Shown here: positions 1 through 64,000 of the stretch, in pieces
How positions within the stretch are numbered: position 1 is the stretch's first letter
Layout of the letters: the number at the start of each line of letters is the position of its first letter
Source of the DNA: Halovivax cerinus
Lineage (GTDB): Archaea; Halobacteriota; Halobacteria; Halobacteriales; Natrialbaceae
NCBI RefSeq assembly: GCF_024498195.1
Contig: NZ_CP101824.1
Location: 2,046,001-2,110,000 of the forward strand
Direction of reading: 5' to 3'
DNA: 64,000 bases
Notes under the pieces: model-generated
Told to the model about the DNA's origin: nothing
Database searches by the model: none
Seen by the model: the letters and a program-made list of their open reading frames with translations, nothing else
Position numbers and translations under genes: made by a program

Positions 1-1955
1 GGAAGCTGTACGCGGTCGCGGCCCGATTTCGAATCGTCGACGACCACGTACTCGACGGGTTGGCCGGGTTCGCGACCGATCCCGGCGGCTTCAGCTCGCT
101 CCAGTGCCGCCACCGACCGCGTCGATTGCGTGTACTCATCCAGTCGCTTCGAACTACGAACCTCGATCACGAGCTCCATCGGGGTCACCTCGCCCGCTCG
201 AAGCCGCTGTAACTGCCGGTCGAGGCGATCGCAGACGGCCTCCGGTGACCGCGTCGAATCGAACACATCGATCAACTCGCGCTGGCACTCGGCGACGAAC
301 GCTGGCGTCGAGTGCTGGCGCACCTCGATCCCGCGAAACTTGTATTCGCCGTCGCGCTTCCGGCCGAAATACTTCGTCAGCGCGCCGGCCTCGCTGTCGG
401 CCATCGGGACGAACGCCACCCAGTCGAACGCACCCTCGTACTCTAATCGAATCCCGGCGTCGGCGGTAATCTCGCGGGCGACGTCGTCGAGATCCGTCTG
501 TGCCATCTCGTCGCGGGCCTGTACCCACAGGCTGTCGACGATTCCGTGGACGACTCGCCAGCCGTTGGCCTCCAGGGTCTGCTTGGCCTTCAGGAGGATC
601 TCGCGGGCGTAGGCGTTGATCGCTTCGTGACACTCGATGCGACCGAACTTCGCGTTCGAGAAGCCCTGATAGCCGAAGCAGGAGACGAGGATCCACTTGA
701 TCGCGTCCGACGTCTGTTGCAGCGCTTCCTGCCGCCCCGGATCGTCCGTCTCTTCGATGTCGGCCTTGATCGAATCTCGGTCCGAGATCAACGGCTCGAG
801 GACGTCCGCCAGGTAGCCCCGTTCGTCGCAGATCGAGTAGCCGAGCCCAGGGACGTCATCGCGATCGGCGTGACACTCACAGCAGATCGTCTCCGGACTC
901 ACGTTCCGCGTGACGATGATATTCGGGTAGAGACTCGAAAAGTCGAGTTCGTGGACGTCTTCGTGGACGCCGACGTCGGGCGCGAACGTGTAGCCGCCGC
1001 GGTCGGCCTCGTGCAGCGTCCGCATCGGCTTGAAGAACTCGTGACGCCAGGACGTCCACGGCGTCAGAACGTTCCGCGCTCTCGCCTCGGCGATCTGGAT
1101 CGCCGTGAGGACGTTCCCGATCGACGCCCACGCTGTTTCCTGGAGGGGTTTTCGGGATCGTCGAGCGAGGTCGAGGATGCCCTGAAGGCCTGATTGTTCG
1201 TAGAAGAACGTGTTCGAGCGGTCGACGATCGCTCGGCCGGGGACGTTGTACCGCGCCGGAGAGTGTCCGACCTGCCCGTAACTCTCGAAGGTCGACGCAC
1301 CGGCGAGCGTCTGCCACCCTGGGCGCCGGCCTAGCTCGAAGTCGTCTCGCCCGACCGCCTCGGCCGCGTCGTACAGACGGGGGACGAGCTCGCTCGACGA
1401 GAGTACGAGCACGTCCGGGTCGCGACGGTCGAGAGCGCGCTCGACGCCGTCGACCACCGCCTCGGGGTCGTCGGTAACAGTCTTCCCGCCGACCGACAGC
1501 GTCGAGTGGACGTCGTCGACCATCGCGGTCGCCGGTGCGGTGAGTTCGAGCGTCCGCAGGTCCCGCGCCGGCGCCGGGGTCTGGCCCGTTTCGAGACAGT
1601 AGCGAAACTCACGCGAGAAGTCCACGTCGAAGCACTTCACGTCCCCCGGCCGGCCGATGTCACGGAGGGAGGACGCGAGTTCGTCGACGGCGTCGATATC
1701 CGGCACGTCGATCCGGAGGACGGGTTCGAGACCGTGTCGCCAGCCGCGCCGCCACGGCTCGAGTTCCATCTTCGTCGCGAGCGGATGCGGATCGAGGCGA
1801 TCGGCGAGCCCCTCGAACGACAGGTCGCCGTCAGGGATGGCGTAGATGGTCGGTGTAAACTCCGCGTTCGAGACGGTTTCGACGCCGTCCGGCGTCGCGT
1901 GCCACTCGACGACGCCGTCGTCCAGGTAGTCGACTGTGAACAGCCCTTCGGTCAT
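1..1955 (-). CDS. polB: Family-B DNA polymerase, divergent (PolB2-like), C-terminus outside window
   Basis: This is a DNA-directed DNA polymerase of family B. About 651 N-terminal residues are visible and the gene runs off the left edge. Motif A reads DFSSLYPNIIV (near 911-951). A motif-B-like stretch, KWILVSCFGYQGFSNAKFG, follows. Motif C reads HGIVDS (near 530-550) instead of the canonical YGDTDS, so the first of its two metal-binding aspartates is Ile. No clear exonuclease motif stands out in the N-terminal part. From knowledge of the family, archaeal PolB2-type paralogues have altered catalytic motifs, and I infer this is one and not the main replicase. The ATG overlaps the stop of the upstream small gene by 4 bp, so the two are translationally coupled. 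Confidence 0.88.
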   Translation of the reverse strand, partial: MTEGLFTVDYLDDGVVEWHATPDGVETVSNAEFTPTIYAIPDGDLSFEGLADRLDPHPLATKMELEPWRRGWRHGLEPVLRIDVPDIDAVDELASSLRDIGRPGDVKCFDVDFSREFRYCLETGQTPAPARDLRTLELTAPATAMVDDVHSTLSVGGKTVTDDPEAVVDGVERALDRRDPDVLVLSSSELVPRLYDAAEAVGRDDFELGRRPGWQTLAGASTFESYGQVGHSPARYNVPGRAIVDRSNTFFYEQSGLQGILDLARRSRKPLQETAWASIGNVLTAIQIAEARARNVLTPWTSWRHEFFKPMRTLHEADRGGYTFAPDVGVHEDVHELDFSSLYPNIIVTRNVSPETICCECHADRDDVPGLGYSICDERGYLADVLEPLISDRDSIKADIEETDDPGRQEALQQTSDAIKWILVSCFGYQGFSNAKFGRIECHEAINAYAREILLKAKQTLEANGWRVVHGIVDSLWVQARDEMAQTDLDDVAREITADAGIRLEYEGAFDWVAFVPMADSEAGALTKYFGRKRDGEYKFRGIEVRQHSTPAFVAECQRELIDVFDSTRSPEAVCDRLDRQLQRLRAGEVTPMELVIEVRSSKRLDEYTQSTRSVAALERAEAAGIGREPGQPVEYVVVDDSKSGRDRVQL

Positions 1956-2227
1956 GACTCGCACTCGTCGAGCGCCCCGTCGACTGCGTCGAGGCGCTGT
2001 TCCACTTCCGCGAGCCGGCGTTCTTGGGCGAGCGCGATCGAGACGAGCAGCGCGACCATCGGGTCGGTCGGGTTCTGGTAGCCGGCGGCGTCGGCGTACT
2101 GACGGCCGTGTTCGAAGAGCCGGTCGAAGTGTGGCTGGTCCTGGTGACGCAGTGCGCGTCGGTAGTCGCCCCAGCGCTCTTCGATCGATCGCACGTGGTC
2201 TCGGTAGGTCGGGTTAGTGCGCCCCAC
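1952..2227 (-). CDS. Small conserved haloarchaeal protein (DUF8156-like) upstream of polB
   Basis: A 91-residue, soluble, helix-rich protein that starts MGRTNPTYRDHVRSIEERW and ends in a charged segment (AQERRLAEVEQRLDAVDG) that could form a short coiled coil. I recognise it as a small haloarchaeal family that I associate with this polymerase; its function is unknown. Its stop overlaps the polymerase start (ATGA) and its start lies inside the end of the upstream gene, so it belongs to a three-gene operon. A role as a polymerase accessory subunit is only an inference from this coupling. Confidence 0.75.
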   Translation of the reverse strand: MGRTNPTYRDHVRSIEERWGDYRRALRHQDQPHFDRLFEHGRQYADAAGYQNPTDPMVALLVSIALAQERRLAEVEQRLDAVDGALDECES

Positions 2228-2633
2228 TGGTCCTCACCTCCGTCGAGGCGCCGGCGTAGAGCGGTTCGCGTGCGCGTACGACCTCGCCCCAGCACACGGG
2301 CGTCGTCTGCATCCAGCCGTCTTCCTGGGGATAGACGTGCGTCTCGACGTCTTCGCTCTCGAACCGCGGCCCGAGGGGCGTCGACCGATAGCGGACGGTC
2401 CGAGACGTGGTTTCCGATACCGCTTCCGATACCGCGTCGTCGGGAGCGCGGGTGATCAGGGGGGGATACTCGTGTTCGCGGGCGAGCCGACCGAGCCGCG
2501 CCAGTGTCCGAAGGGGCAGGTGATCGACGACGGGGGAGTGAAACGGCGTTATCGGGTCGTCCGAGTCCAGGACCGTGACGCCGGCTTCGGGATCCGGGAG
2601 ATCTGCGGTCACAGATTTATTGAATTGGTGCAC
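2214..2633 (-). CDS. Hypothetical protein, first gene of the polB operon
   Basis: A 139-residue protein without membrane segments. It opens with MHQFNKSVTADLPDPEAG and contains a basic helical stretch (LRTLARLGRLAREHEYPP) that resembles a recognition-helix region, but I do not recognise a defined domain. It overlaps the next gene by 14 bp and is followed by the family-B polymerase, so all three are probably co-transcribed. The AT-rich sequence upstream (about 2635-2665) is the likely promoter area. The start could be questioned; this is the only ATG that keeps the whole conserved-looking N-terminus. Confidence 0.6.
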   Translation of the reverse strand: MHQFNKSVTADLPDPEAGVTVLDSDDPITPFHSPVVDHLPLRTLARLGRLAREHEYPPLITRAPDDAVSEAVSETTSRTVRYRSTPLGPRFESEDVETHVYPQEDGWMQTTPVCWGEVVRAREPLYAGASTEVRTSGAH

Positions 2634-2877
2634 ACTCGGCCATTTATCTTAGATTGTTGTATCGATCGGGGTCCGATTTCCGATATTTCCGAAACGGTTC
2701 CCCGTTGCACTCCGTGACGTCTCAGCCCCGGTGGGGCACGGAGGACGGTATCAGACGGTCGAGAACCTGCCAGAGACCCGCCACTACGGGCATGGGGCGA
2801 GCGTCCGGTCGCTACCGACCGGACCGATTCTCGGGAGAGAAGCGTCAAGCGGTCGGTCACCGCCGTCGTCCGAGCGG

Positions 2878-3294
2878 TCAGACGTCGCCGGCGATCTCGT
2901 TCGGCCGGTCGCGTCTCGAGAGGTAGGCGGTCAGGTCGGTCGTCGAGAGCATGCCGATGACGCCTTCGGTATCGTCGACGATCGGGACGTGCTTGAAGCC
3001 GTGGTCGATCATCAGCTCGGCCATCTCGTGGACGGAGTCCTGGGCACTCGCCGTCACGACGTCTTCGGTCATGTACGCCGAGACGGGCGTCCGGTCCTTC
3101 GGCTTTCGCTCGGCGACGATTCGAACGAAGTCGGTGCCGGTGAGGATGCCGCAGATCGCGTTCGACTCGTCGACCACGACGGCCGATCCGATGTCGTGCT
3201 CTAACATCGCGGTCGCGGCGTCCTCGACGAGGGCGTCCGGAGAGACCGTGTACACGTCACTCGACATGAGTCGGGCGACGAAAATGTCTTCCAT
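2878..3294 (-). CDS. CBS-domain pair protein
   Basis: A 138-residue protein that is almost entirely two tandem CBS domains (residues about 8-62 and 74-130). Each shows the usual pattern of a conserved start (VSPDALVEDAATAMLEHDIG; MTEDVVTASAQDSVHEMAEL) and a 'VVDESNAICGILTGTDF' or 'IVDDTEGVIGMLSTTDL' strand-loop-strand. Such stand-alone pairs bind adenosine nucleotides and usually sense energy status. It is monocistronic, with a divergent Nudix gene to its right. The target it regulates cannot be deduced. Confidence 0.88.
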   Translation of the reverse strand: MEDIFVARLMSSDVYTVSPDALVEDAATAMLEHDIGSAVVVDESNAICGILTGTDFVRIVAERKPKDRTPVSAYMTEDVVTASAQDSVHEMAELMIDHGFKHVPIVDDTEGVIGMLSTTDLTAYLSRRDRPNEIAGDV

Positions 3295-3453
3295 GCCAGT
3301 ACGACACAGGTCCCGCGGTAAAAACGTTTACTCGCCGGTCGGATTCGCCGCGCCGGCCCTGGGTTCCGGTCTGCAGACATTCACGCACGGAGTCACGGTA
3401 TCCGCGTCGACGCACTCACACAGATTAAGGACCGTCGGCCCGAACTCCCGCCG

Positions 3454-3939
3454 ATGATCGAGGGGACGCTGTGTTTCGTCGTCGACGACGATGAGGTGTT
3501 ACTCATCGAGAAACGCCGCGGGCTCGGCGAGGGGTGGTACAACGGGCCGGGCGGCAAGCGCGAAGACGGCGAGACGATCCGCGAGTGCGCGGTCCGGGAG
3601 ACTCGCGAAGAGGTCGGTATCGACGTCGACACTCCGGCGCTCTCGAAGGCGGGCGAACTCACCTTTCGGCTCGACGGTGACCCGCAGATCCACTGCCACG
3701 TCTTCCGGACGCACCGGTTCGACGGCGACCCGCGCCCCTCCGAGGAGGCCCGTCCCAAGTGGTTCGCGATCGACGAGGTTCCCTACGACCGGATGTGGGA
3801 GGACGACCGTCACTGGCTACCGGGGGTGCTCGACGGACGAACGGTCGACGGCACCTTCCACTTCGAGGGCGGTGAGCCGCTCGACGAGGCCGATTTCGTC
3901 GATTACGACATAGAGTGGGACGTATCGTTCGACGAGTGA
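3454..3939 (+). CDS. Nudix hydrolase, MutT/MTH1 type
   Basis: A 161-residue Nudix hydrolase. The Nudix box lies at about residues 34-56 (G34-x5-E40-x7-RETREEVGI) with the catalytic and metal-binding glutamates present. The N-terminal strand 'TLCFVVDDDEVLLIEKRRG' and the early 'GWYNGPGGK' are typical of 8-oxo-dGTP diphosphatases (MTH1/MutT group), so nucleotide-pool sanitation is likely. The acidic C-terminal 35 residues are a haloarchaeal-style tail. It is divergent from the CBS gene and monocistronic. Substrate assignment is inferred from family resemblance only. Confidence 0.88.
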   Translation: MIEGTLCFVVDDDEVLLIEKRRGLGEGWYNGPGGKREDGETIRECAVRETREEVGIDVDTPALSKAGELTFRLDGDPQIHCHVFRTHRFDGDPRPSEEARPKWFAIDEVPYDRMWEDDRHWLPGVLDGRTVDGTFHFEGGEPLDEADFVDYDIEWDVSFDE

Positions 3940-3988
3940 GGTGCGGTCACGAGCGGGTCGGATCGGGCCAGGGGTGAGTCAGACCGGG

Positions 3989-4959
3989 TTAGGGAACGAG
4001 GACGACTTTTCCGTGACTCTCGCGATCCTCGATGAACTGGTGAGCGTCTGCGGCCTCCGTGAGCGGGAACGTCTCGCCGACGATCACCTCTAGGTCGCCA
4101 GATTCGAAGCCACTCGTGAGGTCGGGGACAGCAGCCATGACCCGGCTGGGGTCGTGACTGGACGCCTGACCGAGGTGAAAGCCGATGACGCGCTTGTTCT
4201 CGAAGAGGAGGCGACGGTTCTCGACGCTGGCGGGGACGCCGCTGGCGACGCCGTAGGTGACGAGTCGCCCGAAGTGTGCGAGTGCGTCGAGGCTCCGGTC
4301 GAACACGTCGTCGCCGACGCTTTCGAGGACGAGGTCGACGCCCTCGCCGTCGGTTTCGTCGTCGACGACGTCGCGAAAGTCGACGTCGGTGTACTGGATG
4401 GGGTGGTCACAGCCGAGATCCGCGGCGAGGTCGAGCTTCTCCTGGGTGCTCGCCGTGCCGAAGACTTCCGCCCCGGCGTTCGAGGCGAGCTGGACGGCGG
4501 CGGTGCCGACGCCGCCCGCAGCGGCCTGGACGAGGACCCTCTCACCCTCCTCGAGTCCGCCCCAGCCGAAGAGACAGCTGTGGGCGGTGAGGAACTGGAC
4601 GGGGAAGCCGGCGGCCTCCTCGAAGCGCATCCATCCGGAATCGGGAACAGCATCTGCGCGTTCGCGGTGACGTACTCGGCGTAGCCGCCACCGCCGAGCA
4701 TCGCGACGACACGGTCGCCTTCGTCAAGTCCGACGCCCTCACCAGTCGCGTCGACGGTACCCGCTGCCTCCATCCCCGGGACGTACGGTGCGTCTGGTCC
4801 ACCTGGATAGACGCCGCGGCGTTGCATCACGTCGGCGAAGTTGATCCCCGCCGCTTCGACGGCGATGCGGACCTCGCCCGGGCCCGGCTCCGGTTTCTCG
4901 CGCTCTGTGACTTCGAGTGCGTCACTGTCGCCGTACTCCGTGACCTCGATTGCCTGCAT
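3989..4959 (-). pseudogene. Zinc-type NADPH:quinone oxidoreductase, frameshifted
   Basis: A medium-chain quinone reductase / zeta-crystallin-like enzyme is encoded in two frames. The N-terminal part (4959 down to about 4633) reads MQAIEVTEYGDSDALEV through ANAQMLFPIPDG. The rest (4630 down to 3989) continues in another frame as MRFEEAAGFPVQFLTAHSC, with the nucleotide-binding loop AAAGGVGTAAVQLA and ending HGKVVLVP. Adding one G at 4631-4632 restores PDG-MRFEE and a full protein of about 323 residues. Both halves are otherwise well conserved, so either a very recent mutation or an assembly error is possible. The internal ATG at 4630 could in principle allow synthesis of the C-terminal half alone. 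Confidence 0.85.
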
Positions 4960-5334
4960 AGCAGGTCGTTCGAGGGCTGGATGCATAAACGACTGACAAC
5001 CGACGAAAACCGGCGCCGCGTTCAGGCCGCAACCGTGTGCAGTATTTCGCGCCTGTGTGGCTTCGGTTCGTTCACTCATCGCACCGTCCAGACAGTCGAT
5101 CAACACGACCGTTTCAGGACCGTTACCCAATTCGTCTCTCTACGTCTGCGTCGAATGCTTCACGGTGTGTCGCAACCGCTTCTCGGAGATCGGACCCGTC
5201 CCACGCGCCGAATCCCTTCATGGGTCTCTATTCCCCGAAGATGATACTTGTAGTTGCCGCCGCAATGGAAGCGCGTCTGTCCCACCCGCCCGGCCTTCGC
5301 ATCGTTTAAGACCGCGCTACCTGACGTTGCGTGT

Positions 5335-6819
5335 ATGAGCGATGACGCGCAGGATCTCGGGATCACCGAGTCCAAGTCACACAAGCCCGGCGAGTGGTAC
5401 GCGGAGGTCGTCCAGAAGGCGGATCTGGCCGACTACGCGCCGATGGGCGGCTTTATCGTCACGAAACCTCGGGGGTACGCCCTCTGGGAGGGAATTCAGG
5501 ACGCGTTAGACGGCTGGTTCAAGGAGACCGGCGTCGACAACGCCTACTTCCCGATGTTCATCCCGGAGAGTTTCTTAGAACGCGAGAAGGACATCGTCGA
5601 GGGGTTCGACCCCGAGGTCGCCTGGGTCACGCAGGGCGGCCACGACGAGCTCGAAGAACGCCTCGCGGTGCGCCCGACTAGCGAGTCGATCATCGCACCG
5701 TTCATGGCCGACTGGATCCGCAGCCACCGAGACTTGCCGATGCGACTCAACCAGTGGTGTTCGGTCGTCCGCTGGGAAGCCACGGAGACCAAGCCCTTCT
5801 TCCGCACCAAGGAGTTCCTCTGGCAGGAGGGCCACACCGCCCACGCGACCGACGGCGAGGCCTGGGAGGAAGTCTGGACCCGACTCGACCAGTACGCGCG
5901 CGTGCTGGAGGAGGTACTCGCAGTGCCGGTTCTCCGGGGGAGGAAGCCCGACCACGACAAGTTCCCGGGCGCGGAGACGACGACCTGCGTCGAGGCGCTG
6001 ATGCCCGACGGCAAGTCCGTCCAGAGCGCGACCAGTCACCACCTCGGCCAGAGCTTCGCCGAGGCGTTCGACATCACCTTCGCCGACGAAGCCGAGGACG
6101 AACAGACCGCGTTCACCACCTCGTGGGGACTGTCCTGGCGCGCACTGGGCGCGATGATCATGACCCACTCAGACGATCAGGGGCTGGTCCTCCCGCCCAC
6201 GATCGCCCCCACGCAGGTCGTCATCGTCCCCATCTGGCAGGCCGACACGAAAGAGGACGTCCTCGAGTACTCCGAGGGCATCGCCACGGACCTCGAGACG
6301 GCCGGGTTCAGCGTCGAACTCGACGATCGCGACGAGCGCAACCCCGGCTTCAAGTTCAACGAACACGAGCTCAACGGCGTCCCGCTCCGCCTCGAGATCG
6401 GCCCGAACGAGGTCGACGACGAGGAGGTCACGCTCGTCCACCGCCCCGACAGCGAGCAGACCGTCGCCGACCGCGACGGTATCGTCGACGCGGTCGACGC
6501 CCACCTCGACCAAATCTTCGAGAAACTCTACGACGCGGCCGCGGCGAATCTCGACGAAAACGTCCGGGAAGCCCACTCCCCCGAGAAGATCCTCGGGACG
6601 ATCGGCCAACACGGTGGCTACGTGAAGACGCCGTGGTGCGGCGACGAGGCTTGCGAGACCGTCATCAAGGACGAAATCGCGGCCGAGATCGTCATGCAAC
6701 CCGTCGACGATCAGGGCGGTGCCTCCGCGGGCGAACCCGTCCGCCCCGACGAAGACGCGACCTGCGGCGTCTGTGACGAACCCGCCGACGAGATCGCGTA
6801 CTTCGCAAAGTCCTACTGA
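5335..6819 (+). CDS. proS: Prolyl-tRNA synthetase
   Basis: A 494-residue class-II synthetase of the archaeal/eukaryotic type, charging tRNA-Pro in the cytoplasm. Class-II motif 2 is visible (MRLNQWCSVVRWE, then FFRTKEFLWQEGHTAHAT). It is followed by an anticodon-binding domain (QVVIVPIWQ onward) and a Cys-containing C-terminal domain (CGDEACE, CGVCDEP). The protein ends in Tyr (AKSY), as expected for this subtype. I chose ATG 5335 (MSDDAQDLGITESKSHK); an upstream in-frame ATG at 5254 would add 27 residues that do not look like part of the family. Confidence 0.95.
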   Translation: MSDDAQDLGITESKSHKPGEWYAEVVQKADLADYAPMGGFIVTKPRGYALWEGIQDALDGWFKETGVDNAYFPMFIPESFLEREKDIVEGFDPEVAWVTQGGHDELEERLAVRPTSESIIAPFMADWIRSHRDLPMRLNQWCSVVRWEATETKPFFRTKEFLWQEGHTAHATDGEAWEEVWTRLDQYARVLEEVLAVPVLRGRKPDHDKFPGAETTTCVEALMPDGKSVQSATSHHLGQSFAEAFDITFADEAEDEQTAFTTSWGLSWRALGAMIMTHSDDQGLVLPPTIAPTQVVIVPIWQADTKEDVLEYSEGIATDLETAGFSVELDDRDERNPGFKFNEHELNGVPLRLEIGPNEVDDEEVTLVHRPDSEQTVADRDGIVDAVDAHLDQIFEKLYDAAAANLDENVREAHSPEKILGTIGQHGGYVKTPWCGDEACETVIKDEIAAEIVMQPVDDQGGASAGEPVRPDEDATCGVCDEPADEIAYFAKSY

Positions 6820-7089
6820 GCCTGCCTCACGCGGGATCGACTACCATCCGTCGACGGCTGCGGCGGCTCTACGGCCTGTTTCCTGGATTCTGATAACCAT
6901 TGGAACCTAGAAAACATCACTTTTCCACACAATCTTCCACAAACGGGGGTGAAAAACGCGATACCAGCTCTTTTTGCCCCGCCGAATCCGCGTTCTATTC
7001 ACACTTGAATCGTAGTGTCGGCCGTCAGGCCTGAATAATGCGGTATTTCCCCGGTATTCTTTTTACCCTCTAGCAGCGTTGTCAGGGAT

Positions 7090-7341
7090 ATGGGAACTTC
7101 ACCGCGGACGTCACACGCGATGCCGGCGGACGACGCGCTGAGTCATCGCGTCGTGTACGCCATCGCCGAACGCGAGGGCGTCGAACCGGAAGCGCTCGAA
7201 CCGCCTCTGTACTCTGCCATCGACCCGGAAGCGCTCGATTTGCTGTACGAGAGTGCAGACGAGTCGCTTACGGTCTCGTTTTCCTATCTCGGATACGACG
7301 TCCACGTCGACGCGGACGGGACGGTCTCCGTCGATCCGTAG
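7090..7341 (+). CDS. HalOD1 output-domain protein
   Basis: An 83-residue protein consisting of one HalOD1 domain: SHRVVYAIAEREGVEPEALE, then a 'PPLYSAIDPEALDLLY' helix and a terminal beta pair (VSFSYLGYDVHVDADGTVSV). HalOD1 occurs in haloarchaea alone or as the output module of response regulators; its activity is unknown. The gene stands alone, preceded by a 270-bp gap with an AT-rich promoter-like stretch (ATTCTTTTTACC near 7057). A second ATG (MPADD) ten codons downstream is a possible alternative start. Confidence 0.8.
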   Translation: MGTSPRTSHAMPADDALSHRVVYAIAEREGVEPEALEPPLYSAIDPEALDLLYESADESLTVSFSYLGYDVHVDADGTVSVDP

Positions 7342-7417
7342 GCCGCTGACGACCGACGGCACACGGAACGCTCACCATCGATCCGTAGGCCGTTGACGAC
7401 CGACGGCACACGGAACG
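7331..7417. repeat. 40-bp direct duplication with 47-bp period
   Basis: Positions 7331-7370 and 7378-7417 are the same 40-bp sequence with one mismatch (CCGCTGACG versus CCGTTGACG). The first copy contains the last four codons and the stop of the HalOD1 gene; the second lies between that stop and the end of the convergent AlaX gene. It looks like a local slippage duplication. Confidence 0.9.
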
Positions 7418-7423
7418 GACCGA

Positions 7424-8149
7424 CTACGCGTCGTGGAGCTCGAACTCGATCCGCTCGACGTCCGCGCCTTTGGAGGTCCGGTTGGTGATCTCTATCCGTC
7501 CGATCTCGCCGAGCCGGTCGACGTGGGTCCCGCCGCAGGGGCACATGTCCCACTCGTCGATCGCGACGACCCGGAGCGGATCGACGTGGTCTGGAATGAG
7601 GTGCAACAGCGAGCGGCCCTCGTCGACCTCGCGTTCGACGTCGTCGCGGGCTCGATTCTCCTTCGTGACGGCCAGGTCGCGGTCGATGGCCTCGTTCGAT
7701 CGGCGCTGAATGTCCGCGAGATCGTCTTCGTCGAAGTCGGCCGGTTCGAAGTCGATGCGAGAGCGATCGGGGTGGATCTGGTTGCCCGCCGTCTCCGCGC
7801 CGTACTCGTTCAGGACGACGCGGGACACCACGTGTTGAGCGGTGTGCATCCGGCGCAGACGCTCGCGGCGTTCGGCGTCGATCGTACCGGCGACCTCGGT
7901 TCCGGGTTCCGGGACGTCGCCTTCGATCGAGTCGACCTCGTGGCGGACGTCACCGTGATCCTTCCGGACGTTCGTCACCGCCGCCGACCCGTCGTCCCAC
8001 TCGATCCGTCCGTGATCGGCCGGCTGGCCGCCCCCTTCGGGGTAGAAGTACGTGCCGTCGAGGACGACGTACTCGTCGGTCGCCTCGGTGACGGTCGCAG
8101 TGAACTCGGTGACGCCGTCGGAGTCGGGCAGGTAGCGAAGCTCCGTCAT
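7424..8149 (-). CDS. Alanyl-tRNA editing protein, AlaX type
   Basis: A 241-residue free-standing editing protein related to the AlaRS editing domain; it deacylates Ser-tRNA(Ala). The N-terminal glycine-rich part reads YFYPEGGGQPADHG. The zinc-binding HxxxH is seen as HTAQH (about residues 100-104), and the second pair of ligands as CPCGGTHVDRLGEI (about 206-219). The intended start is ATG 8149 (MTELRYLPDSDG); the frame stays open much further upstream by chance because of high GC. It is convergent with the HalOD1 gene and monocistronic. Confidence 0.9.
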   Translation of the reverse strand: MTELRYLPDSDGVTEFTATVTEATDEYVVLDGTYFYPEGGGQPADHGRIEWDDGSAAVTNVRKDHGDVRHEVDSIEGDVPEPGTEVAGTIDAERRERLRRMHTAQHVVSRVVLNEYGAETAGNQIHPDRSRIDFEPADFDEDDLADIQRRSNEAIDRDLAVTKENRARDDVEREVDEGRSLLHLIPDHVDPLRVVAIDEWDMCPCGGTHVDRLGEIGRIEITNRTSKGADVERIEFELHDA

Positions 8150-8245
8150 CGTGCGGGCCGTTCGCACGCGATCCTCAAATAGTGGGCGCCCCCGGCAATC
8201 GACCGTCCGCAATCGTGATGGGTACGACGCACGTTGGATAGCGTG

Positions 8246-8725
8246 ATGCGCTCTCGTCCACCCGACGACGTCGGATTCGACGTGCGCGACCTCCACGTCT
8301 TCACCCGTGGATTGAGCGCGCTCGTTCCGCCGTCGCTCGCACGCCGTGCCGTGGCGATTTCGGTGCGAACGGACCGGTCGACCTACGCGTGCAGCGATCC
8401 GGTCGAACTCGAGATCGTGATCCGCAATCGCCTGCCGCTCCCGATCGACGTCCCGACGACCGAGCAGCGGCTGTTCGGCTGGCGGTTCGACGGCCTCCTC
8501 GAAGCCAGCGAAGAATGCGTCTTTCGTGCCCCGTCGCCGAACGAACTGTCCCTTCGCGCACGCGAGCGTCGAACGATCGAGCGGGTGTGGGACGGCTCGA
8601 TTCGACGCGAGGGGGACCGAACGCACTGGGAGCCGGTCGAGCCGGGAACGTACGAGATCGAAGCCTTCCTCACGACCGACCCCGAGACGACTGACGCGAC
8701 GACCGTCACGTTCGAACAGTCGTGA
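8246..8725 (+). CDS. Hypothetical protein with a BsuPI/Ig-like beta domain
   Basis: About 159 residues. The central part resembles small beta-sandwich domains of the BsuPI-inhibitor type (VRTDRSTYACSDPVELEIVI through the proline-rich PLPIDVPTTEQRLFGW to EPGTYEIEAFL). There is no signal peptide or membrane segment, so it is probably cytoplasmic. I chose ATG 8246; GTG 8243 and 8234 are close alternatives. It is monocistronic between the divergent AlaX gene and the convergent peptide-transporter operon, which gives no functional hint. Confidence 0.65.
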   Translation: MRSRPPDDVGFDVRDLHVFTRGLSALVPPSLARRAVAISVRTDRSTYACSDPVELEIVIRNRLPLPIDVPTTEQRLFGWRFDGLLEASEECVFRAPSPNELSLRARERRTIERVWDGSIRREGDRTHWEPVEPGTYEIEAFLTTDPETTDATTVTFEQS

Positions 8726-8858
8726 ACCGCGCACCGCCGACCGATCAGAGCCGGGATGCGATCGACCGATCGAACGGCTCCGGTATCGATCGGTCGAACG
8801 CTGGTCACGCGCTCCCAACCTGAATCGATCGGATGCTGCGTGATCGGCCGTCGCCGGC

Positions 8859-10223
8859 TCACTCCTCGCGAAACAGGTGGCAGCCGACCCGGTGACCGCT
8901 CGCGTCGGCTGGCGCCGGCGTCGGTTCGACGGCCGCACAGATGCTCTGCTCGCTGAAGGTGTTCCTGAGGAGCGTCGCAGCCGATTCCCACTCGTCAGCG
9001 ACGAGGCGGTCGATGGCGTCGTCGATGGCCGACCCGGCCTCGCCATCGGGGATCGATCCGTCGAAGAACATAGATTCGACGGCCGCTCGACACGCGCTCG
9101 CATCGGCCGATTCCGGGAGCGCGAAGGAGCGCCGGTCGACCGCCCGCACGAACCCTCGCGTGTCGGCCCACTCGATCTCGTCCAGATCGTAGGTATCGAG
9201 CCGGTAGTCGGCGACGGAATCGTCCAGGTTCCGTTCGTCGAACGAGACCGCCCCGGGGTCGATGAGCTTCGGACAGCGCGTCCGGAACCGACACCCGGAC
9301 GGTGGATCGATCGGACTCGGAACGTCACCGTCGATCGGCGTACGGTCCGTGGATCGACGCGGGTCGGGAACCGGGATGGCGTCGAGTAACGCCTTCGTGT
9401 ACGGGTGTCGCGGGTCGTCGAACACGGCCTGCGTCTCGCCGAGCTCGACGACGTGACCGAGATACATCACCGCCACGCGGTCGGCGACGTACCGGACGAC
9501 GCTCAGGTCGTGGGAGATGAAGAGGTACGTGAGTCCGAACTCCTCCTGGAGTTCGTCCATCGTGTTCAGGACCTGCGCCTGCACCGAGACGTCGAGCGCA
9601 CTGACCGGCTCGTCGCACAGCACGAAGTCGGGATTCGTCGACAGGGCGCGAGCCAGGTTCAATCGCTGGCGCTGACCGCCGGAGAACTCGTGGGGGTAGC
9701 GGTTGTAGTACTCGCGTTTCAACCCGACGGTCTCTAGCAGCGACATCGCGCGCTCGCGTCGCGCCGCCCGCTTCGACGCACCGTCGGGGCGCGCTTCGTC
9801 CGCCGGCAGATCGTGTGCTCGCATCGGTTCTTCGACGATCTGGCCGACCTTCATCCGCGGGTCGAGCGACGCCTGTGGGTCCTGAAAGATCATCTGCATG
9901 TTCCGGCGCAGCGGGCGGAGCGCCGCGTCGGAGTGCTCGGTCAACTCGACGCCCCGGTAGCGGACCGATCCCGCGGTCGGGCGCAACAACTGCAAGACGG
10001 TACGGGCGAGTGTGCTCTTTCCGCAGCCGCTCTCGCCGACGAGGGCGAGCGTCTCCCCGGCGCGAATGTCGAAGGAGACGTCGTCGACGGCCTCGACGTC
10101 GTCGCCGCCGCGGAGGCTCGCGAGGAGCCCCGACTCGGACCTGAAGTACTTGGTGAGACCGTCGATCTCGAAGAGCACGTCGCCGTCGTCGACCGGCCGG
10201 AGTTCGGAGACGAGGTCACTCAT
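8859..10223 (-). CDS. dppF: Dipeptide/oligopeptide ABC transporter ATPase, DppF-like, with C-terminal insertion
   Basis: The second ATPase of a peptide importer, 454 residues. Walker A is GESGCGKST, the signature [17 protein letters not shown], Walker [15 protein letters not shown], and the switch His is in FISHDLSVV. The usual C-terminal oligopeptide-transporter motif is split: its first half, [11 protein letters not shown] (to about residue 320), is separated from the second half, [15 protein letters not shown] (from about 429), by roughly 108 extra residues. Typical DppF proteins have only about 15-20 residues there. It overlaps dppD by 8 bp and is the last gene of the operon. Confidence 0.93.
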
Positions 10224-11298
10224 CCTGACTCACCACCGTCGCGGCGGTCTCGATCGGACTACTCTCCTCGTAGGCATCGTCGCCGTGTTTGATGCAGGCG
10301 GCGGTGTGTCCCGACCCCTCGCCGACGTCGATAGCCGGTGGGTCTACCGTTCGGCAGGCCTCGCGGGCTGCAGGACACCTGGTGTGAAAGCGACAGCCGA
10401 CCGGCGGATCGGTCGCGGCCGGCATCGTTCCGGCGATGGGTTCGAGCGTTTCGATCTCGCGATCGGTTCGCGGAATCGACCCCAACAGTGCCTCCGTGTA
10501 GGGGTGTTTGGTGTCGTGGAAGATCTCGTCGACCGTCCCTCGTTCGACGATCGCCCCGAGGTACATGACGTTGACGCGGTCGCAGATCTCCGCGACGACC
10601 CCCATGTCGTGGGTGACCCAGATGAAGCTCGTCCCGAACTCCGCCTGTACGTCCGCGACCAGGTCGAGGATCTGGCCCTCGACAGTGACGTCGAGAGCGG
10701 TCGTCGGCTCGTCGGCGATGATGAGTCGCGGCTCACAGCCAAGCGCCATGGCGATCAGCACGCGCTGGCGCATCCCGCCGGAGAACTCGTGGGGATAGTC
10801 GTCGTACCGCGACTCGGGGCGCGGAATTCCCACCTTTCGGAGCATGTCGATAGCCTCCGACGTGGCGTCGGCCGTCGACAGGTCTCGATTGAGCTGGATG
10901 AACTCTCGAACCTGGTGGCCGACCGTGTAGACGGGATTCAGACTCTCCATCGGGTCCTGAAAGACGACCGCGATCTCGTTGCCGCGGACCTCCTCGCGGA
11001 TGGCCGACTCGGAGAGCGTGTCCGACCGAGGGACGAGTTCGTCGCCGTCCGTCTCGAAGCCGACGAGCGTCAGACCGTCGTAGGTCACCTCGCCCGCGAC
11101 GATCTCGCCGGGGGAGGCGATCATCCGCACGATCGAGCGGACGGCGACGCTCTTTCCGGCGCCCGATTCGCCGACCAGTCCGACGATCTCCCCGGGTTCG
11201 ACGTCGAACGAGATGCCGTCGACGGCGCGAACCACGGCGTCCTCCGCGTAGAACTGCGTCTTCAGGCCGTCGACGGAGAGGAGCGGCTGGTCAGTCAT
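10216..11298 (-). CDS. dppD: Dipeptide/oligopeptide ABC transporter ATPase, DppD-like
   Basis: The first ATPase of the importer, 360 residues. Walker [10 protein letters not shown], signature [17 protein letters not shown], Walker [15 protein letters not shown], and H-loop WVTHDMGVV are all present. The C-terminal motif [18 protein letters not shown] is intact, with the expected spacing to GHTAACIKH. It overlaps dppC (8 bp) and dppF (8 bp), so stoichiometric co-expression is expected. Only the general peptide/solute class of substrate can be inferred. Confidence 0.94.
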
Positions 11299-12325
11299 TG
11301 TCGATTCGTGGATCGAGGGCGTCTTGCAGCCCGTCGCCGAGCAGGTTGAATCCCATCACGGTGAGTAGTATCGCGAGACCGGGCCAGATACTGACCCAGA
11401 CGTTCGAGTTCATCTGTCCCTGTGCGCGCTGGAGCATCTCTCCCCAGTCCGCCGTCGGCGGCTGCGCGCCGTACCCGAGAAACGACAGGCCTGCGACCGT
11501 GAGGATCGCGAACCCTATCTGCAGCGTCGCGTAGACGACGACCGGCGAGATGCTGTTTGGAATCACGTGTCTGCGGATGATGGTCCGGTCCCTGACGCCG
11601 GCGGCTCGCGCCGCCTCGACGTAGGCCATCTCCCGGACCGAAAGCACCCGGCTCCGGATGATGCGTGCGAAGACCGGAATCGAGACGATCCCGACGCCGA
11701 GCATGGCGTAGCCGATGTCGGGATCGCCGCCGCTCGCGAAGACCGTAAAGACGATGACGAGTACGAGCGGTGGGATGGCATAGAGGATCTCGACGCCGCG
11801 CATCAGCAGTTCGTCGACCCAGCCGCCGTAGTAGCCGGCGACCGCACCGACGGTCGTCCCGCCAGCGGCGCCGAGCAGCGTTGCGACGAAGCCGGTCGTG
11901 ACGGAGACACGCGTGCCGTAGATCACTCGTGTCAGGTAATCCCGACCCGCCTGGTCGGTACCGAGGGGATACTCCCACGTCCCGTCCGGGTGCCAGACGG
12001 GCGGTTGCCACGTCTCGTAGTCGAGCGGCCCGGTCTCGGGGTGGTGGAGCACCGGTAGCGCTTCGGCGATCGCGAAGTCGTCCACTCGCCCGAACGTGAG
12101 CGTCGAGAGGTAGGTGTCGATCGTGACGAAGAGCGCGACCGCGGAGACGAACACGATCAGGTAGAACCCGTACCTGGCCGTCGCGTCCCGCTGTACCTGC
12201 TTGAGGGTGTAATACAGCCCGAACTCGGCCTGTACCTCCGGTTCACTCGTCGACTCGTCCGCGAGCGCGTCGCTCGTCGTCTCGGTCGGGTTTCGATCGC
12301 GCGGCTTCGTTTTCGACGCGCTCAT
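11291..12325 (-). CDS. dppC: Peptide ABC transporter permease, DppC-like
   Basis: A 344-residue inner permease. A charged N-terminal tail (about 50 residues) precedes the first membrane helix (GFYLIVFVSAVALFVTIDTY). Five further helices and the EAA loop (VEAARAAGVRDRTIIRRHVIPN) follow; the loop contacts the ATPases. An extracytoplasmic loop with YPLGTDQAGRDYLTRVIYG is typical of DppC/OppC. The start overlaps the dppB stop by 4 bp. Confidence 0.93.
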   Translation of the reverse strand: MSASKTKPRDRNPTETTSDALADESTSEPEVQAEFGLYYTLKQVQRDATARYGFYLIVFVSAVALFVTIDTYLSTLTFGRVDDFAIAEALPVLHHPETGPLDYETWQPPVWHPDGTWEYPLGTDQAGRDYLTRVIYGTRVSVTTGFVATLLGAAGGTTVGAVAGYYGGWVDELLMRGVEILYAIPPLVLVIVFTVFASGGDPDIGYAMLGVGIVSIPVFARIIRSRVLSVREMAYVEAARAAGVRDRTIIRRHVIPNSISPVVVYATLQIGFAILTVAGLSFLGYGAQPPTADWGEMLQRAQGQMNSNVWVSIWPGLAILLTVMGFNLLGDGLQDALDPRIDND

Positions 12326-13377
12326 ACGGCATCACCGTAACTGACCCGCGGATCTACGTACGCGTAGGCGATGTCGGTCACGATCACGCCCAGGACGAAC
12401 GCGGTCCCGAGCAGCATCGTCGTCCCGAGGATCACCTGGTAGTCGAGCTGGCCGATCGCCTGGATGAGCAGGCGTCCGACGCCGTTGATGTCGAAGACGG
12501 TTTCGGTGAGAACGGCACCACCGAGGGCCGTCGACAGGTTCAGGCCGACGATCGTGATGATCGGAAGTTGTGCCGGTCGGAACGCGTGCTTTCTGAGGAT
12601 CGTTCGTTCAGGGACGCCGTAGGCCCTGGCGAGGTCGACGTATTCGCGCTGTAAGCTGTCGATCATCTCGGCGCGTTCGAGACGCATTACCGTCGCCATC
12701 TGGAGCGTCCCGAGCGTGATCATGGGCAGGACGAGGTGCCTGACGGTCTCGACGTAGAGGTCGAGCCGGGAGTCGACGAAGCGGTAGTGGTCGACGCCTC
12801 GCCACGGCAGGACGAGCGTCCCGGTAGGTAAGACGTCGAGGAAGACGCCGAAGATCAGTATCAGCATGATCCCGATCCAGAACGTGGGCGTCGACACGCC
12901 GAAGAGGGCAACGAGTCGTGAGGCGTGATCGGTCGGCTCGTTCCGGCGCTTGGCCGAGAGGATCCCGAGCGGGATCGCCGTCGCGAGTGCGAACGAAAAC
13001 GCCGAGACCATGAGCATGAGCGTCGGGCCGGCCCGGATCGTCACCAGTTCCGTCACCGGCATATCGTGGTGGATGCTGTAGCCGAGATCGCCCTGTAGGA
13101 GACCGGCTGGCGCGTCGCTGAACGCCCCGACGCCGAGCGCGTCGAGGATCTCCCCGACGCCCATGAAGTTGAGGTATCGTTTCCACGCCGGCTCGTCGAG
13201 TCCGTAGCGACTCTCGACCGCCTCGATCAGTTCCTCGTTGACCTCTTGGCCCTGGAGCATGATGCTCACCGGGTCGCCCGGCATCGCGTTCGCGAGGACG
13301 AACGTGACGATGGAGATACCGATCAGGACGGGGACCGCCTGTGCGAGTCGAAACGTGACGTAACGGAAGAGACTCAT
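12322..13377 (-). CDS. dppB: Peptide ABC transporter permease, DppB-like
   Basis: A 351-residue permease with the classical DppB N-terminus (RYVTFRLAQAVPVLIGISIV, then FVLANAMPGDPV) and six predicted membrane helices. The EAA loop reads YVDLARAYGVPERTILRKHA. A loop of roughly 60 residues between helix 1 and helix 2 includes the substrate-side segment GDLGYSIHH. It lies 30 bp downstream of the binding-protein gene and overlaps dppC by 4 bp. Confidence 0.93.
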   Translation of the reverse strand: MSLFRYVTFRLAQAVPVLIGISIVTFVLANAMPGDPVSIMLQGQEVNEELIEAVESRYGLDEPAWKRYLNFMGVGEILDALGVGAFSDAPAGLLQGDLGYSIHHDMPVTELVTIRAGPTLMLMVSAFSFALATAIPLGILSAKRRNEPTDHASRLVALFGVSTPTFWIGIMLILIFGVFLDVLPTGTLVLPWRGVDHYRFVDSRLDLYVETVRHLVLPMITLGTLQMATVMRLERAEMIDSLQREYVDLARAYGVPERTILRKHAFRPAQLPIITIVGLNLSTALGGAVLTETVFDINGVGRLLIQAIGQLDYQVILGTTMLLGTAFVLGVIVTDIAYAYVDPRVSYGDAV

Positions 13378-13407
13378 GTGGTGGTACCGCTGGGCACTGT
13401 CGATTTC

Positions 13408-15090
13408 TCACTCACCATCGACGAAGACGCCCGCGTAGTCGCTGGCCAGCCGTGGGTTCAGCCCGGAGGAGGGGTGAACCGTCAGGTTCGTCACCGAGTC
13501 ACCGTACGCGTACGAGTTCGTCATCGAGTACGCCGGGAGCACGACGGATTCGCCGATGATCTCGTCGATCACGCCGGTGTAGAGGTCGCGTCGCTCGTCG
13601 ACGTCCGCCGATGCTCTGGCCCGCTCGATCTTCGAGTGGAAGTCGTCGTCGCCGTAGTAGTGGCCCTGCGTCGCGCCCTCGCCCGACTCGTGAAACAGGG
13701 GATAGACGAACGTGTCCGGATCGGGGGCGCCCGCCCAGCCGAGCGTGTAGATCGCGTAGTCGTCAGCGTTGCCGGTCATCGCCTGCTCGTTGAACGGCGC
13801 CCAGTCGAGGCGCTGGACGGACGGGTTGATGTCGACGCCGTCCAGTTCCTGGAGCCGGCGGGCGATCAGCGAGCCCAGTGCTTCGCGAATGTCGTCCGGC
13901 GGAACGATGATCCGTGGTTCCCAGCCGTCGTGATCGGAGAGCAGGTCGGCTGCGCCCTCGCGGTCCACGTCGGCTTCCGCGTCGGCCCACTCGTCGACCG
14001 GGAAGTCCCACTCCGTCGCGACGACGTCCGGAATCGGACTCGAGATGCTGGTTCCGGCCGGTTCGACGGTCTGTTCGACGAACCGGCTCATCGAGAAGGC
14101 CTTCGCGATACCCCGCCGGACGTCCGGATCGGTAGTCGGCCCCTCGTTGCAGTTGAACGCGGCGTAGAAGTACGAGATGCTCGCGTCGGCGGCGACGGTG
14201 ATGCCGTCTTCTCTCGCGAGGCCAGGGATGTCGTCCGGCGGAACGCCCATGATCACGTCGGTGTCCCCGCCGCGGATCTGGGCGACGCGTGAGGCGTCGT
14301 CCTCAGTGGCGACGAACCGGGCGTCGTCGATGTACGCGTTGACGGTGTCCGCATCCCAGTAATCGTCTCGCAACTCGATGTCGACGTAGTCGCCGTTTAC
14401 GTGGTCGACGTACGCGTAGGGACCGGACCCGACCGGGTTCTCGGTGTTGTACGCGTCTTTGTCGGACTCGCGGACGGACTTGTTGACGACGTTGACACCG
14501 AGCGTGACGGTCGTAAACGGTCCATACGGGTCGTCGCCGAGGTCGAGCTGGACGGTTCGGTCGTCGACCGCCTCGGCGCTGTCGATCATGTTGTACTCCG
14601 TCAGGTTGTCGGTCTGTTCCTCGACCGGCGCCGTGAACGAGTACACGACGTCCTCGGCGGTGACCGGGTCGCCGTTCGAGAACGTCGCTCCATCCGTGAG
14701 GGAGACGACGAACCGCTTCCCGTCCCGTTCCGTCTCCGGCTGCCCGTCCGCGAGCTTGGGCCGGAGTTCCAGCCGTTCATCGTACTCGTAGAGTCCGTCG
14801 TAGATGTGCGAGACGATCCGCTGCGTGTAGACGTCGTTCGTGACGATGGGGTCGTAGTTGTGCTCCGGCTCCACCTGCTGGGTGATCCGGAGGGACATGG
14901 TCCGGTCCGGATCGTCCGGTTCCACGATCGAATCGAGCCCGTTTCCTTCGACCGTGTAGTCGTCCGGCTCGTCCTGATCGTCGTCGGTGAGGCAGCCTGC
15001 CACCAGCATCCCCGTCACGGCCGCCCCCGACGCCACGAGTTGTCGCCGCGTCACACCATCGACGCACCCCGGTATGTGGTTGTGTACCAT
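13408..15090 (-). CDS. dppA: Peptide ABC transporter solute-binding lipoprotein, DppA/family 5
   Basis: A 560-residue family-5 solute-binding protein, anchored outside the cell. The N-terminus has a Tat motif followed by a lipobox (TRRQLVASGAA through MLVAGCLTDD), so it is a Tat lipoprotein. The body shows family landmarks: LADGQPETERDGKRFVVSL, TFSNGDPVTAEDVVYSF and VGSGPYAYV. First gene of the dpp operon. An AT-rich region upstream (15095-15180) holds the promoter. Halophilic family-5 binding proteins import peptides or other solutes; the ligand cannot be read from sequence. Confidence 0.93.
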   Translation of the reverse strand: MVHNHIPGCVDGVTRRQLVASGAAVTGMLVAGCLTDDDQDEPDDYTVEGNGLDSIVEPDDPDRTMSLRITQQVEPEHNYDPIVTNDVYTQRIVSHIYDGLYEYDERLELRPKLADGQPETERDGKRFVVSLTDGATFSNGDPVTAEDVVYSFTAPVEEQTDNLTEYNMIDSAEAVDDRTVQLDLGDDPYGPFTTVTLGVNVVNKSVRESDKDAYNTENPVGSGPYAYVDHVNGDYVDIELRDDYWDADTVNAYIDDARFVATEDDASRVAQIRGGDTDVIMGVPPDDIPGLAREDGITVAADASISYFYAAFNCNEGPTTDPDVRRGIAKAFSMSRFVEQTVEPAGTSISSPIPDVVATEWDFPVDEWADAEADVDREGAADLLSDHDGWEPRIIVPPDDIREALGSLIARRLQELDGVDINPSVQRLDWAPFNEQAMTGNADDYAIYTLGWAGAPDPDTFVYPLFHESGEGATQGHYYGDDDFHSKIERARASADVDERRDLYTGVIDEIIGESVVLPAYSMTNSYAYGDSVTNLTVHPSSGLNPRLASDYAGVFVDGE

Positions 15091-15118
15091 CTGGCTACCC
15101 AGTATTAACCGACACTAT

Positions 15119-15130
15119 TTCAATATTTTC
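15119..15130 (-). promoter_or_regulatory. Candidate TATA element of the dpp operon
   Basis: On the minus strand the AT-rich element around CGAAAATATTGAA lies 30-40 nt upstream of the dppA ATG at 15090. This spacing fits a haloarchaeal TATA box driving a transcript with a very short leader. The whole gap 15091-15230 is markedly AT-rich compared with its surroundings. Confidence 0.45.
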
Positions 15131-15230
15131 GTAAAGAACTAGTAAGTATTATATTTTAATACACAGATAGATAATGGACACTTTCTGCAAAAATAACTAC
15201 GTTGTCCGTCGACAGCCGCTCTCGCGTGAG

Positions 15231-16448
15231 TTACAGACGTGACAGGCAGGCGTACCGACTGGCCGACCACCCGCCGGCGACCGCGGCGATCGATCCGATC
15301 GCGATCGCGACGACGGCACCGAGCGCGTACACCGACGGCGGGGTCTGCAAGAGCGAACCGTACCCGACGAGGTCCCGAACGACCGCGTTTAGCTGGCCCG
15401 TAATCGGCCCGGTCGCGACGAGGGCGACAGCGCCGCCGACGGCCCCGATGATGAACCCCTGCACACCGACGAGACCGGCGATCACGGGCCGTGACAGTCC
15501 GACCGCCCGGAGCGCCGCGAGCTGTTGGCGCTGCTGGTAGGCGAGCAGTACGAAGAGGTTCGCCGTGAGTACGATCCCGCCGACGACGGAGAGACCGACG
15601 AGTGCCGCGCCACTCGTGACCACGAGTCCCCGATCCCGGATCATCGACAGGAACTGCTCGTCGCTGGTCCGAACGTCGTACTGCGGGTACGCCGCGGCGA
15701 GATCGTCGCTGACTGCCGCGCTGTCCGCGCCGTCCGCCACGTCGACGGTGACGAACGCGGCGCGATCCGTCCCTCGACTGCCGGCCAGCCCCTGGAGCTC
15801 CGTCAGTCGCATCGTGATCGTCGGTTCTCCGAGGTACTGCGAGTAGAGATCTGCGGTGCCCACCACGGTGAACGCCCGCGCGGATTCGCCGCTCGCGCCG
15901 ACGCCGACGTAGACGGTGTCGCCGACGGTCACGCCCAGCTCGTCGGCGAACGTGGGATCGACGACCACGTCCGTCGCGTCGGTTTCGCCTGGCGGGACGT
16001 CGAGTGCGTCCCGGTCGCCATCGAATCCTGATCCCGACTCGAAGTCGAACCCACCGTGGGTCTCGTAGACGCCGACGGCCGTGATCGGCCGGAGGTCGGC
16101 CGGGTCGGTGCCGACGTAGGTCGTGTACAGTCCGATCGGGGCCGCTCTCGAGACGTCGTCGCGCTGGCTCACGTCCGCGCTGATCGCGTGCGCGCCGACG
16201 ATGGCGTTCTCCGTCCCGCCGGTCGAGCCGTCGACCGGATCGCTGGTGATCCAGACGTCCCGGTCGGTCTCTTCGATCCGATCCTGTCCGACCGAGACGA
16301 CGCCGACGCCGAGACTCGCGAACAGTGTCACGGAGAGGACCGCCAGCGCGACGGCGACGACCGCGAGAACGGTCCGGCCGGGGGCCCTGGCGAGTTGGGC
16401 CTTCGCGACCCCGACCAGCGCACTGATTCGAACGAGCGGACCGATCAT
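15231..16448 (-). CDS. MacB/FtsX-type ABC transporter permease
   Basis: A 405-residue permease. One N-terminal membrane helix (TVLAVVAVALAVLSVTLFASL) precedes an extracytoplasmic MacB-like core domain of about 220 residues. A C-terminal bundle of three helices follows (LVGLSVVGGIVLTANLFVLL; VQGFIIGAVGGAVALVA; YALGAVVAIAIGSIAAVAGG). ATG 16448 (MIGPLVRISALVG) overlaps the stop of the upstream permease by 4 bp. It is the last gene of a three-gene exporter operon. Such systems export lipoproteins or peptides or act mechanically on the envelope; the cargo is unknown. Confidence 0.9.
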   Translation of the reverse strand: MIGPLVRISALVGVAKAQLARAPGRTVLAVVAVALAVLSVTLFASLGVGVVSVGQDRIEETDRDVWITSDPVDGSTGGTENAIVGAHAISADVSQRDDVSRAAPIGLYTTYVGTDPADLRPITAVGVYETHGGFDFESGSGFDGDRDALDVPPGETDATDVVVDPTFADELGVTVGDTVYVGVGASGESARAFTVVGTADLYSQYLGEPTITMRLTELQGLAGSRGTDRAAFVTVDVADGADSAAVSDDLAAAYPQYDVRTSDEQFLSMIRDRGLVVTSGAALVGLSVVGGIVLTANLFVLLAYQQRQQLAALRAVGLSRPVIAGLVGVQGFIIGAVGGAVALVATGPITGQLNAVVRDLVGYGSLLQTPPSVYALGAVVAIAIGSIAAVAGGWSASRYACLSRL

Positions 16449-17716
16449 CCGTCGATCTCCCCGAGGACGTCGGTTCTGGCCGCGATGGAGAGCGGATACG
16501 GCAGGGCGAGCAGGCCGGCGGCGACCGCGACGAGCATCGTGTACGGCGCGAACAGCGGGTGGAGTACGACGATGGGGGCGGTCCCCAGTACGGCGGCCGA
16601 GAGCGCGTTCACGCCGTAGCCCGCGAAGACACCCAGACCGAACCCGAGAATCGACCCGCCGAGCACCGTCGCGAGGACCGTCGTGGCCACCACCGCGAGC
16701 CGGCTCGCGTTCGAGAACCCAACCGCCGAGAGAACCGCCAGCTGTGGGCGATCTTCTGCGACGGCCAGCCCGGCTGTCGTCGCGATGAACAGGGCGCACA
16801 CCACCAGCGCGATCACCGTCGCGACCAGACTCGTCGCGAGCGCCAGTTCGTCGTCGAAGAGGTCGGCGGGGTGGGTCGATCCGGTGGACTCGACCGTGGC
16901 GGACGGGAACGCCGTCGACGCGGCGGCGACCGCTGCGTCGTCCTCGCCCCAGACCAGGATGCGATCGGCGAGCGAATCCTCCGACGCCCCGGCGAACGCA
17001 AGGAGCGCGGATCGATCGACGAGTGCAACGGGGGTGTCGGCGTCCCCCGAAACCGACTCGACCGCGGTCACCGTCACCGGGTACCCGTCCGTCCCGCTCG
17101 CGACGACGACCGTGTCACCGACCGTCACGTCGAGTCGATCGGCCGCCGTCTCGGATAGCACGAGTCCGTCCGAGAGCGGTCCGTCGTCACCGTCCCCGCT
17201 CGCGGACGCGTTCGCCGTTCCGTCCGCGTCGAGACCCGCTGTCGACAGTCCGGCCACGCGTCCGTCCGCCGATTCGGGATCGACACCGACGGCCAGAATA
17301 CGCACGTACTCGGCGGCGTCGTCGGCCGGCTCGTCCGCCGTCCGGACCGGGACGGTCTCGACGAATACCGGCGTCGCCTGGCTCACCCCGTCGGCGTCCC
17401 GGATCTCTGCGGCGCCCGCCGTCGCGTTCGCGAGTCGCGGGCGTTCGATTCCGTTTACCGACGAGAGCGAACCCCCGTCGGTGGGTTCCACGACGACGTC
17501 GGCGTCGGTGTCCGTCGCGACACCACCGCCGACGAGCGCCAGCGCAAGTCCGGACACGACGACGAGCAGCGCCAGTGTCACCGAGACGGCGAACACGATA
17601 GCGGTCGCCTTGCCCGCTGCGACGCCGGTTAGCTGCCCTCGGACCCGTGCGAGGGCGATTCGAACGAACGCTTCCGTTCGGGCGGCCAGCCGCCTGCCCA
17701 TTCCGCGCCCACCCAT
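16445..17716 (-). CDS. MacB/FtsX-type ABC transporter permease (second subunit)
   Basis: About 423 residues with the same layout as its neighbour: N-terminal helix (ATAIVFAVSVTLALLVVVSGLALALVGG region), an extracytoplasmic domain rich in Asp and Ala, and three C-terminal helices with the FtsX pattern (VAVVATTVLATVLGGSILGF). A GTG at 17746 overlaps the ATPase stop (GTGA) and would add ten residues; ATG 17716 is the conservative choice. The two different permeases presumably form a heterodimer with the ATPase encoded upstream. Confidence 0.88.
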   Translation of the reverse strand: MGGRGMGRRLAARTEAFVRIALARVRGQLTGVAAGKATAIVFAVSVTLALLVVVSGLALALVGGGVATDTDADVVVEPTDGGSLSSVNGIERPRLANATAGAAEIRDADGVSQATPVFVETVPVRTADEPADDAAEYVRILAVGVDPESADGRVAGLSTAGLDADGTANASASGDGDDGPLSDGLVLSETAADRLDVTVGDTVVVASGTDGYPVTVTAVESVSGDADTPVALVDRSALLAFAGASEDSLADRILVWGEDDAAVAAASTAFPSATVESTGSTHPADLFDDELALATSLVATVIALVVCALFIATTAGLAVAEDRPQLAVLSAVGFSNASRLAVVATTVLATVLGGSILGFGLGVFAGYGVNALSAAVLGTAPIVVLHPLFAPYTMLVAVAAGLLALPYPLSIAARTDVLGEIDG

Positions 17717-17742
17717 ATCGTCTCGAGAAGCGCGGTCTCTGG

Positions 17743-18609
17743 TCACGGCTCGTCCACCACCGTTCTTGCGGTCGACGGCCCCGTCACCTCGCGTTCCCCG
17801 CCGTCGACGGAGTCGATCACGGACCCGTCGCACAGCGTGATCGTCCGATCCGTCCACTCGAGCGTCGTCGGGTCGTGCGAGGCGACCAGGACAGCCCGAT
17901 CGTCGGCGAGGCTCGTCAGCACGTCCAGGACCGTCTCGCTGGTGGCCGTGTCGAGTTCGCCGGTCGGCTCGTCGGCGACGATGACGTCGGGATCCGTCGC
18001 GAGTGCACGCGCGATGGCGACTCGCTGGCGCTCCCCGCCGCTCAACTGATCGGGTCGGTGGGCGAGCCGATCGCCCAGTCCGACGCGCTCTAACAGGTCC
18101 GTGGCACGGCTTCGCCGCCGGGACCGCGGCGTTCCGCGCTGGACGAGCGGGAGCGCGACGTTCGCACGGGCAGAGAGCGAGGGAAGGAGGTGAAAGTGCT
18201 GGAAGACGATGCCGACGTGGCGTCGACGCATCACCAGTCGGCCCCGGCCAGACCGGTTCGCCAGGTCGGTCCCGAAGAGCTCCACCGTGCCGGCGGTCGG
18301 AGCCAGCAGTCCGGCGACCGCGTGGAGGATCGTCGACTTCCCGCTCCCGCTCGGCCCTCGAATTCCGACCACCTCTCCGGTCGTGACCGACAGCGAGACG
18401 TCGTCCAGGGCACGAACTGTCTCACGCCCCGTCGATCGAAACCGACCGTCACTGCCTTCGTACTCGTGAGTCACTCCGTCCAGCCTGATAGCCGGCGGGC
18501 TGGACGACTCGTCCCCTCGGGCCGACGACTGTGTGCGTGAACGACGGATCGATCTCACCTCCGAAGCTACGTCCAACCCATCACCGACCGACCCATTGTT
18601 TCCCCTCAC
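17743..18609 (-). CDS. ABC transporter ATPase, LolD/MacB type
   Basis: A 288-residue ATPase. Walker A is GPSGSGKST, the LolD-type signature DQLSGGERQRVAIARALA, Walker B VIVADEPTGELDT, and the H-loop ASHDPTTLEW. Insertion of HVGIVFQHFHLLPSLSARAN between Walker A and the signature is characteristic of the MacB/LolD branch. The first 40 residues are charged and probably disordered; a start further downstream is possible. First gene of the operon with two FtsX-like permeases; no membrane-fusion adaptor is encoded nearby, as expected for a cell with a single membrane. Confidence 0.92.
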   Translation of the reverse strand: MRGNNGSVGDGLDVASEVRSIRRSRTQSSARGDESSSPPAIRLDGVTHEYEGSDGRFRSTGRETVRALDDVSLSVTTGEVVGIRGPSGSGKSTILHAVAGLLAPTAGTVELFGTDLANRSGRGRLVMRRRHVGIVFQHFHLLPSLSARANVALPLVQRGTPRSRRRSRATDLLERVGLGDRLAHRPDQLSGGERQRVAIARALATDPDVIVADEPTGELDTATSETVLDVLTSLADDRAVLVASHDPTTLEWTDRTITLCDGSVIDSVDGGEREVTGPSTARTVVDEP

Positions 18610-18836
18610 CTACCCTGGCAGCGGCGTGACCGATCCCCGTATCCCGCCTTCTGTGTGCCGTTTGCCCGTCTGTTCGATGCGCGTTCCCGCCCGAAACCGA
18701 TCCTTACAGGACGCCGCCTGGCGACCACCCACGCCCGACCTACACACCGTTCACCGAAGTGGCCCGAGGTGGCACGATTTGGCGCCGATCGGCCGGAAGG
18801 CGTACGTTTACGGTTCTCGCGGACGACCGTTCGCGT

Positions 18837-19067
18837 ATGACGACTGTCGACATCACCTACTGCGTACCGTGTGGCCACCTCGACCGAGCCCAGGATCTCC
18901 AGCACCAGATCCTCTCGACGTACGGCCAGGAACTCGACGCCGTCTCGCTCGTCACCGGCGACTCCGGCGTCTTTACCGTCCACGCAGACGGTGACCTGCT
19001 CTTCGACACGGCCGAAGACGAGTACGATCCCGACGCGATCGTCGCACAGGTTCGCGATCGTCTCTAG
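18837..19067 (+). CDS. SelT/SelW/SelH-like (Rdx family) CxxC protein
   Basis: A 76-residue thioredoxin-like protein beginning MTTVDITYCVPCGHLDRAQD. The CVPC near the N-terminus is the redox motif of the Rdx family, and the remainder (VSLVTGDSGVFTVHADGDLLFD) matches the family's central strands and the C-terminal DAIVAQVRDRL helix. Family members are thought to be small thiol oxidoreductases. ATG 18837 was chosen because it begins the family N-terminus; a TATA-like TACGTTTACGG is located about 30 nt upstream. The 227 bp before it (18610-18836) show no other gene. Confidence 0.85.
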   Translation: MTTVDITYCVPCGHLDRAQDLQHQILSTYGQELDAVSLVTGDSGVFTVHADGDLLFDTAEDEYDPDAIVAQVRDRL

Positions 19068-19084
19068 CAGGAGTCAGGTGGCTC

Positions 19085-19119
<35 letters not shown>

Positions 19120-19291
19120 GTCGTGGCACCGAGTCCCGCCGCCTTCGTCGCCGTCTCCCTGGATGCGGTTCGACAGGTCTGTCTGCCAGCCGATCCGGTC
19201 GAATCGGTCTCTCACCGCCTGGTCCGCCCGATCGGTGACGACGTGTGCTTCGAGCGTCATCACAGTCGTCTCTGATTCGATCTTCGTTCGG

Positions 19292-20962
19292 TCAGTCGCC
19301 TCGCTGGACGAACGGTCCCGAACAGTCGTACTCGACGAGCGTGACCTCGCCGCTCGCTTCGCTTCCGCCGTGTGGCGTCGTCCGCTCGTAGCCTCGGTAG
19401 ACTGTCACGGTGTCGACGTTCGTCTCGTGCGATCGGTTCCACGACCCACAGAGGTGGTTCGCGAGGTACGATCGGTGATTCTCGTTGTCCGCCTGGTAGA
19501 CGTTTGCGAAGTATTTTCGCCAGCGAGCGCTCCGAATCCGTGCGTCGATGTCGTCCGGTCGGTCGCGTTGTACCTGTCCACCGTGGATGACGTCGACGGT
19601 GGTGCCGTTCTCCAGTTCACCGGCGGCGACGAACCAGTTCGTGGTGTGGACGGGATTGGGTGCGAACATCCGCCACGTCTGTTCCATCTTCGTCGAGTCG
19701 AGCACCTCCTCCGCCGGATCCGGGACCTCGGTGTACTCCACCGCCTGCGCGTTCGAGAGGACGACGAGGACGACGAACACCCAGGGAATCACCGTCGAGA
19801 AGACGACGCTCCCGCGATCGACGCTCGCGTCGATCAGGTCGCGGACGGACCGCCCCTGCCGCGCTCCCTCGGTGGCCACACTCGACCGCGGGCCGTCCAC
19901 CCCGACGGTTGCACTTGGATCCGGTCGATCCTCGTCTGGTGTCACACGGTGGCCAGGTCGATCTTCGTCGGCGTCCGGTTCCGGACGGAGTCGCCGAAAG
20001 TGGCGCTCGTACAGGTTGGTGGCCTGGTCGATCGCGCCGACGCGCGACGCGAGTCGTTCGACGCCATCCCACACGACGGTCTGGTAGAACGGAACGACGG
20101 CGACCACGACGACGAGCGGGAAGATCCCGAGGCGCATCGTCGCGAGCATCCCGACGTGCATCCCGGCGAACAACGAGGCGAGAACCGCCCGTGGGGTCCC
20201 GGAGCAGACGAGCAGCAACGGGGCGGCCGCGAGGAGCACCAGCCAGGCGAGCGTGACCGCGCGCAGGAGGACGAACCACTCCGCGATGTGGTTGCCAAGA
20301 AAGATGGTGAACTGATCGGCCTGCATGACGTACGCAACCGCCTCCCCGTCCATCCACAGGTCACTCCGCGACTTGTGAATCGCGTTCGTCACGTACATCA
20401 ACACGACCTGCAGCAGGACCGCCATCGTCGCGACGCTCGTCGCGCTCGTGCTCGTCGCCTCGCGCGACCGTAACGCGTCGATCGACCACCGGTCGCCGAG
20501 CGGCAGGAACATCCCCCAGAAGAACAGCATCAGGAACAGGTTGTCACCGCCGTTCAGGATCATCGGATTGCGGGCGTGCAACGCGAGCAAGAAGAGCCAC
20601 GAGAGGATCGTCGCGACCCGCGTTCGATACCCGACCACCATCGCGAGGGCGGCCACTCCCATCGTACCGAAGAAAAGCGCAATCGCCCACGGCTCTCCGG
20701 AGAGGGTGAAGAACGACTCGGCCGCGGCGTAATCGCTGAAGAGCGCCCGTCGGGGAAGGACGCCGTCGTCCGTGTAGAACGCGCCCAGCCACCGAGACCG
20801 CAACGCCAGGTCGACGAGCAACAATCCGCCGAGCCCGATTCGGAACGCCGCCAGTGCGCGCCGATCGATCGCGAACCGCGACGCCAGCCACTCGCTACAC
20901 CACTCGATCGTCCGCTTCGCTCGCCGCCCCGTCGGTCCAGGCCGTGTTCGACGATTCTTCAT
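19292..20962 (-). CDS. HTTM-domain membrane protein (VKGC-like)
   Basis: A 556-residue integral membrane protein of the HTTM family, related to vitamin-K gamma-carboxylase. The signature region includes FRIGLGGLLLVDLALRSRWL, GYRTRVATILSWLFLLALHA and RNPMILNGGDNLFLMLFFWG. After a hydrophilic linker (about residues 330-400) a last helix precedes the exposed domain, which contains EQTWRMFAPNP, a hallmark of these proteins. Whether it has carboxylase activity is unknown. ATG 20962 is preceded by a TTTTTATCG element on the minus strand near 21005. It sits directly next to the provirus boundary. Confidence 0.85.
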   Translation of the reverse strand: MKNRRTRPGPTGRRAKRTIEWCSEWLASRFAIDRRALAAFRIGLGGLLLVDLALRSRWLGAFYTDDGVLPRRALFSDYAAAESFFTLSGEPWAIALFFGTMGVAALAMVVGYRTRVATILSWLFLLALHARNPMILNGGDNLFLMLFFWGMFLPLGDRWSIDALRSREATSTSATSVATMAVLLQVVLMYVTNAIHKSRSDLWMDGEAVAYVMQADQFTIFLGNHIAEWFVLLRAVTLAWLVLLAAAPLLLVCSGTPRAVLASLFAGMHVGMLATMRLGIFPLVVVVAVVPFYQTVVWDGVERLASRVGAIDQATNLYERHFRRLRPEPDADEDRPGHRVTPDEDRPDPSATVGVDGPRSSVATEGARQGRSVRDLIDASVDRGSVVFSTVIPWVFVVLVVLSNAQAVEYTEVPDPAEEVLDSTKMEQTWRMFAPNPVHTTNWFVAAGELENGTTVDVIHGGQVQRDRPDDIDARIRSARWRKYFANVYQADNENHRSYLANHLCGSWNRSHETNVDTVTVYRGYERTTPHGGSEASGEVTLVEYDCSGPFVQRGD

Positions 20963-21315
20963 TGGAGGGATACGTCGGTTAATAGGCTCTCTCGTTCGGA
21001 TCGATAAAAACTTGCTGTACCCTGTAACGCGTCTTTCAGCCAGGTCGCGTTCGCCGGCACGGTAATCGTCACGCTGCTGCGGCGTTCGCCCGCCTCGGCT
21101 GCCAAAACCCGTCGCTACGAGTATCGAACCAGCTCGGTGGCGGTATCGAAACTCGGATCGCGGGTACGCTCCCACGGTTCGACTACAACATTCGCCAGAC
21201 GGTGACGATCCCCCACTGGGCACCCCCTCCAATCCAGATTGTGGCCCACATTTCGAGACTGCGAAACACCACGTAAACGCACTGCTACTGTCGTATACCG
21301 GCGAATCGGCTTCGA
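20963..21315. other. Intergenic region between the HTTM gene and attL
   Basis: No gene is supported here. It holds the upstream region of the leftward HTTM gene, with an AT-rich TATA-like element near 21002-21012. The reading frames that cross it have atypical composition. The provirus boundary follows immediately. Confidence 0.6.
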
Positions 21316-21359
21316 CTACAGTTCGGCGAGAAACCGGATCCGCCCTCCCCGATTTGAAC
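21316..21359. repeat. attL, 44-bp copy of the tRNA-Tyr 3' end and flank
   Basis: Identical to 39593-39636 except C/T at one position. The right half (from 21340) is the last 20 nt of tRNA-Tyr (minus strand) and the left half is sequence just downstream of the tRNA. It is not followed by the rest of a tRNA, so this is the truncated end left by integration. Confidence 0.88.
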
Positions 21360-21479
21360 AGCTGGAAGACGTTCCTACTCGCCTCGTTTCACTCGGCTGC
21401 GTGGGCTGCGACTTCCATGCTCAAATCGTCTCTGGATGAACTTCTCGAACCTCGCCGGGTTCGCTTCGCTCACCGGTCG

Positions 21480-21505
21480 AGTTCACGAGAAGTCCGCCCT
21501 CCCCG
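21480..21505. repeat. Degenerate third copy of the att core
   Basis: The 13-mer TCCGCCCTCCCCG (21493-21505) is identical to 21339-21351 in attL and is again preceded by an AGTTC-CGAGAA-like string (AGTTCACGAGAA versus AGTTCGGCGAGAA). The similarity stops after the 13-mer. It may be a decayed site from an earlier integration into the same tRNA gene, or chance. Confidence 0.4.
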
Positions 21506-21559
21506 GTTGGGAGTACTCTCCGGTCGATACCGCTCCGTCGTCGGGTTGTCGAGTGTCTC

Positions 21560-22597
21560 TCATAGTGCGAAGAACCTCCGTCGCTGTTCCGCTTTCTGCC
21601 GCTCGCTCCGTCGATCGTAGTGCTTGTCGAGAATCTCCTCGCTCGCGTTCATGCGATCGGCGACGAGTGCTCGATCTTCGTCGGCGAGCCGATGCGCCGT
21701 CACCCGACCGCTTCGGACGTCGTGGGGAGATCGAGCCGACGGACACTTGCTCATCTTGGCGTAGTGCGTCCACTCGCAGGTGTCCGGATCCCTGTCGTGC
21801 GGGCACTTCTCACCGCGCCAGCACGGGCGCGTAACGCGATAGAGCGTATCTCGACAGGCCGAGATGGATACGCGTCCGTGACGAGTCGTGATCAGCGCCG
21901 CTCGACCAAACTCGTCGACGACCGTCTCACGCGGGCCGTCGATGTACTCCTGAAGCGTCTGGGCGACGTGTTCGCTGATCGCATTCCAGCGCTCGCTTCG
22001 TTCCTGGTTCTTCAGTGGGGTACCTTTCTCCGGCCGGTGGACGAAGTGTATCGCCGGTCCGTCGGCGCGTGGTCGATTCCCATCCAGGTCGAGATCGCCG
22101 AGATCGAGCGCTCGTAACTCGCCGACGCGACAGCCGGTGTGCCAGAGAAGTAAGACGATGATGTGGCGTCGATTGGCGTACTCGAAGCGCTCCAGGTAGT
22201 CGAGGATCTCGACGGCGTGATCGGGGTCGAGCGTCGAGTCGCTAACGTCGTTACCTGCCGTCCGGGGGAGTGGGACCTGATCGTAGAGTTCTTCCGGAAC
22301 GGCGTTTATCTCCCCACAGAACCTGAGGAACGCTCGCATCGTGGCCATGTCTCCCCTGAGCGTGACCGTCTCCAGTTCTTCCCCAGAGTAGCCGCCATCT
22401 CGCCGCCAGACCCGATACGCGTACATGTGACGGCCAGTCAGGTCGTTCAGATTGGCGATGCCCTCCTCGTCACACCACGTAACGAACGCTCGTAGGCGGT
22501 AATCCTGCGCCTCCATCGTGTTCGCGGCAGCGTCGTCGCGCGCTTCGAGATAGAGGCTCACCGCCTCTTGCGGGCTGATCGGTTCGAGGTTGCTCAC
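21560..22597 (-). CDS. Tyrosine recombinase / provirus integrase
   Basis: A 345-residue XerC/D-like integrase. The N-terminal SAM-like core-binding domain spans about residues 8-115. The catalytic domain has Arg I in GCRVGELRAL (R157), the HxxR box as PHDVR (H292, R295), H302, and the nucleophile Tyr in DKHYDRR (Y327). A Cys cluster (CPHDRDPDTC through MSKC, about 265-285) between the motifs suggests a zinc knuckle, as seen in several haloarchaeal viral integrases. The GTG start at 22597 overlaps the stop of the upstream zinc-finger gene. Its position 200 bp from attL supports its role in excision and integration. Confidence 0.92.
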   Translation of the reverse strand: MSNLEPISPQEAVSLYLEARDDAAANTMEAQDYRLRAFVTWCDEEGIANLNDLTGRHMYAYRVWRRDGGYSGEELETVTLRGDMATMRAFLRFCGEINAVPEELYDQVPLPRTAGNDVSDSTLDPDHAVEILDYLERFEYANRRHIIVLLLWHTGCRVGELRALDLGDLDLDGNRPRADGPAIHFVHRPEKGTPLKNQERSERWNAISEHVAQTLQEYIDGPRETVVDEFGRAALITTRHGRVSISACRDTLYRVTRPCWRGEKCPHDRDPDTCEWTHYAKMSKCPSARSPHDVRSGRVTAHRLADEDRALVADRMNASEEILDKHYDRRSERQKAEQRRRFFAL

Positions 22598-22836
22598 TCT
22601 CGCCCCTCCCGGCCAGCCCGATCGCGTCGCTCGGCCGCCTCGTAGTCTCTCGCGAGCTGGGCAGCGCACTCTCGACAGACGTACCCGTCTGGCGTGATCT
22701 CGGTGGCCGATCCGCCGCACCGAGGCGTGTCGCACTGCCCGGGCTCGGGGGAGTCGTCACTCGGCGACCCGCCACGGATGTTGCGTGATTGTCTGTTAGC
22801 GGTGCTCTTACGGTGGTTGAGTCCTATCTCTTGCAT
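22594..22836 (-). CDS. Small zinc-finger protein upstream of integrase
   Basis: An 80-residue protein with two CxxC-type pairs (CDTPRCGG and YVCRECAAQL), suggesting one zinc-binding site, and a basic, acidic-alternating C-terminus (DYEAAERRDRAGREGRE). ATG 22836 is preceded by GGTGAG, a good Shine-Dalgarno-like site. It overlaps the integrase start (GTGA), so it could be a co-expressed excision or directionality factor; that is inference from position only. Confidence 0.7.
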   Translation of the reverse strand: MQEIGLNHRKSTANRQSRNIRGGSPSDDSPEPGQCDTPRCGGSATEITPDGYVCRECAAQLARDYEAAERRDRAGREGRE

Positions 22837-23030
22837 GGTCTCACCTCTGTGGGACCACGGACGATTGCCCATGCGCGTCCTTGCTTCCAGGCCAGGCGCG
22901 CGTGGGGGGTGTCCGTTGGTCGTGTTAGTGCTCGGGACCTGTCGGTGAAGTATCTCACCGGGCCGTTTCCGATTCCGATATCTTTCCGATAAGCGCGGGG
23001 TTTATCTCCCGCTTTCGTGTTGTCCATCAT

Positions 23031-23055
23031 GCTTCCGTAGGCTGATTACGGAAGC
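23031..23055. repeat. Perfect 9-bp inverted repeat, 7-nt loop
   Basis: GCTTCCGTA (23031-23039) and TACGGAAGC (23047-23055) are perfect reverse complements. It could be an operator or, on the minus strand, a leader hairpin of the integrase operon. Confidence 0.75.
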
Positions 23056-23154
23056 CAGCGGACCGGTGCCACCAACACCGGGTCCGCAACTTTTCGGTAG
23101 ACCCGACCGGGCAGCGGTGGGTCCGTCTGGCTTCCGATACCCACCCTAACGAAG

Positions 23155-23212
23155 TTAGTAACTAAGTAAGTATCGAACTATCATACTAAGGATAGTATCT
23201 TAGTGACTTAGT
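23155..23212. promoter_or_regulatory. Overlapping palindromes upstream of RHH gene (candidate operators)
   Basis: Within 58 bp there are several dyads: TTAGT/ACTAA around 23155-23165, ACTAAGT (23161-23167) with ACTTAGT (23206-23212), ACTATC (23177-23182) with GATAGT (23191-23196), and CTAAG (23186-23190) with CTTAG (23199-23203). All are AT-rich and share a CTAAGT-like half-site. The last one ends 14 bp before the ATG of the RHH gene, which suggests autoregulation. Confidence 0.6.
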
Positions 23213-23226
23213 AAGGAAGCTTGAGT

Positions 23227-23370
23227 ATGGTGAAAAACGTCAATGTCGCTCTCGACGACAGAGATTATCAGAAGGCGATTGACGCGAAAGACGAACTGGG
23301 GCTAACCTGGGAAGAGTTCATCGTCGAAGCGGCGGAATGCCTGGAAGAACACGGGACGCGTGAGGCCTGA
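23227..23370 (+). CDS. Small ribbon-helix-helix regulator
   Basis: A 47-residue protein. VKNVNVALDDRDYQKAIDAK followed by LGLTWEEFIVEAAE has the spacing of a ribbon-helix-helix (CopG/Arc-type) domain: an N-terminal strand and two helices. It probably dimerises and binds the palindromes just upstream, acting as the provirus repressor or as a regulator of the downstream module. It lies 3 bp upstream of the next gene, so it heads the rightward operon. Confidence 0.7.
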   Translation: MVKNVNVALDDRDYQKAIDAKDELGLTWEEFIVEAAECLEEHGTREA

Positions 23371-23373
23371 GGT

Positions 23374-23841
23374 ATGCGATTAGACGAGTATACCATCGAC
23401 GGCGAGTCCGTCATCACGAGCGTGGAAGGATACTACGATAAGAACGCTGTCGGAGAAACGGAATCCGGGACGCTCGCCATGACCGACAACCGTCTCGTTT
23501 TCATCCACAACAAGGGTGCTCTCGACATTTCTCTTGGTGGCGTGAACGCCCTCGAATATCGCAAACCGGAGTACCCGGGCGACTACCTCGGTGGCGGGTT
23601 ACTCGCGGCTTCCCTCGCGGTCGGAGTGTTCTCGATGGGGACGATCTTAGATCACCCGCTCACGGAGATCGCGCCGATTCTGGGGGTACTATTCGCGGTT
23701 GTCGGAGTCGTTCTCATCGCGGTGGGATACTTCAGAAAGGGTGCGAAAATGACGCTCCACACCGGAAACACCTCTTTCGAGTTCATCTCCAAAGACGAGT
23801 CCCTTCAGGACGTTGCCCGAGCGCTTCGAGCCTACGAGTAG
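23374..23841 (+). CDS. Membrane protein with split PH-like domain
   Basis: A 155-residue protein. The N-terminal 65 residues (LDEYTIDGESVITSVEGYY through LAMTDNRLVFIH) and the C-terminal 32 (AKMTLHTGNTSFEFISKDES) together look like one bacterial-type PH domain, into which a hairpin of two membrane helices (about residues 70-90 and 102-122) is inserted. This topology is known for bPH-domain membrane proteins. Its place at the head of the virion-like module suggests a role at the membrane in infection or superinfection control, but this is inference. Confidence 0.6.
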   Translation: MRLDEYTIDGESVITSVEGYYDKNAVGETESGTLAMTDNRLVFIHNKGALDISLGGVNALEYRKPEYPGDYLGGGLLAASLAVGVFSMGTILDHPLTEIAPILGVLFAVVGVVLIAVGYFRKGAKMTLHTGNTSFEFISKDESLQDVARALRAYE

Positions 23842-23929
23842 ATCCACGACCCGAGAGACGGACCGGGTTTAAATACCATTTGGGGGGTTTTTGACCGATC
23901 TGTCGGTCGTTTTGCCTGGGTTACATCCC

Positions 23930-24142
23930 ATGGCAAGCAACAATGCGCTCGAACTGGGCATCAGGGTCTTCACCGCGATTTTCGCGATCCTGTGGCTCCC
24001 GATGGCCATGTTCGACACCAACGTTCTCGAATTGCTCGGCGGGACCGAGTTCGCGGTCGTGATCGCGACGATCGTCGCGATTGCCGGCGCGTACGACCTC
24101 GCCGAATTAGCGGGTGTGGCGGATCCCTACGGAGGGAACTAA
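23930..24142 (+). CDS. Small virion-like membrane protein (VP3-like candidate)
   Basis: A 70-residue protein with two hydrophobic helices (GIRVFTAIFAILWLPMAMF and FAVVIATIVAIAGAYDLAEL). ATG 23930 was chosen; a TTG at 23891 would extend it by 13 residues. In pleolipoviruses a small multi-helix internal membrane protein is encoded upstream of the spike protein; position and size fit such a protein, but 70 residues with two helices is small and sequence similarity was not testable. Confidence 0.55.
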   Translation: MASNNALELGIRVFTAIFAILWLPMAMFDTNVLELLGGTEFAVVIATIVAIAGAYDLAELAGVADPYGGN

Positions 24143-24143
24143 C

Positions 24144-24674
24144 GTGGCGAAGATTCAGCTCACGCCGGACTGGCTGATCGGCCCGAAGTCTGCCGGGAAG
24201 GCGCTCGTGATGTGGCTCGCGATCATCGCCGTCGTTCTCGGGGCCGTGTACGTCGTCTCAACTGGCGGGCTCGGTGCTGTCGGAGAGGTGGGCAACGAGA
24301 CGATCTCCGTCACGAATTCGACGGATAGCGTCTACGTGGACGTGACCGGCAACGAAAACGTGACGGACGGAATGAACGCGACGATCTCCGTCACGAACGA
24401 ATCCGGTTCGTTCGTCGCCGATCGCGAGATCACCCTCGCCGACAACGCGACCACTTCGACGACGATCGACGCAGACGATATCGAGAAGGGGAATTACACG
24501 GTCATCGTCGAGGCGGAACAGACCGCGGTCGAGTCCGTCGAAATCGGCACGATCGAGAAGGAAAGCGGCGGAGTCCCGGGAGCGGTCGAAGATAATGCGG
24601 CCGAGATCGCGGTCGCACTCGTCGGGGTCGTCGCGCTCTTAGTGGGGGTCGTTCTGGCCCGTGATGCGTCTTGA
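24144..24674 (+). CDS. Membrane protein with Ig-like ectodomain, virion module
   Basis: A 176-residue protein starting at GTG 24144 directly after a GGAGGG Shine-Dalgarno-like site. It has a membrane helix near the N-terminus (LVMWLAIIAVVLGAVYVVS) and an extracytoplasmic beta-rich domain with repeated ETISVTNSTDS and ATISVTNESGS strings. This domain also has several N-x-S/T sequons (potential N-glycosylation). A second helix lies at the C-terminus (IAVALVGVVALLVGVVLA). Its stop overlaps the TTG start of the spike-like gene. Possibly a structural membrane protein. Confidence 0.6.
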   Translation: MAKIQLTPDWLIGPKSAGKALVMWLAIIAVVLGAVYVVSTGGLGAVGEVGNETISVTNSTDSVYVDVTGNENVTDGMNATISVTNESGSFVADREITLADNATTSTTIDADDIEKGNYTVIVEAEQTAVESVEIGTIEKESGGVPGAVEDNAAEIAVALVGVVALLVGVVLARDAS

Positions 24675-26416
24675 GTGAGCTATCGAGGCGCGATTTGCTT
24701 CGTCGGTCGGCGATCGCCGGCGGCGGATCCGTTGCGATCGGTGCGGGAGGGTCGACTCTCGCACCCCGTTTCTCGCCCGTCGGTCGGGCGAACGCGGCCA
24801 TTTGTGGCGGCCTCTGTCTGGCGGGCATTTTCGTCGCCGGGACGGCGCTCGGCGCGGCAGCCGGCATCGGGGTCGCGAAGTGGAAGAGTCCCGACGGCGA
24901 GTTCGACGAAGACGACGTGACAGAGGACCAGGCGTATTACAGCGCACAGCGCGTCGGCGAAGGTCGCAGCGAGTTCGAGGCAGAGATGCAGACCGACTAT
25001 CTCGGTCCCTCGGACGACATGGCGACGCCGTTCGCCGATGCCGCATGGCAGACCGTCCGGGCGTCGGCCGCCGAGTCGGCGACGAACGGCGAGTCGGAGA
25101 CGACCGCGATTCAAAACGCCGAGGAGGCGCTCGAACGCCAGGTCGCGATCTCCGTGACGAACATGGTCGAGAAGTGGAACACCGGGATGAACGCACTGGT
25201 ACAAGCAATGTACCACGATACGAACGAGGGTATCAATCGCTTCGGCAGTGCAGAGGACCCGGGCAGCGAGGAGAAAGGGACGATCATCTACCCGTGGCAA
25301 GAGCCGCCGACTGAGTGGAGTTTTGACACCGGCGACGACGCCAATCTCTACGGCGACTACACGCCCATTCAAGAGACGAATCTCGACGATCCGTACTCCT
25401 TCGACGGGACCGAGATTGGGAAAGCGATCATGTTCACGGTCGACGCTGATAGCTGGCTACCGTTCTCGCCGTCCGATCTCGAAGATCGTGACGGGGAGCC
25501 GCTACAGGTGTATTCGGTCCCGACGCTGGAGGGATACCAGTCAACATCGGGCGGGAACCCAATTCTCACCGAACTCACGTGGTGTAATCCGTTCACCGGT
25601 CAATTCGGCTCGCCATCGAGCCGAAACAGCGTCGAGATGATACAGTATCAGCACTCGTCCCTGGGGACCGCGGAGGCGATCAGTCCGATGCTGTACGCCG
25701 ACGTGATCGCCCGGATCGAGTCGGTGTACAACGCGATCCGGCAGGACATCCAAACGTACGTGCCGGCAGTCATGGAGAGCGTTTCCCAGGGATCGATCGA
25801 TCCGAGTCAGATACTGACCGCGGAAGACATCTACGCGAAGTTCGAGAATTCGAACTATCAGAGCAGGCTTGCAGCCGAGTTACTCGCGTCTGGTGCCGAC
25901 GTTCCTGCTGATGCGTGGGGCTACCAGGCAGTCGTTTCCCACCCCGATCTCTCCGCCGACGAACTGCGCGGCGCGCTGTACCCGCAGTTCGTGGACTCGA
26001 TTCAAAATCCGTCGATCTCGTCGAACAGTACGCTCCCGTCCGGTGACTACAAGGTCGCGTACTTCGCTTTCACGCCGGCCACCTCGGAAACACCGGAGAC
26101 GGTCATGCTCTCCGGTGGCTCGGATCTGACGATCGGACAGCTGTACGACGCCGACGGAAACGAAATCGACAGCGTCGAATTCACACAGCCAGTACAGCAC
26201 GTCTCCGATCCAACAACGGTAGACGAGGTGCAGCTACGGGAACAGATCGAGTACCAGAACGAGCAGATCGAGAAACTTCGAGAGGCGCTCGAAGACGACC
26301 CCTGGTTCGGTGGGATACCGGGCGCGTCGGATCTCCTGGACCCGTCGAAGATCGTCGCTGGCGGTCTCCTCGTGCTCGGCATGATAGCCGTCACAGTCGG
26401 TCTCAAGGACAACTAA
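24671..26416 (+). CDS. Tat-exported spike-like protein with coiled coil and C-terminal anchor (pleolipoviral VP4-like)
   Basis: 581 residues. The N-terminus carries a twin-arginine signal (SELSRRDLLRRSAIAGG). A large extracellular region follows, with many Trp, Tyr and Gly residues and few charges for a halophile. Near the C-terminus a heptad-like coiled coil (VQLREQIEYQNEQIEKLREA, about 515-540) leads into a membrane anchor (IVAGGLLVLGMIAVTVGL) and a short tail. This is the architecture of the membrane-fusion spike (VP4) of haloarchaeal pleomorphic viruses. The TTG start at 24671 overlaps the previous stop (TTGA), so translation is coupled. Confidence 0.72.
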   Translation: MSELSRRDLLRRSAIAGGGSVAIGAGGSTLAPRFSPVGRANAAICGGLCLAGIFVAGTALGAAAGIGVAKWKSPDGEFDEDDVTEDQAYYSAQRVGEGRSEFEAEMQTDYLGPSDDMATPFADAAWQTVRASAAESATNGESETTAIQNAEEALERQVAISVTNMVEKWNTGMNALVQAMYHDTNEGINRFGSAEDPGSEEKGTIIYPWQEPPTEWSFDTGDDANLYGDYTPIQETNLDDPYSFDGTEIGKAIMFTVDADSWLPFSPSDLEDRDGEPLQVYSVPTLEGYQSTSGGNPILTELTWCNPFTGQFGSPSSRNSVEMIQYQHSSLGTAEAISPMLYADVIARIESVYNAIRQDIQTYVPAVMESVSQGSIDPSQILTAEDIYAKFENSNYQSRLAAELLASGADVPADAWGYQAVVSHPDLSADELRGALYPQFVDSIQNPSISSNSTLPSGDYKVAYFAFTPATSETPETVMLSGGSDLTIGQLYDADGNEIDSVEFTQPVQHVSDPTTVDEVQLREQIEYQNEQIEKLREALEDDPWFGGIPGASDLLDPSKIVAGGLLVLGMIAVTVGLKDN

Positions 26417-26428
26417 CGGGGGTTTCTC

Positions 26429-27877
26429 ATGTTCTCAAATCCATCCCTGACGGACACGGAGTTACCAACGAGGCGGTTCGTGCTCTCACTCGTCGCGACC
26501 CTCGCAGTCGTCGGACTCGTCGCGATGCCGATCGCGGCGCAGTCGACGAACGAGACCGATGAGACCCGGACGATCTACGACTTCGACGAGTCGCCGATCG
26601 AACTCGTCGACGTCGAGTTCGACGACGATACCGCCTACGTCACGCTCAGAACCGACGAGCGAGCGCCGGTCACGGTCTCGGACGCCGGCTTCTCCGGACA
26701 CGGCTCGTTTGACGTACAAACGCACTCGATCGCGCCCGGTACGGAGACGATCGAGGTCCGACTGAAGGACAACGAGGAGGTCGGTATCTCGACGCCCCAG
26801 GACGGCTTTCGCTACCAAGGGGACACCGCCCTGCTCGACGTGATTCAGGGCGCTCCGACGACCACGCTCGTCGCCTGGGCGCTGATCTCGGGCGTCGGCG
26901 GCTCGGTCATCGCGCTCGCGATCTCGGTCGCGATCCTCCGGCGCTCGCACGAGAACAATTACCGCGAGCTCACGAGCCGGGAGAAGATCCGGATCGAAGA
27001 AAACCCGGTCGAGGGCTGGGTCGACACCCTCAAACGGGCGATCGTCCGGAATCGCTTCGCACTCGTTGCGCTCGGCCTCCTGGCGATGTACGCCGCGCTC
27101 TCGCTCGTCGGCGTCGTTCCCGGCGTCGTCGAGATCTGGGACGGCCTTACCAACGGCGCGCGGATCGTCGTGGTCGGCGTGATCGTCGCGACAGTGGTCT
27201 CGTTCCTACCGGTCTTCGCGCTGGCAACCCGGCTCTGGGACCCCGCGAAAGAGTTCGTCGTCTCGGCCGACGCCCGCGACATCCTCGACGAAGCGCTCGG
27301 CTCGAAAGGTGGTCTCGGCGAGCTGATCGAGGCCGCGCAGAACGGCGAGATCGAGCCCGACGAGACTCTCGTCGGGCTCTCGATATACTCCGGCCCGCCA
27401 GAACGGATCGCCGAGATGCAGATCGACGGCGCGGCCGCCGACTCGACGGCGCCCGGCGGCCCGGTCCACATCGTCGAGGACTTCGACCCGCGACGGAACC
27501 GGGCGCGCGGCACCTGGCCCGGAACGGCGAACGACGTCGAGATTATCGCGGCGCGATCGGCGATCGACGGCAACCGCGAGATCCTCCGCGACGAGTCGGC
27601 GATGCTGCGGTCGCTCCTGTCGGCGCTCCCGGCGATCCAGACGGCCGCCGACACGGGCGCGGTGCGGGCGATCGACCGCGAACTCCGCCAGACGCTCGCT
27701 GTCGATGGCTCACCCGTCGACGGGATCATGCGCCGGGCGTCTCGCGGGACACGCTTCGAAGGCTTCTACGACGGCCCGGACGACGCAGAGGACCAGCTGG
27801 CCTACGAGGAGTCCGACGACGATCGCGACGACCAGGACGCCGACGAGACCGACGCGGAGACGGAGGCGAGTGACTGA
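26429..27877 (+). CDS. Large virion-module membrane protein with signal peptide
   Basis: 482 residues. A signal peptide or first helix (LSLVATLAVVGLVAMPIAAQS) is followed by a beta-rich ectodomain (about 40-135), a helix (about 145-168), a cytoplasmic segment, two more helices (FALVALGLLAMYAALSLVGV; VVVGVIVATVVSFLPVFAL), and a cytoplasmic domain of about 215 residues with a very acidic end. It overlaps the NTPase start by 1 bp. The combination spike, membrane protein, NTPase is the conserved order of pleolipovirus genomes. Confidence 0.65.
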   Translation: MFSNPSLTDTELPTRRFVLSLVATLAVVGLVAMPIAAQSTNETDETRTIYDFDESPIELVDVEFDDDTAYVTLRTDERAPVTVSDAGFSGHGSFDVQTHSIAPGTETIEVRLKDNEEVGISTPQDGFRYQGDTALLDVIQGAPTTTLVAWALISGVGGSVIALAISVAILRRSHENNYRELTSREKIRIEENPVEGWVDTLKRAIVRNRFALVALGLLAMYAALSLVGVVPGVVEIWDGLTNGARIVVVGVIVATVVSFLPVFALATRLWDPAKEFVVSADARDILDEALGSKGGLGELIEAAQNGEIEPDETLVGLSIYSGPPERIAEMQIDGAAADSTAPGGPVHIVEDFDPRRNRARGTWPGTANDVEIIAARSAIDGNREILRDESAMLRSLLSALPAIQTAADTGAVRAIDRELRQTLAVDGSPVDGIMRRASRGTRFEGFYDGPDDAEDQLAYEESDDDRDDQDADETDAETEASD

Positions 27878-28992
27878 TGAGTGGAGGCTACGACGCGGCG
27901 GACCTCTCCGACAAGATCCGAGAGGGTGACGTCGAGGCCAACATCGGCGCCGTCCTGGCCGACGAGAAACCGGTCGGCAACATCATGCTGACAGCCGAGC
28001 GCGCCGGTCTCGACGAGACGTCGCCGCTCGTCGCGATGCTCGATCGTACCTCACAGTCCGACATGCTCCGGCGAGCCCGCCAACACGGCCACGTCCCCTC
28101 GATGAACGCGGCAACCGGCCTCTCGGAGTCGCGAACCGACGCGACGGGGTACGAGCGCCTGGTTCGCGAGATCAAGAAGCCGGCGAGCCAGACGCTCATC
28201 AAAGGCCCGAAGGGGTCCGGAAAGACCACCAAGGCCACCGATCTCATCCGCGAGTTGTATCGTGACCTCGACGGCGAGTTGGCCGTCTTTACCAACGTCA
28301 AGATGCGCGGGATGGACGACCTCGACGCGGTGACGTTCGGCGAGATGGTATCGGAACTCCTCGAATGGAACCGCGATACGTCCGGCGAGAAAGTCGCGCT
28401 GCTCGACGAGATCTCGACGACTCTCAACGCGCACGCCAACCCCGGCGGCGACGTGCGCCGGACAGTCTCGCGGTTCATCAACGCCCTGCGGAAGGGCGAC
28501 GGCGGCTCGACGCGCCTGCTGCTGATCGGTCACGAGCACGACACCGACGTCGCGGCGATCATCCGCGAGCAGTCCGACCTGGTGATCCGCGCCGACGGCA
28601 AGATCGACGACGGCCTGATCGACTGCGTGACGGTCTTCGACGGCTGGAAAGCGTACCTCCAGGAAGACAAATGGTTCGCGGTGCGCGGCCTCCTGGACGT
28701 CCCCGACGGGTCGCCCTGGAAGGTCCCGACGAACTACTTCGCCCACTTCGAGCTCGATCTCGACGCGCCGGAGGAACAGATCCAGCGTGGCCGGCTGATC
28801 GAAGACTGGGAGCAGTATCAGGACGGCCACGAGACGGACGGAGGCACCGACACGGGGCGCGTGAGTTGTTGCGGGGTGAAAGCCAACGGCGACGACTGCA
28901 ATTCGCTCACGGACCACGAGAGCGGGTTCTGTGCGTACCACCGCGAGCAGTGGGACGGCGAGCCCGACGAGCGACTCCAGGAGGCCGACTGA
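27877..28992 (+). CDS. P-loop NTPase with C-terminal zinc motif (pleolipoviral VP8-like)
   Basis: 371 residues. Walker A is GPKGSGKTT (about 110-118) and Walker B VALLDEIS (173-180). A downstream GSTRLLLIGHEHD segment fits a sensor-type strand. The C-terminal 45 residues contain CCGVKANGDDC and FCAYHREQW, a likely zinc site. Pleolipoviruses encode a conserved P-loop NTPase downstream of the spike gene, and I infer equivalence. Its role (assembly or genome handling) is unproven. The ATG overlaps the previous stop (TGATG). Confidence 0.75.
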   Translation: MSGGYDAADLSDKIREGDVEANIGAVLADEKPVGNIMLTAERAGLDETSPLVAMLDRTSQSDMLRRARQHGHVPSMNAATGLSESRTDATGYERLVREIKKPASQTLIKGPKGSGKTTKATDLIRELYRDLDGELAVFTNVKMRGMDDLDAVTFGEMVSELLEWNRDTSGEKVALLDEISTTLNAHANPGGDVRRTVSRFINALRKGDGGSTRLLLIGHEHDTDVAAIIREQSDLVIRADGKIDDGLIDCVTVFDGWKAYLQEDKWFAVRGLLDVPDGSPWKVPTNYFAHFELDLDAPEEQIQRGRLIEDWEQYQDGHETDGGTDTGRVSCCGVKANGDDCNSLTDHESGFCAYHREQWDGEPDERLQEAD

Positions 28993-29843
28993 TGGCGACG
29001 ATCATCACCCGGACGGTCAACGGGAGCGGTCCGTACGCCTACCGCGTCGAGTACGTCGACGGCGATCACGAGTGGTCGTATCTCGGCCCACTCGACGAGA
29101 TCGAGCCGGGCGACGTCGACGACGGTCACGTCGACCAGGCCACGCTCGACGAGCTGGAGGAGATGATCGCCGATCGCGACGACAGCGCGACCGACCCCGA
29201 GTCGCGCAGCGAGACGACGGCGGTCGACTTCCACAGTCGCGACGCGGCGAACGCCCTTCGCGATCGCCTCGACGCCGACGCGCTGGCCGAGGCGGACGAC
29301 CGGCGCACCAAGACCGTACTCCTGGCCGAAGACGCTCCGCTCTACGCCGAGAACCTGGCAGCGGGTGCGGCTGCCGACTCCAAAGCGCACCTGGCCGACA
29401 AAGGCGGTCAGATCCCGCTCACCGAGGCCGAAAAGCGAGAGATCGATTTTACCCGGACGAACGTCATGCACGCCCGAGCCGTGAAGGGGAAGCTTACCAA
29501 CGCCGGCGTCGACGACTGGCTCGCCCACTACGACCCGACGATTTCGGTCGACGAACACGACGCCGAGCGCGCACTCCAGGACGATCGCGGCGCGCGGTCC
29601 GACGCCCAGGACACGGAGGCCGCGCAGGTACAGCGCGAAGCCGACGCCTTCCAGCGCGCCGAGAGCGAGGCTGAGGACCACGCCCGCCAGGGCTGCATCG
29701 ACGGCCACGAGGAAGCCTGTCAGGAACTGCGCCGGATCGGATGGACCGACGCGGAGATTCGAGAGCTCGAGGAGTACACCGAACCAGAGGAGTTCGCCCG
29801 CGTCGTCAACGACGAGCGAAAGCGAGTGGGGGCGAGCACATGA
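28992..29843 (+). CDS. Hypothetical protein of the provirus module with N-terminal DUF6788-like motif
   Basis: 283 residues, soluble and highly charged. The first 35 residues (SGPYAYRVEYVDGDHEWSYL) resemble the short DUF6788-type beta motif often found on DNA-related proteins. The rest is helical, Ala/Asp/Glu-rich and without a recognisable domain; the C-terminal part (CIDGHEEACQELRRIGWTD) has two Cys. The ATG overlaps the NTPase stop by 1 bp, so it is co-translated with it. Confidence 0.6.
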   Translation: MATIITRTVNGSGPYAYRVEYVDGDHEWSYLGPLDEIEPGDVDDGHVDQATLDELEEMIADRDDSATDPESRSETTAVDFHSRDAANALRDRLDADALAEADDRRTKTVLLAEDAPLYAENLAAGAAADSKAHLADKGGQIPLTEAEKREIDFTRTNVMHARAVKGKLTNAGVDDWLAHYDPTISVDEHDAERALQDDRGARSDAQDTEAAQVQREADAFQRAESEAEDHARQGCIDGHEEACQELRRIGWTDAEIRELEEYTEPEEFARVVNDERKRVGAST

Positions 29844-29914
29844 AACGGCTGATCGTCGCGATCTTCATCTGCTGGCTGGTGTGGGAGGTCGGGATTCTTC
29901 CCGGACTGCTCTGA
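29840..29914 (+). CDS. 24-residue membrane microprotein
   Basis: The ATG overlaps the preceding stop (ATGA), followed by KRLIVAIFICWLVWEVGILP and a stop at 29912-29914. The peptide is one hydrophobic helix with a positively charged N-terminus. The coupling to the upstream operon and the clean positive-inside pattern argue that it is translated, and it could be the last gene of the virion operon. There is no homology evidence. Confidence 0.45.
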   Translation: MKRLIVAIFICWLVWEVGILPGLL

Positions 29915-29934
29915 TTGTCAACGATTTCTCAACA

Positions 29935-30744
29935 CTAGATTTGGATGGTCCTTCCGGAAGTGCCATAGGCCAATGCCAGCACCACTATCGTTGTGACGAG
30001 AATTGGGAACCAATGTTTCTCAACAGTCAGTTGCAACCCGCGGAGTCGAGGAAAGCGAACATCTGGTGATCGGCCCCCTCGTCGCTCCAATTGTCGACTT
30101 ACTCCAAATGAGGACCCTACGACTACAGCGACCCCAAATGCCATCATGATCAGGCCCTGGATCGCCGAGAGTATCGCAATTCCACCGAGAAGAACTAAAA
30201 TCCCTATTGCAGCGATACTGCCGAGAGAAGCAATGCCGAGAAACGGAAGCCCACCGCTCAGGTAGCCGAGGAGCGTTGATCCGACCCAAATACCTCCCCC
30301 GACAACAAACGCGATGAGCAGGAGACTGGAGATTGTAGGTTGCACATTTGAGATGAACATCGCAACAAGCCCCGTCAAAAAGTATCCTGCACCCGCTGCC
30401 AACGCATTCGATATATTGTGCCTGACTCGTGTTGACCGCAACTCGTAACAGGTGTAGCCTGCTGCCACTGTAACAGCCAGTATTGGAAGCAGGTACACTA
30501 CATCAGGTAGATCAACAATCTTGACCGGTTCAACTGTGTTGTACCCGAAACCCCCGGTGTGTGAGTCCGATAGCTCAATTAGGTTGGTTCCGAGATAGAC
30601 CCAAAGTGTGCTTTTCCATCTCGGGACCGATTTGAAGGCTGTCGTGGGCGTGATTAGCGTAACGATAGCCCAGCCAGCGGTGAACGTGAGAATGCCAGAG
30701 GAGATTCCGTATCGAAGTTGTTGTTTACGGCGATACCTAGACAT
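29935..30744 (-). CDS. Polytopic membrane protein, provirus cargo
   Basis: 269 residues with about six or seven membrane helices (for example GISSGILTFTAGWAIVTLI, VVYLLPILAVTVAAGYTCY, SLGSIAAIGILVLLGGIAIL) and a basic loop (SRQLERRGGRSPDVRFPR) before the last helix. I do not recognise the family. It is the first leftward gene of the AT-richer cargo block, convergent with the virion operon only 20 bp away. A TATA-like element precedes it. Confidence 0.6.
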   Translation of the reverse strand: MSRYRRKQQLRYGISSGILTFTAGWAIVTLITPTTAFKSVPRWKSTLWVYLGTNLIELSDSHTGGFGYNTVEPVKIVDLPDVVYLLPILAVTVAAGYTCYELRSTRVRHNISNALAAGAGYFLTGLVAMFISNVQPTISSLLLIAFVVGGGIWVGSTLLGYLSGGLPFLGIASLGSIAAIGILVLLGGIAILSAIQGLIMMAFGVAVVVGSSFGVSRQLERRGGRSPDVRFPRLRGLQLTVEKHWFPILVTTIVVLALAYGTSGRTIQI

Positions 30745-30762
30745 ATCTTCTCTGTTGAAGGG

Positions 30763-30778
30763 TTACCGTATATATTCA
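30763..30778 (-). promoter_or_regulatory. Candidate TATA box of the cargo membrane protein
   Basis: On the minus strand GAATATATACGG lies about 20-34 nt upstream of the ATG at 30744, the spacing of a leaderless haloarchaeal promoter. The remainder of the gap to 31039 shows no gene. Confidence 0.5.
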
Positions 30779-31039
30779 TCGGCAGGTGGCATCGGAGCAT
30801 CATCGGACCTGCTTCGCGCGAGCGCGCGTATAGCGTGGGGGTAAGAGGGGGAGGGGCAGGACGTTATTGGGATTCAGAAAGGTATGCAGTCGCCGATGAC
30901 GTGGAGACCTAGCTATATGAGCGGTAGAAGAAATTGAGCGTCTTCATCTGACGTACCGCTGAAGGCTCGAGACCCCTCGTATGATCTCAGCGCCAGCAAT
31001 ATTGACGGGTAGTAGTTGTAAAACAGTTCACTGAAAGGA

Positions 31040-31987
31040 TCAGCCGACAGCGGGAAGATTCTGACTCACTTCATCATAGATGACCTGAGCACTGCTAACC
31101 TCGTTATCCTCGTACTCAAGCACACCAACCTCATCTAAGGATTTCAGCTTCCGATCCACTTTCAACGGATCAGCATCTCTGTGATACTCGGTCTGGAGAT
31201 TCTGTACGATGTCTTCTTTGGTCAGATGGAGATCTGGTTTCCTCCTGCGGAACGCACTCAAATAGTAACCATTAGCGAAGACAGGGAAGTGGTTCAGCAT
31301 AGACAGGCCGAACTTCTGCCGGAACACGCTATAGCCGTCCTTGATAACCTGGCCGATCACCTTTTCATCGCCCCAGCCTTGGTCATCAGCCGCATCGATC
31401 TTTCCACCAGAATGAACCATGCCTGATTCATCAACGCGGATGAAATCCAAGTCCTCTAACGCCTCTACGTACTGCTGGGTTTTACTGGTGCTCTGAATAC
31501 CCTGAAGCCTCTGAAGGGCCAGCGGCCCATCATTTCGGACATAGTCAATCAATTCAACGATAGCGTTGAGCTGCGTCCTAACCGGGCTCATCTGATACAC
31601 CTTTTCGTAGATTGCAGAAGCCATGGAGCCATCCAGTTGGGCCAGCAGGTTGCTTTGCTGTTCCTGGAACGAACTGTATACATCACTGCGGTCAGGAAGA
31701 TTGATCTCGTAGTAGTCGCCTTCAACAGGAGTTGCTTGGAAGGTCTCCACGTCTCCGATATTCACCATCTTCAACACGTTGTCCTGTGCTCGGCAGTCGG
31801 AGACGTCACGAGGATAGGCGATGCCGACTCGGACTGAATACCCGTTTTCTAAGTCTTTGATATCTTGAACGAACAGCCTACGGCTGTAGTAGTACCGTAG
31901 GTGTCCCTCAACAGTTTCCGACACGTTTCCGGTGTCAGCAAAGATCAAGGTGTCGTTTTCTATTCTGGGCTGTGTTTGTTCCATCAT
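31040..31987 (-). CDS. Cargo protein with two winged-helix-like segments
   Basis: 315 residues, soluble, with much lower GC and more Gln, Asn and Lys than typical haloarchaeal proteins. The N-terminal 115 residues are mixed alpha/beta. Around 125-185 (RTQLNAIVELIDYVRNDGPL, then YVEALEDLDFIRVDESG) and at the C-terminus (TKEDIVQNLQTEY, then VDRKLKSLDEVGVLEY) the pattern fits winged helix-turn-helix units. No family recognised. Its start overlaps the upstream gene by 4 bp (ATGA), forming a two-gene operon that may be a defence or immunity pair. Confidence 0.6.
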   Translation of the reverse strand: MMEQTQPRIENDTLIFADTGNVSETVEGHLRYYYSRRLFVQDIKDLENGYSVRVGIAYPRDVSDCRAQDNVLKMVNIGDVETFQATPVEGDYYEINLPDRSDVYSSFQEQQSNLLAQLDGSMASAIYEKVYQMSPVRTQLNAIVELIDYVRNDGPLALQRLQGIQSTSKTQQYVEALEDLDFIRVDESGMVHSGGKIDAADDQGWGDEKVIGQVIKDGYSVFRQKFGLSMLNHFPVFANGYYLSAFRRRKPDLHLTKEDIVQNLQTEYHRDADPLKVDRKLKSLDEVGVLEYEDNEVSSAQVIYDEVSQNLPAVG

Positions 31988-32604
31988 GCATCCACCTCAC
32001 TGAACCCGGTCAGGGTTTGTTGTTGTGCGCGGTCTATCCAAAACGTCCAGTTCGTCTTACTAGCATCACTCCAGAGCTTTATGAATTTAGTATCTGAAAG
32101 TGCTCGTTCCCGTGTATCGTCTGGGCCACCGAAGTAAAAGTCGACGAAAGGATCCCAATAAGTCACTTGTCCGTCATCGACTGAAAGTGGGATCAATATG
32201 GGAGTTTCGTTTGCTCCGTACTGCCCTGGTTGCACGATGTAATCAGCCTCGTCGTAGTACTTCGGATCAACTTCGACTAAAGGAAGAGAGTAGTACTCCT
32301 CGTCCAGAATCTCTCCAAGATCATCTATGGTGAGTTCGTAGGTAGAGTGTGCTGTGTACGCAGTGCCCGCTAGTTTGTTGTTCAGCCGGTCTTCCAGCTG
32401 AGCGAAGTTACCGTCGAACTCAGAACGGTAGCCGCATAGCCTTACTAGATCCTCATCTTCAGGATCAACTGGGAACCGGGGCTCCTCCTCGTAATAGCTT
32501 CTCAGGATGTTTTCCACGGACAGAATCAGACTGGTGAGTTCGGATTCTGGCCGCGAAAATGCTGAAACGGCTGATTGAGAGGAGTCAGTACTATCCGGTG
32601 ACAC
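31984..32604 (-). CDS. Cargo hypothetical protein, operon partner of the winged-helix protein
   Basis: 206 residues, acidic, no membrane segment. The middle to C-terminal region (ETPILIPLSVDDGQVTYWDP followed by FVDFYFGG) vaguely recalls the second half of papain-like C39 folds, but the catalytic His is not evident and I would not assign a function. It overlaps the downstream gene by 4 bp. Codon use is AT-richer than in the core genome, suggesting recent acquisition. Confidence 0.55.
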   Translation of the reverse strand: MSPDSTDSSQSAVSAFSRPESELTSLILSVENILRSYYEEEPRFPVDPEDEDLVRLCGYRSEFDGNFAQLEDRLNNKLAGTAYTAHSTYELTIDDLGEILDEEYYSLPLVEVDPKYYDEADYIVQPGQYGANETPILIPLSVDDGQVTYWDPFVDFYFGGPDDTRERALSDTKFIKLWSDASKTNWTFWIDRAQQQTLTGFSEVDA

Positions 32605-32698
32605 GTGTTATTCTACTCCAATGAACTTGCTGTCGAGTATTATAGTTTATGATGCTGCCGATGAGAGAGCCTATTAGATCTGTGAGGTCCCGCCAACA

Positions 32699-33457
32699 AT
32701 GTATGATTTGTTTCCCAAAGACGACTGGAATCCAGGACACCCCAGTGACGATGACGACCTTTGGAGATACATTGATTTCACGCAGTTCGTCGCTATCCTT
32801 GAAAATGAGGAGCTGTGGTTCGCTTCGTCGGCAAAGTTCTTTGACCCGTTTGAAGGCGCGTTACCGGAAAAGGCAATAGAACTTATTGCCGAACAGGTTC
32901 CTGATGCAGTTGAGGAGCCAGAGCGTATCGTAACAAGACTGTACGATGCTTTGAGGTACATGACGTATGTAAATTGCTGGCACCAACGGGACCAGGAGAC
33001 TGCGGCAATGTGGCAGCTGTACCAAGACCAAGGGAAGGAGGTAGCGATAAAAACTTCGGTGAGGGGTTTCTTGAATGCGTTACCGGACAAGGCGAATCTT
33101 ACAACAGGGTTGGTGAGTTACGAAGAACACGATTATGATGATTTCACGGTGACCCGCGTCTCTCCGTTTTTCCATAAACGACCGAGTTTTGATCACGAGA
33201 GCGAGTATCGAGCTGTTGTCTCGGAGTTTGAGGTTGCTGACGGTGCGCGTATTGATTCAAGGTATGTAGAAAAGATTGACCAAGAGACTCCTCCGGGTCT
33301 AGCGATTCCAGTTAGTTTAGATGATCTGATTCAGGAGGTTGTGGTCTCGCCGGTGGCCGGAGGCTGGATGAAGTCGTTGGTTGAGAACGTGGTACGGACG
33401 TATGGTCTTGATGAAGTTGAGGTCCGCTGGTCAAACCTGACAGAAGATCCGTTCTGA
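32699..33457 (+). CDS. DUF2971 family protein
   Basis: 252 residues with the DUF2971 pattern: WRYIDFTQFVAILENEELWF near the N-terminus, FASSAKFFDPFEG, the central CWHQRDQETAAMWQLY, then EVAIKTSVRGF and the PFFHKRPSFDHESEYRAVV segment. DUF2971 proteins are often found in accessory and mobile regions, and their biochemical activity is not established. It is divergent from the two-gene cargo operon (94 bp apart), so the two units may share a promoter region. Confidence 0.78.
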   Translation: MYDLFPKDDWNPGHPSDDDDLWRYIDFTQFVAILENEELWFASSAKFFDPFEGALPEKAIELIAEQVPDAVEEPERIVTRLYDALRYMTYVNCWHQRDQETAAMWQLYQDQGKEVAIKTSVRGFLNALPDKANLTTGLVSYEEHDYDDFTVTRVSPFFHKRPSFDHESEYRAVVSEFEVADGARIDSRYVEKIDQETPPGLAIPVSLDDLIQEVVVSPVAGGWMKSLVENVVRTYGLDEVEVRWSNLTEDPF

Positions 33458-33536
33458 TAACCAATTTCACTTGGTTAGCTAAGTTTGCCACGCTGGATGA
33501 ATTCCTTAGTATAGTAAAGAGGCAAGAAGCATTATC

Positions 33537-33796
33537 TCACTCTCGGCTGGTCTCCATCGTCACGGTTGTCTCTGTCTCGAACTTGACGGCTCTCGTCGAT
33601 AGCGTCGCAGCAATCTCCTTACGCTGTTCGGTAGTGAGGTCCCCCGATCTATCACCTGGCGAGCTGGGGCAACCAGCTCGGGCACATCCTCGCAAGCGCT
33701 TACTACAGCTTTCGTCTTGTTGCAGTCGTAGAAGTCGGCAGCGCGCTCGATCGCGTCGTTTCGGTATACTTTGTCGCCATCTGTTCTGATTCGCAT
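33537..33796 (-). pseudogene. DUF7692-like small protein, frameshifted
   Basis: The reading frame begins MRIRTDGDKVYRNDAIERAA and runs through DCNKTKAVVSACEDVPELV, then loses frame at the C5 run 33641-33645. The other frame continues with DLTTEQRKEIAATLSTRAVK and stops at 33537. Adding one G on the coding strand restores a protein of about 86 residues that matches a small haloarchaeal family with an RHH-like N-terminal half. It is a real mutation or a homopolymer sequencing error. Confidence 0.65.
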
Positions 33797-33929
33797 ACTC
33801 GTACACACGAACCCTCGAATCCTCGAATCCTAGTTTTTCGACTCACTGGAGCCGGCCCACAGCCCATAATTGGGGGTGTTCTGTCAAATTGCCCGGGAAT
33901 GCGCGCCCTCGATCTCGGCAATCGGTGCT

Positions 33930-33968
33930 GAATATGCACACGGTCAACTGGCGCTCGTGTGCATATTC
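33930..33968. repeat. Perfect 13-bp inverted repeat with 13-bp spacer
   Basis: GAATATGCACACG (33930-33942) and CGTGTGCATATTC (33956-33968) are exact reverse complements. The flanking interval 33797-34083 contains no supported gene, and the repeat is AT-richer than neighbouring viral DNA. It may be an operator, a hairpin transcript or a recombination site. Confidence 0.8.
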
Positions 33969-34083
33969 GGGAAACCGATTCTCTGGAGTTGCGAGCCCAA
34001 GACTCTATGGAGGAAGATCGATCTGAAGAGGATGCTTATAAAGAAACTGTTATAAGATAGAGATTATACAATAGTATTTATAA

Positions 34084-34683
34084 ATGAATGCGAAGGGATG
34101 GATAGTAGACAAGTGGGAAAGCCAATTCAGTAGGAAGGAACCAGACTGGGCTCTAATTTTGGATGCGTTATATCGGGTAAAACTCTCTAATGAGTCCTAT
34201 TTCTGGGGTGTTAGCCCGAAAGATATTAGTGAGGAGGAAGAACTGGGTGAAAAGCTTCTTGAATCTCAAATAAACGGATTTTCAAAAATAGTTGATAGAG
34301 AACCCGGTGGAACTGAAGTATTACTCCGTGAAATGTGGGAAATGGGGCTAATTCAACCGCCAGACCCGAATTTAGTTGAGATGGACTCAGGATATTCCAA
34401 GATAATTGACGAGGAGAATAGTGGTAATTCCTCAGTTTGGTCGCTTACGTCCAAGGGATTCAATGTAGCACACGACCGTGAAAAGAAAGTAGAAGAACAT
34501 AAGCAAAACGAGACATTAAACTTTTTAACAATAGCATTGGCAGCTGTTGGATTGCTGCAAGGGTTTGCCCTTTCATTGAATGTTAGTTCAAAATCTGGCG
34601 AATACGCTGCTATTGGTGTCGTGATTGTTGCAATACTGATGTCTGTTCTTCTTCTTATTAGTTGGAAAATGGGTGATCTTTAG
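34084..34683 (+). CDS. AT-rich cargo protein: winged-helix-like N-terminus, two C-terminal membrane helices
   Basis: 199 residues and the lowest-GC gene in the window. The N-terminal 130 residues are soluble and end in VWSLTSKGFNVAHDREKKVE, which resembles the wing and terminal helix of a transcription-factor-like or DUF domain. A charged linker leads to two membrane helices (LNFLTIALAAVGLLQGFALS and YAAIGVVIVAILMSVLLLIS). A soluble sensor joined to a two-helix anchor is common among membrane-acting effectors of antiviral systems; that reading is speculative. Composition indicates a recent foreign origin. Confidence 0.6.
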   Translation: MNAKGWIVDKWESQFSRKEPDWALILDALYRVKLSNESYFWGVSPKDISEEEELGEKLLESQINGFSKIVDREPGGTEVLLREMWEMGLIQPPDPNLVEMDSGYSKIIDEENSGNSSVWSLTSKGFNVAHDREKKVEEHKQNETLNFLTIALAAVGLLQGFALSLNVSSKSGEYAAIGVVIVAILMSVLLLISWKMGDL

Positions 34684-34819
34684 CGTCTTTGGAAGCAGAT
34701 CATCTTAGGTCTCGTGAGGACACCTCGTTTCGTGAGCTTCAACTGGAGAATTTCGCACTGACGTGGGTAGAACGCCGTAATTTTGGCTCTGTACCCTTGG
34801 TGGGGACAGCGCGGGCAAT

Positions 34820-35071
34820 TTAGTGGGAATGGTCCGCTGAAACGATGCGGGCGGGCCAGCAGTCAGGGCACATCTCAACCTCTCGGTCAGCCATCTTCTT
34901 TCGTATTTCTGTCTTGTGCGCCGCACCACGCCCGAGAACCATACCACACTCCGTTAGGTCCGTCCGATACTCGCCGTCGTGCATATCGCTCACGACAGCG
35001 TGACAGAGGTCCTCCCGGACGATGGCCGAGTGACTGAGTAGATCGGGGTCACAATCGGGCGCGGCTATCAT
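34820..35071 (-). CDS. Small Cys-containing hypothetical protein
   Basis: 83 residues starting at ATG 35071 (MIAAPDCDPDLLSHSAIVRE). It contains HDGEYRTDLTECGMVLG and a terminal CPDCW, which together could bind one zinc ion with the preceding His and Cys residues. Its GC content is back to the haloarchaeal level. It lies next to the Rep-like operon but is separated from it by the hairpin-rich region. No family recognised. Confidence 0.5.
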   Translation of the reverse strand: MIAAPDCDPDLLSHSAIVREDLCHAVVSDMHDGEYRTDLTECGMVLGRGAAHKTEIRKKMADREVEMCPDCWPARIVSADHSH

Positions 35072-35383
35072 GCTGATTACACCTGCGGGGCCTGGGGCCG
35101 AAAAATTTTCGCGCGCCCGCAAGGGGCGCGAGCGGGTGCCCCGCTCCCGTCGGCTTCGCCTGCGGTCGCGGTGCGGCGGCGGGGGTTGTTTGATTTTGTG
35201 GGCTTACCCACACCCCTAAGGGGAACCCCGACAGTTGCGGCCGGCCCGGCCGGGCGCCGAGCACCGAACGGCGAGCTCGACGAGTGAGACGATCGCGCCG
35301 ATCGGGCCGAAACCCGGTCGTATCTGTCGCGCGAAAGCCGAAAAGAAGGGGTCGAGGTAGTGATGCCTCTCACGAGGACCGCG
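35072..35383. other. Hairpin-rich non-coding region beside the Rep-like gene (candidate origin)
   Basis: This 312-bp interval has no convincing gene. It contains a GC-rich section with CGCGCCCGCAAGGGGCGCG (a stem with CAA/GG loop near 35112-35130), an AT patch (GTTTGATTTTGTG), and the tandem hairpins listed at 35197-35229. Its location directly downstream of the putative replication gene makes it the best candidate for the element's replication origin, or alternatively the terminator of the leftward operon. Confidence 0.45.
35197..35229. repeat. Tandem palindromes
   Basis: TGTGGG-CTTA-CCCACA (35197-35212) is a perfect 6-bp stem with 4-nt loop. It is followed at once by CCCC-TAA-GGGG (35213-35223), which can alternatively pair as GGGG-AA-CCCC (35220-35229). 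The TGGGC string (GCCCA on the minus strand) is also present; GCCCA marks strand interruptions in some betapleolipovirus genomes, but five bases alone prove nothing. Confidence 0.75.
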
Positions 35384-37057
35384 CTATCTGTGCTGCACGT
35401 ACCGGTCGCGACCGCGGTTCGCGTCGAGATACCGATAGGCGGCGGACAGCCCGCCGTTGATCTCGACCTGCGCCTGTCGGAACCTCACCGGATCTTTCCC
35501 GGCGTCGCACCAGAGCCGATAGGCTTCGTGAAGCCGGCCCCGGGCGTCGTGCGTCGACGCGACATCGCCCAGGCGGATCTTCATTCGAGCCTCGGATCGA
35601 TCGTCGACATCGACGCCGTGCTTTGCGCACCACGCCATGAGCGCGCTCGTCGTCTCGTCGAGCCCACGCTCGGCCGCGGCGACAGCCTTCGCGCCAGCTT
35701 CGACCGCCCGGCGAGTGGCGTCTTTGGCCTCCTGCACCGCCTCGTGAACGAGTTCGGCGATGTGATTCGACCGGAGCGAGACGCGCCCGTATTCGCTCTC
35801 GACGATCTCTGGAATGCGATTCAGGGCACGCCGCACGCTGTCAGGGTGGCGGTCTTTCGCTTCTGCGATGTCGGTCGGCGAGACCTCGCCACCGTCGGCC
35901 AAGAGGACTTCGAGCGACTCCCATTCGACCGGTGAAAACCCGCCGTCGGCAAGGTACCGGATCACCACCGACTCCTGGTGCGACTGAATCTCGGTCAGGT
36001 TGAGGTCGACGAGCTCGCGCTCGGCCGAACGGGACGGGTCGAAATACCGATCCTCGACGAACGGCCCACCGCCACCGCTCCCGTCCTGGGGATGGACGGT
36101 GAGCCCCGCGTCGGCCAACACGGCGAGTAGCGTCTCGTCGAGCTGGCGAACGAGTTCGCGCAGACTCTCGCGATCGACACCGATCGACTCGTCCCACCGA
36201 CTCGACTGGTATGCGACTTCGACCTTCGGGTTCTTGAGCGGGTGGCTGGATTCGAGAGACTTGTACTCTCGTGACTTGTAGTGCTTGATCTCACGGGGTG
36301 CGCGGTGACCTGGGAACGCTTCGGTGACGCGTTCTGGACCGAGTGTGACCGTGTGATAGTAGCCGGGCACCGTCTCGCCGTCCTCGTCGCTATCGTTCTG
36401 GACGACCTTCCGGTAGCCTGTTCGATCGGATTCGAGCAGGTGGCCGAGATTCGCGATCGGCCCATCGCGGGCGTGAATCGGACCGCTCCGGTCGTCGTCG
36501 ATACGCACGTACCGGGCCAGGTCCTGGACGTTCGAGTACTCGTGCGGCTCCTCGAAGTAGCCGGCGCTGATGTCGACGGCCTGGAACGCTCTCGCAATGA
36601 GATCCTGATACCGGAACACGTCGACGTTACTTCCCTGAACGCGGACGTTCACGGCCTCGCGTATCCCGGTCGGAATCGACAATTCGGACCGCTCGCCGTA
36701 GCTGTTTTCGACCTCCATTCCCTGCCAGCGCGGCGCGAGATGCGCGTTCAGGCGTTGTTTCTCGACCGGGTCTTCGTCCGACGCGCGCTCGATCGAGAGC
36801 CGGTACTCCCGAATCTCGTCGATCGCGATCGGCGTTCCCTGGGGTGTCTCGTCGCCAGGGTGGCAGATACCGCTCTCTTGGTAGTACAGTGTCGCTTTCC
36901 ACTGCTCGCCGTCGAGCCGGAACGAGCCCATTCGAGACCCGCCACCAGTCTTGATCGACTGGAAACAGGCGAAATAGGGGTTCAGCCCATCATCCGCGAA
37001 GATGTAGTTGAGCGCAACCTCGTGGGTCTGCGGTTCAACCGCCTCGACCGAGCTCAT
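35384..37057 (-). CDS. DUF7845-like protein, putative pleolipoviral replication protein
   Basis: 557 residues. It starts MSSVEAVEPQTHEVALNYIF at ATG 37057, behind a strong GGAGGAGG ribosome-binding site, and shows family strings YQESGICHPGDETPQGT, GPIHARDGPIANLGHLLESD and GYYHTVTLGPERV. The C-terminal half contains a winged-helix-like section (VSPTDIAEAKDRHPDSVRRA) and long helices. The family is widespread in haloarchaeal proviruses, and I infer a replication-initiation role from its genomic position; no canonical HUH or primase motif was seen. Last gene of the leftward early operon, overlapping the upstream gene by 4 bp. Confidence 0.75.
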   Translation of the reverse strand: MSSVEAVEPQTHEVALNYIFADDGLNPYFACFQSIKTGGGSRMGSFRLDGEQWKATLYYQESGICHPGDETPQGTPIAIDEIREYRLSIERASDEDPVEKQRLNAHLAPRWQGMEVENSYGERSELSIPTGIREAVNVRVQGSNVDVFRYQDLIARAFQAVDISAGYFEEPHEYSNVQDLARYVRIDDDRSGPIHARDGPIANLGHLLESDRTGYRKVVQNDSDEDGETVPGYYHTVTLGPERVTEAFPGHRAPREIKHYKSREYKSLESSHPLKNPKVEVAYQSSRWDESIGVDRESLRELVRQLDETLLAVLADAGLTVHPQDGSGGGGPFVEDRYFDPSRSAERELVDLNLTEIQSHQESVVIRYLADGGFSPVEWESLEVLLADGGEVSPTDIAEAKDRHPDSVRRALNRIPEIVESEYGRVSLRSNHIAELVHEAVQEAKDATRRAVEAGAKAVAAAERGLDETTSALMAWCAKHGVDVDDRSEARMKIRLGDVASTHDARGRLHEAYRLWCDAGKDPVRFRQAQVEINGGLSAAYRYLDANRGRDRYVQHR

Positions 37058-37347
37058 TGGTCCTCCTCCGCGGACCGCTTCGCCTCGATCAGTCCGGACA
37101 GCACCGCCGTCGGGTTCCACCAGGTGCAGGTCCGGCACCGGTGGCAAACGTGCTTGAACGACGTGAGGGCCGTTGCGTCGAGCGTCACCGGGTCAGTATC
37201 GGCCGGATGAGCGACCTCCGACGGACGGACGCGCTTGACGTGGACGGTCTGGCAACCGGTGCAGATCGCGTCGACGGGAATGCCGCGGTGACCGGATCGC
37301 GGACTCGCGAGTTCGGCGCTCAGGTCCCGGTCGGTCTCGGCGCTCAC
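37054..37347 (-). CDS. Small zinc-finger protein of the early operon
   Basis: 97 residues with two CxxC pairs (ICTGCQTVHVKR and HVCHRCRTCTWW), most likely one zinc ribbon. The C-terminus is a charged helix (GLIEAKRSAEEDQ). It overlaps both neighbours by 4 bp. The WWNPTAVLSG string after the last Cys recalls zinc-finger proteins common in haloarchaeal proviruses. Role unknown; DNA or protein binding is likely. Confidence 0.68.
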   Translation of the reverse strand: MSAETDRDLSAELASPRSGHRGIPVDAICTGCQTVHVKRVRPSEVAHPADTDPVTLDATALTSFKHVCHRCRTCTWWNPTAVLSGLIEAKRSAEEDQ

Positions 37348-37535
37348 GGCAGATCACCCGCCTCGATCGGCGTGCGTGGCTGGTTCGGTAACCGTCGCGG
37401 CTTGTACTGGCGGGCCTTCGGAAACGCCGTCTGGCAGCCCACACACAGGGTGAGTGCGACGTCTTCGGATGGCGGAACGTACACCGTCGCGAGCCGCGGG
37501 TTGACCCGCTCGGAACACTCGGCGCACCGCGTCAC
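37344..37535 (-). CDS. Small zinc-ribbon protein of the early operon
   Basis: 63 residues: MTRCAECSERVNPRLATVY, then LCVGCQTAFPKARQYKP. The two CxxC knuckles separated by about 25 residues make a zinc ribbon. It overlaps both neighbours by 4 bp. This is typical of short single-domain proteins in haloarchaeal viruses. Confidence 0.7.
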   Translation of the reverse strand: MTRCAECSERVNPRLATVYVPPSEDVALTLCVGCQTAFPKARQYKPRRLPNQPRTPIEAGDLP

Positions 37536-38443
37536 CGCTGCTCACCTCCATCGGTCGCGAGCACCGTGGCGGCCTCGATCTCGTCCACCATCCAACTCCG
37601 CTGATTACCGATTCCTCCACCGTTGCTGTAGTCGACTTCCTCGCGGAACGGGAACGAGATAGTTAGATCGCCCCTCGCCCGGAGACCCGCGAACACGTCC
37701 CGATCGCGGAGTCGGTTGTGATACGGCTTGCCGAGGAGCACCTGCAGCTCGACATCGCGCGGATCGACGCCACCGGCTGCGTCGTCGATCCACTTCGAAA
37801 GAGAATCGTGTACGCTCAAGGCCCACAGATCAACAAGTGTCGTCACCTCGTCGCCCGACGGAAGCCGCCCATCGTGATCGACGGGAATCCCGTCGAGATC
37901 CTCGATGTGAGTCTCGTAGTACTCGATCGGTTCAGCGGGGTCGAGTAAGCCGTGTTCGGCCGAGATGATCCGGCCGTCGTCACCGACTGTCTCGTAGTAC
38001 TCGCGCTTATTCGTCCAGTAGCCGCCTTCGTATCGATCTGCCGCAGGGAGCGGCTCGTCGATAGTTGTTTTTGTCCCCGAGCAGCCGACTGCGACGAGAG
38101 TGACCGGCTCCCGCTCGTGACGTTCTTCGATCGCTCGCCGGACAGCGTGACAGTAGGACAGCCCGTAGCCAGAGCCGTTGATCCAGGCGATTCCCCGATC
38201 AGGGCGGCTAACGATGTCGAGCACTTCGATGAGGTCCTCGCACGCCACCGCGAGATTCGCCGGCATCGTGTCGGGGACGTGACTGTCCCACAGAATCGCC
38301 ATGAGACACTCGTACAGCGCTCGATCTTCGGCCGGCACGGTGACAGCCGAGTTGCTCAGCTGTCGGTCTCTGACGACGGCCAGGTCACCATTTGGAAGCT
38401 CACCCTCTCTCGGGCGCGGTAAGTGCGGATCGGGGCGCGTCAC
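37532..38443 (-). CDS. DUF6884-like protein
   Basis: 303 residues from a GTG start (38443) that overlaps the previous stop (GTGA). The central region matches the DUF6884/YaaA-like pattern: VTLVAVGCSGTKTTIDEPLP, then AADRYEGGYWTNKREYYETV and GRIISAEHGLLDPAEPIEYY. The N-terminal 110 residues are specific to this protein. Such domains occur in phage and plasmid proteins; DNA-base or nucleotide chemistry is suspected but unproven. Confidence 0.72.
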   Translation of the reverse strand: MTRPDPHLPRPREGELPNGDLAVVRDRQLSNSAVTVPAEDRALYECLMAILWDSHVPDTMPANLAVACEDLIEVLDIVSRPDRGIAWINGSGYGLSYCHAVRRAIEERHEREPVTLVAVGCSGTKTTIDEPLPAADRYEGGYWTNKREYYETVGDDGRIISAEHGLLDPAEPIEYYETHIEDLDGIPVDHDGRLPSGDEVTTLVDLWALSVHDSLSKWIDDAAGGVDPRDVELQVLLGKPYHNRLRDRDVFAGLRARGDLTISFPFREEVDYSNGGGIGNQRSWMVDEIEAATVLATDGGEQR

Positions 38444-38961
38444 GGCCGCCCACCTCCCGGTACGTCGACCGACTCCGGATCGATCACGTGCGACCACGCG
38501 AGTTGCGCCACCTCCTGCTCGGACCGATCGGCGTCGACGTCGTACCACCGACCGCGCAGGAGTTCGTCGACGAGCGTCGCGGGCACGACCGCCCGCGCCA
38601 GGTTCGGCAGGCCCGGCCGCGGAACGTACACCGCGAGCAGGTACATCCCGGCCGCGTCGAGCAGTTGCTCGTGCGCTCGGCGCTTGACGTAGAACCGTCC
38701 GCGCGTCGATCGCGATCCGTTACTCGTCCGGACCTGGCAGGCCTTGATCTCGATCGGCGTCTCCGCCTCGACGACCACGATGCCGTAGAACGGCAGCGTC
38801 GTCGACGGTTCGAGGAGTCCGATTGTCTCGGCGTCGTGCCAGGTGGCCGTCCGATCGCCCACGTAGCCCAACGCGTCGAACTCCTGAATGAGAGTGGCCT
38901 CGATCGCGTCACCGCTGGCCTTCGGACTCTCGATATCGCCGAGATGCGCACGAGAACTCAC
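38440..38961 (-). CDS. Hypothetical protein, possible PD-(D/E)xK nuclease-like fold
   Basis: 173 residues from GTG 38961. The centre has the pattern of a restriction-endonuclease-like core: a strand ending in an acidic residue (FYGIVVVEAETP) followed by PIEIKACQV, where E-x-K would be the catalytic pair, then a helix with RAHEQLLDAAGMYLLAVYVP. An upstream HDAETIG may supply another ligand. This is motif reading only. It overlaps both neighbours in the early operon. Confidence 0.6.
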   Translation of the reverse strand: MSSRAHLGDIESPKASGDAIEATLIQEFDALGYVGDRTATWHDAETIGLLEPSTTLPFYGIVVVEAETPIEIKACQVRTSNGSRSTRGRFYVKRRAHEQLLDAAGMYLLAVYVPRPGLPNLARAVVPATLVDELLRGRWYDVDADRSEQEVAQLAWSHVIDPESVDVPGGGRP

Positions 38962-39077
38962 AGGACATCACCCCGCGCTTTCCGGACCTCGCGAACGCAC
39001 TCCGGGCAGAGTCGACTCGTCGCAGCGGCCGGTTCGCCGCACCGGTCACACTCACCGCGTTCGACGAGTCGGCTCAC
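38958..39077 (-). CDS. 39-residue zinc-finger protein
   Basis: GTG 39077 to TGA 38958. It contains CDRCGEPA and LCPECVREVRKARGD, a complete four-cysteine zinc knuckle. Both ends overlap the neighbouring genes (GTGA type), which is strong evidence that it is translated despite its small size. A predicted DNA- or protein-binding accessory protein. Confidence 0.62.
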   Translation of the reverse strand: MSRLVERGECDRCGEPAAATSRLCPECVREVRKARGDVL

Positions 39078-39208
39078 GCCGGCTCACCTCCGACTTTCTC
39101 GACCGCCTCGCGGACCTCGATGTCACTCGCCTGTTTCGCCGGGTGGACGAACGTCGATCGCGTCTCGACGTCGTACAGGTATGACGCTGGAACGAACGCG
39201 TCCGTCAC
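39074..39208 (-). CDS. 44-residue hypothetical protein
   Basis: GTG 39208 to TGA 39074. It contains ASYLYDVETRSTFVHPAKQA followed by a charged helix. There are no cysteines and no membrane segment. It overlaps its neighbours at both ends by the same 4-bp GTGA pattern, which supports expression as part of the operon. No family recognised. Confidence 0.5.
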   Translation of the reverse strand: MTDAFVPASYLYDVETRSTFVHPAKQASDIEVREAVEKVGGEPA

Positions 39209-39438
39209 CGTCGCTCACCCCCGTCAGTTACCAACGGTTGAGCACGGTGTGAACCGGTCCGACGCAATCGTCGAGTGCAACCCAGTTTGTGACCAGCCTC
39301 GGACTGTCCGTCCAAGAGGCGCGTACAGCGGGCCCCGCACTCGTCACAACGGAATTCTCGATCCTTCTCAGGTCGGGGCGAGAGTGCGACCCGCTTTCGG
39401 AAAGTCGCGGGGTCGATATCGGAAAAGTCCGCACTCAC
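39205..39438 (-). CDS. Zinc-finger protein, first gene of the early operon
   Basis: 77 residues (GTG 39438; GTG 39447 is an alternative). DIDPATFRKRVALSPRP is followed by CDECGARC and a later Cys (HKLGC), so a single zinc site is plausible. It heads the leftward early operon of eight overlapping genes. The promoter should lie in 39439-39592, where GTATACG and TAAACTCG AT-rich spots occur. Confidence 0.62.
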   Translation of the reverse strand: MSADFSDIDPATFRKRVALSPRPEKDREFRCDECGARCTRLLDGQSEAGHKLGCTRRLRRTGSHRAQPLVTDGGERR

Positions 39439-39592
39439 GCAGACCACCCCGTGTTTGCACTCCTAAATTCGCCACACGGCGTCGACCCCCAACTGGATAC
39501 CAGTTCCACTCCCGTTTTTGCGCCGTTACGGCCGATCGTAGAACGGTCAGTATACGTGCTGAAAGTGGCGTAAACTCGGGAATCGAGTTCTG

Positions 39593-39636
39593 CTACAGTT
39601 CGGCGAGAAACTGGATCCGCCCTCCCCGATTTGAAC
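39593..39636. repeat. attR, 44-bp copy overlapping the tRNA-Tyr 3' end
   Basis: This is the right boundary of the provirus. It matches 21316-21359 with one mismatch. Positions 39616-39636 are the 3' end of the intact tRNA-Tyr, so integration preserved the tRNA gene. Confidence 0.9.
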
Positions 39637-39689
39637 GGGGGACAAGTCGATCTACAGTCGACTGCTCTACCAGTCTGAGCTAAGGGCGG
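39616..39689 (-). tRNA. tRNA-Tyr (GUA)
   Basis: A cloverleaf on the minus strand. Acceptor 5' CCGCCCT pairs with 3' AGGGCGG plus discriminator A; the D-arm contains GCTCAGACTGGTAGAGC. The anticodon stem GTCGA/TCGAC encloses the loop CTGTAGA, giving anticodon GTA. The T-arm is CCCCGTTCAAATCGGGG. The C1-G72 pair is typical of archaeal tRNA-Tyr. No intron is present. Its 3' end is the provirus attachment site. Confidence 0.95.
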
Positions 39690-39795
39690 GCAGGTAAACG
39701 TAGCAGATGTTCCCCAAATAAGCGTTGTTATTCGTCTTCGGTCGTCGTACGTGGGGAATGTTATTTATACGAGAGTGTGGATGGCTGTCGTAGCG

Positions 39796-40365
39796 ATGGG
39801 CAAGATCACGTTTCGCGCGGACGACGACCTCGTCGACGAACTCGAGTCGTTCGACACTTCGAAGAGCGAGGTCATGCGCGAAGCGTTGCGTTCGTATCTC
39901 GGTCGCTCCCCGCCGACGCCTGGCGTGCAATCGCCGGCGTCTTCGTCGACCGACGACTCGACGGGTACCTCTGCCTCGTCGCTCGACGACGTTCTCGAGA
40001 ACCGCATCGACGACGCCATCACGGATCGACTCGATCGAACGGCGCCCACCGACGTCAGGTTGCAGATCACGGTCGACTCCGAGTGCAGGTCCGATAGATC
40101 GCTGGACGCGAGTGACGCGGCGTTCGACGCCGACGACCCCTCGGACGCCATCGCCGGCTTCGACGAAGTGGACCCATCGGATCGCCGGACCTGTTCGCAA
40201 TGTGGGACGGACGTCCGGCCGTCGCACGTGTACTGTCCCAACTGCGGCGAGAAGATGGCGGGCCGCGTCTTCTGTGAGTGCGGGTCCGAGGTCCGCTCCG
40301 ATTGGGCATTCTGTCCGTCCTGTGGCCGGCGAACACCTGCGGCGGACGTTCTCGACTCCGCTTGA
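39796..40365 (+). CDS. cdrL: CdrL-like ribbon-helix-helix regulator with double zinc ribbon
   Basis: 189 residues. The N-terminal RHH domain reads GKITFRADDDLVDELESFDT then SKSEVMREALRSYL. An acidic Ser/Asp linker of about 90 residues follows, then two zinc ribbons (CSQCGTDVRPSHVYCPNCGE and FCECGSEV-FCPSCGRR). CdrL is the long RHH protein reported to regulate cdrS-ftsZ2 in haloarchaea, and the position just upstream of that operon matches. A TTTATACGAG element at about 39763-39772 places transcription start near the chosen ATG, so the mRNA is probably leaderless; ATG 39781 is an alternative. Confidence 0.78.
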   Translation: MGKITFRADDDLVDELESFDTSKSEVMREALRSYLGRSPPTPGVQSPASSSTDDSTGTSASSLDDVLENRIDDAITDRLDRTAPTDVRLQITVDSECRSDRSLDASDAAFDADDPSDAIAGFDEVDPSDRRTCSQCGTDVRPSHVYCPNCGEKMAGRVFCECGSEVRSDWAFCPSCGRRTPAADVLDSA

Positions 40366-40583
40366 GATCGGCCGCCGACCGGTTTCACCTGCCGGTTTCT
40401 GTTCGGGCTCCGACTGGCTCACGACCGCAGCGGGTCCGCTCTGTCGTGGCGCATTCGATCGGTATGTGGCCACCCATTTTCGCGTCCAGCGTGCGGGAAC
40501 CGAAGCCGAAGACGATCCGAGTTTTCGGGTTGGTGTTCGGAGACGATCCGAGTTTCCGGGTGGTGTCGTCCGACCGGACGGTC

Positions 40584-40752
40584 GTAAGACGCCGAAATAC
40601 ACGGTGCCAGTACATTTATATACTGGCGGCCTGTTGGTAGCAGGCACGTAAGACGGTCGTCTTACACGACAGCTATTCGGGCGAAATCGCCCGACAGGAG
40701 CTGTGAGGGGTGTAAGACGGCGCGTGTCTGACAGGGGCACGCCACGTCTTAC
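40584..40752. promoter_or_regulatory. cdrS-ftsZ2 promoter and long leader with repeated GTAAGACG motif
   Basis: The gap 40366-40776 has no gene. A TATA box (TTTATATA, 40615-40622) predicts transcription start near 40645 and a leader of about 130 nt. The 8-mer GTAAGACG occurs at 40584-40591, 40648-40655 and 40712-40719, and its complement CGTCTTAC at 40658-40665 and 40745-40752. The pair at 40648-40665 forms an 18-bp palindrome around the predicted start. The hairpin CGGGCGA-AA-TCGCCCG is at 40678-40693. The two RHH proteins encoded here are the obvious candidate binders. Confidence 0.7.
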
Positions 40753-40776
40753 TCGAACCAACAGGGGAATACAACA

Positions 40777-40956
40777 ATGGAGCGTGTGACACTGCGAATT
40801 CCGAAGCAGCAGATAGACGAGGTCGAACAGCTGGTCGAGACGGGCGAGTTCCCGAACCGGAGCGAGGCGATCCGGTCGGCCGTCCGTGAGATGATCAACG
40901 AACAGGCGGAGAACCGGCCCGAGCGAGCCGGTAAACGAACCTGGGCGAAGGTGTAA
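40777..40956 (+). CDS. cdrS: CdrS, short ribbon-helix-helix cell-division regulator
   Basis: 59 residues: [20 protein letters not shown], then [20 protein letters not shown], a complete RHH domain with a short basic tail ([10 protein letters not shown]). In Halobacterium and Haloferax the orthologue controls ftsZ2 and other division genes and is co-transcribed with ftsZ2. Here ftsZ2 starts 2 bp after its stop, as expected. It was too short for many gene finders; I read it directly from 40777. Confidence 0.9.
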
Positions 40957-40958
40957 CG

Positions 40959-42149
40959 ATGCAGGACATCGTTCAGGACGCCCTCGAAAACGCCGAAGCT
41001 GAAGCCCGGGACATGGACGTCTCGATGGACGACGACGAGTTCGGTGACCCGCGGATCGTCATCATCGGGGCCGGTGGTGCGGGCAACAACACCATCAATC
41101 GGCTGTACAACATCGGCGTCGAAGGGGCCGATACGATCGCGATCAACACGGACAAACAGCACCTGAAGATGATCGAGGCCGACACCAAGATCCTCGTCGG
41201 CAAGTCGCTGACGAACGGTCTCGGCGCCGGTGGCGACCCGTCGATGGGCGAACGAGCCACCGAGATGGCCCAGAGCACCATCAAGGACGTCCTCGGCGAC
41301 GCGGATCTCGTCTTCGTCACCGCCGGCATGGGCGGTGGGACGGGTACCGGTGCTGCACCCGTCTGTGCGAAGATCGCCAAGGAACAGGGCGCGATCGTCG
41401 TCGGGATGGTCTCGACGCCGTTCAACGTCGAGCGTGCCCGCACGGTGAAAGCCGAGGAAGGACTCGAGAACCTGCGCGAACAGGCCGACTCGATCATCGT
41501 CCTCGACAACAACCGACTGCTCGATTACGTCCCGAACCTTCCGATCGGCAAGGCGTTCTCGGTGATGGACCAGATCATCGCCGAGACGGTCAAGGGCATC
41601 TCCGAGACGATCACCCAGCCGAGCCTGATCAACCTGGACTACGCGGACATGTCTACGATCATGAATCAGGGCGGCGTCGCGGTGATGCTCGTCGGCGAGA
41701 CACAGGACAAGAACAAGACCGAAGAGGTGGTCAAGGACGCGATGAACCACCCGCTGTTAGACGTCGACTACCGCGGCGCGTCCGGTGGACTCGTCCACAT
41801 CACCGGCGGCCCCGACCTCACGCTCAAAGAGGCCGAGGGAATCGCCGACAACATCACCGAACGCCTCGAGGCCAGCGCAAACGTTATCTGGGGCGCCCGG
41901 ATCCAGGAGAACTACAAGGGCAAGGTCCGCGTCATGGCGATCATGACCGGCGTCCAGTCCGCACAGGTCCTCGGTCCGACGACCCAGAAGCAGGCCGACA
42001 AGTCCCGTCGGAGCATCGAAGGCGTCAATGACGCCGACTTCGACGCCAGCAAGAACGTCGATACCGGTGGCGAGACCGGCTACGGCGCTCACAGTGACGG
42101 CGGTCGCGACCAGGTCGAGCGCAACAACGGCGTCGACGTCATCCGGTAG
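40959..42149 (+). CDS. ftsZ2: Cell-division tubulin homologue FtsZ2
   Basis: 396 residues. The tubulin signature GGGTGTGAA lies at 125-133, the N-terminal nucleotide loop GAGGAGNN at 37-44, and the T7-loop region NLDYADM after 220. The N-terminus [20 protein letters not shown] and the cdrS-ftsZ2 gene pair identify it as the FtsZ2 paralogue, which in haloarchaea drives ring constriction. The C-terminal 50 residues are a divergent, charged linker and tail. Nothing appears truncated. Confidence 0.96.
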
Positions 42150-42362
42150 CCGCGTCTTCGTGGCCGTTTTCGGAGGGTTCTGTTCGTCCAGGACCGCTTG
42201 GGTCGTCAGACTGGACGATCCGACCGAGTCCGTCGCTTACTGGTCGGCACGCCACCTGATCGGTCGGCACGGTACTACCCGACGCGGCGGACGCGTGATT
42301 CCGCTCCGAATCGGGCCTTTTAGTAGGTGGCTCGCTCACGTCTGATCGAGCGCTCGGCTTCC

Positions 42363-42899
42363 ATGGATACGATGGTACTTTCGGGCCTGATCGCGGTCGG
42401 CTTCTGCTGTTTCTTCGTCGGCGAAGGGCTCGTCCTCGGGAAACTCTTGCAGCCCGCGATTTTCTACGTCGGGTACGTCACCGTCGTCGCGCCGTCCTCG
42501 TGGGCCGTCGGACTGGTGACGCTCGCCTCGACGCTCGGCGCGACTGTCGGCCAGTGGCTCCTCTACCGTGTGTTTACGCCGACGCGACCACCGCCGGGAA
42601 GCGGCTACTGGTCGCCGGAACGGCTGGAGCGCCTCCCGGGCGTGCTCCGTCGGTGGGCGGGCCAGCGATGGGTCGGTCTCGTCGAGCGCCAGATCGACCG
42701 GTTCGGTGCGTACGGCGTCGGATTCTGCACGGCGATCCCGGGCGTACGGACGGTCGTTCCCATCATCGCTGGCGTCGGCGCGCAGCCGGAACGGAGCTAC
42801 ACGATCGCGGCCGGTGTCGGCAACCTGCTGTATATGGGTCTCCTTCTCGGCGCAGCGTACGGCATCCTGGGTCTCGGTCGGTTATTCGTCGGTCTGTGA
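42363..42899 (+). CDS. VTT/DedA-like membrane protein
   Basis: 178 residues with an N-terminal hydrophobic region (SGLIAVGFCCFFVGEGLVLG). The VTT-type core is seen as FGAYGVGFCTAIPGVRTVVP followed by GVGAQPERSYTIAAGVGNLL, in which the F/G-x-R-x-x-P pattern and the following small-residue helix fit DedA proteins. These act in lipid scrambling or ion-linked transport. ATG 42363 was preferred over 42327 because the N-terminal helix begins there. A GTAAGACG motif occurs just after its stop (42918). Confidence 0.72.
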   Translation: MDTMVLSGLIAVGFCCFFVGEGLVLGKLLQPAIFYVGYVTVVAPSSWAVGLVTLASTLGATVGQWLLYRVFTPTRPPPGSGYWSPERLERLPGVLRRWAGQRWVGLVERQIDRFGAYGVGFCTAIPGVRTVVPIIAGVGAQPERSYTIAAGVGNLLYMGLLLGAAYGILGLGRLFVGL

Positions 42900-42939
42900 G
42901 GGGTGTCGACGGGCGGCGTAAGACGCCGTCTGACACGAT

Positions 42940-43905
42940 TCAGGCCAGCGCGTCCAGTAACGTACACTTCCGACACCGGTCACCGGTGACGGAGGTCGTC
43001 GAGCCACACTGGGGACACTCGGTGAGCTCCACGCCGCCGTCGTCGCCGTAGCGCTCGGCCGCGATACCGGCCAGTTCGTCGTAGCCGGCCATGATCGAGT
43101 GTCGGGTTCCGGGGTGGCGCTCTTCTAAGTCGTAGAGCACCTGCTGAATCTCGCCGCGGTACGCCTCGCTGGCGTGCGGGCACTCGGTGATGTGCGCCGG
43201 GAGGTCGTTTACGTGTGCGTAGAGGGCGACTTCCTTCTCTGGGACGTCTCGAAGCGGCTTCGCGCGGGCGACGAAATCGTCCTGGTCTTCGCGCTCCGGA
43301 AGCGGACCGAGGCTGGCGTCGAAGTGCTTTGCGACCTGTGCGACGTCACCCTCCAGGAAGTTCATGAGCGCGGTTTGTGCCTCGTCGTCCAGGTTGTGGC
43401 CGGTGAGCAAGAGATCGGCCCCGAGGTCCTCGGCGTAGCGCGAGAGGACGTCACGCCTGAAGACGCCGCAGTAGGCGCAGGCCGCCATGTTCTCGGGGTC
43501 GTCTTCGACGACGTCGTCCATCCGGACGCCGAACTCCTCGTCGTAGGTCGCGACCTCGTGACGGATCCCCAGCTCGTCGGTCAGTTCGACGCACGCGTCG
43601 AGGCTCTTGTCGCGATATCCTTCGATACCCTCGTGGATCGTCAGGCCGACGAGTTCGATCCGGGGATCCTCCTCGAAGGTGTCGTGGAGGATGTGCGTGA
43701 GGACGACGCTGTCTTTCCCGCCGGAGAGGCCGATCACCCACGTCTGCGGGTTCTCCGGGCTCGCCTCGCGGGGGATCAGTTCGTCCCGTCGGACACGACG
43801 CCTGACGCGTTTCTCGATCGAGGCGCCGAGGTGGTCCTCACAGAGATGTGCGCCGGAGTACGCGGCGTGCATGACCGCCTCCGCGTCGCATCGATCGCAC
43901 TCCAT
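42940..43905 (-). CDS. ncsA: tRNA 2-thiolation protein NcsA (CTU1/TtuA family)
   Basis: 321 residues. An N-terminal zinc finger (CDRCDAEA with CEDH) precedes the PP-loop SGGKDS (61-66). The internal Cys pair is in AACAYCGVFRRD and the substrate loop in GHNLDDEAQT. A C-terminal zinc ribbon follows (CPQCGST through CRKC). The family adenylates tRNA for 2-thiouridine formation at position 34 with an archaeal SAMP-like sulfur carrier. It is monocistronic; start ATG 43905 begins with the zinc finger. Confidence 0.92.
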   Translation of the reverse strand: MECDRCDAEAVMHAAYSGAHLCEDHLGASIEKRVRRRVRRDELIPREASPENPQTWVIGLSGGKDSVVLTHILHDTFEEDPRIELVGLTIHEGIEGYRDKSLDACVELTDELGIRHEVATYDEEFGVRMDDVVEDDPENMAACAYCGVFRRDVLSRYAEDLGADLLLTGHNLDDEAQTALMNFLEGDVAQVAKHFDASLGPLPEREDQDDFVARAKPLRDVPEKEVALYAHVNDLPAHITECPHASEAYRGEIQQVLYDLEERHPGTRHSIMAGYDELAGIAAERYGDDGGVELTECPQCGSTTSVTGDRCRKCTLLDALA

Positions 43906-43979
43906 TACCGGCTGGTTGGCCGTCGGTCGGGAAGTCGGTTTCGCTGTTCACCGCGGGCGACCGAGCCGTCGATAGGCCG

Positions 43980-44705
43980 TTAGGTCGATCGCTCGATCCG
44001 CGCACGCGATCCGACGGCGTCGGCGCCACCTTCGAGCGCGGTGAGCAGCGGGTCGACGTATCGCTCTCGCGCGTCCGAGGAGAACAGCTCGTGGCCGCCG
44101 TCGTAGAGGACGATCCGGTCGGACGGGACGCGCTCGCCGATGGCACCCAGATCGACGACGCGGTCGCGAAGCGAGCAGAAGACGACGGCGTCGTGGTCGA
44201 TGTCGAGCAACTCGCGCTGGGCGTGCAGCGTCGCGTCGACGAACGCCGGCGAGACCCATCGCGGTTGCGTCGCGAGCTGGTGGTCGGTTGCTCTCGACCC
44301 GAGCACGTCGCGATCGAACTGACCGACGGGGAGAACCGGAACGTCGACGGGGACGGCGGCGACCGCCCGCAGGACAGTGTCGGGCCACAGCGAACCGTAC
44401 CCCCAGAACGGCGCGAGATACACGTGATTCTCGGCGCCGTCTAACGCCTGTCCGACCAAGCCGCCGGCGCTGTGTGCGAGGAGCTGGTAGCCGTCCATGT
44501 CACGGACGTACTCCGCGACCGGCTCGACCCAGTCCGCCCAGAAGTCGTCGATGTCCGTCGGAAACTCGAACGCGTGAACCCGGTACCCCGCGTTTCCGAG
44601 GGTTCCGATGAGCCAGCTGACGTTCTCGTGAGTGAAGCGGTTTCCCCAGCCCATGCAGAAGACGAGGTCGGTCTCGCCATCGTCGTTGAAGACGCGAGTG
44701 CGCAT
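43980..44705 (-). CDS. Alpha/beta-hydrolase fold protein
   Basis: 241 residues. The nucleophile elbow AHSAGG carries Ser79, the catalytic His is in GGHELFSS, and VVFCSLRDRVVDLG probably contains the acid (Asp). The N-terminal FCMGWGNRFTHENV resembles the oxyanion strand-loop. Substrate unknown; haloarchaeal relatives are annotated simply as hydrolases. Divergent from the following gene. Confidence 0.78.
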   Translation of the reverse strand: MRTRVFNDDGETDLVFCMGWGNRFTHENVSWLIGTLGNAGYRVHAFEFPTDIDDFWADWVEPVAEYVRDMDGYQLLAHSAGGLVGQALDGAENHVYLAPFWGYGSLWPDTVLRAVAAVPVDVPVLPVGQFDRDVLGSRATDHQLATQPRWVSPAFVDATLHAQRELLDIDHDAVVFCSLRDRVVDLGAIGERVPSDRIVLYDGGHELFSSDARERYVDPLLTALEGGADAVGSRARIERST

Positions 44706-44831
44706 ACGGCGGCCTTCTACGGGACGGCGCTAAAAGATGCAGTGCACTGGGGATCGCGCGACCGATGCCACGCGGCGGTTTCGACCACTCGATCGGCAAC
44801 CGTTTTCCTCGTCGGGTCCAAACAGTCGACG

Positions 44832-45482
44832 ATGAGTCTCGGCCGCGAGTCCGCCGTCGATCGACTCGAAACCCTGATCGAGACGATCGAGCACGAACCG
44901 ACGCCGGTGCCCGTCCGAGAGGTGTGGGTCTACGGGGACCTCGCCCTCGGGCTCGATCCGATCGATCGGCTCGACGTCTACCTCACCAAAGACATCTTGC
45001 TCGAAAACGACGCAGCGTCCGACGAGACGTTCTACGAGGAACACGGCGTTCGCGGCGTCGGAACGGCCGTGGACGCCGACTGGGCGGCTTCGAACCCCGA
45101 CGCCGTCCGCGCCAACGAACACGGCCACGTCGCCCCCGAACGCTGCCTGGCGGCCCACCTGCTAGCGGGTGACGAACCGATCCACCTGGAGGTCTGCAAC
45201 GCCTCCTTCGAGGACAACGTCACCCAGCGGCTTCGCGGTGCTCGACTCCGCGACGACTACACACAACTGCTCGATCCTCGCGGCGTCTGTCTCTGGGTCG
45301 ACGGAACGCGATCGTCGGAGGCCTTCGAGAAACTCCGCGAGAGCGCGTTCGCGATGCCGACGCTCTCCGCGTCGCTCGAGATGCTCGGTATGGACGAGTC
45401 AGAGGCGACCGAGGCGGCGCGAGTCGTCCACGCCTGGCGCGAGGACCAGGAGGGTGTGACAGTGCGCGGGGACGTCGTGTAA
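44832..45482 (+). CDS. Conserved haloarchaeal protein, DUF7095-like
   Basis: 216 residues. MSLGRESAVDRLETLIETIE is followed by VREVWVYGDLALGLDPIDRLDVYLTKD-type strands, reminiscent of a nucleotidyltransferase-like core (G-D-x-A-L-G-L-D) without the usual catalytic GS motif. The remainder contains the conserved HVAPERCLAAHLL and GVCLWVDGTRSSEAFEKLRE. Function unknown. ATG 44832 starts the family N-terminus; upstream codons look non-coding. Confidence 0.7.
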   Translation: MSLGRESAVDRLETLIETIEHEPTPVPVREVWVYGDLALGLDPIDRLDVYLTKDILLENDAASDETFYEEHGVRGVGTAVDADWAASNPDAVRANEHGHVAPERCLAAHLLAGDEPIHLEVCNASFEDNVTQRLRGARLRDDYTQLLDPRGVCLWVDGTRSSEAFEKLRESAFAMPTLSASLEMLGMDESEATEAARVVHAWREDQEGVTVRGDVV

Positions 45483-45532
45483 CGATCGAAAACTCACGTT
45501 TACGCCAATTCCGTGGCGTTTCCGTCCAGTAC

Positions 45533-46339
45533 TCACGCGTCGACGCGACCGACCGTCACGTGAAACGGCACCGTCTCTGTCCGCCGATAGGTTCGATCTC
45601 CAATCTGGTCGACGACGGTCCGCCCCATCTCGCGCCAGGCCGATCGCAGGTCGTCGTATTCATCGGGGGTCAACGCCCCGGCGAGTAACGTCTCCCGGTC
45701 GTCGGCCAGTCCCTCACCGGACGCTTTCCGTTTCGCCGAGCGCAGCGCCGACTCGTCGTACGGTGGTGTGACCGATCGGTCGTGGTCGTAGCGGGCGGTC
45801 GCGACCACCTCCACGTCGGCCGCCTCGAACGCGTCTCTCGTTGCGGCACCGAGCGCGACGTTCGTGTTCACGCCGTCGAGGTAGGCCCGTCGCGCCCGAT
45901 CTGCGAGTGCCGACTCGGCGTCGACCGTCGACTCGACCGTGACGGCACCGTTGTCCGGTTCGATCGCCGCGATCAGGTCGGACGAGACGCGGGAGAATTC
46001 GGCGACGGCCGCCGACGGCTCTGGAAGGTTGATCAACAGTGCCTGGCAGACCACGAGATCGAACGAGCCGTCCGATACGGGCAGTCGGAGTGCATCGCCC
46101 GCGACGACCGGGACGTACTCGCTAGCGGTCGTCAGCAGATCGAGGTCCGCGTCACAGCCGATGACCGAACAGTCGTCGGGCGTCTCCGCGTCCAGGACCC
46201 GACTGAGCTCGCCGGTCCCGCACCCGACGTCCAGCACCTGCTCGCGTTCGTCGAGCCCGAGGGCGGAGAGTGCCTCTCTGGAATCTACCCACATGCCCTC
46301 GCGCGTCCGGCGAAGGTACTCGGCGGAGAACTCGCGCAC
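45533..46339 (-). CDS. Class-I SAM-dependent methyltransferase
   Basis: 268 residues. Motif I is VLDVGCGTG (35-43), motif II VIGCDADLDLL, and the post-motif strand DLVVCQALLINLPEPSA. The C-terminal lobe (PYDESALRSAKRKASGEGLA) is a substrate-binding cap of unknown specificity. Related haloarchaeal proteins are annotated only as small-molecule methyltransferases. It is followed, on its upstream side, by the 37-bp repeat array, which therefore lies in its promoter region. Confidence 0.82.
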   Translation of the reverse strand: MREFSAEYLRRTREGMWVDSREALSALGLDEREQVLDVGCGTGELSRVLDAETPDDCSVIGCDADLDLLTTASEYVPVVAGDALRLPVSDGSFDLVVCQALLINLPEPSAAVAEFSRVSSDLIAAIEPDNGAVTVESTVDAESALADRARRAYLDGVNTNVALGAATRDAFEAADVEVVATARYDHDRSVTPPYDESALRSAKRKASGEGLADDRETLLAGALTPDEYDDLRSAWREMGRTVVDQIGDRTYRRTETVPFHVTVGRVDA

Positions 46340-46410
46340 GACCGGATTTGGGACGGGACGGTCAAAAACGGGTCGATTGTGGCCCTCCGACCTGTCGATT
46401 CGGGCTGACT

Positions 46411-46646
46411 ATCGGACGACTCGGAGCGCTCATCGGACGAGGCGCCTATCGAACGACTCGGAGCGCTCACCGGACGAGGCGCCTATCGAACGACTCGGAG
46501 CGCTCACCGGACGAGGCGCCTATCGAACGACTCGGAGCGCTCACCGGACGAGGCGCCTATCGAACGACTCGGAGCGCTCACCGGACGAGGCGCCTATCGA
46601 ACGACTCGGAGCGCTCACCGGACGAGGCGCCTATCGAACGACTCGG
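46411..46646. repeat. 37-bp tandem repeat array, 6.4 copies
   Basis: Units start at 46411, 46448, 46485, 46522, 46559, 46596 and 46633 (partial). The unit begins ATCGAACGACTCGGAGCGCT and ends GGACGAGGCGCCT. The first copy has two substitutions; the others are identical. Each unit holds two 8-bp palindromes, GAGCGCTC and AGGCGCCT. 37 bp is not a multiple of 3, so an open frame through the array encodes a 37-residue repeat by chance. It is not CRISPR: there are no spacers. The whole interval 46340-46827 is otherwise gene-free. Confidence 0.95.
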
Positions 46647-46695
46647 GTGACTCTCGGTCGACCCCAAATCCGTCGTATTGCGACCCGGTATCGGA

Positions 46696-46776
46696 CTATC
46701 GAACGGACCAGACGTGTACTATCGAACGGACCTCGATCGTCCAACCGAACGGATTCACACTGGGCTATCGAACGGA
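46696..46776. repeat. Dispersed CTATCGAACGGA motifs
   Basis: CTATCGAACGGA occurs at 46696-46707, 46719-46730 and 46765-46776, and a partial CCGAACGGA lies between them. The first ten bases are the same as the junction of the 37-bp units (CTATCGAACG). Spacings are 23 and 46 bp, that is one and two multiples of 23. Confidence 0.85.
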
Positions 46777-46827
46777 TCGACGACGAATCGACGGCTGAAT
46801 CGTTTCACTCGAGGTAGACCGATAGCC

Positions 46828-47697
46828 TCAGTCTTCGCGTAGTTCCTCCGTCTTCTGGATGTTCCACGCGAATCCGCGACCGTCCTCCGTTGGCGTCTCG
46901 AGGGCGAACGGCAGGTCGCGCAGGTCGGGGTGGTTGACGATCGCGGCGATCCCGTCCTCGCCGATGTACCCTTCGCCGATGAGGGCGTGTTCGTCCTTGT
47001 GCGTCCCAACGTCGTGTTTGGAGTCGTTCAGGTGAATGTACTCCAGGTACTCCAGACCGACCTCGTCGTCGAACCGACCGATCGTCTCGTCGACCGCCTC
47101 TGGCGTCGTGAGGTCGTTCCCGGCGACGAGCGTGTGGGCCGTGTCGATGCAGACGCCGATGTCGGTTTCGGTCCGGTCGACGATACCCGCGAGGTGGGAG
47201 AACTCGCCGCCGAGTTTTGTGCCGCTGCCGGCGTCCGATTCGATCAACAGCTGAACGCCGTTTGGGACGTCGAGTTCGTCGATCGCGCTGGCGGCGTTGT
47301 CCAGGCCACCCTCGACACCGGCACCCGTGTGGGCGCCGAGGTGTGTGTTTACGTAGGGTATACCGAGTTTTGCGGCCGCGTCGAGTTCCGCCTGCAGCGA
47401 CGACAACGACTTCTCGCGCAGGTCGTCCTTCGGCGTACAGAGGTTCACGAGGTACGCAGAGTGGATCACCCACGGTCCCTCGAGTTTCTCGTCTGTCTGT
47501 TCACGAAATCCCTCGGCCGCCTCGTCGTCGATCTCCGGTTCGGCCCAGACCTGCGGCGACGTGGTGAAGATTTGCCCGCAGTTCCCGCCGAACGCCAGCT
47601 GGCGGGGGACTGCGTTCCGAAGGTCGTCGTACGGTGGGGTCTCCTCGTCGGAGGAGACGCGCGATCCGGAGATAGAGACGTGTGCACCTACCTTCAT
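46828..47697 (-). CDS. nfo: Deoxyribonuclease IV / endonuclease IV
   Basis: 289 residues, an AP-endonuclease of the xylose-isomerase-like TIM-barrel type for base-excision repair. It shows [11 protein letters not shown] at the start, then [62 protein letters not shown] and PFALETP. These supply the three-zinc ligands of the family. It is monocistronic; the tandem-repeat array is downstream of its stop. Confidence 0.94.
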
Positions 47698-47796
47698 GGA
47701 CCCGTGTCGGTACGGCGCCCTGATAGGCGTATCGAAGCCAGAAAACCGATCGGACGGATCGTTCGATGTGCCGATAGCACGTTCGCCAACTAGTGG

Positions 47797-48639
47797 TCAC
47801 CTGCCGCCGTCGGTGGCCGCCTTCGTCTCCCGGTTTCGAACCCACTCGTCGGCGCCGTACTTGCGGTCGGCGAGGTCGCGCGCTGCCCAGAGTTCGTCGC
47901 TCGACCACTCGCCGTCGTCGGCGTCACACCACTCCCCGAGGGCGTCTGCGAGGTGGTCGACGCAGTCTTCGCGGTCGAGATCCGTTTCCGCCGCGATACT
48001 GCCGACCCGGGCGGTGAATCGATCCACCGTCACCTCGTGGTCGGCGAAGACGCCGAGGTGCCGTGCCGGCGTGCGGTCGAAACTGATCGAACCGTGCTGG
48101 ATGACGGCGTCACGCCGGCGGTACTGGGCGTTTCCGCTGACCTTCAGCGAGGCGCCGTCGTCGGTGTGGACGACGATGTCGTGGGCGGGGTTGACGTCCC
48201 GGAGGTAGCAAGCGGGTTGATGGATCGACGACTTCGGTCGCTCGGCGAAGTCGGCGTCGATTCCCATCCGGTCGAGCGCGTCCAGGACCGGCTCGCAGAA
48301 CAGCGCGTAACACTCCATCAGGTCCCCAGGGACCTCCTCAGCTGGCGCGACGATGGTGTAGGAGATGTCACCGTGTCGGTCGTGGTAGATCCCCCCGCCG
48401 CCGGTCTGGCGGCGGGTGACGTCGATCCCCTCTCGCTTGCAGTAGTCCCAGTCGACGCTCTCTGCCTTCTGTCGGTAGCCAAGTGAGAGCGTACTCGGCT
48501 CCCACGCGTACGTCCTGACGGTTCGGACGCCGTCCTCGTGGGCCGTCTTGACGGCGACTTCTTCGAGCGCCATCTGGGTCGCTCCATCCCGGGGCTCGTC
48601 TCGGATCAATCGCCACTCCCGATCGCCGAGTTCGCTCAT
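47797..48639 (-). CDS. Lipoate-protein ligase family protein
   Basis: 280 residues of the LplA/LipB/BirA catalytic fold. Landmarks are SLGYRQKAESVDWDYCKREG, TRRQTGGGGIYHDRHGDISY and PHDIVVHT-like PAHDIVVH, with SGNAQYRRRDAVIQHGSISF supplying the lipoyl-AMP-binding Lys/Asn region (LKVSGNAQ). The C-terminal accessory domain is short. Probably attaches lipoate or transfers octanoate to E2 or GcvH proteins; the precise donor cannot be decided here. Confidence 0.85.
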   Translation of the reverse strand: MSELGDREWRLIRDEPRDGATQMALEEVAVKTAHEDGVRTVRTYAWEPSTLSLGYRQKAESVDWDYCKREGIDVTRRQTGGGGIYHDRHGDISYTIVAPAEEVPGDLMECYALFCEPVLDALDRMGIDADFAERPKSSIHQPACYLRDVNPAHDIVVHTDDGASLKVSGNAQYRRRDAVIQHGSISFDRTPARHLGVFADHEVTVDRFTARVGSIAAETDLDREDCVDHLADALGEWCDADDGEWSSDELWAARDLADRKYGADEWVRNRETKAATDGGR

Positions 48640-49281
48640 ACGGGTCCATCGACCGGGATCGGCAAACCGCTTCCGATCCGTGCGATCGACCTTTCCACGA
48701 AACGAGCCGCTCGCGACCGCTGGCGATTGTTTTGCAGAAGAACGCCGCTCGGGGCACTGAATCGGCCGAGAACTATTTTATATTGCGACATACAGTTTAT
48801 AAATGGGCGAATATGGGGTGAGAGCGGCTGTACTGCGTGGAATAGCGGGTATCTGTTCGTGGGATCACTGACGGCGGTCGCTGTACGGGCGTGTTTCCGG
48901 CGGCGTGTTTCCGGCCAATTGGCGCAGTTATCGCTCCCCTGGAAGAACCGTCGGTTGGATATCGGATCTCTGGGGGCGTTCTGGTACTCGATCTGACTCC
49001 AATGGGCCGGTGACTCATTGAAGCCCGCACCTTGTGGTTCGCGTCGGGCGATTGCTAGCGCATCACGCTCCGGACCGCATCGGTTTCCAGATAGACCGAA
49101 TCGATCGTCCGATAGCGAACCCGAGTGGCGGGGTATCGGATGAGCGATCCGATCACTCTCGTTCGGACGGCATTTCGTTCGATCACAGTATGGGTCGACC
49201 CCACAGCCGGTGGCGGGCCGTTGTGAGCGGGTCGGTCCGACTGTCGCGCGCTTTTTACCGCCGCACCGTCTAGGCGCGGCC
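48640..49281. other. Gene-free interval upstream of rio2
   Basis: 642 bp with no supportable gene. It contains an AT-rich patch (TTTTATATTGCGACATACAG region, 48774-48806) that could be a promoter or an old insertion scar. It also contains a short tandem copy of GGCGTGTTTCCGG (48888-48914). Frames open across it have no family resemblance and biased composition. It may be eroded mobile DNA. Confidence 0.5.
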
Positions 49282-50187
49282 ATGGTTCGAAACGTCGCTC
49301 CGGAACTTCCCGATCTCGAGTCGGAGGACTTCTACCTCCTCTCCGGCGTCGAACAGGGGATGCGGTTTTCGGAGTGGGTCAAACGGGAGAAACTGCCCGA
49401 GTTCACCAGCCTCACCCCCGAGGAGGTCGACTATCGACTCGAACGCTGTCTCAAACGGGGTCTCGTCGAGAAGAAGACGATCCAGTACGAGGGCTACACC
49501 CTGCAGTTCGAGGGCTACGACACACTCGCGTTGCGGGCGCTGGTCGAGCAAGATGTCATCGGGGAGTTCGGTTCGCCTCTCGGTGTGGGAAAAGAGAGCG
49601 ACGTCTACGAGGTTCGCTCGTACAAACCGCTCGCGCTCAAGTACCACCGGGAGGGGTACACGAACTTTCGGGAAGTGGCCAAAGAGCGCGATTACACGTC
49701 CGATCGTGAGCACGTCTCCTGGCTGTACACCGCGCGCAAGGCGGCCGAACGAGAGTTCGAAATTCTGGAGACGCTCTACCCCGACGTCTCGGTGCCGCGT
49801 CCGATCGAACAGAATCGCCACGCGATCGTGATGGAAAAGATGGATGGTGTGGAACTCTCGCGGGCGAAACTCGACGACGACCAGGTCGTCGGCGTCCTCG
49901 ACATGCTACTGTCCGAACTCGCACGCGCGTACGAACTGGGGTACGTCCACGCGGACATGAGCGAGTACAACATCTTCGTCGACGAGGGCGGTGTGACGAT
50001 CTTCGACTGGCCGCAGGCCGTTCCGACGGATCATCCGAACGCCGACGAGTTTGTCGAACGCGACGTGACCAACCTCGTCGGGTACTTCGATCGAAAGTAT
50101 CCGAATCAGCTTCCGGAGTGGGACGCCCCGTCCATCGCGTCCGCCATCCGATCTGGGACGTTCGACTCCGTACAGGCCAGACAGTAG
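49282..50187 (+). CDS. rio2: Rio2-type atypical serine kinase/ATPase
   Basis: 301 residues. The N-terminal winged-helix domain (FYLLSGVEQGMRFSEWVKRE, LTPEEVDYRLERCLKRGLVE) identifies the Rio2 branch. The kinase domain has GVGKESDVYEV (nucleotide loop), ALKYHREGYTNF (Lys), the catalytic HADMSEYNIFV, and IFDWPQA as the metal-binding Asp motif. Rio2 acts in small-subunit ribosome maturation. ATG 49282 was chosen, directly in front of the winged-helix domain. Confidence 0.93.
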   Translation: MVRNVAPELPDLESEDFYLLSGVEQGMRFSEWVKREKLPEFTSLTPEEVDYRLERCLKRGLVEKKTIQYEGYTLQFEGYDTLALRALVEQDVIGEFGSPLGVGKESDVYEVRSYKPLALKYHREGYTNFREVAKERDYTSDREHVSWLYTARKAAEREFEILETLYPDVSVPRPIEQNRHAIVMEKMDGVELSRAKLDDDQVVGVLDMLLSELARAYELGYVHADMSEYNIFVDEGGVTIFDWPQAVPTDHPNADEFVERDVTNLVGYFDRKYPNQLPEWDAPSIASAIRSGTFDSVQARQ

Positions 50188-50814
50188 CTCCTCCGACGTT
50201 TACTGGCGCCCGCCTCGGCTCGACACTCCCTTTAAGTAGGGTGGCCTGTATTCACCGAATACACTCTATAGCGCTATACGGAATTGCGGCCCAGTCGTCG
50301 TCGATCGAACCGTGGATTTTGACGGTCTCGGAGTCTGTCAGCCAGGAAAAGCGCGTTTCGTGGGGTGACTTGTGGCGGCTCGATAGTGTGCTACTCCGGT
50401 GTCCGTACATCCCACTGCCCGTGGGCGAGTAGTGACGGTGCCGCTGTTATTCCTGCCGTGATCGGGCGCCGGGGTGAACTCGTCGTTAGGCCAATCTTCG
50501 CCATCGGCCGTCTGTGTACGGACCCGTTCTCGGAGCACCGTTCGCGACGATAAACGGGTTCTCCTGCGGATCGCTTCGAGCAGTTCACCGTACTCGACTA
50601 AGCGCGAACGGGCTGTGATAGGCGTCCGCCTCGATCTCGTCTGGAACCGCCTCACTGCAGACGACATCGCTTCGAAGCCCTTATGAAACGACGTTCGGTA
50701 GTATCGGTAGCTACGCTGGGCGGCGGGCACCAGCGGGCACCCGTTCGGAGTATCCACGGGTTGGAATGTGGGCCGGTCGACCGGTCTGAACCAGAAACGC
50801 CCGCGGTGATACAC
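50188..50814. other. Gene-free interval upstream of rpl15e
   Basis: 627 bp. Early on it holds GTATTC-ACC-GAATAC (a perfect 6-bp inverted repeat near 50248-50262) next to an AT-rich TATAGCGCTATA palindrome, which may include the rio2 terminator. A minus-strand frame (about 50338-50668) was considered and not accepted. The region just before 50815 holds the rpl15e promoter, with no clear TATA box. Confidence 0.5.
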
Positions 50815-51390
50815 ATGACACGAAGCTTCTACTCCCACATCAAGGAGGCCTGGAAGAACCCCGGCGACGGGAAACTCGGGGAACTCCAGTGGCAACGCAA
50901 ACAGGAGTGGCGCAATCAGGGCGCCATCGAACGCATCGAGCGACCGACGCGACTCGACAAGGCCCGCGAACTCGGTTACAAAGCCAAGCAGGGCATCGTC
51001 CTCACGCGCGTCTCCGTCCGCAAGGGGACCGCTCGGAAGGAGCGCTTCACCGCCGGTCGGCGGACCAAGCGCCAGGGCGTCAACCGCATCGGCCGACGCA
51101 AGAACATCCAGCGAATCGGCGAGGAGCGCGTCTCCCGCAAGCACCCCAACCTGCGAGTCCTGGCCAGCTACTGGGTCGGCGAGGACGGCTCCCAGAAGTG
51201 GTTCGAAGTGATCCTCGTGGATCCGGAGCACCCGGCGATAGAGAACGACGACGATTTGAACTGGATCTGCGCGGACGAACACACCAATCGTGCGTTCCGC
51301 GGCCTGACCAACGCCGGCAAGTCGAACCGCGGCCTCCAGAACCGTGGCAAGGGCACCGAGAAGGTTCGCCCGTCGAACAACGGCGAGTGA
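50815..51390 (+). CDS. rpl15e: 50S ribosomal protein L15e
   Basis: 191 residues, starting MTRSFYSHIKEAWKNPGDGK. The family strings RLDKARELGYKAKQGIVLTR, RRTKRQGVNRIGRRKNIQRI and LRVLASYWVGEDGSQKWFEV are all present. The N-terminal two-thirds is unusually basic for this acidic proteome, as expected for a ribosomal protein buried in rRNA. ATG 50815 is the family start. Confidence 0.96.
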   Translation: MTRSFYSHIKEAWKNPGDGKLGELQWQRKQEWRNQGAIERIERPTRLDKARELGYKAKQGIVLTRVSVRKGTARKERFTAGRRTKRQGVNRIGRRKNIQRIGEERVSRKHPNLRVLASYWVGEDGSQKWFEVILVDPEHPAIENDDDLNWICADEHTNRAFRGLTNAGKSNRGLQNRGKGTEKVRPSNNGE

Positions 51391-51506
51391 TCGTCGGCGA
51401 GTGTCCGACTGACGGGTGATCGGTCGACGCATACCCGTTCTCTCCTGGAATATCTCGATTTCTACCTTATCTCACCATTTTTATCGGCAGCTTGCTTACG
51501 CGTGTT

Positions 51507-52196
51507 GTGAGTCTCTTCGGTAAATTCCGCGTTCCGTCGTCCGCGTTCGCTCTTCACGAGACGCTCACGGCGGTGCCGGAAATGGGGATCGAGATCGAAC
51601 GCGTGGTGGTCACGGACGAAGTCCTGACACCCTACTTCTGGATTTCGGGCGTCTCACCGGGCGCGTTCGAGTCGGCGGCACAGGACGATCCAACGATTCA
51701 GCATATCAAGCGACTGGACGAGTTCGCCGACTCGGCACTCTACCGTGCGGAGTGGACGGCGCAGGTCCAGTCGGTCCTGTACGCGTACACCGAGATCGAG
51801 GCCGTGATCCTGGAGGCGACGGGGACCGACCAGCGGTGGGAGCTTCGCATGCGGTTCGACGACCGCGACCAGCTTGGTGCCTTTCAGGACTATTGTGAGG
51901 AACACCGGATCGCGTTCAGCCTGCAGCAACTCACACAGCTGTCACAGCCCAAGACCGGGGGTCAGTACGGACTGACGCCGAAACAGCAGGAGGCGCTGGT
52001 CGCCGCGTGGAAGGCCGGCTACTTCGAGACGCCGAGGGAGTCGTCGCTCTCCGACGTCGCGGACGATCTCGACATCACGCAGCAGTCGCTCTCGAAACGC
52101 ATTCAGCGGGCGAACCAGACGTTGATCGGAAATACGCTGGTCGTCTCTGCGGAGTACGCAGCGCCCGATACTCCCGACCCCGACTTGAAACACTGA
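51507..52196 (+). CDS. Bacterio-opsin-activator-type HTH regulator
   Basis: 229 residues from GTG 51507 (VSLFGKFRVPSSAFALHETL). The N-terminal 150 residues form the BAT-type sensor region (RWELRMRFDDRDQLGAFQDY). The C-terminus is an HTH_10 domain: LTPKQQEALVAAWKAGYFET, then LSDVADDLDITQQSLSKRIQ. The regulon is unknown. A TTTTTATCGG box about 30 nt upstream suggests a short leader. The next gene is 57 bp downstream and probably co-regulated. Confidence 0.85.
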   Translation: MSLFGKFRVPSSAFALHETLTAVPEMGIEIERVVVTDEVLTPYFWISGVSPGAFESAAQDDPTIQHIKRLDEFADSALYRAEWTAQVQSVLYAYTEIEAVILEATGTDQRWELRMRFDDRDQLGAFQDYCEEHRIAFSLQQLTQLSQPKTGGQYGLTPKQQEALVAAWKAGYFETPRESSLSDVADDLDITQQSLSKRIQRANQTLIGNTLVVSAEYAAPDTPDPDLKH

Positions 52197-52253
52197 TAGT
52201 ACAGTCCGGTTGCACAGGGGCGTCGGTCCCGTCGCTAACGTAGAGGCACCATA

Positions 52254-52589
52254 ATGAGTTTACCTCCCGTGCAGGCCGTCGACGATTCCGAACTGCTCAC
52301 CCACCGCGATCGTCGTCAGCTCTGTGCGATTCTGGCTGCGAGCGGGCCGCTGCCGATATCGGTGTTGGCTGAACGACTGGTCGAACGCGCAGGGAGTCGC
52401 TCGTTCGACGATCCGACGGCAGCCCGCGTCGCGCTGTGTCACAATCACCTGCCGCGGCTCCGCGATCGCGGGATCGTCGACTACGAACCGGGTGACGAGA
52501 CCGTCTGCATCTCGGATCGGATCACGTTCGAAGTTGACGAGGCCGATCTCGTCACCGTGGTCTCCGACTCCCGGACCGCCGAGGTCTGA
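52254..52589 (+). CDS. DUF7344-like winged-helix protein
   Basis: 111 residues. LLTHRDRRQLCAILAASGPL and the following helices, with VALCHNHLPRLRDRGIVDYE and a final wing, fit the haloarchaeal DUF7344 winged-helix family, which is often encoded next to bacterio-opsin-activator-type regulators. Probably a DNA-binding partner of the upstream protein. No membrane segment. Confidence 0.75.
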   Translation: MSLPPVQAVDDSELLTHRDRRQLCAILAASGPLPISVLAERLVERAGSRSFDDPTAARVALCHNHLPRLRDRGIVDYEPGDETVCISDRITFEVDEADLVTVVSDSRTAEV

Positions 52590-52833
52590 CAAACTGGAGT
52601 CACACGAGAACCGCCGAGTTGTGACCGGTCAGACCGATCCGATGCGTACGCTTGCCGTCGATCGGTACTCGTCGAGCGGCGGACGCTGGCCCGGTGTTCT
52701 TCGGTTTCGGTCGCGTACTCCCTGAACACCCTATGCGGCGCCAGTCACGTCCCCGAATCGAGACTCGTATCGACCTCCCGGGTGAGTCGGGACGCCGCGT
52801 CCCACCGCGACGATCGAACCCGGGTGAGGTTCC

Positions 52834-53532
52834 GTGAGTGCGGACCGAAACGACCCAGACGAGGCCCACGTGGGCAAAGCCATCGACGACGATCCCTCGT
52901 ACCTGTCGGCGATTCTCGGGCACGCCTACCGTGGCGAACTCGACCGGGAGACGACCTGGCGATCACGTCTGGATCAGACGACGACGTGGACGGTGACGGT
53001 CATGGCCGCGATCCTCACGTGGGCGTTTTCGAGCCCGGACAACCCACACTACATCGTCCTCGTCGGCGTCGTCGTCGCGACGGTCTTCCTCCTCATCGAG
53101 GCTCGAAGATATCGCGATTACGACGTCTACCGCTCGCGAATTCGGCTGTTCCAGCAGAACCTGTTCGCGCCTGCGCTCGATCCCGACCGCGGGCTCGAAC
53201 ACGCGGATTGGCGCACCGAACTCAGCGAAGATTACCGCCGCCCGACGGTCAAGATCACGCTGCGAGAGGCGGTCGCGAACAGACTCAAACGGATCTACGC
53301 CGCGCTCCTCGGGGTCTTGCTCTTCGCCTGGGTATTCCGCGTGACGGCCTTTGCCCCCACGCAGGCGAGCGTCGACGACGCTGCGGTCGGGACCGTCCCC
53401 GGTTCCGTCGTCGTCGTGATCGTGGTCGCGTACGCCCTCGCGATCGTGGTAGTGACGGTCTGGCCGCGAGAGCGCGAGGCCAAAGAGGAGTTCAGAGAGG
53501 GAGAGTACGGCGAGTGGAAGGACTCGGAGTGA
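52834..53532 (+). CDS. DUF2270 membrane protein
   Basis: 232 residues from a GTG start. A conserved front part (DDDPSYLSAILGHAYRGELD, TTWRSRLDQTTTWTVTVMAA) precedes four membrane helices grouped in two pairs. The cytoplasmic loop between pairs contains DYDVYRSRIRLFQQNLFAPAL. The pattern is that of the DUF2270 family, whose function is unknown. Monocistronic. Confidence 0.82.
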   Translation: MSADRNDPDEAHVGKAIDDDPSYLSAILGHAYRGELDRETTWRSRLDQTTTWTVTVMAAILTWAFSSPDNPHYIVLVGVVVATVFLLIEARRYRDYDVYRSRIRLFQQNLFAPALDPDRGLEHADWRTELSEDYRRPTVKITLREAVANRLKRIYAALLGVLLFAWVFRVTAFAPTQASVDDAAVGTVPGSVVVVIVVAYALAIVVVTVWPREREAKEEFREGEYGEWKDSE

Positions 53533-53547
53533 GCATCAGCCGGGCTC

Positions 53548-53820
53548 TTACTCGTCGTCCAGGCGTTCTGCGAGCCGGTCGAATCGACTCTGGGCCGATT
53601 CGCGACGCGACTCGGTCTCGTCGGCCCGGTAAGCGAGAGTGACGACGTCGCCGTCGTCCATTTCGAGGTCGTACACGGCCCCGTCGGACCGACCGTCCGC
53701 CGGCAGTCGATCCGCCGGGAGGGTCACCTGGTCGACGACCTCGCCGTCGTCTTCGAGCAGCAGGACGGCCGTCTCGTCGTCGACGATGCGATCGAGGACG
53801 GCGGTTTCGTCGGCGCTCAT
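53548..53820 (-). CDS. DUF3006 protein
   Basis: 90 residues: LDRIVDDETAVLLLEDDGEV, then VTLPADRLPADGRSDGAVYD and a charged C-terminus (SRRESAQSRFDRLAERLDDE). It matches small DUF3006 proteins, which are repeatedly encoded next to ComEC-like hydrolases. It overlaps the upstream hydrolase gene by 4 bp (ATGA), so the two are a translational unit. Confidence 0.85.
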   Translation of the reverse strand: MSADETAVLDRIVDDETAVLLLEDDGEVVDQVTLPADRLPADGRSDGAVYDLEMDDGDVVTLAYRADETESRRESAQSRFDRLAERLDDE

Positions 53821-54875
53821 GGGTACCTCACCGTCCGCGCCGTGAGGGGAAGAATCCCCACCACGAGCGCGCCCGGCGAAACGGTTGCGGGCGGTGGGAG
53901 GCGCGACTCGCCGTCGGCTGGCTTCTCGTCGCGGAGTGCTGCGGCGTCCGTCGGTCCATCGCTCGCTGTGTCGACGGCGATCGACTCGCCGTCGGTCGCG
54001 ACGAGGACGTCGCCGTGGACGCCCGTCCAGTAGGTCTCGACGTCACGATCCGCGAACGACTGGAGCACTTCGTCGTGTGGGTGCCCGTACTGACTGTCCT
54101 GTGCGCTCGAAATCACCGTCATCGACGGATCGACGGCGTCGAGGAATGCCGGGGTCGAACTCGTCGACGAGCCGTGGTGGCCCGCCTGGTAGATGTCCAC
54201 GTCGAGTGCGTTCCCCCGGGTTTCGGCGAGTCGCGATTCGGCGTCGGCGCCGGCGTCGCCGGTCGTCAGGTACGAGACGTCGCCGTAATCGAGTCGGAGG
54301 ACGACGCCGTTCGCGTCGATGTCGTCGGACGTCGCGTCCGCGGGCGGATTCAGGATGCGAGCCTCGACGGCATCGAGGTCGAACGTATCACCCGATTGAA
54401 CCTGTTTGAGCGACACGTCGTGCGTTTCGATCGCGTCGAGGTAGCCGTCGTAGGTTTTCGACGTGTGGGCGACGCCCGAGTCGTAGACGGCGCCGACGCC
54501 GTCGCCCTGGGTCTCGACGTGCTCGATGATAGCGGCGTGGCCGCCGATGTGGTCCGAGTGGCCGTGTGTCGAGACCAGGTGGTCGACTCGGTCGATTCCG
54601 CGATCCTCGAGGAACGAGAGCACCTGCTCGCCATCGTCGTGCCAGTCGCCGGAGTCGATCACCATCGTCTCGCCGTTCGGTGCGAGGACGACCGTCGCGT
54701 CGCCCTGCCCGACGTCTATGTGGTGGATCTCGAGGACGTCGTCACCCTCGAGCTCGTCGACCACCGACGGTTCGTCTGCTGTGCCGACGGACGATTCGTC
54801 GGGGATCGCTTCGAGACAGCCTCCGAGGAGGACGACCGACGTGACGGCGAGGACCAACAGTGCGCGGCGACTCAT
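53817..54875 (-). CDS. ComEC/Rec2-type MBL-fold hydrolase, lipoprotein
   Basis: 352 residues. A signal peptide ends in a lipobox (VVLLGGCLE), so the protein is membrane-anchored outside the cell. The metallo-beta-lactamase motif HGHSDHIGG is present, as are DVGQGDATVVL and the second metal-site region YQAGHHGSSTSSTPAFLDAV, characteristic of ComEC-type nuclease domains. A hydrophobic C-terminal stretch (VSPGALVVGILPLTA) may be a second anchor. Extracellular DNA or phosphodiester cleavage is plausible. Confidence 0.88.
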   Translation of the reverse strand: MSRRALLVLAVTSVVLLGGCLEAIPDESSVGTADEPSVVDELEGDDVLEIHHIDVGQGDATVVLAPNGETMVIDSGDWHDDGEQVLSFLEDRGIDRVDHLVSTHGHSDHIGGHAAIIEHVETQGDGVGAVYDSGVAHTSKTYDGYLDAIETHDVSLKQVQSGDTFDLDAVEARILNPPADATSDDIDANGVVLRLDYGDVSYLTTGDAGADAESRLAETRGNALDVDIYQAGHHGSSTSSTPAFLDAVDPSMTVISSAQDSQYGHPHDEVLQSFADRDVETYWTGVHGDVLVATDGESIAVDTASDGPTDAAALRDEKPADGESRLPPPATVSPGALVVGILPLTARTVRYP

Positions 54876-55138
54876 GTCGTCGCTCGGGGCCGGAGACGAA
54901 CATACCTTATTGAGGATTTCTAAAACGATGGGCGGGGAATATAGCGTGGTCTGAAACTACGCGCCCAGTTTAGTTGTTATATTGCGTTCCAACGGCGGCT
55001 CCGTAGTGAGTTCTGTTCTCGTTGCGCCCGTGTCCCCCGCCGCGATCACGGATCCCGCGGTCGGCCTCACGACCGTAAAGTAGCACGTGCAAGGCCAAGA
55101 ACCTGGCCTCCGGCGGGTCTTTACTGGGACTGATTCGA

Positions 55139-56482
55139 ATGCCGCCGTCATCCGACGCGAGACAGGAGTCGACCGGCGACGAACAGGACACGGACGCCGC
55201 CGAATCCGGGGAGGCGGGGTCCGGCGAGAAACGATCGGCGCTTGCCGTCGCCTCGAGCGCGGCGCGCGAGCAGGGAGATAGCGAACGCGAGGAGGACGGA
55301 ACCGACGAACAGGCGGGCGGCACGGAGCAGGAAGGCCGCGGCACGGAGCAAGAAGACCGCGGCGAGGAGCAGGAGGGAAGTGCCGAGGAGCAGGAAGGGA
55401 GCGGCGAGCAGGAATCGGGCGACGGTGAACAGACGTCCGAGACCGATGACGCGCGATCGGACGAGTCGTCGGCGGACAGCGAGTCCGAATCGACCGGCGA
55501 GAACGCCGAGTCGTCGGCGACGGACGAGGGATCCGCGTCCTCTGGCGAGAGCGACGAATCGTCCGATATGGAGGCGGTCGAGATCGAGGAGGCCGAGGCG
55601 GTCACGATCAGGGAGGCAGGTGACGAGCCCGAGGGGTCGGCGACGGTCCTCCACGTCCTGCTCGAGGGGCTCCACGTCAACCTGCTCGGCCTCGAGATTC
55701 ACCTGCCCGAACTCGACCTCGACGTCTCTGCCGTGCCGGGTGAGCAGCGATTACTCGGCAATCTCCTGTCGCAGGTCGCCGGCCTCCTGGACGGGATCGG
55801 CGGCGGTGGCGGGGGACTGCTGTCCGGGCTCCGGAGCGCCCTGGGGAAGCTGACGCCGAGTTCGATACTGGGCGGCCTGAAGAAACGCCTCGTCGGTCTG
55901 ATTCCGTTCGCCGGCGGCGGGTCCGGAGACGACGACGGTAGCGACGAGTCCGAAGAAAGTGAATCGGCACCCGATTCGGACTCGGAAGCTGACTCCGAGG
56001 ACCAATCGTCCGACGAGCAGGGATCCGAAGATGCGGGCGACGAATCCGGGGAGGCGGAGAGTGACGAGTCCGGGGAAGCGGAGGGAGACGGCGGCGAGTC
56101 CGGGGGCGGGATCCTCCGGTCGATCGGCTCGCGAGTGCGGTCTGTCGTGGGGAGTCTGGTGCCCTCGATCCCGGTGGAGAAGGCACTCTCGTGGGCCCTC
56201 CAGACCGGGCTGAAGCGCCTCGTCGCAGCGGTCGATCAGCGAACGGGCGACGGGGGCGGCGACTCCGGCGGCGAGGGCGAGGAAGCGGAACCCGCGGCCG
56301 CCGACGGCGGTTGGATTCCCGGGACGACTGGCGGTGATGCACCGACCGATGGTGCTGGGACGACTGGCGGTGATGCGACGATCGACGGTGCTGGGACGAC
56401 CGCCCACGGACGACCGACCACGGTACGGCCACCTGCTCGACAACACGACGACGAAACGGACGACTTCGGAGGAACCAAATGA
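55139..56482 (+). CDS. Acidic, disordered protein with NLLGL/NLLGNLL motif (first gene of a four-gene cluster)
   Basis: 447 residues. About 150 residues of low-complexity E/G/S/D/Q precede a hydrophobic island at about 170-220 (VLHVLLEGLHVNLLGLEIHL, then DVSAVPGEQRLLGNLLSQVA). The NLLGL-VPG-NLLGNLL pattern recalls a motif I know from secreted proteins of bacteria and archaea. A second acidic stretch follows, then a helix rich in Ser/Arg/Val, and a Gly/Thr C-terminus with short repeats (GTTGGDATIDGAGTTGGDAP type). There is no signal peptide. It overlaps the next gene by 4 bp. Function unknown. Confidence 0.7.
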   Translation: MPPSSDARQESTGDEQDTDAAESGEAGSGEKRSALAVASSAAREQGDSEREEDGTDEQAGGTEQEGRGTEQEDRGEEQEGSAEEQEGSGEQESGDGEQTSETDDARSDESSADSESESTGENAESSATDEGSASSGESDESSDMEAVEIEEAEAVTIREAGDEPEGSATVLHVLLEGLHVNLLGLEIHLPELDLDVSAVPGEQRLLGNLLSQVAGLLDGIGGGGGGLLSGLRSALGKLTPSSILGGLKKRLVGLIPFAGGGSGDDDGSDESEESESAPDSDSEADSEDQSSDEQGSEDAGDESGEAESDESGEAEGDGGESGGGILRSIGSRVRSVVGSLVPSIPVEKALSWALQTGLKRLVAAVDQRTGDGGGDSGGEGEEAEPAAADGGWIPGTTGGDAPTDGAGTTGGDATIDGAGTTAHGRPTTVRPPARQHDDETDDFGGTK

Positions 56483-56940
56483 GCGACGGAAGCCTGACCG
56501 ACCGGGTCGAGTACGGCGAGATCACGGGGAGTATCGACATCGAGGAGTTACTCGAGGGCACGCAGTGGGAGGATTCGCTCGACGGGGACGAACCCCTTGG
56601 ACAGGCCCTCGGCGGAGCGATCGGTGCGATGGCCGGTCGCAGAGTCGGGGCGATACTCGGCCAGACGATCGGCTCGTTCGTCGTCGACGACCTCCTCTCA
56701 GGTGGCGACGGGACGGAAGCCGAGGGTGAGGACGACACCGACGCGGCCGGAGACGAGGGGAGCGACGGACAGGAGGCCGACGGCGAGGACGATACCGACA
56801 CGGACGAGAGTGAGGCCGACTCGGCGGACGACGAAACGGCGGACGCTGCCGACGACTCGGACAGTACCGACGACGCCACGTCGGAGTCCGCCGACGATTC
56901 CGACGAATCGACCGAGGAGGCCGCGAGTGCCGAATCGTGA
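56479..56940 (+). CDS. Glycine-zipper, acidic protein (second gene of the cluster)
   Basis: 153 residues. After DRVEYGEITGSIDIEELLEG comes a glycine zipper at about 43-75 (LGQALGGAIGAMAGRRVGAI, then LGQTIGSFVVDDLL). The remaining half is almost entirely D/E/S/T/A. Glycine zippers like this mediate tight helix packing in membranes or oligomers. The ATGA overlap with the preceding gene shows coupling. No family recognised. Confidence 0.68.
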   Translation: MSDGSLTDRVEYGEITGSIDIEELLEGTQWEDSLDGDEPLGQALGGAIGAMAGRRVGAILGQTIGSFVVDDLLSGGDGTEAEGEDDTDAAGDEGSDGQEADGEDDTDTDESEADSADDETADAADDSDSTDDATSESADDSDESTEEAASAES

Positions 56941-56964
56941 CGGTCGCACCGAGCGCTGGTTCCA

Positions 56965-57720
56965 ATGAGTGACACCGATTCCATGACGGAGGTCGTAGTC
57001 GAGGAGGCGACGAACCAGTTCGACGTCGACGGACTCGTCGACGGACTCGTCGGCGGCGAGTCGCTGGGCGAGCAGGTCGACTCCGCGGAGGTGGGGCGAG
57101 CGGTCGGCGCCCGGCTCGGCGAGGCGGCCGGCCAACGGGTCGGCTCGGCCATCGGCCGGCGCGTCCAGGAGACGCTCGACACCATCGACGAGTCGGCCGA
57201 TCCGCGAGACATTATCGCCGATCTCGCGACGGCGGTCCGCGATGGCCTGGCTGACGCTCTCTCCGAGTCACGAGAGCGCGGGTCGGCACTCGCCACGGTC
57301 GTCGACGCCGCGCGGGATGCCGGGCTCGGCTCGATCATCACCGACGCCATCGGTGGCGAGAGTGGGGACGCCGACGTGGCCGACGGCGAGGAACCCGAGG
57401 ACGTGGACGACGAATTGGACTCTGGAGACGACGGGGAATCCGAATCGGCGTCAGGGGACGAGTCGGAATCCGAAGCGGCGTCCGGGGAGGACACCCAGGC
57501 GTCCGAGGCGACGGTCCCCGACGCCGTCGACGCCGAATCGATCGACGCCGACGACCTCGACTCGCTCAAGACGGAGACCCTCGAAGCCTACCTCCAGTCC
57601 ATCTCCTACCGCGATCTCCAGTCGATCGCGAAGGACATCGGCGTGACCGCGAACATCACGCACGAGGAGATGGCCGGTCGAATCGTCGACGCTGTCACCG
57701 ACGACGGTGACGAATCGTAG
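56965..57720 (+). CDS. Glycine-zipper protein with C-terminal Rho-N-like domain (third gene of the cluster)
   Basis: 251 residues. An N-terminal Val/Glu/Asp segment leads to a GxxxG-rich helix (VGRAVGARLGEAAGQRVGSA), similar to the zipper of the previous protein, and a helical region to about 135. After an acidic linker comes LKTETLEAYLQSISYRDLQS, then AKDIGVTANITHEEMAGRIV, which resembles the small helical Rho-N/SAP-like fold used for nucleic-acid or protein binding. Spacing of 24 bp to the gene before and 20 bp to the next suggests one operon. Confidence 0.68.
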   Translation: MSDTDSMTEVVVEEATNQFDVDGLVDGLVGGESLGEQVDSAEVGRAVGARLGEAAGQRVGSAIGRRVQETLDTIDESADPRDIIADLATAVRDGLADALSESRERGSALATVVDAARDAGLGSIITDAIGGESGDADVADGEEPEDVDDELDSGDDGESESASGDESESEAASGEDTQASEATVPDAVDAESIDADDLDSLKTETLEAYLQSISYRDLQSIAKDIGVTANITHEEMAGRIVDAVTDDGDES

Positions 57721-57740
57721 CAGCGAATCGGGGCCAACCA

Positions 57741-58745
57741 ATGAGTACCGTACCGCAGTCCACGATCGACGACGTCACAGAACGGGTCTGGGACCTCCTC
57801 GATGAGGCGACGAACGCGCTTCCTGACGAGGCGGCGCGGAGTGACGAGTCCGAACCAGCCGATGCCCTGTCCGACTCCGGCCGGTCCACGCTTCGCGCGC
57901 TCGGATCGGACGCGGCCGCCCTGCTCGAAGACACCGAGCCGGAGGCGCTCCTGGCGGCGCTCGATATCGATCGCCCGGACGGCGCCGACTCGATTCCGGC
58001 GGCAATCCTCGCCGGCGATCCGGACGATGTGGCGTCGCTTCGGGCGTTGGTAACGCTGTCCCGGCTGGCCGACGACGAGGCCGTCGGTGGGTCGTTCGAC
58101 GCCGAGGAGCGAGACGCGACGGTAACGCTGGCATCCCTCCTGGCGGACGGGCCGGTCGGCGAACCTGCGACGGCGGCCGGCCACGACGCGGCGGGCCAGT
58201 CCGCTGCGGGGGGCGCGCCGGCCGAGTCGGAGTCCGAGGACGAAACCGCCGGTGACGAGATCATCGACGTCCTTCAGGGCGCCCTCGACGAGGTGGGGAC
58301 GGGTATCGACGACGTACTCGGCGTCGGCGGTGAGGAGGACGGCGACGGGAGCGACGACGACGGGAGCGACGACGATCGCGGTGAAGACGATGGCGGCGAG
58401 TCCGGCGACGACGGTGAGCTCGGGGACGTGACGGCGGGCCTCGTCGACGAAGCTGAATCCCTCTCGAGCGACACTTCGACGGGCGACGGGGAGGCAGCGG
58501 ACGACGACGGTGAGACGGAGGGCGGCGAACGCGATGACGCCGAGGGCGGCGACGAAGACGGAGGTCTCCTCGACGTCGGCGGGGAGGGGCTGCTCGACGG
58601 CGACCGGTCGACCGACGGCGAGGACTCGGGCCGGACCCGGCAGTCCGTGAGCGGGTTCGGTCGCACGTCGCACTCGACGATTCCCGCGGGGGATCGCCCC
58701 GACATGACGGGGCTCGCGCGCTACCGGACGATGCCGGATCGATAG
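57741..58745 (+). CDS. Acidic protein with conserved C-terminal peptide (fourth gene of the cluster)
   Basis: 334 residues. The N-terminal 165 residues are helical (STIDDVTERVWDLLDEATNA, LRALGSDAAALLEDTEPEAL). A very acidic, Gly-rich linker of about 120 residues follows. The last 39 residues change character completely, with Arg/Ser/Thr and the motifs SGFGRTSHSTIPAGDRPDMT and ARYRTMP. That tail resembles short C-terminal peptides I recall from other haloarchaeal proteins with unknown roles, and could be a docking tag. Function unknown. Confidence 0.68.
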   Translation: MSTVPQSTIDDVTERVWDLLDEATNALPDEAARSDESEPADALSDSGRSTLRALGSDAAALLEDTEPEALLAALDIDRPDGADSIPAAILAGDPDDVASLRALVTLSRLADDEAVGGSFDAEERDATVTLASLLADGPVGEPATAAGHDAAGQSAAGGAPAESESEDETAGDEIIDVLQGALDEVGTGIDDVLGVGGEEDGDGSDDDGSDDDRGEDDGGESGDDGELGDVTAGLVDEAESLSSDTSTGDGEAADDDGETEGGERDDAEGGDEDGGLLDVGGEGLLDGDRSTDGEDSGRTRQSVSGFGRTSHSTIPAGDRPDMTGLARYRTMPDR

Positions 58746-58811
58746 CGACCCGGACGGCGACGGGATGTCGCACTCGCCGGCTGGTGGCGGATCGGCGCGG
58801 CCGCCGTGCCG

Positions 58812-59213
58812 TCAGTCGTCCTCGTAGTCCAGCGCGACGGAGTTGATGCAAAAGCGCTGTCCCGTCGGTTCTGGGCCGTCCTCGAACACGTGGCCGAGGT
58901 GGCCGCCACAGTTCGCACACAGCACTTCCGTGCGGCGCATGCCGTGGCTGGTGTCGAGGCGCGTCTCGATCCTGTCCTCGGGCGCGTCGTAGAAACTCGG
59001 CCACCCACAGCCGTGGTCGAACTTCGTCGTCGCGTCGAAGAGTGTCTCCCCGCAGCCGGCACAGGCGAACGTCCCGTCGCCGTCGTGGTCGACGTACTCG
59101 CCGCTGAAGGGTGCCTCGGTTCCTGCCTCGCGGAGTATCTCGTACTCCTCGTCCGTGAGGCGTTCTCGCCACTCCTCGTCTGTCTCGGGAAGGTCGGCTG
59201 CGTCCTGACTCAT
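58812..59213 (-). CDS. msrB: Peptide-methionine (R)-S-oxide reductase MsrB
   Basis: 133 residues. Zinc pairs are CAGC (51-54) and CANC (99-102). The catalytic Cys122 is in RFCINSVAL, and the family strings [24 protein letters not shown] and [16 protein letters not shown] are complete. It reduces the R epimer of methionine sulfoxide in proteins. Monocistronic, convergent with the acidic cluster. Confidence 0.96.
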
Positions 59214-59298
59214 GCCGTCATCAAGGGGCGGGACGCCAAAGAGTCTGTCTCCGTCCCGACCGGTCGCGCGCCCGTCGGCTGCCGACGGAGCGTGGGCG

Positions 59299-59469
59299 CT
59301 AGTTGATCGAGATACCTGTGATGAGATTCGTACTCGTACACTCGGGACACTGACTCATCCGCCCCAGTCCCGGGACGTCGATCCGGTTCCACGTGTCGTC
59401 GCCGTCCGGAGCGCTGTATCCACAGTTGAGACAGCGCGAGTGTGTCGGTGCCGCCTGTTTCTGTCCCAT
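59299..59469 (-). CDS. 56-residue zinc-ribbon protein
   Basis: [20 protein letters not shown] to a [16 protein letters not shown] terminus. Two CxxC pairs separated by about 25 residues make a zinc ribbon of a kind frequent in small haloarchaeal proteins. It was read directly from ATG 59469 to TAG 59299. No partner gene is apparent. Confidence 0.72.
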
Positions 59470-59561
59470 GCGAGTGCGTATACCACGGTTCGTCTAAGTC
59501 GTTATCCACGTTCGCAGCGACTGTTCGTCGGCCGAGAATGGGAGCCGACGATCGACCGTAC

Positions 59562-60170
59562 TCACAGCACTCGCTCCGAATCGGGATTCTCCAGGTCCCA
59601 GAGCAGTTCGGGGAGAAATGCGGATAGCTCGTCGACGACGCGCCGGTTCGAGACGCCGAGTCCCTCGCAGTGCTCCCGGGCCGAGTCGCGCACGTCGACG
59701 TGAAGGCCGTCGGCCTCGCGACTGACCGCGAGGGGAAAGACGGAACAGCGCGTCGGCTTCCAGTCGTGTTCGTCGTCCAGGTGGAGCTGACAGAGCCCAT
59801 CGTCGCCGAGGAAGGCGCAGGCCTGGCCGTCGTCGGCGACGTGGTCCTCGCGGGCTTTCGGCTCGCGGGTGACGAATTTCTCGCCGCGAAAGTCCGTCGT
59901 CGTCTCGGAGAGGTTCGCCCGGGTGGCGAGCTCGACGAGATCCGCGCCGTAGAGCAGGACGCCGTGGTGACAGCACCAGGTACACTCGTCGACGCACTCG
60001 AACGTCAGGTCCAGATCGAAGTCGACGACGACCTCTTTGCCGGGGTAAACCTCGACGCGGCGAGCGTCGTCCCCGCGGTTATCCGGCGGCTCGTTTCCAC
60101 CCCGATCTGTGACAGCAGTCCGGGATGCGTCGATGGAGGCAGATCGCTCGTCCCTGTCGCCGTGGCTCAC
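59562..60170 (-). CDS. YkgJ-like cysteine-cluster protein
   Basis: About 202 residues. The family core reads FECVDECTWCCHHGVLLYG, later CAFLGDDGLCQLH and WKPTRCSVFPLAVS, so the usual eight-cysteine arrangement for a metal or Fe-S site is there. The core begins at VEVYPGKEVVVDF, but no ATG, GTG or TTG is at that point, so the protein must start upstream; I use GTG 60170, and ATG 60266 is possible. The start is therefore uncertain. Function of the family is unknown. Confidence 0.75.
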   Translation of the reverse strand: MSHGDRDERSASIDASRTAVTDRGGNEPPDNRGDDARRVEVYPGKEVVVDFDLDLTFECVDECTWCCHHGVLLYGADLVELATRANLSETTTDFRGEKFVTREPKAREDHVADDGQACAFLGDDGLCQLHLDDEHDWKPTRCSVFPLAVSREADGLHVDVRDSAREHCEGLGVSNRRVVDELSAFLPELLWDLENPDSERVL

Positions 60171-60454
60171 GACCGACCGAAGGGCGGAGAGGCGGAAGTG
60201 TCTTGCTACCGAGACCGGCCGGACCGACTGGCCGACCTGCCGGTGCTCGATTCGATACCCGGTCACTCTGGTCTCCGTCGATCGCCCACTTTCACTGAAA
60301 ATGCCGGGTGAGTGGACCGTGATCGTCTGTATCGTCTCGGGACAGTCGTCGCGCTCTCAGGTCTCTCCGGAGGGTGGGCCGTCGTAACCATTTTTCACCG
60401 TCGTTTTCGTTCTGACCGCGAATATTGATACTAGTATAAGTATAACCAAATGAT

Positions 60455-60466
60455 AAGATATATACG
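60455..60466 (+). promoter_or_regulatory. Candidate TATA box of the Cys-rich secreted protein
   Basis: GATATATACGG lies 30-40 nt upstream of ATG 60496 in a markedly AT-rich interval (60420-60470). It fits a strong haloarchaeal promoter with a short leader. Confidence 0.55.
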
Positions 60467-60495
60467 GCAACAATTTGAACCTTCGGCTGGACGCT

Positions 60496-61101
60496 ATGTC
60501 TAACTACAACGAGCAACCCGATTCTGACGAACCACACGCGAGTCGCCGTCGAATTCTCACCGCTGCCGGCGCCGCTGGCGGGGCGATCGCCGCGACGGGG
60601 GTCGCCTCTGCCGGGTCGGTGGCCGATTTCAGCGACGAAGCCGCCGAAGAGGCCGTCAGCTCCTACCAGAGTGTCGAATCGGTCGAGGCTGCACTCGATC
60701 GCGACGCCATCCTCGAACCGCTCGCCGACGAGGGACTCATCGACGAGCCGTCGATCGACGCACTGGGTATCGAGCAACTCGGCCCGTCGTCGTCGAGTTC
60801 GGATCCCCTCGTCGCAGTCGATGCAGTGGCCTACGACGGCGGTCCAACGGCGTTGGTTCACCTTCAGAAAGAAATCGACGAAGGCGTCGTTCACGTCGTC
60901 CTCAAGCCCGATATCGACGAATTCGGCATTTCTTTCCGGGCGGACGGCGAGTCGAACGCGACCGTACTGAGCTGCCATTTTGACGGCTGCGACGACGACT
61001 GTTCCTGTGAGTATCGGTGTCGAATCATCAAATCGAGTGAGATGTGTGATGGAGAAATTGGGATGCGTCCCGAGTACTACTGTGACTGCCCTGGCTGGTA
61101 A
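60496..61101 (+). CDS. Tat-secreted Cys-rich protein with C-terminal Trp (possible modified-peptide precursor)
   Basis: 201 residues. The Tat signal is SRRRILTAAGAAGGAIAATG. A middle part of about 120 residues is helical then beta-rich. The C-terminal 42 residues contain eight cysteines (C-x4-C-x3-C-x-C-x3-C-x8-C-x11-C-x-C) and end PEYYCDCPGW, with Trp as the last residue. The design, a secretory leader plus a compact Cys-rich end, is like halocin and other peptide precursors. Immediately downstream is a prenyl-synthase-like gene. A ComX-like prenylated Trp is a hypothesis only. Confidence 0.75.
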   Translation: MSNYNEQPDSDEPHASRRRILTAAGAAGGAIAATGVASAGSVADFSDEAAEEAVSSYQSVESVEAALDRDAILEPLADEGLIDEPSIDALGIEQLGPSSSSSDPLVAVDAVAYDGGPTALVHLQKEIDEGVVHVVLKPDIDEFGISFRADGESNATVLSCHFDGCDDDCSCEYRCRIIKSSEMCDGEIGMRPEYYCDCPGW

Positions 61102-61191
61102 CTGATCCCCGACGGCCGGTGGAACCCAGGGTCGCCGGTCGTCGTACCAGACCCTCTCGTCTCGATCCCGTCCAACAGATCGGCTTCACTC

Positions 61192-62043
61192 ATGCTCCCA
61201 GGTCCACTCGAAATCGACGATACCGACGAAGCTGCCGTCCGGTCACAGCTGAAAACCCTCTTCGAGCGCCTTCACGATCTCGTCTCGGACGTCCTCTCCG
61301 AGATCGACCAGCCGGAACTCCGACGTCAGATCCGCCACGTGGCCTTCCAGTCCACGGAGGCTCTCCCGAAGCGATCGTCACGGCCGACCGTCGTCATCCA
61401 CCACCTCGTCGAACAACTGTTCCTGAGTTACGATCCGGACGGTGACTCGCTAGACCAGGTGCTTCGAGCCGCAGTTATCGCGATGGAGTACTACGACATC
61501 GTCGACGACGTGATCGACGGTGACGTCAGGGCGGGACACGAACTGGACGTACTCGTCACGAACGAACTCCTGTTTCCTCTGTTCGTCCGTCACATCGGCC
61601 GACTCGGGCAGCCGGCGACGGACTACTGGTCCGAACGAGCCGTTCGGACGGTGGGGTCGCTGGTCGTCGAATACTCGAGCGAGCCCTCCGCTGAAACGTA
61701 TCGGACCCTCGTCGACCGCCAATCGTATCTCTTCGGTTCGATGACGGGACTGGGAGCGGTCGCGGCCGGGGCGGGCCAGGCGGACGTCGAACGGGCCGAA
61801 CAGATCGGGCGCACCTACTTCACGTACGATCAGTTCAGACTCGACCTGCGACAGTACGAAGGAGGTGACGACGATCCGTGGAACCTCTGGCGTCTCTGTG
61901 GCGACGACGAGGCGACAGGAATGATAGTCGCACAGCGAGCCGAATTCGAGCGACTCATCGAACCGTTGCCGGACGACCGACGGCGCCTCCTTCGCCCCCT
62001 CGTCGCAACCGATATCGAATCGTATCGGGCGTCGTTCCGGTAG
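61192..62043 (+). CDS. Polyprenyl-synthase-like protein (ComQ-like candidate)
   Basis: 283 residues with the all-helical trans-prenyltransferase pattern. The first Asp-rich motif is present in YYDIVDDVIDGDVRAGHELD (DDxxD). The second motif is degenerate: YFTYDQFRLDLRQYEGGDDD has no DDxxD. It also has a basic region before the first motif (LPKRSSRPTVVIHHLVEQLF). Normal chain-length synthases are about 300-350 residues with both motifs. A weakened second motif is also found in ComQ-type peptide prenyltransferases. It starts 90 bp after the Cys-rich gene and on the same strand. Confidence 0.75.
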   Translation: MLPGPLEIDDTDEAAVRSQLKTLFERLHDLVSDVLSEIDQPELRRQIRHVAFQSTEALPKRSSRPTVVIHHLVEQLFLSYDPDGDSLDQVLRAAVIAMEYYDIVDDVIDGDVRAGHELDVLVTNELLFPLFVRHIGRLGQPATDYWSERAVRTVGSLVVEYSSEPSAETYRTLVDRQSYLFGSMTGLGAVAAGAGQADVERAEQIGRTYFTYDQFRLDLRQYEGGDDDPWNLWRLCGDDEATGMIVAQRAEFERLIEPLPDDRRRLLRPLVATDIESYRASFR

Positions 62044-62075
62044 CCGAATGACGTGATGCTCGAGACGTCCCGCGG

Positions 62076-62648
62076 TCACCACTCCTCGGCCAGCAACCCG
62101 TACCGGATGACGTTCACGCGCTCCCCGTCGACGAACGCGTGATCGCGGAACGACCCCTCCTTCCGAAATCCGACCTTGTTCAGCACGCGTGCCGACGCCG
62201 GATTGGTGGCGAACGTCTCGGCGTGGAGTTTGGCGATGCGGCGCTCTTCGAACGCATAGGTACAGACGAGTTTCAGCGCGTCAGTGCAGTAGCCGTTTCC
62301 CCAGTGGTCGGGGGTGATCGCGTAGCCGACCTCCGCCGTCCCCCAGACGTCGTGTGTTGGGGTGAGGCCGATCGTTCCGACAGGGTCGGGCACGCCGCCG
62401 TCGTCCAGGCCGAGCGGGTCGTCGCCGTCGGTCGGCGCGGGATCGCGACAGATCAGGAAGTCGAACCCGTCTCGCTCCCCCTGTGACTCGATCCAGTCGC
62501 GCTCGTCCGCCGCCGTGATCGGATCGGTGCTCGCGATTCGCCGCCGGACCCGCGGTTCGTTCAGCAACTCCTGGCAGAATCGCCCGTCTTCTCGCTGGAT
62601 CGGGTGCAAAGACACCTGCTCGCCCGAGAGAACGGCTGGTCCCGGCAT
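62076..62648 (-). CDS. GNAT acetyltransferase, RimJ/RimL type
   Basis: 190 residues. The family core is EVGYAITPDHWGNGYCTDAL (acetyl-CoA loop region, with the Q/R-x-x-G-x-G/A variant HWGNGY), followed by AKLHAETFATNPASARVLNK and VGFRKEGSFRDHAFVDGERV. These motifs are typical of RimJ/RimL-like N-acetyltransferases; substrate unknown. Convergent with the prenyl-synthase gene. Confidence 0.88.
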   Translation of the reverse strand: MPGPAVLSGEQVSLHPIQREDGRFCQELLNEPRVRRRIASTDPITAADERDWIESQGERDGFDFLICRDPAPTDGDDPLGLDDGGVPDPVGTIGLTPTHDVWGTAEVGYAITPDHWGNGYCTDALKLVCTYAFEERRIAKLHAETFATNPASARVLNKVGFRKEGSFRDHAFVDGERVNVIRYGLLAEEW

Positions 62649-62795
62649 GCGAACCGGTTTCGGGTCGACCGTGATAGCTGTTGGCCCCGCGTCGTGTCGA
62701 TCGGTTCCGTTCGGCCCGTATCGTCACAGAATCGGCACTCTACGGTGTGTACCGCGTCCGGATCCTCCTCCGGGACGATCGCCGGCTCCGGAACG

Positions 62796-63026
62796 TCACT
62801 CGAGGACGAGGTACGTCCGTCCACCGCGGTGCTCGAGCGAGACGAGGTGCGTGCCGACGTTCTCCTCGACGAACGTCTCCAGGCTCGTCACGTCGAGTTC
62901 GGTGACGTCGATGCGCCGGCGTTCCGTCCGGGCGATCCGGCGTTCGAGTTCGTCGGCGGGTTCGTCGTGCTGCAGGGCTGGTTGGCCGGCCGATTCGTCG
63001 TCGAGGACGACCGCGTTCGTGCTCAT
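62796..63026 (-). CDS. Small hypothetical haloarchaeal protein
   Basis: 76 residues starting MSTNAVVLDDESAGQPALQH and ending VGTHLVSLEHRGGRTYLVLE, with a short basic helix between (IARTERRRIDVTELDVTSLE). No cysteines and no membrane segment. Family not recognised. It lies just downstream of cbiZ on the same strand, 76 bp away, but a role in cobamide metabolism is not implied by sequence. Confidence 0.6.
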   Translation of the reverse strand: MSTNAVVLDDESAGQPALQHDEPADELERRIARTERRRIDVTELDVTSLETFVEENVGTHLVSLEHRGGRTYLVLE

Positions 63027-63102
63027 GTTCTGTCGGAGGCACGGACAGTACGTCAAAGCGACCCGAGCGGAGTGAAAGTGAAAGTGCGAGCCTCCAGGCG
63101 GT

Positions 63103-63864
63103 TCACGGATCGCTTTTCGGGACGGAGAAGACGTCCGCGCGGACGTCGGTCGTGGTGCCGTAGCGGGCCTCGTCGACGCTTGCGGGAACCGAACCCTGGT
63201 TCTCGTACCTGGCGTGTAGCGACGCCGTCACGGCTTCGCGAACGCACGCCCGCGTCGCCGCGCCGACGGGCGTCGCGCTACCGGAGTATTCGGCGAGGGT
63301 ACCGTTCGGATCGTGCCCGACGGTGATCGCGTCGCTCGTCGTTCCCGGGAAGCCGGATTCGGCGAGCAGCGTCACGGCTTTGGCCTCGGCGGCGACCGCG
63401 ACGAGGTTCGCCAGCGCGCCGTCGGCGAGCGCCCGATCGGTCACGACGTGGATGTTGACGGTTCCGGTGGTCTCCGAACGCTCGCCATCCGTCGGCAGGG
63501 AACCGCCCGTCGGCTCACGTGGGAGCGCTGCCGGGTTCGAGAGTCCGACGGTCGCGACGGCCATCACCGGCCCGCAGCGGGCGCCGCGGGCGTGATCCAT
63601 CGAGACGCCCGTCAGCAGGACCGGGCCGTCGTCTTCGAATCCCGCCGAGTCGAGGCGTGCTTCGACGTAGGTCGGGAGGTCCGACGTCTCCCAGTTTTCG
63701 GGGACGGCGACGTTGTACGCCGCGTCGGCGCCGACGCGGCCGCCGTTCCACCCCGTGTGGAGCCACGTCGTTCCCGGCCGGTACACCCGGAGTACGCCCG
63801 CGCGGCGGGTCGATTCCACGATCGAGCCGTCGGCAGCGACGTCGTCCACCGTCGATTCACCCAC
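63103..63864 (-). CDS. cbiZ: Adenosylcobinamide amidohydrolase CbiZ
   Basis: 253 residues. The CbiZ core is visible: TTWLHTGWNGGRVGADAAYN, then LLTGVSMDHARGARCGPVMA, TGTVNIHVVTDRALADGALA and TTSDAITVGHDPNG. CbiZ removes the nucleotide loop of salvaged cobamides so that cobinamide can be remodelled to adenosylcobalamin. GTG 63864 overlaps the stop of the upstream cobD-like gene, consistent with a cobamide salvage operon. Confidence 0.92.
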   Translation of the reverse strand: MGESTVDDVAADGSIVESTRRAGVLRVYRPGTTWLHTGWNGGRVGADAAYNVAVPENWETSDLPTYVEARLDSAGFEDDGPVLLTGVSMDHARGARCGPVMAVATVGLSNPAALPREPTGGSLPTDGERSETTGTVNIHVVTDRALADGALANLVAVAAEAKAVTLLAESGFPGTTSDAITVGHDPNGTLAEYSGSATPVGAATRACVREAVTASLHARYENQGSVPASVDEARYGTTTDVRADVFSVPKSDP

Positions 63865-64000
63865 CGTCGAGCACCTCCAGCACCAGGTCCGTCGTCTCCC
63901 GGTCGCGAACGGCGATACGGACGTGCGAGTCGAGGTCGCGGAACGTCCGCGCGTCGCGGAGGACGATTCCCGCTTCTCGGGCGTGGGTCAGTACGGCGTC
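63857..64000 (-). CDS. cobD: Threonine-phosphate decarboxylase / aminotransferase-like CobD, C-terminal fragment
   Basis: Only the last 47 residues are in the window: AGIVLRDARTFRDLDSHVRI, then AVRDRETTDLVLEVLDGG. This ending (D-x-R-x-F, then R-I-A-V-R-x-x-x-x-x-x-x-L) is that of pyridoxal-phosphate class-I/II aminotransferases such as CobD/HisC. The neighbouring cbiZ makes CobD, which forms the aminopropanol-phosphate linker of cobamides, the likeliest identity. The gene continues to the right of the window. Confidence 0.75.
   Translation of the reverse strand, partial: DAVLTHAREAGIVLRDARTFRDLDSHVRIAVRDRETTDLVLEVLDGG

Follow-up and report, generated by a model that had tools for sequence, protein, structure and literature searches.

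What do repeated octamers do in the promoter and leader of an archaeal cell division operon? The control of division-gene expression in archaea is largely unknown, and the repeats in front of cdrS-ftsZ2 in Halovivax cerinus constitute a defined, conserved cis-element; in our literature searches, no relevant account of such a motif, or of an operator or leader of cdrS, turned up. The answer that we favor, and consider probable, is that the repeats are binding boxes for RHH dimers, which together form an autoregulatory operator array on cdrS-ftsZ2 that was re-lettered in haloarchaea. It would assign a predicted box to each of the two regulators, and would point to an evolutionary switch that may have taken place between them. 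Conservation, uniqueness, phasing, and the predicted RNA fold were computed here, while the ChIP facts come from the literature on other species.

Repeat boxes, promoter, and genes

The window, a stretch of 64 000 nt from contig NZ_CP101824.1, holds nine copies of GTAAGACG against 1.77 expected, a count reached by none of 100 shuffles, and five of the nine are packed into 169 bp (40584–40752). These five are exact matches at 40584 (+), 40648 (+), 40658 (−), 40712 (+), and 40745 (−), precisely where a preliminary description of the DNA had placed three direct and two inverted copies. The upstream box (40584–40591, +) lies 24 bp before the TATA box of cdrS-ftsZ2, TTTATATA (40615–40622, +), a position that would suit an activator site or an upstream operator. 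Box A1 (40648–40655, +), in the first bases of the predicted transcript, and box A'1 (40658–40665, −), 11 bp from A1 when counted from 7-mer start to 7-mer start, make up an 8+2+8 inverted repeat, GTAAGACG-GT-CGTCTTAC (40648–40665). The preliminary description had called this element an 18-bp palindrome at the predicted start; the inverted repeat is indeed there, but its two central bases are unpaired, and it is better termed an 18-bp near-palindrome. Boxes A2 (40712–40719, +) and A'2 (40745–40752, −) are likewise exact matches.

Because the TATA box stands 33 nt ahead of the first leader repeat, transcription is predicted to start at the left edge of the near-palindrome; in H. cerinus the start site is a prediction from the TATA box. 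The general archaeal distance from TATA box to start puts the beginning of the near-palindrome at about +2/+3 of the predicted transcript. The distance from TATA box to first leader box is 32–33 nt in 99 of 113 relatives, such that the near-palindrome overlaps the core promoter and predicted start of the regulator's own operon. The leader is predicted to run for ∼130 nt and to end at the cdrS ATG (40777), in agreement with the length first proposed.

The gene cdrS (40777–40956, +) encodes an RHH regulator that matches the NCBIfam CdrS equivalog with 118.6 bits (cut-off 100), and it is followed by ftsZ2 (40959–42149, +; Pfam Tubulin and FtsZ_C). On the other side of the repeats lies a cdrL-like gene (39796–40365, +), recognized by an RHH start, a double zinc ribbon, synteny, and relatives; the zinc ribbons of its product exceed the cut-off, while RHH_1 and CdrL_M match only below theirs. 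The repeats are therefore flanked by RHH proteins as originally described, one passing its NCBIfam model and the other with an RHH start detected below the RHH_1 cut-off. A tRNA-Tyr gene (minus strand, 39616–39689) is situated just upstream of the cdrL-like gene.

Conservation across haloarchaea

The repeat is conserved in front of cdrS-ftsZ2 across haloarchaea. We compared about 110 haloarchaeal cdrS loci from several families, with 112 unique leaders for box counts, and looked for the motif in orthologous promoters, as the preliminary description had advised; it was found throughout. Nearly all leaders of the ∼110 loci agree in both the order and the strand of the four boxes (A1+, A'1−, A2+, A'2−). 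In the 112 unique leaders, GTAAGAC stands at A1 in 111 and at A2 in 102, and GTCTTAC at A'1 in 109 and at A'2 in 110. The spacing from A1 to A'1 is 11 bp in 95 leaders and 10 or 12 in the other 17. An exact box upstream of the TATA box occurs in 97 of the 112 and, depending on lineage, is found on the plus strand at about −65 or on the minus strand at about −52 from A1; this variation in strand points to a DNA site.

Of 116 haloarchaeal genomes, 109 contain exactly one match to the form GTAAGAC-N3-5-GTCTTAC, and among the matches listed, those whose coordinates were comparable by eye fall in the gap between cdrL and cdrS. In the host genome, even the looser GTAAGAC-N1-6-GTCTTAC is found at one place only, the element at 40648–40665. 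Five of the seven genomes without an exact palindrome belong to one family, which has a version with a 2-nt spacer in the four of the five that were read; the other two have one variant half each (GTATGAC in G206 and GTGAGAC in G226). This retention of order, orientation, and once-per-genome occurrence rules out a chance repeat, and we see practically no prospect for chance repeats or a decayed, functionless mobile repeat as the explanation, even though the 8-mer is not rare in the 3.9-Mb host genome (36 copies, compared to 22 for the reversed control) and its sixth copy, treated below, seems accidental.

Phased boxes in non-haloarchaeal relatives

In 35 leaders from methanogens and other Halobacteriota, cdrS is preceded by boxes that read GTCAGAC or GTCTGAC. 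The first 17 of these leaders contain 27 matches to GTCWGAC against 0.28 expected, and GTAAGAC/GTCTTAC once. Of 198 box pairs, 175 have a spacing that is an exact multiple of 11 bp (89/101 and 86/97 in two genome sets), although the pairs are non-independent and some genomes closely related, so that the printed p-values for this phasing are too small. Among periods of 7 to 14 bp, there is an excess at 11 alone. Leader L155, for example, has boxes at −72, −61, −50, −39, −28, and −17, and in 32 of the 35 leaders the last box ends 10–26 nt ahead of the ATG. The symmetry of GTC-W-GAC is that expected of a site for one RHH dimer, and the spacing of the boxes by whole multiples of roughly one helical turn suggests RHH dimers lined up on one face of the DNA.

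Such arrays resemble relO, the operator of RelB, and other RHH operators (PMC2812701) in having RHH dimers on tandem short boxes along the same DNA face, and also in autorepression of their own operon, which for cdrS is proposed here. They differ in that relO consists of four repeats of 6 bp and does not tolerate extra spacing, whereas the cdrS arrays have 7-bp boxes at 11-bp multiples, are often gapped, and are part of leader DNA that is transcribed and whose RNA is predicted to fold. Helical phasing was found in these relatives; in haloarchaea it is confined to the start-site pair, with A2 and A'2 out of 11-bp phase with A1. This counts against the operator-array explanation, as do the 10- or 12-bp start-site spacings and the 2-nt gap of one family.

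Candidate readers of the boxes

For CdrS, published ChIP in Haloferax volcanii located a site with a symmetric motif at −50 of ftsZ1 (Liao 2021, PMC8406309). We find a GTCWGAC-type pair with 11-bp spacing in 26 of 30 haloarchaeal ftsZ1 promoters, mostly 63–67 bp before the ATG and with neighboring spacings almost empty; judged by this position, the CdrS box would be GTCWGAC-N4-GTCWGAC. The published sites and ours thus have in common a symmetric RHH motif upstream of promoters that include ftsZ1, matched by position. They part at cdrS itself, which is not among the 18 H. volcanii sites (PMC8406309), and where the cdrS-ftsZ2 box reported here is GTAAGAC and sits at the start site. A GTCWGAC pair at 10–12-bp spacing is found in none of the 110 haloarchaeal cdrS upstream regions, which is consistent with the omission of cdrS from the ChIP list. 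We take GTCWGAC to be the more likely CdrS-type box, with GTAAGAC its haloarchaeal variant.

Other promoters gave less. A candidate conserved GTAAGAC near the ftsZ1 start was dropped, being present in the host and absent from relatives, and the host proteasome promoters, judged by eye, have no clear box. CdrS has also been reported to target the diadenylate cyclase gene dacZ in H. volcanii; in the upstream region of the host gene (L145:358–375), GTCTGCC-N4-GTCGGAC precedes a TATA-like site.

For CdrL, the only reproducible ChIP site in Halobacterium salinarum is the cdrS-ftsZ2 promoter (Darnell 2020, PMC7439475), which fits an operator that occurs once per genome. That is the same promoter as the one analyzed here; by word search, the text of that paper names no motif, palindrome, leader, or phasing. 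The published deletion of cdrL had acquired mutations at second sites. CdrL was detected in 149 of 155 haloarchaea, and 17 non-haloarchaeal genomes gave no full-length match to it, only zinc-ribbon stretches. Which protein reads which box we infer, with CdrL the most likely haloarchaeal reader of GTAAGAC. The six haloarchaeal genomes without detectable CdrL, from about five lineages, qualify this, since all six keep the palindrome: CdrL is not the palindrome's only reason to exist, and a role for it as sole reader is weakened, as to some degree is the operator array itself. A2 has often degenerated in these genomes, and four of the five lineages lack the upstream box; the palindrome may be kept by CdrS reading it, by another reader, or by inertia. 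One CdrL-less haloarchaeon (leader L217, genome G313) has two GTCTTAC boxes upstream of its TATA box and no recognizable A2.

An alternative is that CdrS by itself recognizes GTCWGAC as well as GTAAGAC, with CdrL an accessory and the haloarchaeal array a case of ordinary CdrS autoregulation. In the non-haloarchaeal relatives and the CdrL-less haloarchaea, CdrS is the sole RHH protein found at the locus and all keep boxes; moreover, a single base separates the two box types, and haloarchaeal CdrS proteins do not vary in their DNA-reading strand. We nonetheless judge it unlikely, as it must accommodate both a ChIP list that omits cdrS and haloarchaeal cdrS promoters that have no GTCWGAC pair, as well as the binding of CdrL to this very promoter in H. 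salinarum (PMC7439475). The suggestion in the preliminary description that the two RHH proteins could read the repeats is thus strengthened by the 11-bp phasing in relatives, the ftsZ1 comparison, and the published CdrL ChIP, while CdrL proves not to be the whole story. The DNA-reading strands of CdrL and CdrS differ by K3 versus R3, a difference that, together with the one-base difference between boxes, suggests a re-keying.

The RHH stretch of the CdrL-like protein also gives a weak match (24 bits, cut-off 60) to the NCBIfam model for aCcr1, the cell-cycle RHH repressor of Sulfolobales (cited in PMC12284271). Both represent RHH control of archaeal cell-cycle genes, but with a score under the family cut-off and with another lineage and other targets, CdrL is not a member of that family on present evidence.

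The leader RNA

In haloarchaea, 72% of transcripts are leaderless and structured leaders are held to be not typical (PMC4983044). The long cdrS leader, which the preliminary description had singled out as notable, appears to be conserved as a structure and so goes against that view. For the whole leader, the predicted folding energy is −63 kcal/mol (z = −6.5). Since the inverted boxes trivially contribute part of this energy, we used the repeat-free inserts as the test. Insert 1 (40666–40711, +), a predicted RNA hairpin between A'1 and A2, has a mean z of −2.4 over 112 leaders, 83% of which are under −1; in the leader of the window itself (L090), the value is −5.65. Control regions upstream of the TATA box and within cdrS gave −0.65 and −0.02. 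Insert 1 folds better on the transcript strand than as its reverse complement (−2.52 versus −1.81), as does insert 2 (40720–40744, +), the right-hand hairpin (mean z about −1.1, or −1.13, versus +0.19); this is not expected from DNA-level symmetry alone.

Of 103 leaders, 101 have as their minimum-energy structure a nested fold in which A1 pairs with A'2 on the outside, shutting the leader's 5′ end, and A'1 with A2 on the inside. Flanking pairs covary strongly against plain shuffles (outer flank pair GC 80, AT 10), but a count along an ftsZ2 tree is modest, with 15 compensatory changes compared to 8–14 for slid partners; at A1+2:A'2−2 it is 3. Two other arrangements were rejected: local A1:A'1 and A2:A'2 hairpins as the native fold, which are on average 7.4 kcal/mol worse, are never the minimum, and have flanks without covariation; and a bistable switch, as the two folds come within 3 kcal/mol in only 10 of 103 leaders. 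Leaders of the window and six relatives have no Rfam match to a riboswitch or structured leader. Taken together, the predicted folds suggest that the leader is likely under selection at the RNA level, with a specific role perhaps in mRNA stability or translation. Directly 5′ of the cdrS ATG lies GGGGAATACAACA (with the ATG, 40764–40779, +), containing a GGGGAAT that is near-invariant in the haloarchaeal alignment; it is not a standard Shine–Dalgarno sequence, and may be an unpaired landing site right after the hairpin.

Could the repeats act mainly as RNA? A1:A'2 and A'1:A2 would in that case serve as arms in a structured 5′ leader that governs mRNA stability or translation, and pairing, not DNA binding, would constrain the sequence of the repeats. 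The leader and insert z-scores, the transcript-strand bias, the better folding than controls, and the near-universal nested minimum speak for this, and Ribo-seq data from H. salinarum point to post-transcriptional regulation of cdrS-ftsZ2 (PMC8303175). Yet the upstream box is outside the predicted transcript and flips strand among lineages, the box letters are nearly fixed where pairing alone permits compensatory change, the 11-bp phasing in relatives is a DNA-helix signature, and A'1 is retained despite the loss of A2 (L217 and L218). With tree-aware covariation as modest as it is, we regard the idea as quite improbable.

A model of feedback control

In the RHH operator array that we favor, the division regulators would control their own operon through boxes for RHH dimers. 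The ancestral form, seen in methanogens and other Halobacteriota, would be a series of near-palindromic GTCWGAC heptamers at 11-bp steps, beginning in the start-site region and ending shortly before the ATG; its most likely reader is CdrS, which would make it autoregulatory. The haloarchaeal array would comprise two boxes 11 bp apart at the start site, a single box ahead of the TATA box, and two boxes downstream, its heptamer changed to GTAAGAC. Its most likely reader would be CdrL, the product of the neighboring gene, and CdrS might bind as well. Filled start-site boxes would block initiation and so repress, while the upstream box would occupy an activator-type place. Small RHH proteins, CdrS in the relatives and, in haloarchaea, CdrL alone or jointly with CdrS, would thereby exert feedback on the dose of cdrS-ftsZ2. 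The orientation of the transcribed boxes alternates, and for this reason the leader RNA would also fold into a long closed hairpin, apparently selected in its own right. We infer the direction of regulation, as we do the protein-to-box assignment and any RNA function.

A bolder version is possible, though we advance it only tentatively: the leader would be doubly coded, the same heptamers serving as DNA operators for two division regulators and as pairing arms of the RNA hairpin, and a one-bp re-keying from GTCWGAC to GTAAGAC at the origin of haloarchaea would have shifted control from CdrS to a new RHH protein, CdrL.

Further boxes in the window

Insert 2 contains a CdrS-type GTCTGAC (40726–40732), and the GCGTCTGACAGGGGCGC around it is strongly conserved in leaders of Natrialbaceae and missing from Haloferacaceae. 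The sixth copy of GTAAGACG noted in the preliminary description (42918–42925) is real, but it does not belong to the system: it has no counterpart in Halovivax asiaticus (L010) and lies between convergent gene ends, and is therefore probably due to chance. At that place, GTAAGACGCC followed by GTCTGAC forms a mixed GTAAGAC/GTCTGAC pair (42918–42934).
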